IMG/VR virus record: IMGVR_UViG_3300020442_000237 | Span: 1-36,337 of that record | Strand: one strand, 5' to 3' | Origin: a virus | Length of the DNA: 36,337 nucleotides | Shown: in pieces, positions 1 through 36,337 of the stretch | How the letters are laid out: each line of letters begins with the position of its first letter | How positions within the stretch are numbered: the first letter of the stretch is position 1 | Notes under the pieces: model-generated | What the model was told of the DNA's origin: nothing | Databases searched by the model: none | What the model saw: only the letters and a program-made list of their open reading frames with translations | Position numbers and translations under genes: made by a program

Positions 1-861
1 TCTTATTTCATTACCAGCACCAAACTTGTGATTAGCACTACATACTATTTCAGTTGTTCTGTCTTTGTAGATTGTATCACATACCTTATCATCGACTTTA
101 CCTAAGTCTAATGCCTCAATGAACTCCACTGCCTTTTGTGGTATAGGTTTTATAGGATTGTCGTCACAAGGATATATTTCATATTGAACGTTGTATTGTT
201 TATCCCTAACCGGCATAGGGCCGCCTTCAAAACCATTAGGATTTTTAAATCTTATTTCAAACCCTAATTCATCTGCTAGTTCCTTTGCCTTATCCATTTG
301 ATGTTCGTTATGTTTGAACTTTAAAAACTCCCATATACCTTTAGCTCCTGTCGCAGAATATGATTTCATATTAGCCCATACTTTCTTCCATTGTACATTA
401 CGTCTATAAATGTGATTAGTATCTTCCAAACCATCTACAGAAAATATTACATAGCTATTGCTATTTGTAGACAGTCCTAATTGATACCAAAATTGTGTAC
501 CTTTCATACCTCCATTGGTATTAATTTGTATGGTAGGTGATTGTATTGTGGTTTTGTTGATGTGATCAAGTATAGGAATAATATGAGGACAAGTGCCAGG
601 GTCTCCATAATCACCAGCAAATGTCCAGAACTTTATTTGTTGTATAAAGTCTACAGGAAAATGTTCTTTGAATTGTTCTAGTGTGTAATATCCTTCTTGA
701 ATATTAGGATTTAGATTAGGACTAAAATTATTATAACGTGGACACCAAGGACAAATGGAATTACAGAGCGTGCTCAGTTCTAAGTGCACGCTCCGTAGGT
801 TCTCGTAATCCCAATTACTGTTTCTTTGTTCGCTTGGCTCTTGTTTTTTTAGGTTTGACAT
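1..861 (-). CDS. Radical SAM enzyme, 3' end beyond the window
   Basis: The first 287 codons are visible and the gene runs off the window edge. A CxxxCxxC iron-sulfur motif (C33, C37, C40, in LCNSICPWCPR) marks a radical SAM enzyme, which cleaves S-adenosylmethionine to start radical chemistry. The spacing excludes QueE, whose cysteine motif is different. Later segments include IQINTNGG and VIFSVDGLEDTN, typical strands of the radical SAM barrel. Further cysteines near the edge (in YPCDD, KVCDT and IVCSA) hint at an auxiliary cluster domain, but that part is cut. I chose the ATG at 861, which overlaps the preceding gene by 47 nt; a GTG at 789 is an alternative that would still keep the cysteine motif. 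Substrate unknown. Similar proteins occur in marine T4-like phages. Confidence 0.85.
   Translation of the reverse strand, partial: MSNLKKQEPSEQRNSNWDYENLRSVHLELSTLCNSICPWCPRYNNFSPNLNPNIQEGYYTLEQFKEHFPVDFIQQIKFWTFAGDYGDPGTCPHIIPILDHINKTTIQSPTIQINTNGGMKGTQFWYQLGLSTNSNSYVIFSVDGLEDTNHIYRRNVQWKKVWANMKSYSATGAKGIWEFLKFKHNEHQMDKAKELADELGFEIRFKNPNGFEGGPMPVRDKQYNVQYEIYPCDDNPIKPIPQKAVEFIEALDLGKVDDKVCDTIYKDRTTEIVCSANHKFGAGNEIR
766..793 (-). repeat. 8-bp perfect inverted repeat (hairpin)
   Basis: GAGCGTGC at 766-773 pairs perfectly with GCACGCTC at 786-793 across a 12-nt loop. It lies just after the stop codon of the 815-1306 gene and inside the start of the radical SAM gene. No T-run follows on the transcribed strand, so it is not a standard intrinsic terminator. 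It could affect mRNA processing or translation near the junction. Confidence 0.5.
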
Positions 862-1306
862 AATCCTCTATTCCTAATTTTTCCAAGATGCCTTCTAGTT
901 TTGGATAAGCAGTTATTAACTTCTTGTCTTTAATGGCAGTCATTAACTGTGCTTCTTTGTGATGTAGTCCTTCCATAATAGACAACCAGTTCATTTCCTG
1001 TTTCCATGCTGGAAGATTTTTTAGATTAGCTTGAGGGTCAACAAATTGTTTGATACGTCTAAACTCTAATGCAATAGTCGTATCACCCATTCCGTCTGGT
1101 ACATCGTCCTCAATTTTAGCAGCCTCGGGCATACCTTCAGGCAATCCCCAATCAACTTCCTCGGCTCCCACTCCCCATCTAACTAAAGGAACTACCGTTT
1201 GGTTTGTAGAGGCAACCTCTTTAAGTCTTGATACTTGCTCGTCTTTACTAGACGCCTCAAATACCCAATCGAATGCCTCGTTCAACTGTCTGAACTTGTT
1301 TGCCAT
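815..1306 (-). CDS. Conserved hypothetical protein, 163 aa
   Basis: I do not recognise a function. The protein has an alpha-helical first third, a central tryptophan/proline segment (VRWGVGAEEVDWGLPEGMP, residues about 43-61) and a very basic tail ending KPKKTRAKRTKKQ. The LPEGMP segment recalls a family of about 150 aa found in many T4-like cyanophages, possibly DUF6433, but this is from memory. It directly follows the AT-hook gene with no spacing, and its end overlaps the radical SAM gene by 47 nt, so the three are probably one late transcript behind the TATAAATA at 1563-1570. The basic tail suggests contact with nucleic acid or packaging in the virion; that is inference. Confidence 0.75.
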   Translation of the reverse strand: MANKFRQLNEAFDWVFEASSKDEQVSRLKEVASTNQTVVPLVRWGVGAEEVDWGLPEGMPEAAKIEDDVPDGMGDTTIALEFRRIKQFVDPQANLKNLPAWKQEMNWLSIMEGLHHKEAQLMTAIKDKKLITAYPKLEGILEKLGIEDYVKPKKTRAKRTKKQ

Positions 1307-1540
1307 TTACTTCACCTTATTTTTAGAACCCTTAGGACGTCCTCTTTTTTTAGGGGCTGCCTTAGGGGCGGCTTTTTTACGCTTAGGTGTTTTACCATCA
1401 GCGTATGCTTCATTAATATCTGGTGTTGATTTATCATCAGCTTTAAAACGTCCTTTTGGACCTCTAGCTCTTACACCAGAAGCTGGTTTTTCCTCAACGG
1501 GATCAGGACCAAATACAAATGTTTTTAACCATTTAAACAT
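1307..1540 (-). CDS. Small basic protein with C-terminal AT-hook
   Basis: The 77-aa protein has a hydrophobic N-terminus (FKWLKTFVFG), a lysine/alanine/proline-rich middle and the sequence KKRGRPKGSKNK at residues 64-75. RGRPKGSK matches the AT-hook core (RGRP flanked by basic residues), which binds the minor groove of AT-rich DNA in many families. The start is supported by a GAGGAG Shine-Dalgarno about 8 nt upstream and by a TATAAATA late promoter 22 nt upstream of the ATG. Late expression with a DNA-binding tail would suit a packaged or nucleoid-associated phage protein, but that role is inference. Confidence 0.75.
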   Translation of the reverse strand: MFKWLKTFVFGPDPVEEKPASGVRARGPKGRFKADDKSTPDINEAYADGKTPKRKKAAPKAAPKKRGRPKGSKNKVK

Positions 1541-1562
1541 AATTTAACTCCTCTTTCTGTAT

Positions 1563-1570
1563 TATTTATA
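1563..1570 (-). promoter_or_regulatory. T4-type late promoter TATAAATA
   Basis: An exact TATAAATA lies in the 64-bp gap between RNase H and the AT-hook gene, 22 nt before that gene's ATG, with a GAGGAG Shine-Dalgarno in between. In T4 this octamer is the -10 element read by the gp55-containing polymerase. Position, strand and a normal-length leader all fit. Confidence 0.8.
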
Positions 1571-1604
1571 TTTAACATTTTAAATTATATACCTTATTGG
1601 TACT

Positions 1605-2495
1605 CTAAAATTCATCAATGACATCTATCATTTGTCTCATTCTGTGCTTATTAAAATATTCTAACAAAGCACTTTTATCTTTGTTTGTTTGAGACTCGTA
1701 ACTATGTATAATATTTTCTTTGATGTCCTGTGGGGTTTTAGATAAGTCTACTAATAAACTATTTCTATTCCAACCGTGTGCTCCATCACCGTTTACAAAA
1801 TCCTCTGGCTTCATAGTTTTCCATTTTGCCAATAAGTTTTTTCGTATAGGGCGTTGTCGTTCACCTTTAACAAATACATCATCATCTGAGAACATATTAG
1901 GAATGCCATCACCTTTATCACCTGTAATAATATGTTCCATTAAAACATGCTGAGCAGGCTCTTTAATTTTTACCCACTTCTTTTGTGCAGGTGCATACTG
2001 TTTTACATTAGGATATTTTTGTAATTGCTGAAAGTCATGATCTCCAGAAATAATTAGAAAAGGATCAGGAGTAATATCATCTTCGAATAATACTCCAGGT
2101 TCTCCTAAACTTTGACTATATTCTGCTAGTGTACCTATAACATCATCTGCCTCGGCACCTTCTACATCAATAACAGGATATGGAAATACCTCTGATAGTT
2201 CGTCCCTAACAATATTTAAGGCATCAAATATTTCTCCCCAATCTAATGAACTCGCTTGTCGTTGTGTACGTCTACTTGCTTTGTAATACGGAAACTCTTT
2301 CTTTCTCCAATAGTATCTGTTATCACAAGCAATAACTATATCACCAAACTCCTCGCCATACTTTCTTTTATATGAACGTATTGTATTTACAATCATATGC
2401 CTAAGTAAAGGTAAGTTTACATCTACATCAGGGCGTCCTCTTACCTCTGCCATAAAATTACCTATGGCAGTTTGATTATAATCTACTACAATCAT
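1605..2495 (-). CDS. rnh: RNase H / 5'-3' exonuclease (T4 Rnh family)
   Basis: T4-type RNase H, a FEN/5'-exonuclease-family enzyme that removes RNA primers from lagging-strand fragments at the replication fork. The metal-binding acidic residues are in place: D5 in IVVDYN, D58 in ACDNR, E115, D117 and D118 in EGAEADDVIG, D152 and D154 in SGDHDFQQLQ, and D193 and D196 in TGDKGDGIPN. At 296 aa it is close to the usual length of about 305. The start overlaps the end of the 2492-3610 gene by 4 nt, indicating coupled translation, and both are probably driven by the early promoter at 3643-3688. Confidence 0.95.
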   Translation of the reverse strand: MIVVDYNQTAIGNFMAEVRGRPDVDVNLPLLRHMIVNTIRSYKRKYGEEFGDIVIACDNRYYWRKKEFPYYKASRRTQRQASSLDWGEIFDALNIVRDELSEVFPYPVIDVEGAEADDVIGTLAEYSQSLGEPGVLFEDDITPDPFLIISGDHDFQQLQKYPNVKQYAPAQKKWVKIKEPAQHVLMEHIITGDKGDGIPNMFSDDDVFVKGERQRPIRKNLLAKWKTMKPEDFVNGDGAHGWNRNSLLVDLSKTPQDIKENIIHSYESQTNKDKSALLEYFNKHRMRQMIDVIDEF

Positions 2496-3610
2496 TGGAC
2501 TTTAAGAAGTAGCATGTTGGGATTAATTCTTAACTTAACACCCATCTTCTTACCTCGTATTTTGCCTACTTGTTCGTGTATAGCGTTTCTAGACTTCTTC
2601 ATTATCAAAGGAAGTTGTTCTTCAGGTTTACGCAGTGTTTTTTCATAGGACAGTTCAGCATCCCATCCTTGTGGTGATGTTCCTTTTACACCTAAACCAC
2701 CTTCGCCTTTACTCATATATAAACCTAAACGTCTACGCTTAGTATCATACACCCACAGTTCTGTAGCTCCTAATATATCTACAGGTTGTATGGATGCTAT
2801 ATTCAAGTCCTTATCTGCTTGCTTGTATCGTAACCTGTTTACAATCTTACGTGGGTCCTGTGGCTTCTTACGTCTTACTACTTGTTTACGAACTTGTCCT
2901 GCTGATAGTAAACCCATCAACTCTTTCAACCAGTCAACTAACTTTTGTGTATCAGGTTTTCTTATATGGCTATAACCTTCTACAAGTTGTTCGTCCCAGT
3001 CATTACGTTGTCGTATTTTACGGACACGCTGCAGTTCTTCTAGTTCATCTAGTAAACCACTGAACTCTGCAATTGCTTCTGACATCTCTTCCTTGTTCAG
3101 TTTTACACCATTCATTAGTTGTTCAGGACTAGAATGTTTTTTGCCTTCCATAATATTGTCTACAGAATTATCTACTGCACCAATAAACAAAGGCAATTCA
3201 ATTCTAACAACCTTAGGTTTTACTGCCTCTTTCTTTTCTTGTTTGGCATCTAAAGCTTCTTGTCCTTTAGTAGTGATGTATTCTAGTTTTTTATCTAGAT
3301 ACTCTCGTTGGTTTACAGTCATCCAACCTGTCTTATAAAAGAACCAAGTATATTTAGATATTGCTAGAAATGCGTAGTCAGGAGCTGCCTGTACTAACTT
3401 AATAGTCTTCTTATCCCAACCGCTGTGATCTTTTGCCCACTTACGAAATGAAGCGTATTGTTCTTTATCGCTTATTTCGTGGTGAATAAAATATTCTGAA
3501 TTACGGTACGCTTTAGCGCGTTCCTCCTCATTGTCTATCAGACTGAACTGCGCCCAGTTCGGTTCCTTGACGAGGTAGACTGGTCCCCGTTGTTTTTTTC
3601 TTGCTGCCAT
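2492..3610 (-). CDS. Conserved hypothetical protein, 372 aa, early expressed
   Basis: I do not recognise a domain. The N-terminal half has aromatic-rich segments (SEYFIHHEISDKEQYASFRKW, then YTWFFYKTGWMTVNQREYL). The middle contains a helical, acidic stretch, and the last third is basic with RKKPQDPRKIVNRLRYKQ and PEEQLPLIMKKSRNAIHEQ segments and beta-like repeats around VDILGATELWVYDTKRRRLGLY. Proteins of this kind are found next to replication genes in marine T4-like phages, which is as far as context goes. The ATG at 3610 has GGAG 9 nt upstream, and a consensus sigma70-type promoter ends 32 nt before the start, so it is probably among the first genes expressed. It overlaps rnh by 4 nt. Confidence 0.8.
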   Translation of the reverse strand: MAARKKQRGPVYLVKEPNWAQFSLIDNEEERAKAYRNSEYFIHHEISDKEQYASFRKWAKDHSGWDKKTIKLVQAAPDYAFLAISKYTWFFYKTGWMTVNQREYLDKKLEYITTKGQEALDAKQEKKEAVKPKVVRIELPLFIGAVDNSVDNIMEGKKHSSPEQLMNGVKLNKEEMSEAIAEFSGLLDELEELQRVRKIRQRNDWDEQLVEGYSHIRKPDTQKLVDWLKELMGLLSAGQVRKQVVRRKKPQDPRKIVNRLRYKQADKDLNIASIQPVDILGATELWVYDTKRRRLGLYMSKGEGGLGVKGTSPQGWDAELSYEKTLRKPEEQLPLIMKKSRNAIHEQVGKIRGKKMGVKLRINPNMLLLKVQ

Positions 3611-3642
3611 AATGGACTTCTCCTAAATTAATCATACTACTA

Positions 3643-3688
3643 ATTATAAGAGCTATGAAAGTAAAAGTCAAATACGTAGATGACCAAA
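3643..3688 (-). promoter_or_regulatory. Composite early promoter (TTTGGTCA / TTGACT / TATAAT)
   Basis: On the minus strand TTTGGTCA (3681-3688) is followed after 9 nt by TTGACT (3666-3671) and after another 17 nt by a perfect TATAAT (3643-3648). The -35 and -10 boxes are near-ideal for host sigma70. The upstream element recurs with identical spacing at 13210-13255 and 28342-28387. It drives the 2492-3610 gene and rnh. Confidence 0.9.
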
Positions 3689-3689
3689 A

Positions 3690-3766
3690 TGGAGCTACCT
3701 GTCGGATTCGAACCGACGACCTGAGGTTTACAAAACCCCTGCTCTGGCCAACTGAGCTAAGGTAGC
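3690..3766 (-). tRNA. tRNA-Thr (anticodon TGT), CCA encoded
   Basis: The minus strand folds as a full cloverleaf: acceptor GCTACCT/AGGTAGC, D-stem GCTC/GAGC, anticodon stem GGGGT/ACCTC with one G-T pair, loop TTTGTAA giving anticodon TGT (threonine, codon ACA), and T-arm GTCGG-TTCGAAT-CCGAC. The discriminator T is followed by an encoded CCA at 3690-3692, as in T4 tRNA genes. The 5' end lies 8 nt after the stop codon of the 3775-4116 gene, so it is probably processed from that transcript. An ACA-reading tRNA suits an AT-rich phage genome. Confidence 0.95.
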
Positions 3767-3774
3767 CCGCGAAA

Positions 3775-4116
3775 CTATTCTGGTGTGATAGTGGTAACTT
3801 CTGAACTAGAAGTCTGCTCTACTACAAGTGGGTCCTTGCCTAAGAACTTGAAACGAATCACTTTATCATATTTAATAGTTCTAAAACCTTCTTCTGGGTG
3901 CGCCCATACAGTAAGGTTACCTGGTGATTTGTTGTTTTTAGAATCGCCTTTTGGTTCCGGAAATAAATGAGGCATTAATGAACATACAAGTTCACGGACT
4001 TCGCCATTTACCTTTTGAAACCTAAACATACCATATCCACGACTTAATACATCTTCGATTTGCTGACGCCAATCGTCATCATTACGCCTTGGTTCAAATT
4101 CAATTACATTTGGCAT
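3775..4116 (-). CDS. SH3-like beta-barrel protein (DUF2693-like)
   Basis: The 113-aa protein reads as a compact beta-barrel: FRFQKVNGEVRELVCSLMP (about residues 31-49), then NLTVWAHPEEGFRTIKYDKVIRFKFL (about 68-93). The pattern of a lysine-asparagine-glycine turn, a cysteine strand, then a tryptophan strand and a GFRTI strand matches small phage proteins annotated as SH3 beta-barrel / DUF2693; this is from memory. Function unknown. Its ATG shares one base with the stop of the upstream membrane-protein gene (TAATG), so translation is coupled. The tRNA gene follows 8 nt after its stop. Confidence 0.7.
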   Translation of the reverse strand: MPNVIEFEPRRNDDDWRQQIEDVLSRGYGMFRFQKVNGEVRELVCSLMPHLFPEPKGDSKNNKSPGNLTVWAHPEEGFRTIKYDKVIRFKFLGKDPLVVEQTSSSEVTTITPE

Positions 4117-5180
4117 TATTCTTTACTCCGTTTTTTATCTATTAACCATTGGAGATCTGCTTCCTTTTTAGGGTCCATTTTAGCAGACTCCCCATATTTT
4201 TCTTCCTGCCATTCCATTGGTCCTTGTAACATATCTTTTGTCATAGTTCCGTCAGGTGGCAGTTCTATATCTATGTGTAAATCATCTTCAACACGGACTC
4301 TTGTCTTTAGCTCGTGTGTAGGATTCTTTGCACTACCAACAGCAGCCCAAGTACCCTTTTCAGGTTCTTCTGCTTGTGATATGCCTTTGTCATCTACAGT
4401 AGGGTCCTCAGGCATATCAACTGCTGTAATTCGTTCTCCTTTATACTCTCTTATAGCAATGTTTGCTGCTAATACCATAATAATCGCTAAAGGATCAAAT
4501 ACGAATATTAGTAATAGTATAATGATTCTGACGGCAGAATCAATCCTTTGTTCACCCGTTTCGCCATAAAAGAGTTCCGAGATATAATTTATTGGTCCTA
4601 GTTCTGCCTCCATCTTTGCTTGTTCCATTCTAAGAGGCAATAGTTGTTCGTTATATTGATCGATTAATACTATTGATTCATCTATGTCTGTGTTTATTCT
4701 TTCTCTTTCTTCTCGCTGTGTTCTTGTTACATAGTTTCTATCTTGTCTACGTGATTCCAATAGTACCAAGTCTAGTGCTTCTATTCTGTCTCGATATGCT
4801 GTTAGTTTATCTTTCTCTGACTCTAATCTAAACTCTATGACTTCCATGTTTAAGTCTTGGTCAGTATAAACTGCTACCTGCTCTATATGGGCTCTAGATA
4901 GAAAACCAAATATACCTAATGAAGTTATTATGGATAAGATTAGAACCGCACTTACCATGTATGATTTCATTAGGAATCTTATTCTGTCCCAATATTGATA
5001 AACCCATGAGGCTGCTACAAGTTTTGCTATTTCGAGTACAATTCCCATACCCATAATTGCCATAGCTGCTGCCGGGAAAATAGTAATTAGACCTACAATA
5101 GAAAAGTAGGCTGCAACTGCTGATACAGACAATGCTGAGAAAGCAGTCATTATAATAAACATTATACTATTAGTTCGCAT
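4116..5180 (-). CDS. Multi-pass membrane protein with periplasmic coiled coil
   Basis: Start chosen at the ATG at 5180 because GGAGG lies 7 nt upstream (5188-5192); an in-frame ATG at 5207 would add nine residues (MNPFNGGLT) but has no ribosome site. Counting from 5180, hydrophobic segments lie near residues 5-35, 38-58, 72-95 and about 218-240 (IIILLLIFVFDPLAIIMVLAA). Between the last two is a charged helical stretch rich in E, R and Q, likely a coiled coil. The last 110 residues are soluble and acidic. Function is not recognisable; similar long membrane/coiled-coil proteins occur in marine T4-like phages. It overlaps the upstream gene by 11 nt. Confidence 0.75.
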   Translation of the reverse strand: MRTNSIMFIIMTAFSALSVSAVAAYFSIVGLITIFPAAAMAIMGMGIVLEIAKLVAASWVYQYWDRIRFLMKSYMVSAVLILSIITSLGIFGFLSRAHIEQVAVYTDQDLNMEVIEFRLESEKDKLTAYRDRIEALDLVLLESRRQDRNYVTRTQREERERINTDIDESIVLIDQYNEQLLPLRMEQAKMEAELGPINYISELFYGETGEQRIDSAVRIIILLLIFVFDPLAIIMVLAANIAIREYKGERITAVDMPEDPTVDDKGISQAEEPEKGTWAAVGSAKNPTHELKTRVRVEDDLHIDIELPPDGTMTKDMLQGPMEWQEEKYGESAKMDPKKEADLQWLIDKKRSKE

Positions 5181-5496
5181 TGTTAGGCCTCCATTGAATG
5201 GGTTCAAAGTCCTTTAAAAAACTTGAACGTATTCTAATATGCAACATATCATTTAAACAGTTAGGGTCTTCCCTCTGCTGCCATTGTAAAAGAAACTCCT
5301 GCATTTTTGCCGGTGCTCTAGTAGGGTACTCTGCAATTACTTCCTTATGTAATTCTTCTGCACTTTCTTTTACTACACTAGAACTTCCAAAGTATTTTTC
5401 AAATTGTTTATCTGTCTTACAAGAATAACCAATATAATATCTCCCATCAGGAAAATATGTGCAATAAACTCTGTGTTTCTTTTTCTCTTTAGGCAT
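5170..5496 (-). CDS. GIY-YIG-like nuclease domain protein
   Basis: The N-terminus RVYCTYFPDGRYYIGYSCKT (residues 9-28) has the two-strand GIY-YIG signature (VYC...YIG), followed by KYFGSSSVV, an acidic helix with E67 in APAKMQEFLLQ and CLND near residue 80. Phage members with a YFGSG-type segment (Seg-like) share this order. The first motif is divergent and the family's conserved arginine is not clear, so activity is uncertain. At 108 aa it is a bare catalytic domain without the DNA-binding module of a homing endonuclease. A TATAAATA lies only 7 nt before the ATG and no Shine-Dalgarno is visible. Confidence 0.6.
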   Translation of the reverse strand: MPKEKKKHRVYCTYFPDGRYYIGYSCKTDKQFEKYFGSSSVVKESAEELHKEVIAEYPTRAPAKMQEFLLQWQQREDPNCLNDMLHIRIRSSFLKDFEPIQWRPNNAN

Positions 5497-5502
5497 ATAG
5501 AC

Positions 5503-5510
5503 TATTTATA
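5503..5510 (-). promoter_or_regulatory. T4-type late promoter TATAAATA, leaderless arrangement
   Basis: An exact TATAAATA ends 7 nt before the ATG of the GIY-YIG-like gene. With T4-like start-site spacing the transcript would begin about 2 nt before the ATG. The octamer also contains the TAA stop codon of the upstream 5506-5634 gene. No Shine-Dalgarno is present. Confidence 0.6.
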
Positions 5511-5634
5511 TGACGTAATTGATGATAGTCATACAAGTAAACATCAGTAACATGGCGGATGCTATCACTAGGGTAGGCAACACCGCGTTCATAAACAATG
5601 GATACTTTTTAAAATAATAATCTAATTTATCCAT
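5506..5634 (-). CDS. 42-aa single-pass membrane protein
   Basis: The ATG at 5634 overlaps the end of the cupin gene by 8 nt, with AAAAGG just upstream. The peptide begins with a polar, basic segment (MDKLDYYFKKYPLF) followed by one hydrophobic helix (NAVLPTLVIASAMLLMFTCMTIINYVI). The same frame stays open further upstream to 5757, but that part only shadows the cupin gene, so I take the short form. Function unknown; such mini membrane proteins are common in T4-like genomes. Confidence 0.55.
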   Translation of the reverse strand: MDKLDYYFKKYPLFMNAVLPTLVIASAMLLMFTCMTIINYVI

Positions 5635-5956
5635 GCCTTTTGCCGTCGAATACACATACGAAATAGAGACCAAAGTCTCCTGTATTATGTACTCTGTGAA
5701 ATACTCCGTCCTCAATAAGTACCAAGTCTCCACCTGAAACTTCAAAACGGTTATCATCTATTTCCATTTCACCACGGCCATTAATAAACATATAGACTTC
5801 TTCTTGTCCTTCGTGTTTATGTCCTGATGTAGATTTACCTGCTGTAAGATGAGTAGAACTAACCACTAATCCTTTTAAGTGCAAGTTATCTTTTACGGTG
5901 TATCTGTCGTCCTCCTTTACAACAACGCCACCTATATCTTTAATCGATACTTTCAT
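5627..5956 (-). CDS. Cupin-domain protein
   Basis: A single-domain cupin of 109 aa. The metal-binding motif is intact: H46 and H48 (GHKHEG), E53 (HxH-x4-E) and a distal H87 (VFHRVHN), with the glycine turns (INGRGEMEIDD, VSGGDLVLIEDG) of the beta-barrel. Small cupins of this kind often act as sugar epimerases, isomerases or oxygenases, but the substrate cannot be read here. I chose the ATG at 5956, which has AGAGGA 5 nt upstream; an in-frame TTG at 5971 has no ribosome site. The gene overlaps the zinc-ribbon gene at its start and the mini membrane gene at its end. Confidence 0.85.
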   Translation of the reverse strand: MKVSIKDIGGVVVKEDDRYTVKDNLHLKGLVVSSTHLTAGKSTSGHKHEGQEEVYMFINGRGEMEIDDNRFEVSGGDLVLIEDGVFHRVHNTGDFGLYFVCVFDGKRHG

Positions 5957-6116
5957 TATATTCCTCTTCAAATTTGTCGATATAATCGAACCCTTCTTCC
6001 AGCTCTAATTCTTCACCACAAAAAGGGCAAAATCTGAGTCTGTAAAAATCGTGGTCCTCGGAAACTTCTAACTTTCCGGCACCATTACATTTTACACATT
6101 CAAATGGTTGCTTCAT
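5940..6116 (-). CDS. 58-aa zinc-ribbon protein
   Basis: A short gene with two CxxC pairs: FECVKCNGAGKLEV (C7, C10) and RFCPFCGEELEL (C30, C33), the usual layout of a one-zinc ribbon. An acidic tail follows. The ATG at 6116 lies inside the end of the methyltransferase gene (17-nt overlap) and its stop lies inside the start of the cupin gene, so it is held in a translationally coupled row. Function unknown; similar phage proteins may bind nucleic acid or host proteins. A second, unrelated CxxC mini-protein lies at 32281-32451. Confidence 0.75.
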   Translation of the reverse strand: MKQPFECVKCNGAGKLEVSEDHDFYRLRFCPFCGEELELEEGFDYIDKFEEEYNESID

Positions 6117-6765
6117 ATTTTACCTCTAATAACCAGGATGGATTTATATCTGTAGGTATTTTGATTTCCGTTGCTACCATACCATCAGGTACCATTGGTT
6201 CAAAAATAGATATATGAGAGCCCAAAGAACTCTCTATTAATAAACATCTGCCTCCTGGATTCAAATGTTCTTTTAATCCGTTAAAAAATCTTTGGTGAAA
6301 TTGCCAATCTTCATCTAACCATGCTTCCTCTCTAAGTCCCATGTTTACCATATATTCTATTCTGTTTGCCCACCAGGGAGGATTTACAATAATAAAATCA
6401 AATGTATCATCTATATTTTCCCATACATCACTTCTATATACAGTAGCTCTGTCTGTAAGTCCACAAGTGTCTACATTTATTTGACAATCTTCTAGTTGTT
6501 CTTGTGTTATATCCGTGTAGTGTAGTTCTTTAACAGCGTCCTTTAATAGTAATGAGGAGCCAATTATTCCCCAACCACAGCACATTTCTAAACCTTTTTT
6601 AAAGTTTAAATTATAATCTAATACTTTTTGAAATACAAGTTTGTTACGTTCTAATAACGCTGGTTTGTGGTATGTGTTTGGATCAAATATAGTATCTAAA
6701 TTATATTGATTGTGTTCACGTCTTATTCTTGTTTCTTCATCTTGTGTCATACCATATACACCCAT
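6100..6765 (-). CDS. Class I SAM methyltransferase with NPPW motif
   Basis: The 221-aa protein has SAM-binding motif I as GLEMCCGWGIIGSSLL (residues 58-73), an acidic motif II strand ending HYTDIT (82-87), and NPPW at 128-131. NPPY/NPPW marks enzymes that methylate an exocyclic or side-chain nitrogen (adenine, or glutamine as in PrmC). No DNA-recognition domain is visible, so a small-molecule, protein or RNA target is as likely as DNA. The ATG shares one base with the nrdB stop (TAATG). A second ATG at codon 6 is an alternative start. Confidence 0.85.
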   Translation of the reverse strand: MGVYGMTQDEETRIRREHNQYNLDTIFDPNTYHKPALLERNKLVFQKVLDYNLNFKKGLEMCCGWGIIGSSLLLKDAVKELHYTDITQEQLEDCQINVDTCGLTDRATVYRSDVWENIDDTFDFIIVNPPWWANRIEYMVNMGLREEAWLDEDWQFHQRFFNGLKEHLNPGGRCLLIESSLGSHISIFEPMVPDGMVATEIKIPTDINPSWLLEVKYEATI

Positions 6766-7742
6766 TATTTAGCTACTCCCCAGACTTGCCCCCAATCACC
6801 TTTTAGTGCGCCACGTGCATAATCTGTTGCTCTGTTTTCAAAAAAGTTTGTATGAGTAGGAGCATTAATCATTTCTTCTACCCACAATAGAGGATTTCTT
6901 TTTACTTTAAAAATTCCTCGCATGCCCATACTTATAAGACGTCTATCAGCAATATATCTAATATATTTTTTAACATCTTCAGGGCGTAAGTTTTCCATAT
7001 TACCCATTGCAAAACAAATATCAATGAACTTTTCTTCTAGTTCTACCATCTTCTCTGCAATATCATAAATTTGTTTTTTAGTTTTGTCATTCCAAATACT
7101 TCTGTTCTCTTTGACGTATGTTTTAAATAATTGTATCATAGATTCAGCGTGCATTGTTTCGTCGACAATGGACCATGTAATAATTTGTCCCATACCTTTC
7201 ATCTTGCCATGACGAGGAAAATTTAATAACATAATAAAAGATGAGAATAGTTGCATGCCTTCTGTAAAGGCAGAAAAGGCTGCTATGTTTGTAGCAACAG
7301 ATTCCTTAGTTCCATTTTGTCCTGATAGTTCCATAAAGTATTCATGTTTGTCTACCATAGTTTGATATTCTAAAAACTCTCTATAGGTTGAATCAGGCAT
7401 ACCAAGTGTCTCGATAAGATGTGAATATGCTGCAACGTGGAGTGCCTCTCTTGCTGTAAATCCTGCTAACATCATACGAACTTCTGGTTGTGGGAAATAA
7501 GGCAAATAGTTATTTACATAACCACCTGCTACATCTACATCTCCTTGTACAAAGAATCTAAATATGTTTGTAAGGAAGGCCTTTTCGTTATCTGATAATT
7601 TTTCTTTCCAATCTTTTACATCTTCTGCCATTGGTACTTCTGTATGTAACCAATGTGATTGTTCATGTTTCAACCATGCCTCGTATGCCCATGGATAGTT
7701 GAACGGTTTGAAATGTGTCCTTTCGTCTGTTAATTTTGTCAT
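6765..7742 (-). CDS. nrdB: Class Ia ribonucleotide reductase small subunit NrdB
   Basis: The R2 subunit, which houses the di-iron centre and stable tyrosyl radical that starts ribonucleotide reduction with NrdA. Ligands are visible: probable D68 (QGDVDV), E99 and H102 (AREALHVAAYSH), E161 (TEGMQLF), and E195 and H198 (DETMHAE). Y106 sits four residues after H102, the same spacing as H118 and Y122 in E. coli, so it is the likely radical site. Length 325 aa is typical for short R2 proteins. It supplies deoxynucleotides for phage DNA synthesis. It is separated from nrdA by four genes, overlaps both neighbours by one base, and is coupled to the QueC-like gene. Confidence 0.97.
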   Translation of the reverse strand: MTKLTDERTHFKPFNYPWAYEAWLKHEQSHWLHTEVPMAEDVKDWKEKLSDNEKAFLTNIFRFFVQGDVDVAGGYVNNYLPYFPQPEVRMMLAGFTAREALHVAAYSHLIETLGMPDSTYREFLEYQTMVDKHEYFMELSGQNGTKESVATNIAAFSAFTEGMQLFSSFIMLLNFPRHGKMKGMGQIITWSIVDETMHAESMIQLFKTYVKENRSIWNDKTKKQIYDIAEKMVELEEKFIDICFAMGNMENLRPEDVKKYIRYIADRRLISMGMRGIFKVKRNPLLWVEEMINAPTHTNFFENRATDYARGALKGDWGQVWGVAK

Positions 7743-8401
7743 TAGTTTATTCCTATATCTTTTAATCCGTTTTCCTCAAATGCCCAGGCGCGTTCCTCAC
7801 ACCATAGACATTCACCACAACGCCCTCTATTTTGCCTCACACAAGAGTGCGTAATTTTGGCAATATCATCTAATATGCCTTCTTCCCATGCTATATCAAC
7901 TATCCAATCTTTTGTATAATCTGCAAAAGGTTGTTTAATAATATTCTCGTATTCTGTTCCCTTCACAAAGTTTCTTTCTGGAGGGCCAAACTTTTTTATA
8001 ATGTGAGGAGCATATGGATTGGCTCCTGTAAATATCACATCACACATACCATAAGCATCTCTCATACCTGAAAGAAGCTGTTGATATAATTCTGACCCTT
8101 CTGGGTCTCTATTGTTATTGTCTACAGTACCGACTTGAATTGGGTGCAGACGTTTAGTTCCAAAACGTCTACATGAGTCCTCTAATACTAACTCTGCGTG
8201 TCTAATTGAACCATCTACTTTTGGTACTGTAAAGGGCTTTATATTTATATCTAATTTGATGCAATACTTATAAACTAAATGCCATAATACTGCACTATCA
8301 AATCCACCACTAACAACAACACCTATAGTCTTGTCGCTTTTATGCCATGGTTTTATGAAGTCAGAATAAAACTTTAAAACTCTTGTTCTATCGTCTTTCA
8401 A
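7742..8401 (-). CDS. QueC-like PP-loop protein (7-deazaguanine synthase fold)
   Basis: The PP-loop ATP pyrophosphatase motif SGGFDS lies at residues 31-36, followed by the helix AVLWHLVYKY. The C-terminus carries a four-cysteine zinc site, C187-x7-C195-x2-C198-x2-C201 (SCVRQNRGRCGECLWC), followed by EERAWAFEENGLKD. This matches the layout of QueC, which converts carboxy-deazaguanine to preQ0. In phages QueC can supply modified guanine for DNA or RNA. No QueD, QueE, FolE or DpdA partner is visible in the window, so the host would have to supply precursor, or the protein does related amidation/adenylation chemistry. At 219 aa it is near QueC size. It overlaps the upstream gene by 14 nt. Confidence 0.75.
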   Translation of the reverse strand: MKDDRTRVLKFYSDFIKPWHKSDKTIGVVVSGGFDSAVLWHLVYKYCIKLDINIKPFTVPKVDGSIRHAELVLEDSCRRFGTKRLHPIQVGTVDNNNRDPEGSELYQQLLSGMRDAYGMCDVIFTGANPYAPHIIKKFGPPERNFVKGTEYENIIKQPFADYTKDWIVDIAWEEGILDDIAKITHSCVRQNRGRCGECLWCEERAWAFEENGLKDIGIN

Positions 8402-9005
8402 TTAAATTACCCCATTCAATAGTTTCGTTTTTATAATCAAATGATAAAAAATAATCCACCTTACCTGTCCAATATTCCTTTGCCATTTCTAAATGCTCAG
8501 GCATACCGTCGAAATATAATATAGTAGGTTTAGCAAATTCCTCTGGTGGAATATAATGTGGATAAAAGAACGCCTTTTCATATGTTATTTGTTCTCTCCC
8601 TGCTATATTTTTTACAAATGTTTTTAAATGTTCGTCTTCTTTTATTATACCAGCAAACTTACCTTTATTAATACCCATGAACAAATCTATACAATGTATT
8701 TTATATCCAGGTAATGTTTCTGCCCATGCAACAGTAGATTTACCTAAGTAAGGTCCTATTTCTACTAATGTACCTGTAGCAGGTAATTTTTGTTGATGCG
8801 CTGCCTGTTCTGCAGGTGTATTTAATCGTTTTATAAATGACTTGAAGTGTTCCTCATAGTCACCTGGATAAAAACTACTTATGTCCTTAGATTGTACTTG
8901 CGGTCCTTTTTGGATATCTGCAAGTTCTATTTCTAAGTCACTTACTTGACTCTTAACAAAGTTAGCATTTTCTTCAGAAAGTGTATCTATCCAAGTCAAG
9001 TTCAT
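8388..9005 (-). CDS. SAM-methyltransferase-fold protein
   Basis: After an 80-residue helical N-terminus, the Rossmann-type segment TLVEIGPYLGKSTVAWAE (79-96) is followed by KIHCIDLF (102-109), the motif I and motif II pattern of class I methyltransferases of the O-methyltransferase kind (Methyltransf_24 or TylF-like). Later strands TILYFDGM and KVDYFLSFDYK suit the rest of the fold. There is no NPPY motif, so an oxygen or small-molecule target is more likely than DNA. It overlaps the SGNH gene by 4 nt and the QueC-like gene by 14 nt, within the nrdA-nrdB operon. Confidence 0.75.
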   Translation of the reverse strand: MNLTWIDTLSEENANFVKSQVSDLEIELADIQKGPQVQSKDISSFYPGDYEEHFKSFIKRLNTPAEQAAHQQKLPATGTLVEIGPYLGKSTVAWAETLPGYKIHCIDLFMGINKGKFAGIIKEDEHLKTFVKNIAGREQITYEKAFFYPHYIPPEEFAKPTILYFDGMPEHLEMAKEYWTGKVDYFLSFDYKNETIEWGNLIERR

Positions 9006-9574
9006 AGTTCAATCTGCTTTGCTAATTGTTGTATTGTTTTAGGTCCAGGATGTGATTTGTCCTTTGATACATCTATAAATTTTAGTACAGGAACATCATC
9101 AGGTAAATTACTAAACACAGTCCATTCATGTACATCAGGATCTATAAGTTTAATAGCATCTCTAAAGTCTTGTGTTCTGTATCTATGTGTTTCAGTATGT
9201 TCAACAAGAAAGTTTTTCTCGCTACTATCACTTACCCAATGTCCTACAGATGTTCCAATTTTATCTTTTACAACAACAAATCTATCTGGAGAGGACCATC
9301 CTATAATAAATTTATGGGGTCTGCCAAATCTTCCCATTAAGTATAGAAATATTTTAAATATGTGTTCGTTTGAATATCCAGGGTAACCAAAGTTATTTAC
9401 AGGCCTATCTGTATCTAATACATTGTGAAGTCTATCTTCCTCATCTAATCCAAATCCATAAGTAGTTGAATCACCTAAGAGTACAACGGATTTTCTCCAA
9501 TCAATGTAACTAACTTTATGCGGTTCCCACGCTTCAAATCCAGCAAATTTAAATTCTATCTCTTTTAATTGCAT
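9002..9574 (-). CDS. SGNH/GDSL-type hydrolase-like protein
   Basis: Block I is LLGDSTTYGFGL (GDS at residues 34-36), and the C-terminus has DKSHPG with D172 and H175 in the DxxH arrangement, which together give the Ser-Asp-His triad of SGNH esterases. The NNFGYPGYSNEH segment supplies the block II glycine. Family members deacylate sugars, lipids or proteins. The target is unknown; a surface polysaccharide is plausible. It is one of three SGNH-like genes in the window (others at 17124-17972 and 35585-36337). It overlaps thyX by 10 nt. Confidence 0.75.
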   Translation of the reverse strand: MQLKEIEFKFAGFEAWEPHKVSYIDWRKSVVLLGDSTTYGFGLDEEDRLHNVLDTDRPVNNFGYPGYSNEHIFKIFLYLMGRFGRPHKFIIGWSSPDRFVVVKDKIGTSVGHWVSDSSEKNFLVEHTETHRYRTQDFRDAIKLIDPDVHEWTVFSNLPDDVPVLKFIDVSKDKSHPGPKTIQQLAKQIEL

Positions 9575-10233
9575 GGGAATAATTCGTATATAACCTTAGC
9601 AACAGCTTCTGCTATTTCCATATGTTCTTGTTGTGTACCATTAGCACGTCTAAGTTCAATGTAATGTACCCAGCTTCTTAATGTTCCGTTTACATACATT
9701 CTACTCATTGTATTACCCTCAGGTAAAACAGCACGTGCTTGCTCTTTTGCTATACCATGTTCTAATGCCCATGTATAAGCATACCTAGTTGTCCTAATTA
9801 CATCTTGCTGTAATAGTTGCCATTTAATTTGTAGTTCCTGGTCATCAGTTTCAATACTGTTTTGTCTATTTTTAGGATCTTGTAACCTTGCCTCTCTCGT
9901 TACAAATTTCATATCCTTTGTAGGATCTGCATACCTTTGACTAAACTCCTGAAATGAAAAGGACCTATGCCTTAAAATTTGTCTAGCAATATCTCTTGTA
10001 GTTTCTATTTCTAAACACGCACTAACCATTTCTAATGGTGACCAATGCTGATGTTTCATTAGATACTTAACAAGTTTCTCACTTGTTTCTTTATTGTTTT
10101 GATTGTCTGGATTACTTACTCTTGCACAGTATGCAACAAGTTCCATTGGATCTGGGTTGCCTAATGCTGGATCTGGGATTTCACCCCAACCACCGATTGG
10201 CATCTGACTGTATGAAATCAGTTTTACGTTCAT
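9565..10233 (-). CDS. thyX: FAD-dependent thymidylate synthase ThyX
   Basis: ThyX makes dTMP from dUMP using FAD and methylene-tetrahydrofolate. The family signature RHRxxSxxxxSxR is exact: R88-H89-R90, S93, S98, R100 (in RHRSFSFQEFSQR). The C-terminal part contains EQARAVLPEGNTMSRMYVNGTLRSW, which includes the catalytic serine/arginine region. Length 222 aa is normal. It follows nrdA by 12 nt, so ribonucleotide reduction and thymidylate supply are on one transcript, as in many marine phages. Confidence 0.97.
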   Translation of the reverse strand: MNVKLISYSQMPIGGWGEIPDPALGNPDPMELVAYCARVSNPDNQNNKETSEKLVKYLMKHQHWSPLEMVSACLEIETTRDIARQILRHRSFSFQEFSQRYADPTKDMKFVTREARLQDPKNRQNSIETDDQELQIKWQLLQQDVIRTTRYAYTWALEHGIAKEQARAVLPEGNTMSRMYVNGTLRSWVHYIELRRANGTQQEHMEIAEAVAKVIYELFPCN

Positions 10234-10245
10234 TAAATTTCCTTA

Positions 10246-12036
10246 TTAACCTTCGCAAGCTAGACATTCACCATCAGCTACTGCTGACATATCTATCTCT
10301 TGAATTATTTCTCGTTCAATCCTTTTACTCACTTTATCTGCTTTTCCTAGTTTTTCGGATCTACAGTAATACAAAGTTTTCAATCCTTCTTTCCATGCTG
10401 TAAAATGTACAGCGTGCAGATAGGAAATGTTTACATCTGGCCTAAAGAATAAATTTAAACTTTGTGCTTGGTCAATAAACTCCTGTCTATCTGCCGCATG
10501 CTCAATAAGCCACCTTTGATCTATCTCCATAGATGTTTTAAAGATAGCTTTTTGTTCATCTGTTAATTGTGTTAAATGTTGTACAGAACCATCGTTACTA
10601 ATAATACTTGACCATACTTCGTCATAATTAGTTCTCGGATGTTTCTCGCAATACTCTTTTATAATGACATCTAAATACCTATTTTTGTTTAAATATGCGC
10701 CTGAGAGAGTGTCCTGCCTATACGCATTCGCCCTAAAAGGCTCAATACTTGGTGAGGTGTTACCCATTATAATACTAGAGCTAGCATTCGGTGCTATAGC
10801 CATAAGATGAGCAAAACGCTTACCTGTTCCTTCCATATCAGGTGCCTCGCCACGTTCTTTACCTAGTTCTTTATTAGCGTCATCTAACTTACTACGAATG
10901 TGTCTGAACATTCTAATATTAGCACCCTTTGCTTGAGAACTTTCCCATGCAATGCCATTCTTTTGTAGGTAAGCATGAAATCCTAATGCTCCAACTCCAA
11001 TACTCCTTTCTCTCATTGCTGAGAACTTAGCCCTTTGTACTTGGTCAGGAGCCTTCTCAATAAAAAATGCCAATACATTATCTAACATCTCTGCTACATC
11101 TCTAAGGAACATTGTATTCTTACTCCAAGAGTCATAGTATTCTAAATTTACTGAGGATAGACAACATACTGCTGTTCTTTCTTCACTCGTAGGTAAAATA
11201 ATCTCGGAACATAAATTAGACTGATGTATTTTTAGTCCTAGTTCCTTTTGTTCTGGTTTCATAGCATTGTTAGAATGGTCAATAAAATGTATGTAGGGTT
11301 CTCCTGTTTCCATTCTAAGTTCTAATATCTTTTGCCATAGTTCTTTAGCAGATACTGTATCTCTAATTAATCCACTATGAGGATCAACTAAATTCCAACC
11401 ATCATCTGCTGTTGGGTCCTTCATGCAACGTTCAATAATTTGCATAAAGTTATCTGTAATGTTTACACCGTGATGTAAATTTAAACATCTAAGATTAGGA
11501 TCGCCCGTTGGTTTCCTCATTTCGAGGAACATTAAAATATCTGGATGATCAATGCTGAGATAAGTAGCATAGCTGCCCCGTCTAGTGCGACCTTGTCTGT
11601 ACGCGAGGCATGAGGCATCATAAGTCTTAAGGTGAGGCATAACGCCAGTGGACTTATCATCACTTGATCTAATGCCAAACCCAATACCGACACCACCGCC
11701 AAGCATGCTAAGCCAGTTTGTTTCACTAAGGTTTTCAACTAAACCCTCCGCTGTATCGTTAATGTAATTTAAAAAACATGATATTGGCATACCTTTTTTA
11801 CTTCTGCCATAGGACAGAATAGGTGTAGAATAGGACAACCAATGTTTACTACTATAATCATATAATCGTTGTGCGTGTTCTGGATTACTTGCAAAAGTTT
11901 CTGATACATAGGCAAATCGTTCCTGAGGACTATCCTCCTCTTCCTTCATATAACTTTCTCTTAATCTATTTTTCCCTAGTGTATCGAATAGTTCGTCCCG
12001 AGACAAATCTATTTGAACTTTTGTTACTTCTTCCAT
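10246..12036 (-). CDS. nrdA: Class Ia ribonucleotide reductase large subunit NrdA
   Basis: The R1 subunit, which reduces ribonucleotides using a thiyl radical. Visible residues are C87 (PISCFLN) as the first redox cysteine, N274, C276 and E278 (SNLCSEI) as the catalytic site, C291 or C292 as the second redox cysteine, and a C-terminal C591-x2-C594 that relays electrons. Tyrosines near TLYYC fit the radical-transfer chain. At 596 aa it is much shorter than E. coli NrdA (761 aa) and begins near the barrel, so the N-terminal ATP-cone is absent; dATP feedback inhibition should be lost. Its ATG directly follows the stop of the 12037-12213 gene. Confidence 0.97.
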   Translation of the reverse strand: MEEVTKVQIDLSRDELFDTLGKNRLRESYMKEEEDSPQERFAYVSETFASNPEHAQRLYDYSSKHWLSYSTPILSYGRSKKGMPISCFLNYINDTAEGLVENLSETNWLSMLGGGVGIGFGIRSSDDKSTGVMPHLKTYDASCLAYRQGRTRRGSYATYLSIDHPDILMFLEMRKPTGDPNLRCLNLHHGVNITDNFMQIIERCMKDPTADDGWNLVDPHSGLIRDTVSAKELWQKILELRMETGEPYIHFIDHSNNAMKPEQKELGLKIHQSNLCSEIILPTSEERTAVCCLSSVNLEYYDSWSKNTMFLRDVAEMLDNVLAFFIEKAPDQVQRAKFSAMRERSIGVGALGFHAYLQKNGIAWESSQAKGANIRMFRHIRSKLDDANKELGKERGEAPDMEGTGKRFAHLMAIAPNASSSIIMGNTSPSIEPFRANAYRQDTLSGAYLNKNRYLDVIIKEYCEKHPRTNYDEVWSSIISNDGSVQHLTQLTDEQKAIFKTSMEIDQRWLIEHAADRQEFIDQAQSLNLFFRPDVNISYLHAVHFTAWKEGLKTLYYCRSEKLGKADKVSKRIEREIIQEIDMSAVADGECLACEG

Positions 12037-12213
12037 TTATTTTTTCTCTTTTGTTGTTAGAGCAGCTATTCTTTTATAAGCTTCTTGTAGTTGCCCCTGT
12101 AAAAGTTTGACTTCTCGTCTTAGTTGGTGATTTTCTCTTTCTTTGGTAAGCATCTGTTGTCTGTATGTTTCTGCCATGCCTCCAATACTATGTGGTGTTA
12201 AATCTTCTTCCAT
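12037..12213 (-). CDS. 58-aa coiled-coil mini-protein
   Basis: The ATG at 12213 lies inside the end of the primase gene (16-nt overlap), and the TAA stop is immediately followed by the nrdA ATG. The sequence begins MEEDLTPHSIGGMAETYRQ and continues as one long polar helix with heptad-like leucines and isoleucines (L31, V35, L38, L42, Y46, I49, L52). Function unknown. The tight packing between primase and nrdA, with no spare bases on either side, is the main argument that it is real. Confidence 0.65.
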   Translation of the reverse strand: MEEDLTPHSIGGMAETYRQQMLTKERENHQLRREVKLLQGQLQEAYKRIAALTTKEKK

Positions 12214-13202
12214 TTTGTAAACCTGAGCTTTGCTTCCAGGCCATTGAACGTATTATAATTTATAATATTTTCAACGTCTAGGCCTGCAAGTATCATATCG
12301 TTAATATCTTTTTCTTTTACTGTGTCAGGCCATATAACAACACTCTCGCCATCCTCAATAAAAGATCCCATTAAACGACATACTTCTTTGTTTTTAGGTT
12401 GGTTGTCTATAATAATCCTACGATCCGGAATATTTAAACTGTTTATTTTATTAAAACTTGTACCTGCACATGCTATACAGTTAGGCAAAAATAAACTATC
12501 CAAAGGACCTTCAACAATATTAACTGTCGTATCATTACTTATACTATCTAATCCAAAAATTGTAGGAGATTCCTCATTTATTTTAACCAATATGTACCTT
12601 AAGGACGACTCACCTAAAGCCCTCATATTGAGGGCTGTAAGCTTACCATCAACATCAAAGAAAGGCATAACTAATCTCGGCTCTTGTGTCTTAATACGTT
12701 CTTTATATTTTTCCGCTAGTTGTCCTACCTTACTGATGTCATCTATAAAGTAAAGTCTTCTCCAAGTATTTTTAGGAATCTTTCTTTCAGATAAGTATTT
12801 AATTACATCATGATCCTCATCAAGTTTATCACATCTGTCCATTAAACTATCGATTAATTTATCGTTAGTATTGAATTTAGGTTCCTCAAATTTAAAATCA
12901 GGATCTTTATCTGCTTTTCTGCCTGAAACGCCACTACTGTAACGTTCTAAAACATATTCGCTATAGAGACCAGGATCTACTTGTTTAATTAAACCGCCTA
13001 AGGTTAATCCTATTCCACAGTTATGGCATTTGTAAAACATACCATTACCCTTTTTATAAACATAACCTCTAGCTTTGTTTTTCTTTTTAGTTGAGTCACC
13101 ACAAATAGGACATCTGAAATTGTACAGGTAATCATCCTTACGTTTGAATAGATCAAACTTGAAACTGCACTGGTTGATGTACTTTAGATCAATGTGTAAC
13201 AT
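12198..13202 (-). CDS. 61: DNA primase (T4 gp61 family)
   Basis: DnaG-type phage primase, the partner of the gp41 helicase, which lays down RNA primers on the lagging strand. The N-terminal zinc ribbon is C31-x2-C34 (CPICGDS) and C59-x2-C62 (CHNCG). The TOPRIM region shows the EGPLDSLF segment near residue 232, the IIIDNQPKN strand and WPDTVKEKDINDM. Length 334 aa is close to T4 gp61 (342). Its promoter at 13210-13255 has its -10 box ending only 7 nt before the ATG and no Shine-Dalgarno is visible, so the mRNA should be leaderless from that promoter. Confidence 0.95.
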   Translation of the reverse strand: MLHIDLKYINQCSFKFDLFKRKDDYLYNFRCPICGDSTKKKNKARGYVYKKGNGMFYKCHNCGIGLTLGGLIKQVDPGLYSEYVLERYSSGVSGRKADKDPDFKFEEPKFNTNDKLIDSLMDRCDKLDEDHDVIKYLSERKIPKNTWRRLYFIDDISKVGQLAEKYKERIKTQEPRLVMPFFDVDGKLTALNMRALGESSLRYILVKINEESPTIFGLDSISNDTTVNIVEGPLDSLFLPNCIACAGTSFNKINSLNIPDRRIIIDNQPKNKEVCRLMGSFIEDGESVVIWPDTVKEKDINDMILAGLDVENIINYNTFNGLEAKLRFTKWKKI

Positions 13203-13209
13203 AATGTAT

Positions 13210-13255
13210 ATAATAGACTCTTACAAAGTAAAAGTCAAATAGTTATCTAACCAAA
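13210..13255 (-). promoter_or_regulatory. Composite early promoter before primase
   Basis: TTTGGTTA (13248-13255), 9 nt, TTGACT (13233-13238), 17 nt, TATTAT (13210-13215). The spacings are identical to the promoter at 3643-3688. The -10 box ends 7 nt before the primase ATG at 13202, so transcription should start about 1 nt before it. The upstream element overlaps the stop codon region of the 13247-13723 gene. Confidence 0.88.
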
Positions 13256-13723
13256 TAGTGTAACTAGTCTTGGTAAGTTAGGAAGTAGGGTAGATACTGC
13301 TATAAGAATACCCAAAAGAATCCATCGCCATTGTTCTAATGACTTTAATCGTGAATCAATACGTTCTTGTTCTTTAGATATATCTTTTCTAAGTTCATTT
13401 ATTGCTTCGATAATTTCTTTTTTTGTTTCGTCCATATCTTTTGCTAACGCTCTGTGCTGCTCCTGATTTTCTCTGCCAGCAGTTGTAATTCTGCTATGTA
13501 GTTCTTTTATATCTAAATCAACTTCACGTTTTCGGACTGCAACGTTGTCCTCTTGGTTATTTAATCGTTCCTCATGAACTGCAATTATCGAACTTAGTTT
13601 ACCTGAATTCTCTTCTAGTTTTTCTAGAGTTGCATCAAGTTTTGTAAATAAATGGCCCATTGCGGCTATATCAGCCTTAACTGTAGCAATCTCCCTTTCT
13701 GTTTTTGGATTAGTTGCTGCCAT
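13247..13723 (-). CDS. Coiled-coil protein with C-terminal membrane anchor
   Basis: The 158-aa protein is almost wholly helical and charged up to about residue 130, with repeated heptad-like E/K/L patterns. It then has one hydrophobic segment (WRWILLGILIAVSTLLPNLPRLVTLF, residues 132-157). This tail-anchored layout suggests a virion or lysis-associated membrane protein, but I cannot place it in a named family. It overlaps the upstream 13710-14237 gene by 14 nt and belongs to the late block behind the TATAAATA boxes at 14639 and 17091. Confidence 0.7.
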   Translation of the reverse strand: MAATNPKTEREIATVKADIAAMGHLFTKLDATLEKLEENSGKLSSIIAVHEERLNNQEDNVAVRKREVDLDIKELHSRITTAGRENQEQHRALAKDMDETKKEIIEAINELRKDISKEQERIDSRLKSLEQWRWILLGILIAVSTLLPNLPRLVTLFG

Positions 13724-14237
13724 TCTTTTTCTTCTTCTTTTTACGTCTTGCCATTGGCATTAGTCTAGGATCAACTCCAGGTTCTCCTTGAGGCCCTATA
13801 CCTATACCGGCAATTGCTCCACCACCTACACCCATCATTTCATTAAATTGTCTAAATGATAATGTATTGTGCTCTAGTAGCTTCGCATTTTGTATTACAC
13901 TTTCCTCTTTCATATAAAGTTCAAGTAATGCTCCCACTTCAACTTCATCATCTTCTTCTTTATATTCTCTTAATAAAGCAATCGCTGCTGCAAATGATAA
14001 TAATCTTCTCGCTTGCATATCAGATGACTTAGTTAAAGCATATCTAATTTTAAAGGCGAATCTATCTAAAAATGTATAATCATTTCTTTCTGAGGATTCT
14101 GGATTCCTAAGTTTCTTTCCGTTTTTATCAACGATACCTAATTTAAATGCCTTAGACTTTTCAATAGGCGTAGTCAGTAGTTTTAGCAAACGCATCGCTA
14201 CAATGGTATCTAATGCTGCTGAACCTTCTGTTATCAT
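13710..14237 (-). CDS. Conserved T4-like virion-type protein, 175 aa
   Basis: An N-terminal segment (RLLKLLTTPIEKSKAFKLGIVDKNGKKLRNP, about residues 17-47) is followed by a tyrosine-rich helix region. Then come a glycine-rich collagen-like stretch (GVGGGAIAGIGIGPQGEPG, about 136-154) and a lysine tail. The first part is one I recall from many marine T4-like phages next to structural genes, with no assigned function. It overlaps the upstream gene by 4 nt. A structural role is inference from neighbours and the late promoter. Confidence 0.75.
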   Translation of the reverse strand: MITEGSAALDTIVAMRLLKLLTTPIEKSKAFKLGIVDKNGKKLRNPESSERNDYTFLDRFAFKIRYALTKSSDMQARRLLSFAAAIALLREYKEEDDEVEVGALLELYMKEESVIQNAKLLEHNTLSFRQFNEMMGVGGGAIAGIGIGPQGEPGVDPRLMPMARRKKKKKKNGSN

Positions 14238-14629
14238 ATTTTTCTCAGTACCTTAATTAATTTATCGTCTAATGTAATATCGTTAATATTTTTTCCTTCT
14301 GGAACCAATCCTTTTGAATATACCTCTTCGATTGGAATTCTATTTAAAAATATTAAAAATGTCTTTAATATACTGTAATGCTTTTCATCTGTTTTATAAA
14401 AAAGCATCTTCGTCGTAGCATTACCAAATACATTATATAATAAAATTAAATGATTTATAATGAGCCTTTCGTTAGGGTCTCCTGTTTTTAAATACTTATT
14501 GAATAATCTCTTTAAGTATTTAAACCTCTTTAAATCATCTTCAAGTTCTGCCATTCCTGTCATTCCAGGATTTTGATAGTTCTTGATAGCGTAAATTAAA
14601 AAGTTATCATCATTTAATTCTATCGTCAT
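14234..14629 (-). CDS. Conserved T4-like protein (DUF7207-like), 131 aa
   Basis: The all-helical protein has the segments DDNFLIYAIKNYQNPGMTG, DDLKRFKYLKRLFNKYL and LIINHLILLYNVFGN, followed by a helix ending FLIFLNRIPIEEV. This arrangement is highly conserved among T4-like cyanophages and pelagiphages (the DUF7207-type family, from memory), close to structural genes. Function unknown. It has no Shine-Dalgarno, and a TATAAATA box ends 9 nt before its ATG, so its late mRNA should be nearly leaderless. Confidence 0.8.
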   Translation of the reverse strand: MTIELNDDNFLIYAIKNYQNPGMTGMAELEDDLKRFKYLKRLFNKYLKTGDPNERLIINHLILLYNVFGNATTKMLFYKTDEKHYSILKTFLIFLNRIPIEEVYSKGLVPEGKNINDITLDDKLIKVLRKI

Positions 14630-14638
14630 AACAAAAAT

Positions 14639-14646
14639 TATTTATA
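14639..14646 (-). promoter_or_regulatory. T4-type late promoter TATAAATA, leaderless arrangement
   Basis: An exact octamer in the 27-bp gap between two late genes, ending 9 nt before the ATG of the 14234-14629 gene. With T4-type spacing transcription would start about 4 nt before the ATG. No ribosome-binding sequence lies between the box and the start. Confidence 0.65.
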
Positions 14647-14656
14647 ATGTTTTGGA

Positions 14657-15106
14657 TTAACTAAAAGTAGCTGTTCCTCCGATCATCCACCATTTAGAAA
14701 GCCCTGTGTCATACATTAGGAGAGCTGTTTCTCCTGCTGCATCTAATGAAATAGTGCCTTGTACATTGGCACCCGAAATTGTTATTGTATGTCCTCCTGT
14801 ATTAGAAGACATAATGACAACATGAAGCTGACCATCCAGACCAGCTTCAATAGAACAGTTACCACCTGAATCGGGATTATTAATAAACGTTACATTATAA
14901 CTGCTTGCACCTATTGTCGAAGCAGTTGAAATTGTGTTATGATCCCCTATTGATACCTTGTCGTTAAATGAAGTAGGTGTTGCAACAGCCTTAAAAAGAT
15001 TTGCAATAGTTATTTGTTTACTACTACTTGATTGAACTAGGTATGTTGTATCGGATGCAGCAGCGCTTGTTGCTGCTGTCAACTCAGATAGTTTACTGTC
15101 TGCCAT
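14657..15106 (-). CDS. Virion/tail-fibre-type structural protein, 149 aa
   Basis: The start MADSKLSELTAATSAAASDTTYLVQSSSSKQITIANLF is the common opening of phage tail-fibre and adhesin proteins: an alanine/threonine segment followed by a short attachment strand. The rest is serine/threonine/glycine-rich beta structure (NPDSGGNCSIEAG, TGGHTITISGANVQGTISL), suited to a fibre or capsid decoration. A clear AAGGAG site precedes the ATG. Which particle part it belongs to cannot be told from sequence alone. Confidence 0.75.
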   Translation of the reverse strand: MADSKLSELTAATSAAASDTTYLVQSSSSKQITIANLFKAVATPTSFNDKVSIGDHNTISTASTIGASSYNVTFINNPDSGGNCSIEAGLDGQLHVVIMSSNTGGHTITISGANVQGTISLDAAGETALLMYDTGLSKWWMIGGTATFS

Positions 15107-15116
15107 TTGTTACTCC

Positions 15117-15596
15117 TTAGCTGTCTGCAAATTCACTATCTTCAGCATCGCCCATGTCGGCTGCTGCTGCAGATGAAAGAGCAACTAGAGTTTCGTATTG
15201 TTTACGAGACCCAATAGTATGAACTGCTACCCAGCCTGCGTGTGCAGGACCATTAGTAACACCCATTTCAGTTTGGTCAACACCAAACACCTTCTCAGAT
15301 GTAAGTCTCGCCCCTGAATCGGCTTTAATCATACCACTTGGCTTTTCGCTAAGTGTAAAGTTTTCTCCAGCACTAATAGCTGTAATCGTTGCACCTGGTG
15401 TGTCTGCGTCTACTACTGTGCAAGCAGTATCAGAAGCAATAGCTGTAATTCTAAAATCTATAGAATTAGCCGTCAGGATATCACCAACAGCGGATTCAGT
15501 TGTGAATGCTGTTCCTGTTCCTGTTACTGCACCGGCTGCGTCGATGGCTACTGTGCCTGTAGATGTTTTATCATCTTTTCTTCCCCATCCTGACAT
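15117..15596 (-). CDS. Virion structural protein, 159 aa
   Basis: MSGWGRKDDKTSTGTVAIDAAGAVTGTGTAFTTESAVGD resembles a conserved opening of virion proteins in marine T4-like phages, with an immunoglobulin-like alternation of small residues and beta strands (FRITAIASDTACTVVDADTPG). The end is acidic. An AAGGAG site lies 6 nt before the ATG. The low-complexity beta composition and its place between two structural genes support a particle component, perhaps a head or tail decoration protein. Confidence 0.75.
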   Translation of the reverse strand: MSGWGRKDDKTSTGTVAIDAAGAVTGTGTAFTTESAVGDILTANSIDFRITAIASDTACTVVDADTPGATITAISAGENFTLSEKPSGMIKADSGARLTSEKVFGVDQTEMGVTNGPAHAGWVAVHTIGSRKQYETLVALSSAAAADMGDAEDSEFADS

Positions 15597-15606
15597 ATTA
15601 TTCTCC

Positions 15607-17070
15607 TTAGTCTAAATGTGTTTTAAAGTTATCGTGTGATGCATGACCATGATCTTGCATCTTAAGTTTGTCTTGTGGCTTGCCGCTCATATATTTTTTA
15701 AGGAATTTATGTGCGTGATTTACAGAAACTTTATGTTTCTTTCCATCTTTAAATGTAACACCACCATGTTTATCACCTTGGTCTAGAACTCCTCTTAATT
15801 GTGATACAATGTGAGCCGGACCTTTGTTCTCAGAACCATCATGCTTTGATTTACCTGGTTTAGGATCTTTCTTAGGTTGTGCCATACCCTTAGTTGCGTC
15901 TTTAGACTTCATGTCTCTCATCGCGTCTTCTCTGGCACCTTCTAAAACTTCTCTATAGGCTTCTTTCATAGTCTTTTTCTTACCCATAGCCTTTTTAATA
16001 GCTTTGTCCCTAGAACCCATGTACTCATCTTTACCTGATTCTATTTTACCATCGCCATCGTGATCGTGTGTTGCCATTTTAGATTCGTTAGCTTGTCTAA
16101 GAGCCTTACTTGCTTCTGGAGTATCTCCTAAGCCTTTCTTGATCTTTTCCATTTTCTTATAAGCGCCTGTCATGTCGCCGCCTTTATGTCTTTTATCAAA
16201 AGCAATACCCTTCGCCATTTTAATTTGTTTCTTAGAATATGTTGCTTCGTCAACTTGTTTGAATAGTTGTGATTTTAAACTTAAAGGAACGTCACGAACA
16301 TTGTCTACGCCCTGATTAGCAAGTGCACGTTCTAAGTTATGTTGATAAAGTTCGTTAAACTCTTTAAGCTGTTCTTTTAGGCCTGCTTTTTCCTTTTCTT
16401 TCCTTACATCTTTTGTAAGTTCTCCAGGAATACCTCTTGCTGACTTAGCAGCTCTAGCGAAACGTCTTTCCATCTTGGATCTATCTTCTTCGTCTTCGTC
16501 TAGTTTAGCTTTGCCATCTTGAGGTTCGCACATTTTACCAACTTCAGGTGTTTCTGAACCGCCTTGTTTAGGGGATTCTTTATCACCTTCTTCTTTATCT
16601 GCTGGTCTGTTACCTATAGCTTCTTGAACTTTACCGCCTGATTTGGTTTGTCCGTCGTCTACTTCTACCATTTTATCGCCTTTGGCATTTTTAGATGAAC
16701 CGTTTTTCTTGACCTTTTTGTCTCGTTTTTCCTCGGACTCATCTTTTGTGCCATCGTAAACGACTACATCTTTATCTTCTGCCACTTCTCTCTCCTCGGT
16801 TTGATATTTTGTCTTTTGTGTATGTAACCTGGCACGGTTATAAGTGATATCGTCTCCGAATTGGAATCCCATCATCTTATCTAACAGTTTACTTAGGGCT
16901 TCTCTTTCATAAGGTGTTAAAATTTTACCCATTTTAATATTGGATAAAGCCCTATGAAGAATAGGAAGTTGCCTGGCTGGCAACATACCTTGCCTAATGA
17001 GTTTATCGAGACGTTGATTTCTTGTCTCTAGCTCTAATAAGTATTCTAAGTTTTCTGTTATATTGTCCAT
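15607..17070 (-). CDS. Large charged virion-associated protein with EF-hand-like loop
   Basis: The first 90 residues form an ordered helical domain (NLEYLLELETRNQRLDKLIRQGM, then LTPYEREALSKLLDKMMGFQFGDD). The rest is highly charged and probably disordered, rich in K, D, E and G. A calcium-type loop, HDHDGDGKIESGKDEY, lies near residue 330 followed by DKAIKKAMGKKKTMKEAYREVL. Such DGDGKIE modules recur in marine T4-like virion proteins. The start is backed by a GGAAAG site and a TATAAATA late promoter 20 nt upstream, the best late-promoter context in the window. Function is unknown beyond late expression. Confidence 0.8.
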   Translation of the reverse strand: MDNITENLEYLLELETRNQRLDKLIRQGMLPARQLPILHRALSNIKMGKILTPYEREALSKLLDKMMGFQFGDDITYNRARLHTQKTKYQTEEREVAEDKDVVVYDGTKDESEEKRDKKVKKNGSSKNAKGDKMVEVDDGQTKSGGKVQEAIGNRPADKEEGDKESPKQGGSETPEVGKMCEPQDGKAKLDEDEEDRSKMERRFARAAKSARGIPGELTKDVRKEKEKAGLKEQLKEFNELYQHNLERALANQGVDNVRDVPLSLKSQLFKQVDEATYSKKQIKMAKGIAFDKRHKGGDMTGAYKKMEKIKKGLGDTPEASKALRQANESKMATHDHDGDGKIESGKDEYMGSRDKAIKKAMGKKKTMKEAYREVLEGAREDAMRDMKSKDATKGMAQPKKDPKPGKSKHDGSENKGPAHIVSQLRGVLDQGDKHGGVTFKDGKKHKVSVNHAHKFLKKYMSGKPQDKLKMQDHGHASHDNFKTHLD

Positions 17071-17090
17071 AGTTAATACTTCTTTCCATG

Positions 17091-17098
17091 TATTTATA
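17091..17098 (-). promoter_or_regulatory. T4-type late promoter TATAAATA
   Basis: An exact octamer in the 53-bp gap between the 17124-17972 gene and the 487-aa virion-type gene, 20 nt before its ATG with GGAAAG in the leader. A TTTTGGTC word (17113-17120) and a TCTAG-TGT-CTAGA inverted repeat (17102-17114) lie just upstream of the box. Confidence 0.82.
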
Positions 17099-17123
17099 TA
17101 ATCTAGACACTAGAGACCAAAAT

Positions 17124-17972
17124 TTATATACCTAAATGCTGATATATTGTTTCTGTATATTCGTCGTGAGATGCTTGTCCTGGATGAGAACTATCACAAA
17201 TCGCATGATCTTGAAACTCCCATAAGGGTAAACATATTTCTGGATATTTTTGTTTCATAGCAAAGTATATTAGAGTGTCCCAGGAGCCTAATACAAGTTT
17301 TATTTTCTTATCTACTGCTATACGAACTATAGAATCTATATATTGCATTAAAAATAGTTGTAATGGTACACCTTCTTTACCTTGTTTTATATCCTCATGG
17401 AGTTCATTATACTCTCTTTTGTCTAAATTACCTAGTAATTGTACCCATTCGGGTGTGTGAGGTAAAACATTCGTTAATGCTGTTAAAACTTTAAACTGCT
17501 GGTCTCTAATACTAACCATTTTAGCAGAGGGAAATGCCATAATTACTGTGTCTAAGTCTAACAGTTCTGTAACTGCTATAAACTTTTTATATAAGACTAG
17601 GATGTTTGTAGCACAAGTACCAAAATTTAAGACACTATAATTAGGCGGAAGTTTGTTTTGTAGTCTACTGGCAAACGGAAACTCTACTCCTGCTCCAAAG
17701 GCATCAGAGGAGCCTAGTATTGCTATCTTTTTATCTGCTTGTAAATTAAATTTATCTCGGTGATTGTATTCATTTATGGAATAGGACCATTCATAATCTT
17801 CCCAGCCATATAAATTTTGATAATCACCTGCTTGTTTGAAATGCCTAATAACACCAAAGGGTATAATATCTTCTAATGTTTTTAGTTTAAAAGGATCTTT
17901 TTTGAGTAATGAATTTGTTTCTAATGTAACTGTTCTTAACGAATCAAGTTGCCGTTGTTCTGGCGTCAACAT
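17124..17972 (-). CDS. SGNH-type hydrolase-like protein, 282 aa
   Basis: Block I reads ILGSSDAFGAG (G87, S88, S89), followed by SVLNFGTCATN as the block II region. The end has D260 and H263 in DSSHPGQASH, giving a plausible Ser-Asp-His triad. The GSSDAFGAG form differs from classical GDSL. The neighbours on both sides are late virion-type genes, so this copy may act on the particle or host surface, for example by deacylating a surface glycan during attachment or release; that is inference. The upstream gene ends 3 nt from its ATG. Confidence 0.7.
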   Translation of the reverse strand: MLTPEQRQLDSLRTVTLETNSLLKKDPFKLKTLEDIIPFGVIRHFKQAGDYQNLYGWEDYEWSYSINEYNHRDKFNLQADKKIAILGSSDAFGAGVEFPFASRLQNKLPPNYSVLNFGTCATNILVLYKKFIAVTELLDLDTVIMAFPSAKMVSIRDQQFKVLTALTNVLPHTPEWVQLLGNLDKREYNELHEDIKQGKEGVPLQLFLMQYIDSIVRIAVDKKIKLVLGSWDTLIYFAMKQKYPEICLPLWEFQDHAICDSSHPGQASHDEYTETIYQHLGI

Positions 17973-17975
17973 AAT

Positions 17976-19421
17976 TTAACCTACTGAATAACTAAATGCC
18001 TTATATGCTTTTGTCCCCATGTTGTTTGGTTTCTTAGGAGTAAACTTTTTAGGCTTCTTAGGTTTCGCTACTTTTGCCGCTCCCTTTGCCTTAAACTTTT
18101 TAGCAGTTTGTTTCTTTGCTATAGGTTTAGCCATTTTAAACTTCTTACTTCTGGAAGCTGCTTGTTTACCTCTTTTTGTTAGACGTGCTATTTCGTTCTT
18201 TCTCATTTGAGGAAGTAATTTAACTGATATACGACTAACCAATGGTTGGAATCGTTGTATCATTCTTTCTAAACGTCCTTTCTCTGCGGGCGGTAAACTA
18301 GATCTGTCTCTACCCCTTAGAAGTCTTTTATATACCATTAGACGAGCACCACGTACAGCCCTACGTTTTAGTCTATCTGGAGTAGAACCCCTTCTCATTG
18401 CTATACGTCTTGCTACTTTTAATTTTTGTTTATTACGTTTCGCTGCAAAACGTCTTTTAAGTCTACCCTGTACGGATAATGCCTCAGTAATTTCTATCTC
18501 ATGGTCATCAAAAGGATCTTTATCCCCATCGTAGTCCTCATATTCTAATTCGTCCTGATCATACAATCCTAATGCTATTGCGTCATCAAATGTAAACTCT
18601 AATGCTTGTTTTTCTAACTCCTGTACATCTTTGTCATCAATATAAAAAGAGCCTTCTTTACCCACCATGATTTCATCTATATCAGGTGCCTCGTTTTTAT
18701 TATCAATAGGATATTCGTGTTTGGATTTTTCTGCAGGAGCCATTTCCTCAGTTGTATATGCAGGATTAAAAGGAACCTTTACAGGTTTAATTGTAGTTTT
18801 ATTACCTTTTAAGTCTCTTCTTTTAGGTTCTTGTCCAGGTGTAAGTTTTCTATAATAGTCGTCACCTTTATCTGTACCCCATTCCATACCGCCTGGAGTA
18901 GCATCATATTCTTTTGTTTCTTTAACACAATTAGGAACAATTCTATTACCTTTCTTTTTCATTCCTTTTTGTGTATAACCTTGCCAACACTTTTCCTGTA
19001 TTCTACGGACAAGTTCCTCTTTCTGTGTTTTTACATTGATTGGTTTATTACCTGTGCCTGGTCTATCTACACTAGGGTCTTTTGCTCTTTTTCTTCTTGC
19101 TGCTGAGGCTCTGTCTTTTTTATCCATGCTGTGTGCTTTAGAACGTGGCATACATTTAGGTTTACCCTCTCCTGGTTCTCTGGCGCATTGCCCTTTAATT
19201 TTTCCGTCTGTTCCTACACGAACCCAATCGCCTTTTTTGCCTTTACCAAACCAATCTTTGAGGCTCTCTCCAAAATCTTCTATGGATTCTTTATTGTGAT
19301 GCATATTTAATTTCCAATGTGCTAAATTCTTGGCACCTTTACTACTGTTAGGATTTGAACGTATCTTTTTTAGTTCTGCCTTAGTAGCGTCTTTAGAAAT
19401 ACCGTGTCTATCTATCGCCAT
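17976..19421 (-). CDS. Mosaic basic virion-type protein, 481 aa
   Basis: Several small modules are joined. Residues 1-45 are a short helical module (GISKDATKAELKKIRSNP). Residues 63-130 form a cysteine/glycine segment (KGDWVRVGTDGKIKGQC, then PKCMPRSKAHSMDKKDRASAARR) of the DUF6321 type found in marine T4-like phages. Residues 140-168 hold a CWQGYTQKGMKKKGNRIVPNC module. An acidic middle region follows, then an arginine-rich helical domain (SVQGRLKRRFAAKRNKQKL to LPQMRKNEIARL) and a lysine tail. The mosaic structure suggests a head-internal or DNA-associated virion protein. Its start overlaps the frameshifted end of the next upstream gene by 14 nt. Confidence 0.75.
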   Translation of the reverse strand: MAIDRHGISKDATKAELKKIRSNPNSSKGAKNLAHWKLNMHHNKESIEDFGESLKDWFGKGKKGDWVRVGTDGKIKGQCAREPGEGKPKCMPRSKAHSMDKKDRASAARRKRAKDPSVDRPGTGNKPINVKTQKEELVRRIQEKCWQGYTQKGMKKKGNRIVPNCVKETKEYDATPGGMEWGTDKGDDYYRKLTPGQEPKRRDLKGNKTTIKPVKVPFNPAYTTEEMAPAEKSKHEYPIDNKNEAPDIDEIMVGKEGSFYIDDKDVQELEKQALEFTFDDAIALGLYDQDELEYEDYDGDKDPFDDHEIEITEALSVQGRLKRRFAAKRNKQKLKVARRIAMRRGSTPDRLKRRAVRGARLMVYKRLLRGRDRSSLPPAEKGRLERMIQRFQPLVSRISVKLLPQMRKNEIARLTKRGKQAASRSKKFKMAKPIAKKQTAKKFKAKGAAKVAKPKKPKKFTPKKPNNMGTKAYKAFSYSVG

Positions 19422-19564
19422 TGTAATCTTTCCATGCCGTTGCGTATGCTATAGACTTTTCTTTGTCTGTAAGTTTGCCGTCTTTAGCATAGTTCTTTTT
19501 AATATGCTTAATCATTCGCTCATGCTTTGCGCTAGGTGGAGCTACTTCGTCAATCTTTTTTTTT
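19408..19564 (-). other. Probable -1 frameshift site (A9) and C-terminal extension
   Basis: The 19542-21074 gene reads into a run of nine A (19556-19564) and then stops at 19542. In the -1 frame the reading continues for 48 codons after the A-run and ends at a TAG at 19408-19410, inside the start of the next gene. The extra tail includes APPSAKHERM, then IKHIKKNYAKDG and SIAYATAWK, which resembles tails of marine T4-like virion proteins. It has no good start of its own: a TAA lies just upstream in that frame, and the only ATG (19515) has no ribosome site. Either programmed slippage at A-AAA-AAA or a homopolymer error in the sequence explains it. Confidence 0.65.
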
Positions 19565-21074
19565 GCATCTGTTTCATTCTTTTACGAATGTTATCTCCAG
19601 ATACAGGATTTGAATAGATTCCTTTACCCGCTTTCATTTGTTTTTTCTGATGGTCGACGTATTGTTGACCAGCTTGTTGTAAAGTATCTTTTACTCTACC
19701 TACTCCTCGTTTAACTAAATTAGCGATGCTTTCGTCTAAGTCTAAATTAGTAACAATTTGCTTTTGTTCGGACCAATCTTTTCTGACATATTCCTTACCA
19801 CCAGGACCTATATCAGTTACTTTTGTTTTGATAGGTTTGTTTGTTTTAATCTTTAACAATCTTTTCTTTTCTGCTGCGTCTGTTGCAAGTCTTTTCATTG
19901 CACCCTCACTTCTTACAGGAGGATTTGTCATTGATGCTTTGTTCTTTTTATTCCAATTAGCCTTATATTCTGGTGTTTGTCTTTCAGGATACTTCTTCCT
20001 TGTTTTAGGATTCTCAGCATCAGGATGTCCTTTCTGAATAGCAAATGCTATACCTGTAGGACCTCTTCCTTTTTCGTAATTTTCTTTCTGTACGCCTTTA
20101 CCTTTAGACATTGCTAAACCTTTACCACGCTGTTGTAGTTTATCTCTGTCGCTGTGTTGTTTGTTGTACTGTTTATCTGATGTGTACCCTTGGTGATAAG
20201 CATTTTCTATATCTTGTCTACTAGGTGTTGTCTTTTTAAGATCTGAATATTGTTTACCTGCTTTCTTTTGGTAACTAGAAATAGTTTTTGGTGATAATTC
20301 TTGTAACTCTACTTCCTCTTTAGCGACTTTTTTCCAACCACCGCCTCTCTTTTTATACCATTGTACTGCCCAGCCATTAGCATAAGCACTTGGATAAACA
20401 TCAAATTTAGATCTTGCTGCTGCCTTTGCTTTCGACCACAATCCAGGATTTGTAGGTTTGTTTTCTTCTTTTAGGCCTGCTCTCGCTTTTGCCATACCCT
20501 TACGTCTTTTCAAAGTGTCTTTGTCATATTTGTCATCAACAAATTTTTTGTTCATGCCACTGAATGTACCGGGAGTCTTTTTATTACTCCTATCCATTTG
20601 CCTTTGAAGATAGTCTCTCATATGCTCTTTACCTGAGACGTCTTTTCCTGCCTTAGCAATATATCTTTTCTTAAGGGCATCTGAGATTTCAAATATACTT
20701 TGTTCTTTCATTTCTTTTTTACCACCTTTACCGTAAGTTATACAAGGATCTTGTCCACAACCACAGTTCTTTTTCTCTTCCTCAACCTTTTTAGTCTCAG
20801 GATTATCGTGATCGTAACCTTGTTTATTTAATCTATCATGATCTTCTTTTTTCTTGGCCCAAACTTTTTTATCACCTTTGTACATCCAATGAGCTTTGTA
20901 TTCTTCTTTTTCCTCTTCAAATGTCTTTTTAACGTAATCAGGCATTTTCATAAAACCAGTTTTCATAGCCTTTTCGTTTTCTTTTTTACGTTGTTTTAAT
21001 AGATTGCTGGAAACAGGTTTCTTTAATGGTCTACCTGATGCTAAATCTTCTCTGAATGTAGTAAAGTTTTTCAT
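19542..21074 (-). CDS. Mosaic virion-type protein with DUF5872-like domain
   Basis: The 510-residue zero-frame product is lysine-rich. It has a CGCGQDPC cysteine cluster near residue 105, a DYLQRQMDRSNKK segment near 155 and a DUF5872-type domain at 207-250 (NPGLWSKAKAAARSKFDVYPS, then YANGWAVQWYKKRGGGW). A LSPKTISSYQKKAGKQYSDL module lies at about 260-280 and disordered basic regions follow. These modules recur in different combinations in marine T4-like virion proteins. The annotated end is probably not the natural end, because a -1 shift at A9 would add 48 residues and join the next gene by overlap. The start abuts the 2OG-oxygenase-like gene. Confidence 0.75.
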   Translation of the reverse strand: MKNFTTFREDLASGRPLKKPVSSNLLKQRKKENEKAMKTGFMKMPDYVKKTFEEEKEEYKAHWMYKGDKKVWAKKKEDHDRLNKQGYDHDNPETKKVEEEKKNCGCGQDPCITYGKGGKKEMKEQSIFEISDALKKRYIAKAGKDVSGKEHMRDYLQRQMDRSNKKTPGTFSGMNKKFVDDKYDKDTLKRRKGMAKARAGLKEENKPTNPGLWSKAKAAARSKFDVYPSAYANGWAVQWYKKRGGGWKKVAKEEVELQELSPKTISSYQKKAGKQYSDLKKTTPSRQDIENAYHQGYTSDKQYNKQHSDRDKLQQRGKGLAMSKGKGVQKENYEKGRGPTGIAFAIQKGHPDAENPKTRKKYPERQTPEYKANWNKKNKASMTNPPVRSEGAMKRLATDAAEKKRLLKIKTNKPIKTKVTDIGPGGKEYVRKDWSEQKQIVTNLDLDESIANLVKRGVGRVKDTLQQAGQQYVDHQKKQMKAGKGIYSNPVSGDNIRKRMKQMQKKRLTK

Positions 21075-21605
21075 TTATGCCAATAACTCCTCGTTCTTGT
21101 GTAGTTCATAAAGTGCTTCAATTGACTCTTGAAACCATACTTGAACTGCTATTCTTCTAGTTCCGTTGTTTTTAAGACCATGTCTTATTTGTGTATTTAT
21201 AAAATATGCAGAGTTGATAGGAGTTTCAGACTTAATCCAATCTTCCTCATGATATTTTACTCCTTTTAAATGTAAGTAACCACCATAATCTTTCCAAAAC
21301 AATGTAGGGGCAAAGTTATCTGTGATAGGAAATACTAAGGGTGTTGAACGTGCTTTTAGTGCGTCTGTATGTGGTGGTGTATATCCATCAGGCATATTCA
21401 TATGCAATTTAATGGATGTTGGTTGGATTTTAAATAAATCTGCTAAAGGTTTTGTTACTTCTTCAGGCAAGTGCATATAATATAAGTTATGATCTGCCTT
21501 GCCATTAGCGCCTGGATGAGCTATATATTCTTCTTTTAAATTTAGAAAAGTTTGTTTTTGTTCTTTTGATAGCTCTAGTGGAATATCAAAATAGTAAGGT
21601 AACAT
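21075..21605 (-). CDS. 2OG-Fe(II) oxygenase-like protein
   Basis: The 176-aa protein has an HxD pair (H79, D81 in PPHTDALKARST), a distal H142 (TQIRHGLKNNGTRRIAV) and R150/R151 a few residues later. This is the facial triad plus arginine expected of a 2-oxoglutarate-dependent oxygenase with a double-stranded beta-helix. MPDGYTPPHTD followed by STPLVFPIT also recalls aspartyl/asparaginyl hydroxylase-like cupins. The substrate could be a protein residue or small molecule. It sits among late genes, directly before the mosaic gene (next base) and 5 nt after the lipoprotein gene. Confidence 0.7.
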   Translation of the reverse strand: MLPYYFDIPLELSKEQKQTFLNLKEEYIAHPGANGKADHNLYYMHLPEEVTKPLADLFKIQPTSIKLHMNMPDGYTPPHTDALKARSTPLVFPITDNFAPTLFWKDYGGYLHLKGVKYHEEDWIKSETPINSAYFINTQIRHGLKNNGTRRIAVQVWFQESIEALYELHKNEELLA

Positions 21606-21610
21606 TTTAC

Positions 21611-22099
21611 CTACTGTTTCTTTTCTATCGCAACGCCGACGCCTTTATCTCCGTTAGGCATAGTCACTTCTCTATAATATATAATGACTTCACCTAATTC
21701 TCTAATATAACGTCTAAGTTCCTGCATATTAGCAGACATTGCCTCATAATCACCGATTGTTGTAGCAACAAATACTACTTTCCCACCGTTTTGTTCACGC
21801 ATATCATCCATAAATCTGTCTAAATATGTGTAACCTTCAGGCCAATCATTCTCTTTACCTAGAGAACAATCACGTTTCCCTTCTTCGTTCTTTAAACATG
21901 GGTTAGCTATTTTTGCTTCTGAGACAACATACCATTTAGGTTCTATTAGATTAATATCCCTAGGTAGGCTGGGTTGCATAATATCTATTTGTACGGGCTT
22001 TGTAACTACCTGTACTTTCTTTGTTCCTAAACCAAAACTAGCGCAACCGCTAATCAGGGTTGTTAGGATTGCTAAGGTTGCTAAGTTCCTTACTATCAT
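21611..22099 (-). CDS. Outer-membrane lipoprotein, probable o-spanin (Rz1-like)
   Basis: The N-terminus MIVRNLATLAILTTLISGC is a lipoprotein signal peptide with lipobox I16-S17-G18-C19, so the mature protein should be lipidated at C19 and sorted to the outer membrane. It starts inside the end of the membrane-anchored coiled-coil gene at 22050-22433, in a different frame. This overlap is typical of Rz/Rz1 spanin pairs, which fuse inner and outer membranes at lysis. At 162 aa it is longer than classical Rz1 and has a folded-looking domain (KVVFVATTIGDYEAMSANMQ), so it may do more than bridge membranes. Late expression is expected from its position. Confidence 0.7.
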   Translation of the reverse strand: MIVRNLATLAILTTLISGCASFGLGTKKVQVVTKPVQIDIMQPSLPRDINLIEPKWYVVSEAKIANPCLKNEEGKRDCSLGKENDWPEGYTYLDRFMDDMREQNGGKVVFVATTIGDYEAMSANMQELRRYIRELGEVIIYYREVTMPNGDKGVGVAIEKKQ

Positions 22100-22433
22100 T
22101 TTCTATATCTCCAAATACAGCTGCTGTGCCTTTATTTATTCGACTTTCTATAAGTCCAGGTTTAGCTTCTGCTAATTTATTTAAGTTATGCCTTCTAAAT
22201 ATATCTAAATACTCTGCTTTTTCCGCTTCAATTTGAGCATTTTTGTTTTGTAAATTTAAAAGTGCAGTCCCTTGCTTTTCAAAACTCTCTTTCATTGCTT
22301 CCATTGCAAGTTGTTGTTCCTGTACGGCAAGTTCTAATTTTGCCTGATTCTCAATGAGCGTTTCACGTTCATTCCATAACCAATATGTTGCTCCACCGAG
22401 AACTAATATTAATACTAAAAATATCTGTTGCAT
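22050..22433 (-). CDS. Inner-membrane coiled-coil protein, probable i-spanin (Rz-like)
   Basis: The 127-aa protein has an N-terminal membrane segment (IFLVLILVLGGATYWLW), then a glutamate/glutamine-rich coiled coil to about residue 75 and a soluble end with AKPGLIESRINKGTAAVFGDIE. This is the topology of an i-spanin: one membrane helix with a periplasmic coiled coil. The partner lipoprotein gene overlaps its 3' end by 50 nt in another frame. Proteins ending in the KPGLIESRIN-type segment occur in marine T4-like phages beside such lipoproteins. Its ATG shares one base with the stop region of the 22433-22696 gene. Confidence 0.7.
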   Translation of the reverse strand: MQQIFLVLILVLGGATYWLWNERETLIENQAKLELAVQEQQLAMEAMKESFEKQGTALLNLQNKNAQIEAEKAEYLDIFRRHNLNKLAEAKPGLIESRINKGTAAVFGDIENDSKELSNLSNPNNPD

Positions 22434-22696
22434 TATAAGTAATCCTCTATTATGTAGTTCAAACCTGTTGAAGATCTAAACTCAATTTTGTTATTATCCT
22501 CGTCAATAAAAATTAATAACTTTTCTTTTCTAGTTATAATTTTCTTGGCAATATAGTTTTTATCATCACTATCGCCATATACTTTATTGAAAGATACAGT
22601 AACTTTATACCGTGTAATGAATAGGGAAAGTATCCATTCCCACATTCTTTTGAGGCCGTTAATTATACCTCTTCCTATTTTCTTCAGCAATTCCAT
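22433..22696 (-). CDS. Small protein with amphipathic/membrane N-terminus
   Basis: The 87-aa protein has an N-terminal segment, LKKIGRGIINGLKRMWEWILSLFITRYKVTV, that alternates basic and aromatic residues and could insert in or lie on a membrane. It is followed by two beta-like segments (NYIAKKIITRKEKLLIFIDEDNNKIEF). No family recognised. Its place directly before the spanin pair makes a lysis or membrane role worth testing, but it lacks the clean helices of a holin. It overlaps the adenylyltransferase-like gene by 13 nt. Confidence 0.6.
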   Translation of the reverse strand: MELLKKIGRGIINGLKRMWEWILSLFITRYKVTVSFNKVYGDSDDKNYIAKKIITRKEKLLIFIDEDNNKIEFRSSTGLNYIIEDYL

Positions 22697-23541
22697 CTAC
22701 GTCTAGCTGCCTTGCCCCTCTCACCTGTCCATCCTCTAGACCTTGCACAAAATGACTTACGTCTTTTGGCTGCTTTACTACCTGGCTTTAGTTTACTAGG
22801 CGGTGTTGTTACTGCTGTTTTTAATTTACTTCCAGGATTTGCTCTACGATGTGCAGCTACACCTTTTGCTGTAAGTCCAGCGCCATCTTCAGTAGGCCTT
22901 TTATGCCCCTTTGCATCATCTCCTGTTTTGTTTGGTTTGTCGTCCTCTGATAAGAACTCCATAAAAGTTTGCATGGTTGACTCCTGTAACCCTTGTTTCG
23001 TTGCGTCAAATAACTTTCTCGCATGGTCATCGTTGTGGTTAGGGTGTAATCCAGCTTTGAAAGACTTATAATCATTATTAGTAGCATGAGCTCTCATTTT
23101 AGTACCACTTATACCTGCGACACCTTCAGCATCTGGGTCTCTATGTCCTGCTGAAATAACTCGTATCTTTTTATAATTATATTCTTTCCCATTATATTTT
23201 GCGGAAAGTTGTTGAAATTGTTTTACCCTGTCACTACCAACTACCATTGTTGCGTGTGTATGTCCTTCCTGATTAAACTTTTTAAGTTGTGCTAGAAAGT
23301 GAGGGTGTTCTTTTGTAGAATGTGTAAAGTTTACCTCAGGATGCACATGCTGTAGGTATTCTTTTTTGTGATTATGGTGTAAAGGATCTTTTTTCTTGTT
23401 TTGTGAATGACTAACCACAACGGCATGATTGGCTCCAATCTCTTTAGCATGAGAATGAACCTTATCAATAACCTTAGAGTGTCCAGCAGTTGGAGGATTC
23501 ATCCTACCAAATGAGAATACTATGTGTTTATCTTCTGCCAT
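22684..23541 (-). CDS. HxGH-type nucleotidyltransferase fused to DUF6321-like tail
   Basis: Residues 8-30 (VFSFGRMNPPTAGH) carry a TxGH form of the HxGH nucleotide-binding motif, and ISGTKMR at 144-150 matches the ISxTxxR loop; both mark the adenylyl/cytidylyltransferase superfamily. After residue 190 a basic linker leads to a C-terminal cysteine module (SFCARSRGWTGERGKAARRRWNC) of the type seen in other virion-type proteins here and in marine T4-like phages. The fusion suggests an enzyme carried in the particle or bound to DNA; that is inference. The ATG has no Shine-Dalgarno and lies 6 nt after the stop of the 16-residue cysteine peptide, so its translation is probably coupled. Confidence 0.8.
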   Translation of the reverse strand: MAEDKHIVFSFGRMNPPTAGHSKVIDKVHSHAKEIGANHAVVVSHSQNKKKDPLHHNHKKEYLQHVHPEVNFTHSTKEHPHFLAQLKKFNQEGHTHATMVVGSDRVKQFQQLSAKYNGKEYNYKKIRVISAGHRDPDAEGVAGISGTKMRAHATNNDYKSFKAGLHPNHNDDHARKLFDATKQGLQESTMQTFMEFLSEDDKPNKTGDDAKGHKRPTEDGAGLTAKGVAAHRRANPGSKLKTAVTTPPSKLKPGSKAAKRRKSFCARSRGWTGERGKAARRRWNC

Positions 23542-23547
23542 AATTAA

Positions 23548-23598
23548 TTATCCGCAACAAGTGCAAGAGCAACATTCACAACATTTACATTTACTCAT
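23548..23598 (-). CDS. 16-residue cysteine-rich micropeptide
   Basis: The reading frame encodes MSKCKCCECCSCTCCG and then TAA. Eight of 16 residues are cysteine, arranged as CxCC, CC, CxCC. It has an ideal AAGGAG ribosome site 6 nt before the ATG, better than most genes nearby, and lies in the gap between the ligase-like gene and the adenylyltransferase-like gene. The next gene starts 6 nt after its stop and lacks a ribosome site. It could be a metal- or thiol-binding peptide, or a leader that couples or senses translation. No family is claimed. Confidence 0.7.
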   Translation of the reverse strand: MSKCKCCECCSCTCCG

Positions 23599-23608
23599 GT
23601 CTTTCTCC

Positions 23609-24766
23609 TTATTTGTTATCCTTGTTAAAATTAAGAGCACTAAACTCTTTTCTATCTACAAATTTAGAAGGCCTGCCGTTTCTAATAGCAACAAATCCTT
23701 CTGGTTTAACTGTTTGACCATCTACTTCATGTCCGAACTCTGAGCGCTGTGACATTGTCTTTGTTAGTATGTCCTTTGCTGCTTGAAGATGTTTGTGCAT
23801 CTCCATAGGTCCTGTAAAGTGGTCCTTATTCTTATTTATATGTCCTATAGTGTTATCCATAGTAGTTTGATGACGCTGTTTTGCTGCGTCCGTTTTAACT
23901 TTATCTATCTTTTTCTGATGTGCTGCACTATGATGTGCTACAAAACCTTCGTGAGAATGCTGTTCTCCTGTTCTTACAGTATGGTTAATATATGTTTTTA
24001 ATGCCTGATGATGTTGTAAAACTGTATCGTGATGTTCATCAGGTGTATTTTTAAAATGTTGTACTGCCTGATCCAAGTGATGTTCTACTTGTTTTCTGTC
24101 TTCTTGTGTATAATGATGCTGTGAAGTATCGTGGTGTGTACTCATCATATGAACATCTGGATGGCTAGCAAAGTGGGACATATCAGCTCCATGTACTGCT
24201 TTCATATCCTTAATTGTTTTACCTTCGTATTGTGTATGTACAGCAAGTCCTAATTTGGATTTCATTGCTGCTTTACCATGTTCTGAATCGTGTGGTACAT
24301 GATAAGTTATCGTATTAGGTGTAAATTCTACTCTATTACCATTTTTCTTGACATCACCTGCGTGCATAATATCTGCCTGATATACACCTTGTGGTTTTAT
24401 TTTGTGTGCATGATCTAATGCCGCTTTTAATTTTTCTACTAAACCTGGTGCATGTCCATGATTCTTTTCTATGTCCTCGTGCGTATGGTTAATTTTAGGG
24501 TTTTTATTGAATGCTGATTTGGATGCTACAAAAAACTTTTTATTCTCAGGGTGTTCCCCAAATACAACAGCGGGACTGCCATCGTATTTTATTGTAGTCT
24601 GTGTATCTGATTTAATGCCTTGAAGTTTGTGATGAACGTCTCTGACTGTATGGAAAGCATGTCCAAAACCTTCTTTACCAGCATGCAAGACATGATCTTC
24701 TACGTGTTCTAGATGTTTTAGTTTATCTTCTTCTGTGGCTTCTGTTAAAAAATCTTTAAATCGCAT
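23609..24766 (-). CDS. Ligase-like nucleotidyltransferase (DUF6267-type)
   Basis: The features of the covalent nucleotidyltransferase (DNA/RNA ligase) superfamily are present in order: motif I K60-Y-D-G (TIKYDGSPAVVFG), a motif III-like strand VYQADIMHAG (128-137), motif IV EGFV (356-359) and motif V KFVDRKEF (368-375). The region between III and IV is a long histidine-rich helical insert. This matches a family of marine T4-like phages that I recall as DUF6267. K60 would be the residue that becomes adenylylated; the substrate (nick, RNA end or protein) is unknown. It is preceded by both an early and a late promoter. Confidence 0.8.
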   Translation of the reverse strand: MRFKDFLTEATEEDKLKHLEHVEDHVLHAGKEGFGHAFHTVRDVHHKLQGIKSDTQTTIKYDGSPAVVFGEHPENKKFFVASKSAFNKNPKINHTHEDIEKNHGHAPGLVEKLKAALDHAHKIKPQGVYQADIMHAGDVKKNGNRVEFTPNTITYHVPHDSEHGKAAMKSKLGLAVHTQYEGKTIKDMKAVHGADMSHFASHPDVHMMSTHHDTSQHHYTQEDRKQVEHHLDQAVQHFKNTPDEHHDTVLQHHQALKTYINHTVRTGEQHSHEGFVAHHSAAHQKKIDKVKTDAAKQRHQTTMDNTIGHINKNKDHFTGPMEMHKHLQAAKDILTKTMSQRSEFGHEVDGQTVKPEGFVAIRNGRPSKFVDRKEFSALNFNKDNK

Positions 24767-24798
24767 TTTCTACCTACTTTACTAACCTTATATCCTAT

Positions 24799-24827
24799 AT
24801 GATAACACCATTTGGACCAAAAGTCAA
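24799..24827 (-). promoter_or_regulatory. Early promoter TTGACT-N17-TATCAT
   Basis: TTGACT (24822-24827), 17 nt, TATCAT (24799-24804), 32 nt before the ATG of the ligase-like gene. The -35 box is part of AATGCTTGACTTTTGGTCC, almost identical to the promoter at 28942-28970. No TTTGGTYA element lies 9 nt upstream; instead a TTTTGGTCC word follows the -35 box. Confidence 0.85.
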
Positions 24828-24840
24828 GCATTATTTACAG

Positions 24841-24848
24841 TATTTATA
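24841..24848 (-). promoter_or_regulatory. T4-type late promoter TATAAATA
   Basis: An exact octamer overlapping the TAA stop of the glycosyltransferase gene, 74 nt before the ligase-like gene. The early promoter at 24799-24827 lies inside its leader, so the downstream gene may be expressed both early and late. Confidence 0.55.
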
Positions 24849-25578
24849 AGATTCTTTCGTAGGAAAAATTGACTTTTTCTTTAACCGTTCCTGTTAGTTT
24901 TTTAATATTTTCTTCTTTATCAGGTTGAATGAAATATTTGTCATCAAAATAAACTGTTTTATCATATTCTGGACGAACGCTACCATGTTTTCCCATTCTT
25001 CTTAACATCATAACTTCACCTGAGTCTCTTTCAAATTGTGCTTTGTTCTGTAATCTTGCTATAAACTCTCTGTCGCCATAATGGTAACCTGTAAAGGACT
25101 CATCATATCCTCCAGCTTCCCAGAATAATTGTTTTGAACATAAAAAGGAATTTATGTGTCCAGGATATGGCAACATTCTTTGAATTGGAAACTGATAAAA
25201 TTGATGATGATATAATGAGTGGTGTTGCCAATTTCTTTGTTTCATTCTGCCCATCGTGTCACCCATGCACAACATATCAATATCAAAGAAACATATAAAC
25301 TCAGATTTTGCCAATTTAGCAATAGCGTTTCGACAACCGTGGGAATTAAATCCTAAATCTTTTGTTACTTTGTATATAGATATTTCAGGTGTGTGGTCAG
25401 GCATATCCATAATAGGATATAATACTTCTTCAATAGGTGAATGATCCGAGGCATCATCAAATATGATAATTTCTACTTCTGAAGGATAGAACTTAAACTG
25501 ATGATACCATTCATGTATCCACTTTTCATCGTTGAAGTAAGTTAGGCCTAATGTAAGTCTAGGAAGTTTTTTCGCCAT
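24844..25578 (-). CDS. Family 2 glycosyltransferase
   Basis: GT-A fold: LTLGLTYFNDEKWIHEW (8-24), EIIIFDDASDHSP (36-48), a nucleotide-sugar DxD motif D99-I100-D101 (FICFFDIDMLC) and the acceptor region GGYDESFTGYHYGDREFIARL. It transfers a sugar from a nucleotide sugar to an unknown acceptor, perhaps a phage protein, DNA base or host surface glycan. Length 244 aa is a bare catalytic domain with no membrane anchor. Its stop codon forms part of the TATAAATA at 24841-24848, and its start overlaps the upstream gene by 20 nt. Confidence 0.88.
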   Translation of the reverse strand: MAKKLPRLTLGLTYFNDEKWIHEWYHQFKFYPSEVEIIIFDDASDHSPIEEVLYPIMDMPDHTPEISIYKVTKDLGFNSHGCRNAIAKLAKSEFICFFDIDMLCMGDTMGRMKQRNWQHHSLYHHQFYQFPIQRMLPYPGHINSFLCSKQLFWEAGGYDESFTGYHYGDREFIARLQNKAQFERDSGEVMMLRRMGKHGSVRPEYDKTVYFDDKYFIQPDKEENIKKLTGTVKEKVNFSYERIL

Positions 25579-25894
25579 CTAGTTTATCCGTAATATCTTC
25601 TGCAGGATAATCAATAGCGTCGCCTAATTCTAATTGGAATGCCTCATTATGTGTTAGTCCACTTGCCTGGTATAACTCTGTGCCAGAGAATACTTCAATG
25701 ACTGTGTCTGTTATTTTGCCTTCTAATAAGTGCATTAATTTTCCTACTGCTTCTCCAATTTCTTGGAATGTAGGTTCCTTATCAAATTTTGCTATGATAT
25801 ACTCCCTGCTACCTACAGGTGACCACATAGGAAACTCCCTACTAGGGCCTTTTGCTTCCCAAATATTAGTGATAGCTACGAGTTTTAGTTTCAT
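25559..25894 (-). CDS. Conserved hypothetical protein, 111 aa
   Basis: Not recognised. It begins MKLKLVAITNIWEAKGPSREFPMWSPVGSREYIIAKFDKEP and continues with a helix FQEIGEAVGKLMHLLEGK and an acidic end. The alternation of strands and one helix suggests a small alpha/beta domain. It overlaps its neighbours at both ends (29 nt and 20 nt) and shares the transcript of the cytidylyltransferase-like and glycosyltransferase genes, so a shared pathway is possible but not shown. Confidence 0.65.
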   Translation of the reverse strand: MKLKLVAITNIWEAKGPSREFPMWSPVGSREYIIAKFDKEPTFQEIGEAVGKLMHLLEGKITDTVIEVFSGTELYQASGLTHNEAFQLELGDAIDYPAEDITDKLDGEKTS

Positions 25895-26066
25895 CTTTGT
25901 ATAAACCTAATTCAAATCTATCTCTAATTGTAGAAATATCAATATCATGTTTTTCAGCAATTTTGTTTGCTGAGTCTTTCCAATACGCTTTGAATTCGCC
26001 ATGTAAAGCTCTTTTCTCAGCAACCAAACAATTTACTATTCTTTTTATAGGGTTAGTTTTTGCCAT
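25866..26066 (-). CDS. Small helical protein, 66 aa
   Basis: Not recognised. The sequence is one or two basic helices (KRIVNCLVAEKRALHGEFKAYWKDSANKIAEKHD) followed by ISTIRDRFELGLYKD, which could form a helix-turn-helix-like end. The ATG lies inside the end of the cytidylyltransferase-like gene (14-nt overlap) and its end overlaps the next gene by 29 nt. Packing between real genes is the main support. Confidence 0.55.
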   Translation of the reverse strand: MAKTNPIKRIVNCLVAEKRALHGEFKAYWKDSANKIAEKHDIDISTIRDRFELGLYKDETKTRSYH

Positions 26067-26541
26067 CTTGTTCTATCTCCAATTCTGCTATTCGCGGTTT
26101 AAATTCAATGGGTTGATTCTCGGTTCTTTTCCTCAAATCAGTTGTGCTAAAAGAATGATCTCTTTTGTTGTACACAATATTAATCTTTCTCTTATAACAA
26201 ATTCTTTTACCTGTGAATTCTTTATCTTTATATTCATCACCAAGTATTCTTACATTGATAGGTAATGTAAGTAGTAAATCTTCTAAATCCTTTTCCGTAT
26301 TATATATTACAATCTCATCTACAAATCTTACAGCAGATAATTGGATTTGTCTTTCAACGATACTTTGTACGGGCTTATTTTTAGATGCCCTGTCCAATGT
26401 TGGATCGCTTTGTAGGCCACAAATTAAATAATCACAATGTCTTTTTGCTTCTTCTAACATTACGATATGGCCTGCGTGTAAAAAATCAAATGTACTACAG
26501 GTAAATCCTATTTTACCTACATTATTATAATCAAGTTTCAA
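26053..26541 (-). CDS. Cytidylyltransferase-like protein (TagD/GCT type)
   Basis: The motif FDFLHAGHIVML (HAGH, H22 and H25 from the chosen start) and the late motif FSTTDLRKR mark a CTP- or ATP-using nucleotidyltransferase close to glycerol-3-phosphate cytidylyltransferase. LDRASKNKPVQSIVERQ and GDEYKDKEFTGKR match the substrate loops of that group. It would activate a polyol- or sugar-phosphate. I chose the TTG at 26541, with AGGAG 8 nt upstream; a TTG at 26565 would add eight residues. It overlaps the DUF1281-like gene by 11 nt. A glycosyltransferase lies three genes on in the same transcript. Confidence 0.85.
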   Translation of the reverse strand: MKLDYNNVGKIGFTCSTFDFLHAGHIVMLEEAKRHCDYLICGLQSDPTLDRASKNKPVQSIVERQIQLSAVRFVDEIVIYNTEKDLEDLLLTLPINVRILGDEYKDKEFTGKRICYKRKINIVYNKRDHSFSTTDLRKRTENQPIEFKPRIAELEIEQDGKN

Positions 26542-27076
26542 GTTGTTCTCTCCTAAACCTTTCAATGGATTCTGTTACAAAATCCTGGAAGTCTCTGGGG
26601 TCTCTTCCTTCATTATGTTGTTCTTGTGTAAACCAACCCCCAGATTCTTGTTGTTGGTCAAAATGTCCATCTGCAAATGTAATAGCTCCTGCAAAGTTGT
26701 AAAACTCATCTTCATATATTAATGATAGCTTTACATCTTCATCAAATTCGTACATATGCTCTGCTAGTTCCTCAAAAAACTTCTGAGGAGCCGTCCATTT
26801 AGATACTATGGTGTGTTCATATATGTAATTATACTCGCTACATGCTATGAACGTCACAGGACCTTCTAAGACTGCCGAAACGGAGCCTATATGCTCCATC
26901 ATAAATTCGTTATCTGCTATCTCAGCGTTGGTTTTGTAAATGTCTAGATATTGAAGTCCATAGTCATCTGAGTAGGGATCAAGTTTTGTTAGTAACCTGA
27001 AAACTCTTTTCCATTCCTCTTCTGCTGCAGGGCTTCCGTAATTTAGTTGCAGTGTGCAATATACATTATTTGCCAA
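26531..27076 (-). CDS. DUF1281/YubB-like ferredoxin-fold protein
   Basis: The opening MANNVYCTLQLNYGSPAAEEEWKRVFRLL, the central WTAPQKFFEELAEHMYEFD and the later NFAGAITFADGHFD pattern match the DUF1281 type of plasmid and phage proteins, which start with a NW/NV-type strand and carry a W-x-P-P-like turn. The family has no known enzyme activity. Two acidic linkers break the fold. It overlaps the upstream 68-aa gene by 11 nt and the following gene by 11 nt. Assignment is from memory of the family pattern. Confidence 0.65.
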   Translation of the reverse strand: MANNVYCTLQLNYGSPAAEEEWKRVFRLLTKLDPYSDDYGLQYLDIYKTNAEIADNEFMMEHIGSVSAVLEGPVTFIACSEYNYIYEHTIVSKWTAPQKFFEELAEHMYEFDEDVKLSLIYEDEFYNFAGAITFADGHFDQQQESGGWFTQEQHNEGRDPRDFQDFVTESIERFRREQLET

Positions 27077-27272
27077 TGGTTTTCTCCTTTGATAAAACGA
27101 ACTTTTCTGCCATCGCTATGGCTTCCTTATTTCTAGTTTCACTGTCTTCATCATTGAAAACATAATTTGTAAATAATTCTTCATTCCCTTCCCAATATTT
27201 TACAACCGTCATATTTTTGTTGTCTTCTACTGTTGCATGAAAGCTTGTTCGTTTACCAAAGGTTTTAACCAT
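27066..27272 (-). CDS. Small conserved hypothetical protein, 68 aa
   Basis: Not recognised. MVKTFGKRTSFHATVEDNKNMTVVKYWEGNEELFTNYVF looks like a beta-hairpin sheet, followed by one charged helix (ETRNKEAIAMAEKFVLSKEK). It starts 2 nt after the stop of the 75-aa gene and overlaps the next gene by 11 nt. It is probably an early gene, given the promoter-like sequence upstream of the pair. Confidence 0.6.
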   Translation of the reverse strand: MVKTFGKRTSFHATVEDNKNMTVVKYWEGNEELFTNYVFNDEDSETRNKEAIAMAEKFVLSKEKTIGK

Positions 27273-27274
27273 CT

Positions 27275-27502
27275 TTATTCTACTGGTACCTTGTCGAATG
27301 ACGATAAAATGCTCAATTTTTCTTCTGCATCCGCCATTGCTTGAATTTGTGTATCTATAGCTGCAAGTACATCTGGATGTTCTCCAATACCTACAGGGTT
27401 ATCTAAATAAATGTTAATGTTAGCTCTTGCCTCGGCCTTCTCGCCTCTATATTTAGCTCTAAGAGCGTCTACGATATCTGCTTTAATTTTATTGTTAGTC
27501 AT
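27275..27502 (-). CDS. Small conserved phage protein, 75 aa
   Basis: The central YLDNPVGIGEHPDVLAAIDTQ segment, between two helices, is a pattern I recall from many small phage proteins of unknown function, where a NPVGIGEH-type turn is invariant. The ATG at 27502 has AGGA about 7 nt upstream and an extended -10 sequence at 27524-27532. It is the first gene after the structured 233-bp gap. Confidence 0.7.
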   Translation of the reverse strand: MTNNKIKADIVDALRAKYRGEKAEARANINIYLDNPVGIGEHPDVLAAIDTQIQAMADAEEKLSILSSFDKVPVE

Positions 27503-27523
27503 TGTAAATCCTATATGTTATGT

Positions 27524-27532
27524 ATAATATCA
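27524..27532 (-). promoter_or_regulatory. Extended -10 promoter candidate TGATATTAT
   Basis: TGA directly before TATTAT gives the TGn-extended -10 form, 21 nt before the ATG of the 75-aa gene. No TTGACA-like -35 box is present at the normal distance, so it would depend on the extended -10 or an activator. Weaker than the other early promoters here. Confidence 0.45.
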
Positions 27533-27635
27533 TACTTTAGTCTCAGACGACTTTGGTGTATGTTACCTCAATATTTATGCGCTTGTTTTTAGAGTTATAT
27601 GCGCCAACTTTTTTTGCTCCAAAATATCGTAAAAA

Positions 27636-27667
27636 ATTTTGTCGACATATTTCAATATGGACAAAAT
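27636..27667 (-). repeat. Bulged hairpin in the non-coding gap
   Basis: ATTTTGTC (27636-27643) pairs with GACAAAAT (27660-27667), and inside it CATAT (27646-27650) pairs with ATATG (27655-27659) around a TTCA loop, with a 2-nt bulge. Thirteen pairs in total. It lies 6 bp from the larger inverted repeat. No T-run follows on the transcribed strand. Confidence 0.6.
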
Positions 27668-27673
27668 CGGGTA

Positions 27674-27728
27674 AATTAGGGTACGAAAGTAATCTACAGT
27701 CATCGATGTCTACAGTCGTACCCTAATT
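27674..27728 (-). repeat. 13-bp inverted repeat enclosing a direct repeat
   Basis: AATTAGGGTACGA (27674-27686) pairs perfectly with TCGTACCCTAATT (27716-27728). The 29-nt loop region contains TCTACAGTC (27693-27701) and its second copy (27709-27717), 16 bp apart, flanking an ATCGAT palindrome. It begins 7 nt after the stop of the 27736-27993 gene. It could be an operator or origin-type element, or an RNA hairpin. Confidence 0.75.
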
Positions 27729-27735
27729 AAAAGTT

Positions 27736-27993
27736 CTAGCTAAAGACTGATGAGCCTGCTGTAGCGTGTGCTGCTGCAACCATTGCTCTGCTAGGTGTGC
27801 CAAGTCTGTAAGTGGTGTTACCAGCCTTGTTCACGTTAGTATAGATCGCAAAACCTTGCGCTCTAAGTTCAGTTACCCTTGCAGGTAGCTGAGTGACACC
27901 AAGTTTATTCTTGGCGTAAGAAATGCTAAGTGATTTTCCTGTGTTTAGGAAGTTTACAATCTTAGCATGTTGGTTAGTTTTAGCTCTTGCCAT
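27736..27993 (-). CDS. Small helix-turn-helix (HTH_39-like) protein
   Basis: The 85-aa protein has HAKIVNFLNTGKSLSISYAKNKLGVTQLPARVTELRAQGFAIYTNVNKAGNTTYRLG, the order of a winged helix: helix 1, a turn, the SISYAKNKLGV helix, the recognition helix LPARVTELRAQG, and a wing (YTNVNKAGNTTYRL). This matches small phage HTH_39-type DNA-binding proteins. A GGAGGAGAG ribosome site precedes the ATG. Its early promoter and the inverted repeat just downstream make it a candidate transcriptional regulator, possibly acting on that repeat; that is inference. Confidence 0.75.
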   Translation of the reverse strand: MARAKTNQHAKIVNFLNTGKSLSISYAKNKLGVTQLPARVTELRAQGFAIYTNVNKAGNTTYRLGTPSRAMVAAAHATAGSSVFS

Positions 27994-27995
27994 AA

Positions 27996-28310
27996 CTACT
28001 CTCCTCCATCATTATAAGAAACACCGTTGTTCACAACCTGTGTAGAGGCTGCTCCCTTAGGTGTATTACGAAATACGACCTTGAGCAAAGCATTTTTAAT
28101 ATCGAAATCACTATTGAACCTATCGTCCTCAAGTAAGAATTCTGATGCTTCTTTCTTAGTCATTGCTTTTGGTAGTTCCTCAAACCAAATGTCTGAGTTC
28201 GTACCAGAAAGTTTTTTAACACGAGAAACCATGTCATTGCCGAACCTTGCCTTAGTTTGACCGTCAGCAGTAACAGAGTAACCTGCATATTTGAATGTTT
28301 GTAAAGTCAT
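27996..28310 (-). CDS. Conserved hypothetical early protein, 104 aa
   Basis: Not recognised by name. Residues 10-65 read as beta strands plus a helix (SVTADGQTKARFGNDMVSRVKK, then DIWFEELPKAMTKKEASEFLLEDD). The pattern of an aliphatic-proline-MTK-EA turn recurs in small T4-like phage proteins. It has an AAGGAG site 6 nt upstream and a consensus composite promoter at 28342-28387. It is followed 2 nt later by the HTH gene, so the two are co-expressed early. Confidence 0.7.
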   Translation of the reverse strand: MTLQTFKYAGYSVTADGQTKARFGNDMVSRVKKLSGTNSDIWFEELPKAMTKKEASEFLLEDDRFNSDFDIKNALLKVVFRNTPKGAASTQVVNNGVSYNDGGE

Positions 28311-28341
28311 TACGTCTCCTTATTACTAAATACAATACACA

Positions 28342-28387
28342 TTATAGGATCTTTTAAACCTAAAGTCAACAATAAAGGTGACCAAAA
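28342..28387 (-). promoter_or_regulatory. Composite early promoter (TTTGGTCA / TTGACT / TATAAT)
   Basis: TTTGGTCA (28380-28387), 9 nt, TTGACT (28365-28370), 17 nt, TATAAT (28342-28347). Element spacing is the same as at 3643-3688 and 13210-13255. It lies just before the 27996-28310 gene, with a 31-nt leader containing AAGGAG. Confidence 0.9.
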
Positions 28388-28390
28388 GGC

Positions 28391-28909
28391 CTAAACTCCT
28401 ACAATCCTTTTCACCAGCCTTTCCTTTCTATAGGAAATGCCTTTGCGGAAACAATAATAACCATAGTCATTACCTACGTCTTCCGCATCCAAATCCCACA
28501 AGAGTGCTTGCTTAAGGTTTTTCGCACCCATATCCATAAGACCTTTAAGATGAGCCTTCCACGCAGTATATGCGTTTGCTTCACGTTCCTCATCTTCCTT
28601 GATAGCTTGTGCTACCTCCTCAGATATACGGTCAGCGAGCGTTTTTAGCTCGTCCATTGACATAGTGTCAAAGTCCATGAATCTAGGACGATGCCCATGA
28701 GCATCCTTATAGGCGTCCCAAATGTAAGATACGAGAGAATGTCTCTCATATTGAGCGATATTGAATACTCCGTACTCAGCCCAATGTGCTGGGTCAGATA
28801 CAGTAGTGCACCACGCTGTAGCGCCCTCTGCCTTACAACGGGCAACAAATGCCTCGTTATCGGCTTCAATGTGGGCCTGTAGTTCTAACTGTTCCTGTGA
28901 ATATTCCAT
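28391..28909 (-). CDS. Conserved hypothetical early protein, 172 aa
   Basis: The middle segment SYIWDAYKDAHGHRPRFMDFDTMSMDELKTLADRISEEV (about residues 61-99) matches a phage family I recall by its D-x-Y-K-D-x-x-G-x-R-P-R segment, with no known function. The N-terminal half is helical and acidic and the C-terminus basic (YRKERLVKRIVGV). An AAGGAG site precedes the ATG and the promoter at 28942-28970 lies upstream, so it is expected to be expressed early. No catalytic motif seen. Confidence 0.75.
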   Translation of the reverse strand: MEYSQEQLELQAHIEADNEAFVARCKAEGATAWCTTVSDPAHWAEYGVFNIAQYERHSLVSYIWDAYKDAHGHRPRFMDFDTMSMDELKTLADRISEEVAQAIKEDEEREANAYTAWKAHLKGLMDMGAKNLKQALLWDLDAEDVGNDYGYYCFRKGISYRKERLVKRIVGV

Positions 28910-28941
28910 AAACTCTCCTTACTTTTTTAGTTTATGTGTAT

Positions 28942-28970
28942 ATGATAGCATCTACGGAACCAAAAGTCAA
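28942..28970 (-). promoter_or_regulatory. Early promoter TTGACT-N17-TATCAT
   Basis: TTGACT (28965-28970), 17 nt, TATCAT (28942-28947), 32 nt before the ATG of the 172-aa gene. The -35 box contains the TGA stop of the upstream gene. The AATGCTTGACTTTTGGT core is identical to that at 24799-24827. Confidence 0.85.
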
Positions 28971-29596
28971 GCATTTTTTTCAGAAATTTCTGCTTTCTTT
29001 TCAGTAACTTGTGTAGGGTCTCCATAATGAATGTATGTTTGGAGTACAAAAACGTCCTCAGATTCACCATTATTGTCGAATCTGTAAGGATATTCCCAAT
29101 TTGGTGGGTAAATTACTGCTCTACCCTCCTCTGCCTGTACACCTACATTCTGTCTAAAAAATTGTACCTTAGTTTCTGCTGTATTTAGGAAAAATAACAA
29201 TCCTACTGCACGAATAGAACTTGTAGCATCTCTGGTGTCTACAGTAACTACCACTTCTTTAGGATTTATTAATTTTCTAATTCTAAGTTTTTCTACACCT
29301 GCTCTATGAAAGATACCGGACGGCAATTTCAGGTGTTCCATGTAATGTTCTTGAAGTGTTAAACAAAAATCTACAAGTTGCTGTTTGACCTCATCTTGGT
29401 CCTCAGCATCGTCGGAGTAATTAACTTCAATAAATGTTTCCTTTTTAGTTTGATTGTCCAAATTTAATTTGAACGTATCAATCAGCAGTGAACAAATTTC
29501 AGGTGTGAGCGCTTGATCAAAGATCCTTAATGCTCCCTGAATTGTAAATTGTTCTGCGTCGGCTACTGCTTCGCTATCTCTTCTTCCGTCTTCCAT
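28967..29596 (-). CDS. Degenerate 2OG-Fe(II) oxygenase-like protein
   Basis: The second half has the core pattern of prolyl-4-hydroxylase-type 2OG oxygenases: VVVTVDTRDATSSIRAVGLLFFLNTAETKVQF (about 120-151), then EGRAVIYPPNWEYPYRFDNNGESEDVFVLQTYIHYG. Where active members have HxD the sequence reads TRD, and where the distal histidine lies it reads PYRF. The iron-binding triad therefore looks lost or rearranged. An inactive scaffold role is possible. The start overlaps the 29563-29793 gene by 31 nt; the visible ATG at 29596 has no ribosome site. Its TGA stop is part of the next promoter's -35 box. Confidence 0.6.
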   Translation of the reverse strand: MEDGRRDSEAVADAEQFTIQGALRIFDQALTPEICSLLIDTFKLNLDNQTKKETFIEVNYSDDAEDQDEVKQQLVDFCLTLQEHYMEHLKLPSGIFHRAGVEKLRIRKLINPKEVVVTVDTRDATSSIRAVGLLFFLNTAETKVQFFRQNVGVQAEEGRAVIYPPNWEYPYRFDNNGESEDVFVLQTYIHYGDPTQVTEKKAEISEKNA

Positions 29597-29793
29597 ACTA
29601 ACTTCACTCCACGTCTTGTTAATTCATTAATAAATTTCATTCTGTGCTTTCGTTTGCCTTTGTTAATTGCCTCAATAATTTCATCTGTAGGAGTGTTTTT
29701 CAAATAGTAGTGTTTCATAAAAGTCCTACCTGTTGGTTTCCCGTCCCTACCTCTGACGTTTTCTTTGTGACTTGGTTTAAACTTTGGTGGCAT
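29563..29793 (-). CDS. Small conserved T4-like protein, 76 aa
   Basis: MPPKFKPSHKENVRGRDGKPTGRTFMKHYYLKNTPTDEIIEAINKG, followed by a basic helix and the end RRGVKLVWKTEEEIAKQ. This is a sequence pattern I recall as very conserved in marine T4-like phages, of unknown function. I chose the ATG at 29793, which has AAGGAG 8 nt upstream; an in-frame TTG at 29811 has no ribosome site. The basic, short, turn-rich sequence suits an RNA- or DNA-binding role, but nothing proves it. Confidence 0.75.
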   Translation of the reverse strand: MPPKFKPSHKENVRGRDGKPTGRTFMKHYYLKNTPTDEIIEAINKGKRKHRMKFINELTRRGVKLVWKTEEEIAKQ

Positions 29794-29814
29794 AATATAA
29801 TCTCCTTTCAATAA

Positions 29815-30195
29815 TTATTTCTTAGCGTTAGTGTCATGCTCCTTTGCTGCACTATTAACATACAATCCGAACCATGCTGCACCGGCACCAACTAGGATTG
29901 AAATCAATCCACTTTGTTCCATACTTGGTTCTGGTAACTCCATAAACCAAATTGCCGCATAGTACACTAAAAATATATAAACACTCAAAAAAGCCCTTGG
30001 CCAAATTCTCCAACTATCTACTGTTCTAGCTAGATGAACCCATTTTTGCCAGGGGTTGACAGTTGAATCAGCCATTGCTTCTGCTAATTTTGTTTTGAGA
30101 TCTGCGTTTTCTTGAATCAAGTCCATGAACTTATTAAGGTCCATTTCGACTTCATTACGACTCATATCACCTCTAAACTCTTCTCTGTCTGGCAT
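29815..30195 (-). CDS. Two-pass membrane protein, 126 aa
   Basis: The first 50 residues are soluble and helical. Two hydrophobic segments follow: WPRAFLSVYIFLVYYAAIWFM (about residues 65-85) and SGLISILVGAGAAWFGLYVN (about 94-113). The GAGAAWFGLYV end is one I recall from membrane proteins conserved in marine T4-like phages, without a function. Holin-like topology is possible but its neighbours are replication genes, not lysis genes. GGAG lies 7 nt before the ATG, and it overlaps the upstream gene by 23 nt. Confidence 0.7.
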   Translation of the reverse strand: MPDREEFRGDMSRNEVEMDLNKFMDLIQENADLKTKLAEAMADSTVNPWQKWVHLARTVDSWRIWPRAFLSVYIFLVYYAAIWFMELPEPSMEQSGLISILVGAGAAWFGLYVNSAAKEHDTNAKK

Positions 30196-30949
30196 TGAAT
30201 AACTCCATATAATTTTTGTTTCTACCTTTATGCTTTAGTAGCATATTCGATAGGTCATTTGTATTTATATGTCGTTGCAGTTTGGCAAATGGAATATATC
30301 CTATCCTCATATTTGGATCTGTATAATCAGGCAATGCCAATCTGGTTTTCAATTTTTCGTGTAGCTCCTTTCCTCTCATTTCAAACATATCAAGTTGTTT
30401 CTTGCTAAACTCTCGTCCTAGCCAACAGAAAAAACTTGGCCGTGCCAAATACTGAGGCACATACTGAGACTTCTTAATTTTATAATCGTTACTAAAAACA
30501 ATCTCAGCAAAATGTTTTCCTACATGAGCATAATTAATATACAAATAACCAGGTTTGCGTTGTAATGTAAATTGCTTTGCATCCTCGTCATCTAATACCA
30601 ACTCTGCTCCTACTTCTTTACCAGGAAAATATCCCCATCTTCCTGGAAAATTACTTTTACTTAATTCATAATAATGAATAAGATTATTGAGCCTTTCCAT
30701 TTCATCATCATCTTCATGGTCAGCAAAATATTCATGTAGTTTATTCATATTATTGGTGGGTGATTTGCCTAACATATAAACAATCTTATCTATTTCATGT
30801 TTAATATCCTCTGCTTGGTCGCCCATAAAATAAAACTCTCTGCAAGTATCTAAATGTTCACATAGAAACTTACCAAACTTTATAGCCGTAGGATTGTCTA
30901 AAATATCCCACTTTACTCCATTAAAACTTAAAGTCTGAGAACTTGTCAT
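30173..30949 (-). CDS. Conserved hypothetical protein next to helicase, 258 aa
   Basis: Not recognised. Start chosen at the ATG at 30949, with AGAGGA 7 nt upstream; an ATG at 30982 would add 11 residues but has no ribosome site. The sequence is aromatic-rich, with a helical N-terminal half (CEHLDTCREFYFMGDQAEDIKHEIDKIVYML), a central GRWGYFPGKEVGAELVLDDEDAKQF, and a basic C-terminus with RPSFFCWLGREF. Overlap with the helicase gene (29 nt) suggests a replication-linked job. Confidence 0.7.
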   Translation of the reverse strand: MTSSQTLSFNGVKWDILDNPTAIKFGKFLCEHLDTCREFYFMGDQAEDIKHEIDKIVYMLGKSPTNNMNKLHEYFADHEDDDEMERLNNLIHYYELSKSNFPGRWGYFPGKEVGAELVLDDEDAKQFTLQRKPGYLYINYAHVGKHFAEIVFSNDYKIKKSQYVPQYLARPSFFCWLGREFSKKQLDMFEMRGKELHEKLKTRLALPDYTDPNMRIGYIPFAKLQRHINTNDLSNMLLKHKGRNKNYMELFNARQRRV

Positions 30950-32297
30950 CTTCTTTTCCTCTGTCAAATACTGGAATGTCAATGTTTGAATCTGTGATAT
31001 TTTGTTGTGCAGAGTCTTCTAAATCAAACAATTTCATCTTAGCTCTGTCAACACCTATCATAAATCTTTTGTTTCTTGTAGGATCAGCATATCTGTTCTT
31101 TAATTGTTTAACCATAAACTGTCCCATCTGTTCTAACTCTTCTGTACTAATTAAAGCAAACATTAAGTCTGCTGTAGCAGGAAGTCCAAAACTTTCTGAT
31201 GTATCCGTTAAGTCTACATCACTAGAATTATATCCTCCCCTTGTTGTTTGTGTAGCGCTTACAATAGGAACATCTTGTTCCACTGCTAAGCCCCTAAGTT
31301 CCTCTGCAATACTTTTAATAATTGTATAGGAGTTAGCACTACTGCCGGGCCTAAATCTTGAACTTGTACAAATATTCAAATAATCTATAAAAATAATATC
31401 AGGACTAAAGTTTCTTTTTAATTTAAGTTCATTAATAAGAGCCTTAAAATGTCCTGCGTGTGCTGAAGCTGTAGGATATTCTTTTACAATTAACCTACCT
31501 TCCATTTTGTTTCTAAGTTTTTCTATACGTTCAACATACATTGCCTTAGATAAATCTTTTAATTCCATAATAGGAATATTCATTAGATTAGCATCAATAC
31601 GTTCTGCTATTCTTTCCTCTGACATTTCTAATGTAATGTATAAAACATTTCTGTTTCTTGCTATACAAGCACTTGCCATATGACACATGAATAAGGATTT
31701 ACCTACACCTGTTCCTGCTAGTGCAATGTTTAATGTCTTATTAGATAGTCCACCTTCTGTAATCTTGTTGAACATTTCTAAATCAAACTCAACCTTTTCT
31801 TCTAGTCTATGATAATATTCATATCGTTTGTCAGCATCCTCAATAAAGTCGTGACCAACATTAGTATCAAAACCTACTTGTAATGCCTCAGATAAAATAT
31901 CAGGCAAGGCATCAGGACCTTTTTGTTTATCCTTACCATCAATAATTTGGATACTTTCCATAATACCCAAATAGATTGCCTTGTCCTTACAGAACTTTTC
32001 TGTTTCATCCAGTAACCATTGATAGTCTACTTCATTACCATTCAACGTATCAATAATTTCCATGCATTGTTTGTGTCCATCTTCATTTAAAGATTTATCT
32101 TCATCCAATGCAATCTTCAGAGCCTGCTTTGTAGGAGTGTTATTATATTTTTCAACAAATTTTGCTATAGCTCCAAATACTTTTTTGTCTGGATAATCTA
32201 GGAAATATTCTTCTTTAAGAAAAGGAACAACCTTACGAATGTAATCGTCATTCTTTAGTAAGTTTTCTAATATTAGTTTTTCAACTCTCTGTGTCAT
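30921..32297 (-). CDS. 41: Replicative DNA helicase (T4 gp41, DnaB family)
   Basis: The hexameric 5'-3' helicase that unwinds the fork and recruits the gp61 primase. Walker A is AGTGVGKS (194-201), the Walker B aspartate is D305 (IIFIDYLN), and the RecA-like core contains LYITLEMSEERIAERIDANL. The N-terminal helical domain typical of DnaB proteins fills residues 1-110. Length 458 aa is near T4 gp41 (475). The start overlaps the zinc-ribbon mini-gene by 17 nt, with no ribosome site of its own, so translation is probably coupled. Confidence 0.95.
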   Translation of the reverse strand: MTQRVEKLILENLLKNDDYIRKVVPFLKEEYFLDYPDKKVFGAIAKFVEKYNNTPTKQALKIALDEDKSLNEDGHKQCMEIIDTLNGNEVDYQWLLDETEKFCKDKAIYLGIMESIQIIDGKDKQKGPDALPDILSEALQVGFDTNVGHDFIEDADKRYEYYHRLEEKVEFDLEMFNKITEGGLSNKTLNIALAGTGVGKSLFMCHMASACIARNRNVLYITLEMSEERIAERIDANLMNIPIMELKDLSKAMYVERIEKLRNKMEGRLIVKEYPTASAHAGHFKALINELKLKRNFSPDIIFIDYLNICTSSRFRPGSSANSYTIIKSIAEELRGLAVEQDVPIVSATQTTRGGYNSSDVDLTDTSESFGLPATADLMFALISTEELEQMGQFMVKQLKNRYADPTRNKRFMIGVDRAKMKLFDLEDSAQQNITDSNIDIPVFDRGKEDDKFSDFKF

Positions 32298-32451
32298 TCT
32301 CTACAAAATCCTTATATACTTCTTTTACACACCGTTCACAGATATACATTTCCTCATCTTCATTATGAAAACAATATGCTTTGTCTTTATTAACGTTGAT
32401 GCGTTTGTTGCACCTATCACACTTTTTCGTATTCTGCTTCCACATCCTCAT
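32281..32451 (-). CDS. 56-aa zinc-ribbon protein between uvsX and helicase
   Basis: Two CxxC pairs: KCDRCNKR (C11, C14) and MYICERCVKE (C38, C41), separated by an acidic stretch, the layout of a small zinc ribbon. The ATG at 32451 lies inside the end of uvsX, has GAGGAA 7 nt upstream, and its stop lies inside the start of the helicase gene. A zinc-ribbon peptide fitted between recombinase and helicase could act in replication or RNA polymerase binding; that is inference. Confidence 0.75.
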   Translation of the reverse strand: MRMWKQNTKKCDRCNKRINVNKDKAYCFHNEDEEMYICERCVKEVYKDFVENDTES

Positions 32452-33493
32452 CTGAGACTTCCTCGCCCATTATTTCAATACCACCCATTGTGTACTTTTC
32501 CTGTACCCAATTTGAAAACGTGCTATCTTTTAAAATAGGGAGCCAGAACTCCTTCTTATAAGTATCCTTTTGTCTTACCTTTGCCTCAGGAAGTACCTCT
32601 CCTGTCTCAGGATTACATTTCTGATACCAACCATTACTAGGTTTAATAACGTGTCCAGATTCTAATGCCATATCTAACAAACCAGACCATTTACTTATGC
32701 CTGCTTCCCATGATACTTCAACAGGAATCTTAGACTTCTCTCTAACAAATCTAGACTTTTCAACATTAATTACAAATTCATAACCTGTAACTTCTGCTCC
32801 TGTTTTTTGTTGTCTTCTACCAATAATAAAAATGTTGTCTGCTGAATAATAAATGCCTGTACCGCCTGATACAACATCTTTAGGAAACAATCCAATCTCT
32901 TTATATGTGTGGTTAATAACAATAGCAGGAATGTCTTTAATTGTTAAGTGAGGTGTAATCATTCTAAACAAGGACTTCATTTGTTTAGCTCTTGTCATGT
33001 CTGCTACACTCTTACCTTCTAAGGCATCTTCTACTTCTTTCTTACTCGCTAAGTTTCCTACGGAGTCTACAATAATCATTACATTATCATCTCGTTCTAA
33101 CTGATTCAACTGTGCCATGACATCATGTTTAAGTTGTTCAATGTCTGCAATAGGAGCATGAACTACTCTGTTTGTATCAATTTGAAACGTTTCAAAGTAA
33201 GATTGTGGGGCACCAAATTCACTATCATAAAATAGGATAACTCCATCTTCATACTTATCTAAGAAACTTTTTGCTAACAACATACCAAATGCTGTTTTAA
33301 AGTGTTTACTAGGACCTGCAAATACTGTAAGTCCAGGTGTAAGTCCACCATCTAATTTACCACTCAATGCAACATTAACTGCCGGAACAGATGTTTGTAT
33401 CAAGTCTTTATCATTAAAAAATTTAGAATCAGATAAAACAGCAGTTTCTCTTATTGTGCTGTTCTTCTGTAATCTATCAACTAAATTACTCAT
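32417..33493 (-). CDS. uvsX: UvsX recombinase (RecA family)
   Basis: The T4-type RecA homologue, which forms filaments on single-stranded DNA for recombination-dependent replication. Walker A is GPSKHFKT (residues 60-67 from the chosen start), the Walker B aspartate is D143 (VMIIVDSVGNL), and the substrate loops follow (HTYKEIGLFPKDVVSGGTGIYYSADN). Start chosen at the ATG at 33493, with AAGGAG 5 nt upstream, rather than the GTG two codons earlier. Length 358 aa is normal. Its end overlaps the zinc-ribbon mini-gene. A promoter candidate lies within the upstream gene at 33549-33578. Confidence 0.95.
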   Translation of the reverse strand: MSNLVDRLQKNSTIRETAVLSDSKFFNDKDLIQTSVPAVNVALSGKLDGGLTPGLTVFAGPSKHFKTAFGMLLAKSFLDKYEDGVILFYDSEFGAPQSYFETFQIDTNRVVHAPIADIEQLKHDVMAQLNQLERDDNVMIIVDSVGNLASKKEVEDALEGKSVADMTRAKQMKSLFRMITPHLTIKDIPAIVINHTYKEIGLFPKDVVSGGTGIYYSADNIFIIGRRQQKTGAEVTGYEFVINVEKSRFVREKSKIPVEVSWEAGISKWSGLLDMALESGHVIKPSNGWYQKCNPETGEVLPEAKVRQKDTYKKEFWLPILKDSTFSNWVQEKYTMGGIEIMGEEVSDEDVEAEYEKV

Positions 33494-34271
33494 AGTCACT
33501 CCTTCTTTCTTTGTTGGCCTTTATAGCCGTATCCATAATATTGTTTGTATGATAACATAAACTTGAAGTATGTGTCAAGTCCTTTGGTAAACAAGTTCCA
33601 CCAAAACCTCTTTTGTCATCATGTCCCGGTACGTCCCAATGTGTACCACCCAAGTTGGGATCTTCTTTTAAATATCTTATTAAGCTATCAAAATCTGCTC
33701 CCGTGTTTTTACATATATCGTAAAAGTCATTTGCCAATGCCACTTTCATAGCAAGTGCTGCATTCCTTCCTATTTTAATCATTGATGCTGTCATAGGGTT
33801 TACTACTTTTACTCGTCGATTTAAGGAAGCTAGAGCCCATTGTAGTTTAGCTCCTGCTGCATATGCTCCTTCCAAAGGCCCAACATAATCACCTAGTATA
33901 ATAGGTATATCATTGTTGTCTACATCGTCTTTCCAATGTTTCTCTCTTAAGAATTCAGGCATAATAATAGGACAGGGATAAAATTGTTCTACAATATATA
34001 GGGTTTGGTCCGGGCCAAGCGTACTTCTAATAACGGGTTGGACGTGTTCCGGTAGAGTTTTTAGAATGGTGTGTACTATGGACACGTCTAACTTACCGTC
34101 TTTTAGATTTGTTGGTACACAAATAAAAGCATACTCAACACCGGACCAATTTTTTACTTCATGCCCTAATTTAGGATCATGAATTAAAACTTCTGTAAAT
34201 GTAGGAGTTTTACCAAGCAATCTATGTGTTGCTTTTCCTACAAATCCATAACCTATAATGGCTACCTTCAT
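33486..34271 (-). CDS. UDP-sugar dehydrogenase-like protein lacking the C-terminal domain
   Basis: The NAD-binding Rossmann motif is GYGFVG (7-12). NPMTASMIKIGRNAALAMKVALANDFYDIC matches the central helix of UDP-glucose/GDP-mannose dehydrogenases, and the catalytic cysteine is C227 in GFGGTCLPKD. The family oxidises UDP-glucose to UDP-glucuronate and is usually 390-450 aa. Here the protein ends at 261 aa, about 30 residues after the catalytic cysteine, so the UDP-binding C-terminal domain is absent. It may use another sugar donor, need a partner, or be a shortened phage form. It overlaps uvsX by 8 nt. Confidence 0.8.
   Translation of the reverse strand: MKVAIIGYGFVGKATHRLLGKTPTFTEVLIHDPKLGHEVKNWSGVEYAFICVPTNLKDGKLDVSIVHTILKTLPEHVQPVIRSTLGPDQTLYIVEQFYPCPIIMPEFLREKHWKDDVDNNDIPIILGDYVGPLEGAYAAGAKLQWALASLNRRVKVVNPMTASMIKIGRNAALAMKVALANDFYDICKNTGADFDSLIRYLKEDPNLGGTHWDVPGHDDKRGFGGTCLPKDLTHTSSLCYHTNNIMDTAIKANKERRSDYE
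33549..33578 (-). promoter_or_regulatory. Promoter candidate for uvsX inside the upstream gene
   Basis: TTGACA (33573-33578), 18 nt, TATCAT (33549-33554), about 55 nt before the uvsX ATG. It lies within the coding sequence of the dehydrogenase-like gene, so its sequence is also constrained by coding. The -35 box is a perfect consensus. Confidence 0.45.
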
Positions 34272-34621
34272 ATATTATTCTTCCTTATTTCTGATGCTGA
34301 GATACTTTCTATATCAGCATCCAAATGTTCTTGTTCAATTGTATAACCTACATCTCTACCATAGGTTATATGTGTAATGTTAGGTACTACTAATATTTCG
34401 TATTGTTCTCCATATATGTACCCTTCATGTTCTAGTTCTACCTTAATTAGTTCTGTCCTTTGAACAGCACTGTAAGGATTGTCGTCATCAATTTCCAAGT
34501 CCCTTAAAAGTATTATTACTTGGCCAGTCTTGGTAATTGCTCTTTTAAAAAGAGCTGTATGCCCTTCATGCCAGGGTTGAAATCTCCCAAGCATTTGCGT
34601 AGTTGGTTTAAGTTTATCCAT
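34268..34621 (-). CDS. HxGH adenylyltransferase (NMNAT-like)
   Basis: GRFQPWHEGHTALF (12-25) holds the HxGH motif (H18, H21), and ISASEIRK at about residues 107-114 is the ISxTxxR-type loop. Both mark the nicotinamide-mononucleotide/pantetheine-phosphate adenylyltransferase superfamily; the GRFQP form is nearest NMNAT. At 117 aa it is a minimal domain. Its first 106 nt overlap the end of the kinase gene in a -1 frame. Similar marine T4-like phages may carry the kinase and transferase as one protein (from memory), so this may be a split fusion. The ATG at 34621 has only a weak ribosome site. Confidence 0.75.
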   Translation of the reverse strand: MDKLKPTTQMLGRFQPWHEGHTALFKRAITKTGQVIILLRDLEIDDDNPYSAVQRTELIKVELEHEGYIYGEQYEILVVPNITHITYGRDVGYTIEQEHLDADIESISASEIRKNNI

Positions 34622-34956
34622 TTCTCTACTCGTATGTCATATTTCTCGACAGGTTCAAAAATTTTATTTGTATCTTCAAACCTTCCTTCTGCTATTGTAT
34701 CCATGTATATGACGTAATCTGGTTGTACAATAGCTCGATACTTTTTAAGTGGACAAACAAAATCAAATATCCCAAAAGGATAATCGTTAGCAAATCTCCA
34801 TGCCTGCCTTTCTCGTCCTTCATCTGTAAAGTCCCAATCTTTAAAATGTTCTCTAATAGTATCTGCGTTAAAATGTGGGACGCAAAAATGATATGCTAAC
34901 TCTCTAGCCAATGTAGTTTTACCACTACCAGGTAGTCCGCATATCAATATTTTCAT
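34516..34956 (-). CDS. P-loop kinase, adenylylsulfate-kinase-like
   Basis: P-loop GLPGSGKT at residues 7-14, NADTIRE (31-37) in the position of the APS-kinase GDNxR-type loop, DFVCPLKKYR and YVIYMDTIAEGRFEDTNKIFEP. This is a small phosphotransferase of the adenylylsulfate/nucleoside kinase type. After KYDIRVEKW the sequence reads through the start of the adenylyltransferase gene in another frame, and its last 35 residues look non-homologous. The natural end is therefore probably near 34610-34621, with the next gene its former C-terminal half. The ATG shares a base with the stop of the upstream gene and has AAGG 7 nt upstream. Confidence 0.75.
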   Translation of the reverse strand: MKILICGLPGSGKTTLARELAYHFCVPHFNADTIREHFKDWDFTDEGRERQAWRFANDYPFGIFDFVCPLKKYRAIVQPDYVIYMDTIAEGRFEDTNKIFEPVEKYDIRVEKWINLNQLRKCLGDFNPGMKGIQLFLKEQLPRLAK

Positions 34957-35138
34957 TAAAGCACCTTAAGTCTGGACTCAAGAGTTTTAATTTGTTCCTC
35001 TTTTTTCTTTGTCCAGTTTTTTTCATTGCGCTCTTTACCCTGCACAATTTTAGGGGTAAACTTAGATGCCTTAAGTCTTTCTAAAGCACCTTCTCTTCTG
35101 GCCTTTATGCCTTTCTTTCTCCAAGCATTTGTTCCCAT
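34956..35138 (-). CDS. Small basic protein, 60 aa
   Basis: MGTNAWRKKGIKARREGALERLKASKFTPKIVQ followed by a lysine/glutamate helix. Not recognised, but an AWRKKGIKARREGALERL opening seems familiar from small marine T4-like proteins. A strong AAGGAGG ribosome site precedes the ATG. The charge suggests nucleic-acid binding. It starts directly before the kinase gene (stop/start overlap of one base). Confidence 0.65.
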   Translation of the reverse strand: MGTNAWRKKGIKARREGALERLKASKFTPKIVQGKERNEKNWTKKKEEQIKTLESRLKVL

Positions 35139-35333
35139 TTATACCTCCTTAAGTTTTTCTTTTAACCACTCATCTTCACCATGATAAGTAGGACAACCGT
35201 CTGTCTGCAATAATTTTTCACATAACATTTTTGTTTCGTAAATTTTTTGTTTGCACGCCCAGCCATTAAATCCATCCATACGTGGATCTGTCATCACACT
35301 ATACCAATTATAGATTTGTTCTTTAACTCCCAT
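35139..35333 (-). CDS. Small hypothetical protein, 64 aa
   Basis: Not recognised. Sequence MGVKEQIYNWYSVMTDPRMDGFNGWACKQK continues into a cysteine-bearing helix (YETKMLCEKLL) and DGCPTYHGEDEWLKE. Three cysteines and two histidines could bind metal, but there is no clear motif. It starts by sharing one base with the stop of the 35333-35482 mini-gene and is followed immediately by the basic 60-aa gene. Confidence 0.6.
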   Translation of the reverse strand: MGVKEQIYNWYSVMTDPRMDGFNGWACKQKIYETKMLCEKLLQTDGCPTYHGEDEWLKEKLKEV

Positions 35334-35482
35334 TATAATTCCTCGTAAATGCCTAATATCTCAGCAATTAAAAATCCAACTAGGAAGACCTCAATCATCC
35401 ATAGTCCCCAGATACAAGAGCCGATTCTAACACCACTCTTAATCATACTAATTTTAAAATGACTATCTCTATTATCCTTCAT
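35333..35482 (-). CDS. 49-aa membrane mini-protein
   Basis: Three ATG codons stand in a row; the third (35482) has AGGAG at the correct 6-nt distance and is chosen. The peptide is basic at the start (MKDNRDSHFKISMIKSGVR) and then has one long hydrophobic segment (IGSCIWGLWMIEVFLVGFLIAEILGIY). The stop shares a base with the next ATG (TAATG). Single-pass membrane protein of unknown function, in a small-gene row with the 40-aa gene upstream. Confidence 0.65.
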   Translation of the reverse strand: MKDNRDSHFKISMIKSGVRIGSCIWGLWMIEVFLVGFLIAEILGIYEEL

Positions 35483-35594
35483 CATCATCTCCTAATCCTG
35501 GTAAACCTTCAAAATACCCATCTATCATAAAGTAAATTGCTAAGTTAGCTATGATACAAAGTATAAACAAATACCAACCTGCCATTATATCCAT
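35472..35594 (-). CDS. 40-aa membrane mini-protein
   Basis: MDIMAGWYLFILCIIANLAIYFMIDGYFEG, one hydrophobic helix followed by an acidic tail. AAGGAG lies 5 nt before the ATG at 35594, itself inside the end of the 35585 gene. It overlaps the 49-aa mini-gene by 11 nt. The two overlapping membrane mini-proteins resemble the pair arrangement of small phage toxins, anti-holins or exclusion proteins, but no family is claimed. Confidence 0.65.
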   Translation of the reverse strand: MDIMAGWYLFILCIIANLAIYFMIDGYFEGLPGLGDDDEG

Positions 35595-36337
35595 GTGTAC
35601 TCCTTTTTTAAGTAAGGTAAAATAATTTCTCTTGTAAAAAGTGAATGTGCTTTTTTGCTAGGATGCCAACCAGGATATTTTTGTGCTGATTTCCATTTGC
35701 CATCCTTTTCTTCTCCCCATTTCCATAAATCATCCCAAACCTTTTGTACAAATTCTCCATCAGCAAACAAAGCCACATTATTTTTATCGAACAACCAATC
35801 CCAATAACTTTCTACCGGGAGCCAAGCATATTCTTGATCTTTCATTGAATTCCACATCCAACTGAGGTGTCCATTATCTCTGGTAAAGTCTTCTTTTTTA
35901 TCTTCGTCTTTTAATGAGTCTAATTTGTCATATCCAAAGGTTGCAGGACTAATAGTTGTCATAAAGTAATTAATACCTTTAGCTTGTAGATAATTTTGTA
36001 CCCACATTATTGATTCCAATGTATTGATTACACCTCCTAGAGGATCATGAAACCATTTATAATAAAGTTCAGCGTCTTTAGCACCCTTTCTTAACCAATT
36101 ACTATTCAAAGAAATCCAATCACCTTCTTCTTCGTAAATAAATTTTGTCCAATGCCTATGTCCTAATTGTTTGTCGGCAAGTGTATTTCTATTGATTGTT
36201 CTTAAAAAATATTCTGATCTTGCAGAAGAAGACCAACATATACCTACAAGAATATCCGAGGGTTTTACTTTAGGTTGACTTAGTTCTTTTTCAACTGCGT
36301 GTATTGTACGTCTTGCAATAGCTCTATTACCTATTCC
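35585..36337 (-). CDS. SGNH-like protein (DUF6071-like), 5' end beyond the window
   Basis: The frame is open to the window edge (250 codons visible), so the start is missing. The first visible residues, GIGNRAIARRTIHAVEKEL, then ILVGICWSSSARSEYF and HRHWTKF, match a phage family I recall as DUF6071, in which a GxGN-x-AIARRT segment follows the nucleophile block. The C-terminus YPGWHPSKKAHSLFTREIILPYL contains the HP histidine of the SGNH fold. The nucleophile serine would be just outside the window. Function unknown; perhaps a surface esterase. Its end overlaps the 40-aa membrane mini-gene by 10 nt. Confidence 0.75.
   Translation of the reverse strand, partial: GIGNRAIARRTIHAVEKELSQPKVKPSDILVGICWSSSARSEYFLRTINRNTLADKQLGHRHWTKFIYEEEGDWISLNSNWLRKGAKDAELYYKWFHDPLGGVINTLESIMWVQNYLQAKGINYFMTTISPATFGYDKLDSLKDEDKKEDFTRDNGHLSWMWNSMKDQEYAWLPVESYWDWLFDKNNVALFADGEFVQKVWDDLWKWGEEKDGKWKSAQKYPGWHPSKKAHSLFTREIILPYLKKEYTWI

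Follow-up and report, generated by a model that had tools for sequence, protein, structure and literature searches.

A conserved run of nine adenines as a probable recoding site at the end of a modular protein in marine T4-like viruses

A run of nine adenines (A9) close to the end of a gene for a lysine-rich modular protein very likely acts as a recoding site in the viral DNA examined here, an IMG/VR virus record of 36,337 bases whose entire length we refer to as the window. Specifically, recoding at this run would yield two forms of the protein, one of 510 aa and one of about 555 aa. Most transcripts or ribosomes would pass A9 in the zero frame and terminate 11 nt downstream, which yields the 510-aa form, while a fraction of the mRNA would gain one A through slippage of RNA polymerase, or the ribosome would slip back one base on A AAA AAA. 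In either case the shifted reading would add 49 codons, so that the longer protein would end in a conserved two-helix module. The two frames, the missing start, the conserved run and the selection on the −1 frame are read directly from the sequences; slippage itself, together with its rate, the machine responsible and the role of the longer form, is what we infer.

The junction in the window

The window contains several T4-like genes (a DnaB-like replicative helicase, a UvsX-like recombinase, a primase, a ribonucleotide reductase and a cytidyltransferase-like gene), and every gene discussed here lies on the minus strand. The features of the junction are as follows.

19542 to 21074, minus strand: gene U, a 510-aa lysine-rich modular protein, the zero-frame (short) product
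19556 to 19564, minus strand: the A9 slippery run, CAA AAA AAA AGA, with the in-phase heptamer A AAA AAA at 19563-19557
19542 to 19544, minus strand: the zero-frame stop TAG of U, 11 nt past A9
19408 to 19557, minus strand: tail T, 49 new −1 codons (19557-19411) and a TAG (19410-19408)
17976 to 19421, minus strand: gene D, the next gene, 481 aa, whose own ATG (19421-19419) lies inside the end of T

The minus strand reads CGT AAA AGA ATG AAA CAG ATG CAA AAA AAA AGA TTG ACG AAG TAG across the junction, and in the −1 frame the reading past A9 is AAG ATT GAC GAA GTA GCT CCA and onward. The open frame of T extends 6 codons upstream of A9 and, in the window, holds no ATG, GTG or TTG ahead of its conserved part; the first ATG in T is internal (HER-M-IKH). 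At its other end, the stop of T sits 14 nt inside gene D. A preliminary description of this DNA had proposed a programmed −1 frameshift into a tail, and a programmed change of frame is supported, as A9, its phase and the missing start are conserved and the −1 frame is selected in relatives. It was likewise right that T has no usable start, that it terminates within the start of the next gene and that the slippery heptamer lies in zero-frame phase. The 510-aa frame does not end right after the run, as had been stated, since its stop is 11 nt beyond; the −1 continuation is there, with 49 codons instead of the 48 first counted; and of the two run lengths said to make one continuous frame, A10 would do so (as would A7), whereas A8 meets GAT TGA.

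Gene U has the cytidyltransferase-like gene, D and others as neighbours. We found no Pfam or NCBIfam family for it, and the single PHROG family that it matched significantly has no assigned function, so that the earlier term "virion-type" is without direct support. T4-type internal head proteins carry an N-terminal capsid targeting sequence and are cleaved by the prohead protease; the N-terminus of U (MKNFTTF) looks like T4 targeting peptides, as judged by eye only. Given this resemblance and its modular, lysine-rich make-up, our guess is that U may be an internal protein packaged in the head of a T4-like virus, with a short and a long form. The stretch of the window from 15607 to 24766 (minus strand) is a block of modular, lysine-rich proteins in which short modules recur across genes and viruses.

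Conservation of the run and selection on both frames

The run with its −1 continuation is present in five lineages: the window, L001, L006/7/8, L089/90 and L131. Conservation of the run, which the preliminary description had proposed as a check, is borne out by four diverged relatives, and the modules on both sides of A9 differ among the five lineages. L001 is an 82-kb contig whose U homologue has 865 aa (41% in the best segment against U, residues 1-334 being matched); behind its A9, T lies in the −1 frame with no start and also ends within the start of D. In L006/7/8 the run stands behind a different U. These contigs, recovered from three metagenomes, share at least 99.7% identity; we counted them as one lineage, and the three metagenomes serve as an assembly check as well. 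The locus is complete in L007 and L008, and there T runs on in the −1 frame through D; in L089/90 and L131 the −1 frame past A9 comprises 498 and 449 codons, D included. D is in the −1 frame behind A9, with no intervening stop, in L007, L089 and L131, and L131 shares with L089 a conserved stretch located past A9 and ahead of the first ATG of D.

The length of the run is constant: it is nine in all lineages of the U–T junction that carry it, and we found no A10 there. The A9 lineages have A AAA AAA as an in-phase heptamer, and L001 additionally offers A AAA AAG. Relatives without the run had been named beforehand as evidence against recoding, and there is one, L086, which the D tree places as sister to L001 and in which T starts at its own ATG behind TAAGG. 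The A9 lineages group with L086 in that tree, apart from L087, L095 and L097, and A9 is probably, as read from these sequences, one ancestral site retained in five of six lineages and not the result of five origins. That exactly nine adenines were kept although synonymous sites are near or at saturation suggests selection on the run.

The coding sequence on either side of the shift points the same way. In the T frame, dS is 1.16 and dN 0.09 between the window and L001 (dN/dS 0.08), and between the window and L007 synonymous sites are saturated with dN at 0.14; judged by these substitutions, the T frame is under purifying selection. In L001, the 14 zero-frame codons past A9 correspond to the C-terminal end of the protein of L086 (VAIKGSQIKNKSTY vs VPIKNAEIKNKSTY), with 6 synonymous and 4 replacement codon changes, whereas in the other two frames every differing codon is a replacement. 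Over this short stretch the zero frame past A9 therefore looks selected in L001, suggesting that the short product is wanted as well. By these comparisons, both products, short and long, seem real.

These observations bear on two explanations that involve no recoding. The first is that the run is an assembly error or a recent inactivating indel and that the true sequence is one continuous gene; homopolymers are indeed error-prone, and a related gene has A10 in frame in L010 and A11 in L017. It is very unlikely nonetheless, in view of the identical A9 and −1 continuation in five lineages (one of them recovered from three metagenomes), the lack of any A10 at the U–T junction and the conserved zero frame past A9 in L001; as for sequencing error proper, the same A9 in relatives led us to reject it. 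The second is phase variation, in which the run would change length during DNA replication and turn T on or off between virus particles. Elsewhere in related genes (L010, L011, L017 and L128), junction runs of 9, 10 and 11 do occur, but at the U–T junction the length is 9 in all run-bearing lineages and both frames look selected, and we regard phase variation as improbable.

It is informative to set the run against the composition of the genome. A9 is the sole A-run of at least 8 in the window, where a dinucleotide shuffle gives 13.6 expected A8 matches and a synonymous codon shuffle of 52 coding sequences gives 12.2 expected runs of at least 8, with none of 500 shuffles showing one run or fewer. 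A single run against about 12 expected indicates that the virus avoids such runs, and its one run is a frame junction. The junction A9 is also the only A-run of at least 8 in the L001 contig; the contigs of the window, L001, L089 and L131 have no further run of at least 9, and that of L007 has one more. Among the fetched loci, 8 of 13 distinct runs of at least 9 are frame junctions, as against 1 of 32 A8 runs (Fisher p = 5e-5), a sample of longer runs that was partly collected by A-run patterns, with L089, L131, L011, L017 and L128 not found via their junction run.

Two further observations concern A-runs more generally. Runs of 5 or more are at every length scarcer in the whole window than in codon shuffles (for at least 7, 7 observed vs 34.7). 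The second A9 of L007 (L007:4630-4638, plus strand) lies 630 nt past the junction run, in frame inside D; the 16-mer CAAAAAAAAAGATTAG is common to it and the junction run, and slipping there would lead to a stop within 4 to 11 codons.

Slippage by polymerase or ribosome

Runs of A9 and A11 are known transcriptional slippage sites (PMC3711429, PMC4256274), and two features expected of such a site are found here: a run of at least eight A (or T) at the junction, and conservation of the site, in this case in five lineages. A mixture of A-run lengths in the mRNA would be expected as well. Of the elements of a ribosomal −1 signal, the window has the in-phase X XXY YYZ heptamer and lacks the downstream stem. 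No stem follows A9 in the window (z +0.7 to +1.1) or in L001 (z above 0) by a scan for stem-loops. Weak structures do follow the run in L007, L089 and L131, with z down to about −2.5, making a ribosomal stimulator possible there. In addition, three more contigs carry A-run junctions in related modular genes: L011 has A9 with a −1 continuation, and L017 and L128 have A11 with a +1 continuation, which −1 ribosomal slippage cannot produce. The bare A9, the lack of structure in the window and L001, and the A11/+1 junctions lead us to favour the polymerase slightly over the ribosome, given that recoding takes place; transcriptional slippage alone has about an even chance of being the whole explanation. 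The gene of L017 with the broken frame at A11 (L017:2427) is the same gene as that with A10 in frame in L010 (L010:2139).

Ribosomal −1 frameshifting at A AAA AAA, with no slippage of the polymerase, would produce the same two proteins and is a credible if less probable account. It can draw on the in-phase heptamer of the A9 lineages, on the A AAA AAG that L001 also offers and on relatives that carry T behind A AAA AAG, a spacer and a stem (group B, below). Set against it are the missing stem-loop past A9 in the window and L001, the lack of an upstream Shine-Dalgarno-like stimulator as judged by eye, the retention of nine adenines where seven would suffice, and the A11/+1 cousins.

Group B comprises eight further contigs in which the upstream frame ends NNA AAA AAG TAT (or TCT) TGA and T is in the −1 frame. 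They were found by the pattern AAAAAA[AG] before T, and the invariance of their heptamer is therefore partly built in, which is not the case for its phase or for the stem. The codon in front of the lysines encodes G, P, V, A or E, and its third base is always A. A 6-nt spacer precedes a stem of up to 9 bp or more, with predicted stabilities from −11.9 to −17.8 kcal/mol; L133 alters both sides of the stem and retains it, and the stems of L134 and L125 are imperfect. By its layout of heptamer, spacer and stem, the group B junction is a classical ribosomal −1 frameshift signal.

It is also worth considering that T may be translated alone once U has terminated, through re-initiation or a non-standard start. 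In cyanophage isolates T forms a gene of its own that has a start; it heads its own gene in L010, L020 and L086, and in group B a TTG overlaps the zero-frame TGA, so that re-initiation is possible there. However, in the window, L001 and L007 no ATG, GTG or TTG precedes the conserved EVAPP in the open T frame, the sole ATG is internal, and the residues ahead of it are conserved as protein and not as codons. An own start for T was rejected, as none is present, and separate translation by the other routes appears unlikely; recoding at A9 is the better reading.

The cultured cyanophage S-H9-2 (L148) merits mention as a candidate frameshift in a culturable phage. Its upstream gene ends A AAA AAG TAA about 107 nt before the T motif, and its T gene lies in the −1 frame with its own ATG further on.

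The module and comparable systems

T belongs to the family phrog_30733 (E 1e-11), whose function is not assigned. Hundreds of viral contigs contain it, most often as an in-frame part of a larger protein or as its own gene. It is predicted to form a two-helix hairpin (pLDDT 85). Fold searches gave no match below E 3 in the PDB, and among viral models the significant matches were to its own family, for example proteins of S-RSM4 and S-WAM2. There was no Pfam or NCBIfam match, and a Pfam search did not reproduce the DUF6321 label on the Sf-CH11 copy. No relatives of T were found in bacterial genome contigs, and pattern searches for A8 before T returned no contigs beyond those already found. A Glu before the module is conserved in 79 of 80 copies; the L/I-x-E consensus of prohead protease cleavage is present in only 28 of the 80.

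Slippage at poly-A is known from Thermus dnaX (A9), Citrobacter rodentium tssM (A11) and Shigella spa13 (PMC3711429, PMC4256274, PMC5009743). As at those sites, the run described here comes just before a stop, would give a short and an extended product and needs no structure, and the spa13 extension likewise stops within the first codons of the gene that follows (PMC5009743). In contrast to these three, the present case is in a T4-like virus, its extension is an exchangeable module and its slippage is predicted from sequence. Ribosomal frameshifting of the dnaX type (A AAA AAG with a stem) is matched by the group B relatives, with their heptamer, 6-nt spacer and stem, but not by the window, which has A AAA AAA and no stem.

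Among phages, coat proteins are extended by frameshift with Ig-like domains, a mobile module that different phages attach through a −1 shift, a +1 shift or a fusion in frame (PMC5009743). T resembles these in being a mobile module added by whichever frame device is at hand, and differs in its A-run site, its non-coat partner and its predicted fold; an Ig-like frameshift extension was rejected because T is predicted as two helices rather than a beta fold. The G-T tail-assembly frameshift of long-tailed dsDNA phages is similar in that it too shifts the frame by −1 close to where a phage gene ends. Unlike at G-T, no match to a chaperone family was found, and no tape-measure gene was found adjoining U or D (phrog_12506, a tape measure, matched only at E 0.17); with no homology found, a tail-assembly chaperone was rejected. 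T4 is itself named as an exception without the G-T tail frameshift (PMC5009743). The T4-like Campylobacter phage CPt10 has a poly-A frame break in a methyltransferase gene, for which slippage was proposed (PMC2853527); the likeness is that of a poly-A frame break in a T4-like phage, although CPt10 is a single case with no conservation shown, unlike the U–T junction. We found no earlier report of this junction in the open-access literature, which does not prove that there is none.

We hesitate to generalize and do so tentatively, at somewhat less than even confidence: in marine T4-like viruses, slippage at A-runs may be a general joint for shuffled protein modules. Under this proposal, and no more firmly, A9 or A11 runs that are otherwise avoided would join out-of-frame modules at module borders and provide two forms of the protein. 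With the same reserve, relatives would rely instead on a classical ribosomal signal, a separate start codon for the module or fusion in frame. If recoding at A9 does take place, gene finders have cut these proteins short and missed a tail, and in L007, L089 and L131 the product of gene D would be made in fused form as well. The junction would add a case of recoding to the T4-like viruses, T4 itself being described as lacking the usual tail frameshift, and it offers a natural comparison set for the expression of one module, by A9, by A11, by A AAA AAG with a stem, from its own ATG and in frame.

Follow-up and report, generated by a model that had tools for sequence, protein, structure and literature searches.

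A stretch of viral DNA of 36,337 nucleotides (the window), from an IMG/VR virus record, contains a gene for a peptide of only 16 residues, half of which are Cys, and we find that this is a real, conserved phage gene. Related tiny genes are present in dozens of IMG/VR viral contigs, where they encode peptides of 14–24 amino acids that are roughly half Cys and fall into two Cys-spacing classes. The genomic link between this apparently undescribed family and genes for iron-sulfur (Fe-S) cluster assembly is recurrent, but not universal. Since marine viruses often carry it together with such genes, the peptide is probably metal-binding rather than a regulatory leader, and we give about an even chance to its being a thiolate metal binder that works with phage Fe-S assembly proteins as a carrier or buffer.

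Table 1. Features of the window referred to in the text.
Feature	Position	Strand	Basis
Class I Cys-rich micro-gene MSKCKCCECCSCTCCG, 8 Cys of 16 aa	23548..23598	-	translation and conserved variants
Shine-Dalgarno AAGGAG	23605..23610	-	6 nt before the micro-gene ATG
DUF6267 protein, 385 aa, upstream boundary of the slot	23609..24766	-	PF19782 E=7e-98; phrog_455 positions 18-337
CTP_transf_like nucleotidyltransferase + DUF6321, 285 aa, downstream boundary of the slot	22684..23541	-	PF01467 E=3.7e-5, PF19846 E=1.5e-10
Radical-SAM-like protein, cut by the window edge, Fe-S motif CNSICPWC	1..861	-	PF04055 E=3.6e-6, below curated cut-off

Translation of the minus strand from 23598 to 23548 gives MSKCKCCECCSCTCCG followed by a stop codon, and both translation and coordinates agree exactly with the frame, the eight Cys and the AAGGAG spacing given in the original prediction. 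The DUF6267 gene upstream ends in a stop codon (23611–23609) that shares bases with the Shine-Dalgarno (SD) sequence, and the micro-gene stop, ending at 23548, is separated by 6 nt from the ATG of the following gene at 23541. This gap is as originally described, although the gene itself, first taken to be adenylyltransferase-like, is corrected to a CTP_transf_like nucleotidyltransferase (PF01467) fused to DUF6321. The ORF is very short, and unanchored Cys patterns match repeats too, as would be expected of a chance ORF or an assembly artefact, but we regard the probability of either as practically negligible. ORFs of 10–25 aa with at least seven Cys occur at a rate of 0.003 per window in 300 Markov-shuffled windows (10.9 Mb in total), compared with one, having eight Cys, in the real window, and many independent contigs keep the peptide together with its SD. 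Conservation across independent contigs settles the question and leads us to reject the chance explanation, bearing out the proposal that a real gene lies here below gene-calling size.

Class I, to which the window peptide belongs, has the spacing C-x-CC-x-CC-x-C-x-CC, and class II the spacing MC-x-C-xx-C-x-C-xx-C-x-C, as in MCKCKDCKCNPCKCK. An ATG-anchored Met-x-Lys-Cys-x-CC-x-CC pattern matched 17 stretches in viral contigs and a second anchored spacing pattern matched 26, the contigs being partly shared between the two. Although the anchored patterns did not demand it, the genuine class I matches run on into x-C-x-CC, and Cys12, 14 and 15 are found in them outside the positions that the patterns required. 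Class I variants, among others MQKKCKCCECCSCTCCG, MSKCKCCKCCNCTCC, MTKCNCCKCCSCTCCG, MNTKCECCSCCNCTCC and MNSKCQCCSCCSCDCCE, are present in about 27 distinct contexts, and a GGAG-type SD (AAGGAG or GGAG) precedes the ATG in most to nearly all of the genuine class I relatives; a search with the Cys spacing permuted, as a control, produced six matches, none of them with an SD. One locus, L147, was retrieved by a longer unanchored pattern, unlike the ATG-anchored class I relatives. Among the matches listed for the class II pattern, most are real short ORFs from phage contigs of marine type. Viral and bacterial collections were also searched with unanchored 8-Cys patterns, and the matches listed are mostly TGY repeats, with no convincing bacterial homologue among them. 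A tblastn search of cultured phages with a 23-aa member gave no match, low-complexity masking weakening this search, and no stand-alone member was found in whole-record scans of 11 named phages (nine cultured or isolate genomes, one single-cell record and one fosmid-derived record). The sole related motif in these 11 phages is the class II-like CGCDPCQC at about 5780–5803 of Synechococcus phage S-BM3 (L466), within the span of a larger annotated gene, and a further class II-like sequence, CGCSPDCPHCNC, lies inside an ORF of 1139 aa that precedes the peptide in L098. Because such motifs are located within the spans of larger phage genes, the Cys peptide may also occur as a domain of these.

The Cys codons of class II are under selection, and the amino-acid sequence is the level that is conserved. 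Circularity was avoided by retrieving loci with only the IscU protein as query, without using Cys, and a Cys-rich peptide is encoded downstream of iscU in 30 of the 80 loci, including all 22 of the closest relatives. The 30 class II cores, placed on the iscU tree, have accumulated 12 synonymous third-position T/C changes and no amino-acid changes at their six Cys codons, and six of the seven other positions of the core vary many times. If about one fifth of changes are taken as synonymous, the 12:0 outcome is of the order of 4e-9 under neutrality, with the caveat that outside the close clade a locus that had lost a Cys would go unrecognised. At five class II loci downstream of iscU (L509, L515, L519, L524 and L530) the ATG before the first Cys is replaced by an I, T or V codon and all six Cys are kept, so that the predicted peptides must begin either at an upstream ATG within iscU or at a non-standard start.

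In the genomic context of the window, the peptide is a presence/absence cassette in a single slot. The two boundary genes match separate stretches of phrog_455 (positions 420–611 for the nucleotidyltransferase, which also matches phrog_3041), and for this reason are probably an old pair that is fused in other phages and split here. The slot is empty in four relatives (L006–L009), in which the nucleotidyltransferase starts at or beside the DUF6267 stop codon and is 76–84% identical to the window enzyme, yet has no peptide. It is occupied by the peptide in the window, L004, L026, L477, L096 and L097, by NfuA and then the peptide in L002, L003, L005, L087, L090, L093 and L095, and by the same two genes in reverse order in L016; in L010–L012 it holds a small ORF and a class II peptide, class II thus replacing class I. 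Outside the slot the peptide adjoins PhoH, terminase, portal, tail and unknown genes, and the nucleotidyltransferase is not its constant partner. We also observed MRFKDFLTEA-, MKNFTTFRED- and MQTFMEFLSED-like motifs in the window (start at 24766, start at 21074, and at about residues 190–200 of the nucleotidyltransferase, directly before DUF6321), which we take to resemble T4 capsid-targeting sequences; DUF6321 occurs without the nucleotidyltransferase in many contigs. Elsewhere in the window, a QueC-like protein (7745..8401, minus strand) is encoded beside ribonucleotide reductase and ThyX, and a 7-deazaguanine pathway is possible.

One reading put forward originally was that the peptide is a leader, whose translation would respond to Cys supply or thiol state and thereby regulate the enzyme encoded next. 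Such a role would suit a short ORF that is crowded with Cys, has a strong SD and lies 6 nt ahead of an enzyme gene lacking an SD of its own, and amino-acid-responsive leader peptides (attenuators) are similarly short ORFs, rich in one amino acid, just ahead of an enzyme. The reading is not supported, however, because the close relatives L006–L009 have no peptide at this position and because the peptide is found beside many other genes, preceding a variety of unrelated ones and often following its likely partner (NfuA or IscU) instead of preceding it. In further contrast to attenuators, the RNA shows no structure (fold z=+1.78), the Cys and the frame are conserved with synonymous drift, consistent with protein-level selection, and the peptide is present in stand-alone contexts. 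No terminator-like site was found at the peptide/enzyme junction. The enzyme does lack an SD here, but as relatives without the peptide start it at or next to the DUF6267 stop codon, this is not a peculiarity of the locus. In the absence of a constant downstream gene and of RNA structure, and with SD-less enzymes in peptide-free relatives too, we reject a leader or attenuator as highly improbable. The expected conservation of the frame upstream of homologous enzymes gives a mixed picture: it holds for the nearest relatives only and fails in the close homologues L006–L009, but the peptide is conserved far more broadly in other places.

The neighbouring genes identified include those for IscU (PF01592, E=1.6e-50) and NfuA (PF01521 and PF01106). 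All eight NfuA contigs carry the peptide, in its class I form, and NfuA is present in none of 24 enzyme-bearing contigs without the peptide. When contigs were scanned over their whole lengths (about 0.95 Mb with the peptide and about 0.81 Mb of controls), 11 of the 26 contigs with the peptide had genes for IscU, A-type carrier (ATC) or NfuA, compared with none of the 23 controls (Fisher p=2.7e-4, a guide only, since contigs of a clade are not independent and the certainty is overstated). Such co-occurrence is notable because Fe-S assembly genes are rare in marine viral genomes, being reported in only 16 of 1,352 (PMC5332604). NfuA is absent from the window, a 36-kb fragment; its close relative L477 (G101), 87.6% identical to it over 13 kb, belongs to a contig of 59.6 kb in which genes for IscU and an A-type carrier stand in tandem. 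Two T4-like class I contigs, 170 kb and 82 kb long, have the tandem as well, and in these contigs it follows a gene whose product, judged by sequence, looks like a major capsid protein. A tandem of IscU and A-type carrier was seen in the structural region of the T4-like marine phages L579, L580 and L582, after the probable major capsid gene. In one lineage group of class II, the peptide frame opens within the 3' end of iscU; in another, it is found some 0.35–0.4 kb downstream of iscU. No Fe-S assembly gene was found in about half of the class II contexts, or in several long contigs that have class I or the slot (89 kb, 72 kb and 104 kb), and many T4-like phages have iscU without the peptide, leading us to reject the idea that it accompanies every phage IscU. 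Radical-SAM genes were also rejected as a discriminator, being common in peptide and control contigs alike; the radical-SAM-like protein in Table 1 is an Fe-S enzyme of the window phage.

The free variation between invariant Cys, the tiny size and the neighbouring genes together suggest thiolate metal binding, and the Cys array and the recurrent Fe-S neighbourhood fit that part of the original prediction which proposed a metal- or thiol-active peptide. We infer translation, metal binding, the metal concerned, partner contact and benefit to the phage along the following lines. The peptide would be translated independently from its own micro-gene, its Cys thiolates would bind metal, and its partners would be the phage-encoded NfuA, IscU and A-type carrier. 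It could act as a small iron or Fe-S carrier, or alternatively as a thiol-metal buffer, such that iron and clusters would be kept available to phage and host Fe-S enzymes during infection. The narrower proposal, that in several marine phage groups these half-Cys peptides are dedicated iron or Fe-S carriers for NfuA, IscU and A-type proteins, is possible but somewhat unlikely.

We consider an Fe-S-linked carrier or buffer the most likely function, with a general micro-metallothionein next. The latter would buffer or scavenge Zn, Cu, Cd or Fe, its Fe-S neighbours coinciding with it through common accessory slots, and we regard it as fairly unlikely. Metal-thiolate sites are usually built from CxC, CxxC and CxCC arrays, such as the peptide has, and many class II copies have terminase, portal or tail genes as neighbours and no Fe-S genes; against this, three different Fe-S assembly proteins are recurrently linked to the peptide in several phage groups, and its longer members have no metallothionein match in Pfam or PDB at E<=10. 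A takeover peptide, with host thiol, IscS/IscR or redox systems as its target in place of metal carriage for the phage, is improbable: small phage proteins often bind host factors, and its co-expression with an Fe-S scaffold would be consistent with the host ISC pathway being diverted, but freely varying residues between the Cys fit metal ligation better than a specific protein interface. It is decidedly improbable that the peptide is a virion component, cross-linking or metallating head or tail proteins, for example. Its gene is found in late structural operons, with DUF6267, terminase, portal and tail genes among the neighbours, and some phage tail hubs require an Fe-S cluster (PMC10276861), but there is no single constant structural neighbour and the peptide moves between unrelated contexts.

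Members of both classes have a dense CxC/CxxC array with few or no aromatic residues. In this, and in their very high Cys content and small size, they resemble the metallothioneins of animals, fungi and bacteria (SmtA, BmtA and MymT), which share the CxC/CxxC/CxCC arrays, and the class II spacers are Lys-rich. They differ in being only 14–24 aa long, in having no His in nearly all members, in being phage-encoded, and in that their metal binding is predicted. The peptide may work like a metallothionein, but would at most be a candidate member of that group: searches with members of at least 20 aa gave no homology to a known metallothionein family. Class I has two CxxCxxC registers (Cys4-7-10 and Cys6-9-12-15), and the CxC and CxxC pairs of class II do not give this spacing. 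Minimal ferredoxin-type maquettes are designed CxxCxxC Fe-S binding peptides of about 16 residues; class I resembles these in its registers, and the family in its association with Fe-S carriers, but the phage peptide is a natural gene product with twice as many Cys, and its cluster binding is a prediction only.

Pfam and PDB sequence searches with submitted members of at least 20 aa gave no match of any kind at E<=10, the 16-aa window peptide being too short for these tools, and in PHROGs the members of sufficient length had no meaningful match (best E=7.9). The Fe-S genes described as auxiliary metabolic genes of marine phages (PMC5332604 and PMC9038755) are from the same kinds of phage, with T4-like and podovirus-type genomes, and belong to the same IscU and ATC families, but the Cys peptide is not itself an assembly protein, and in the passages searched neither paper has any mention of Cys-rich peptides. 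More broadly, the non-subscription literature yielded Fe-S genes in marine phages and no Cys-rich phage peptide.

Phage genes for Fe-S assembly were recognised in ocean viromes more than ten years ago and, to our knowledge, still lack a mechanism. If they have a tiny Cys-rich partner that gene callers miss, viruses would carry a fuller metal-handling module, and the partner would offer a directly testable target; if the Fe-S carrier proposal is true, no gene-encoded metalloprotein component of a virus-borne pathway for Fe-S assembly would be smaller than this peptide. A phage gene encoding as few as 16 residues can be stable and under selection, present across phage groups and swapping spacing variants within one slot.
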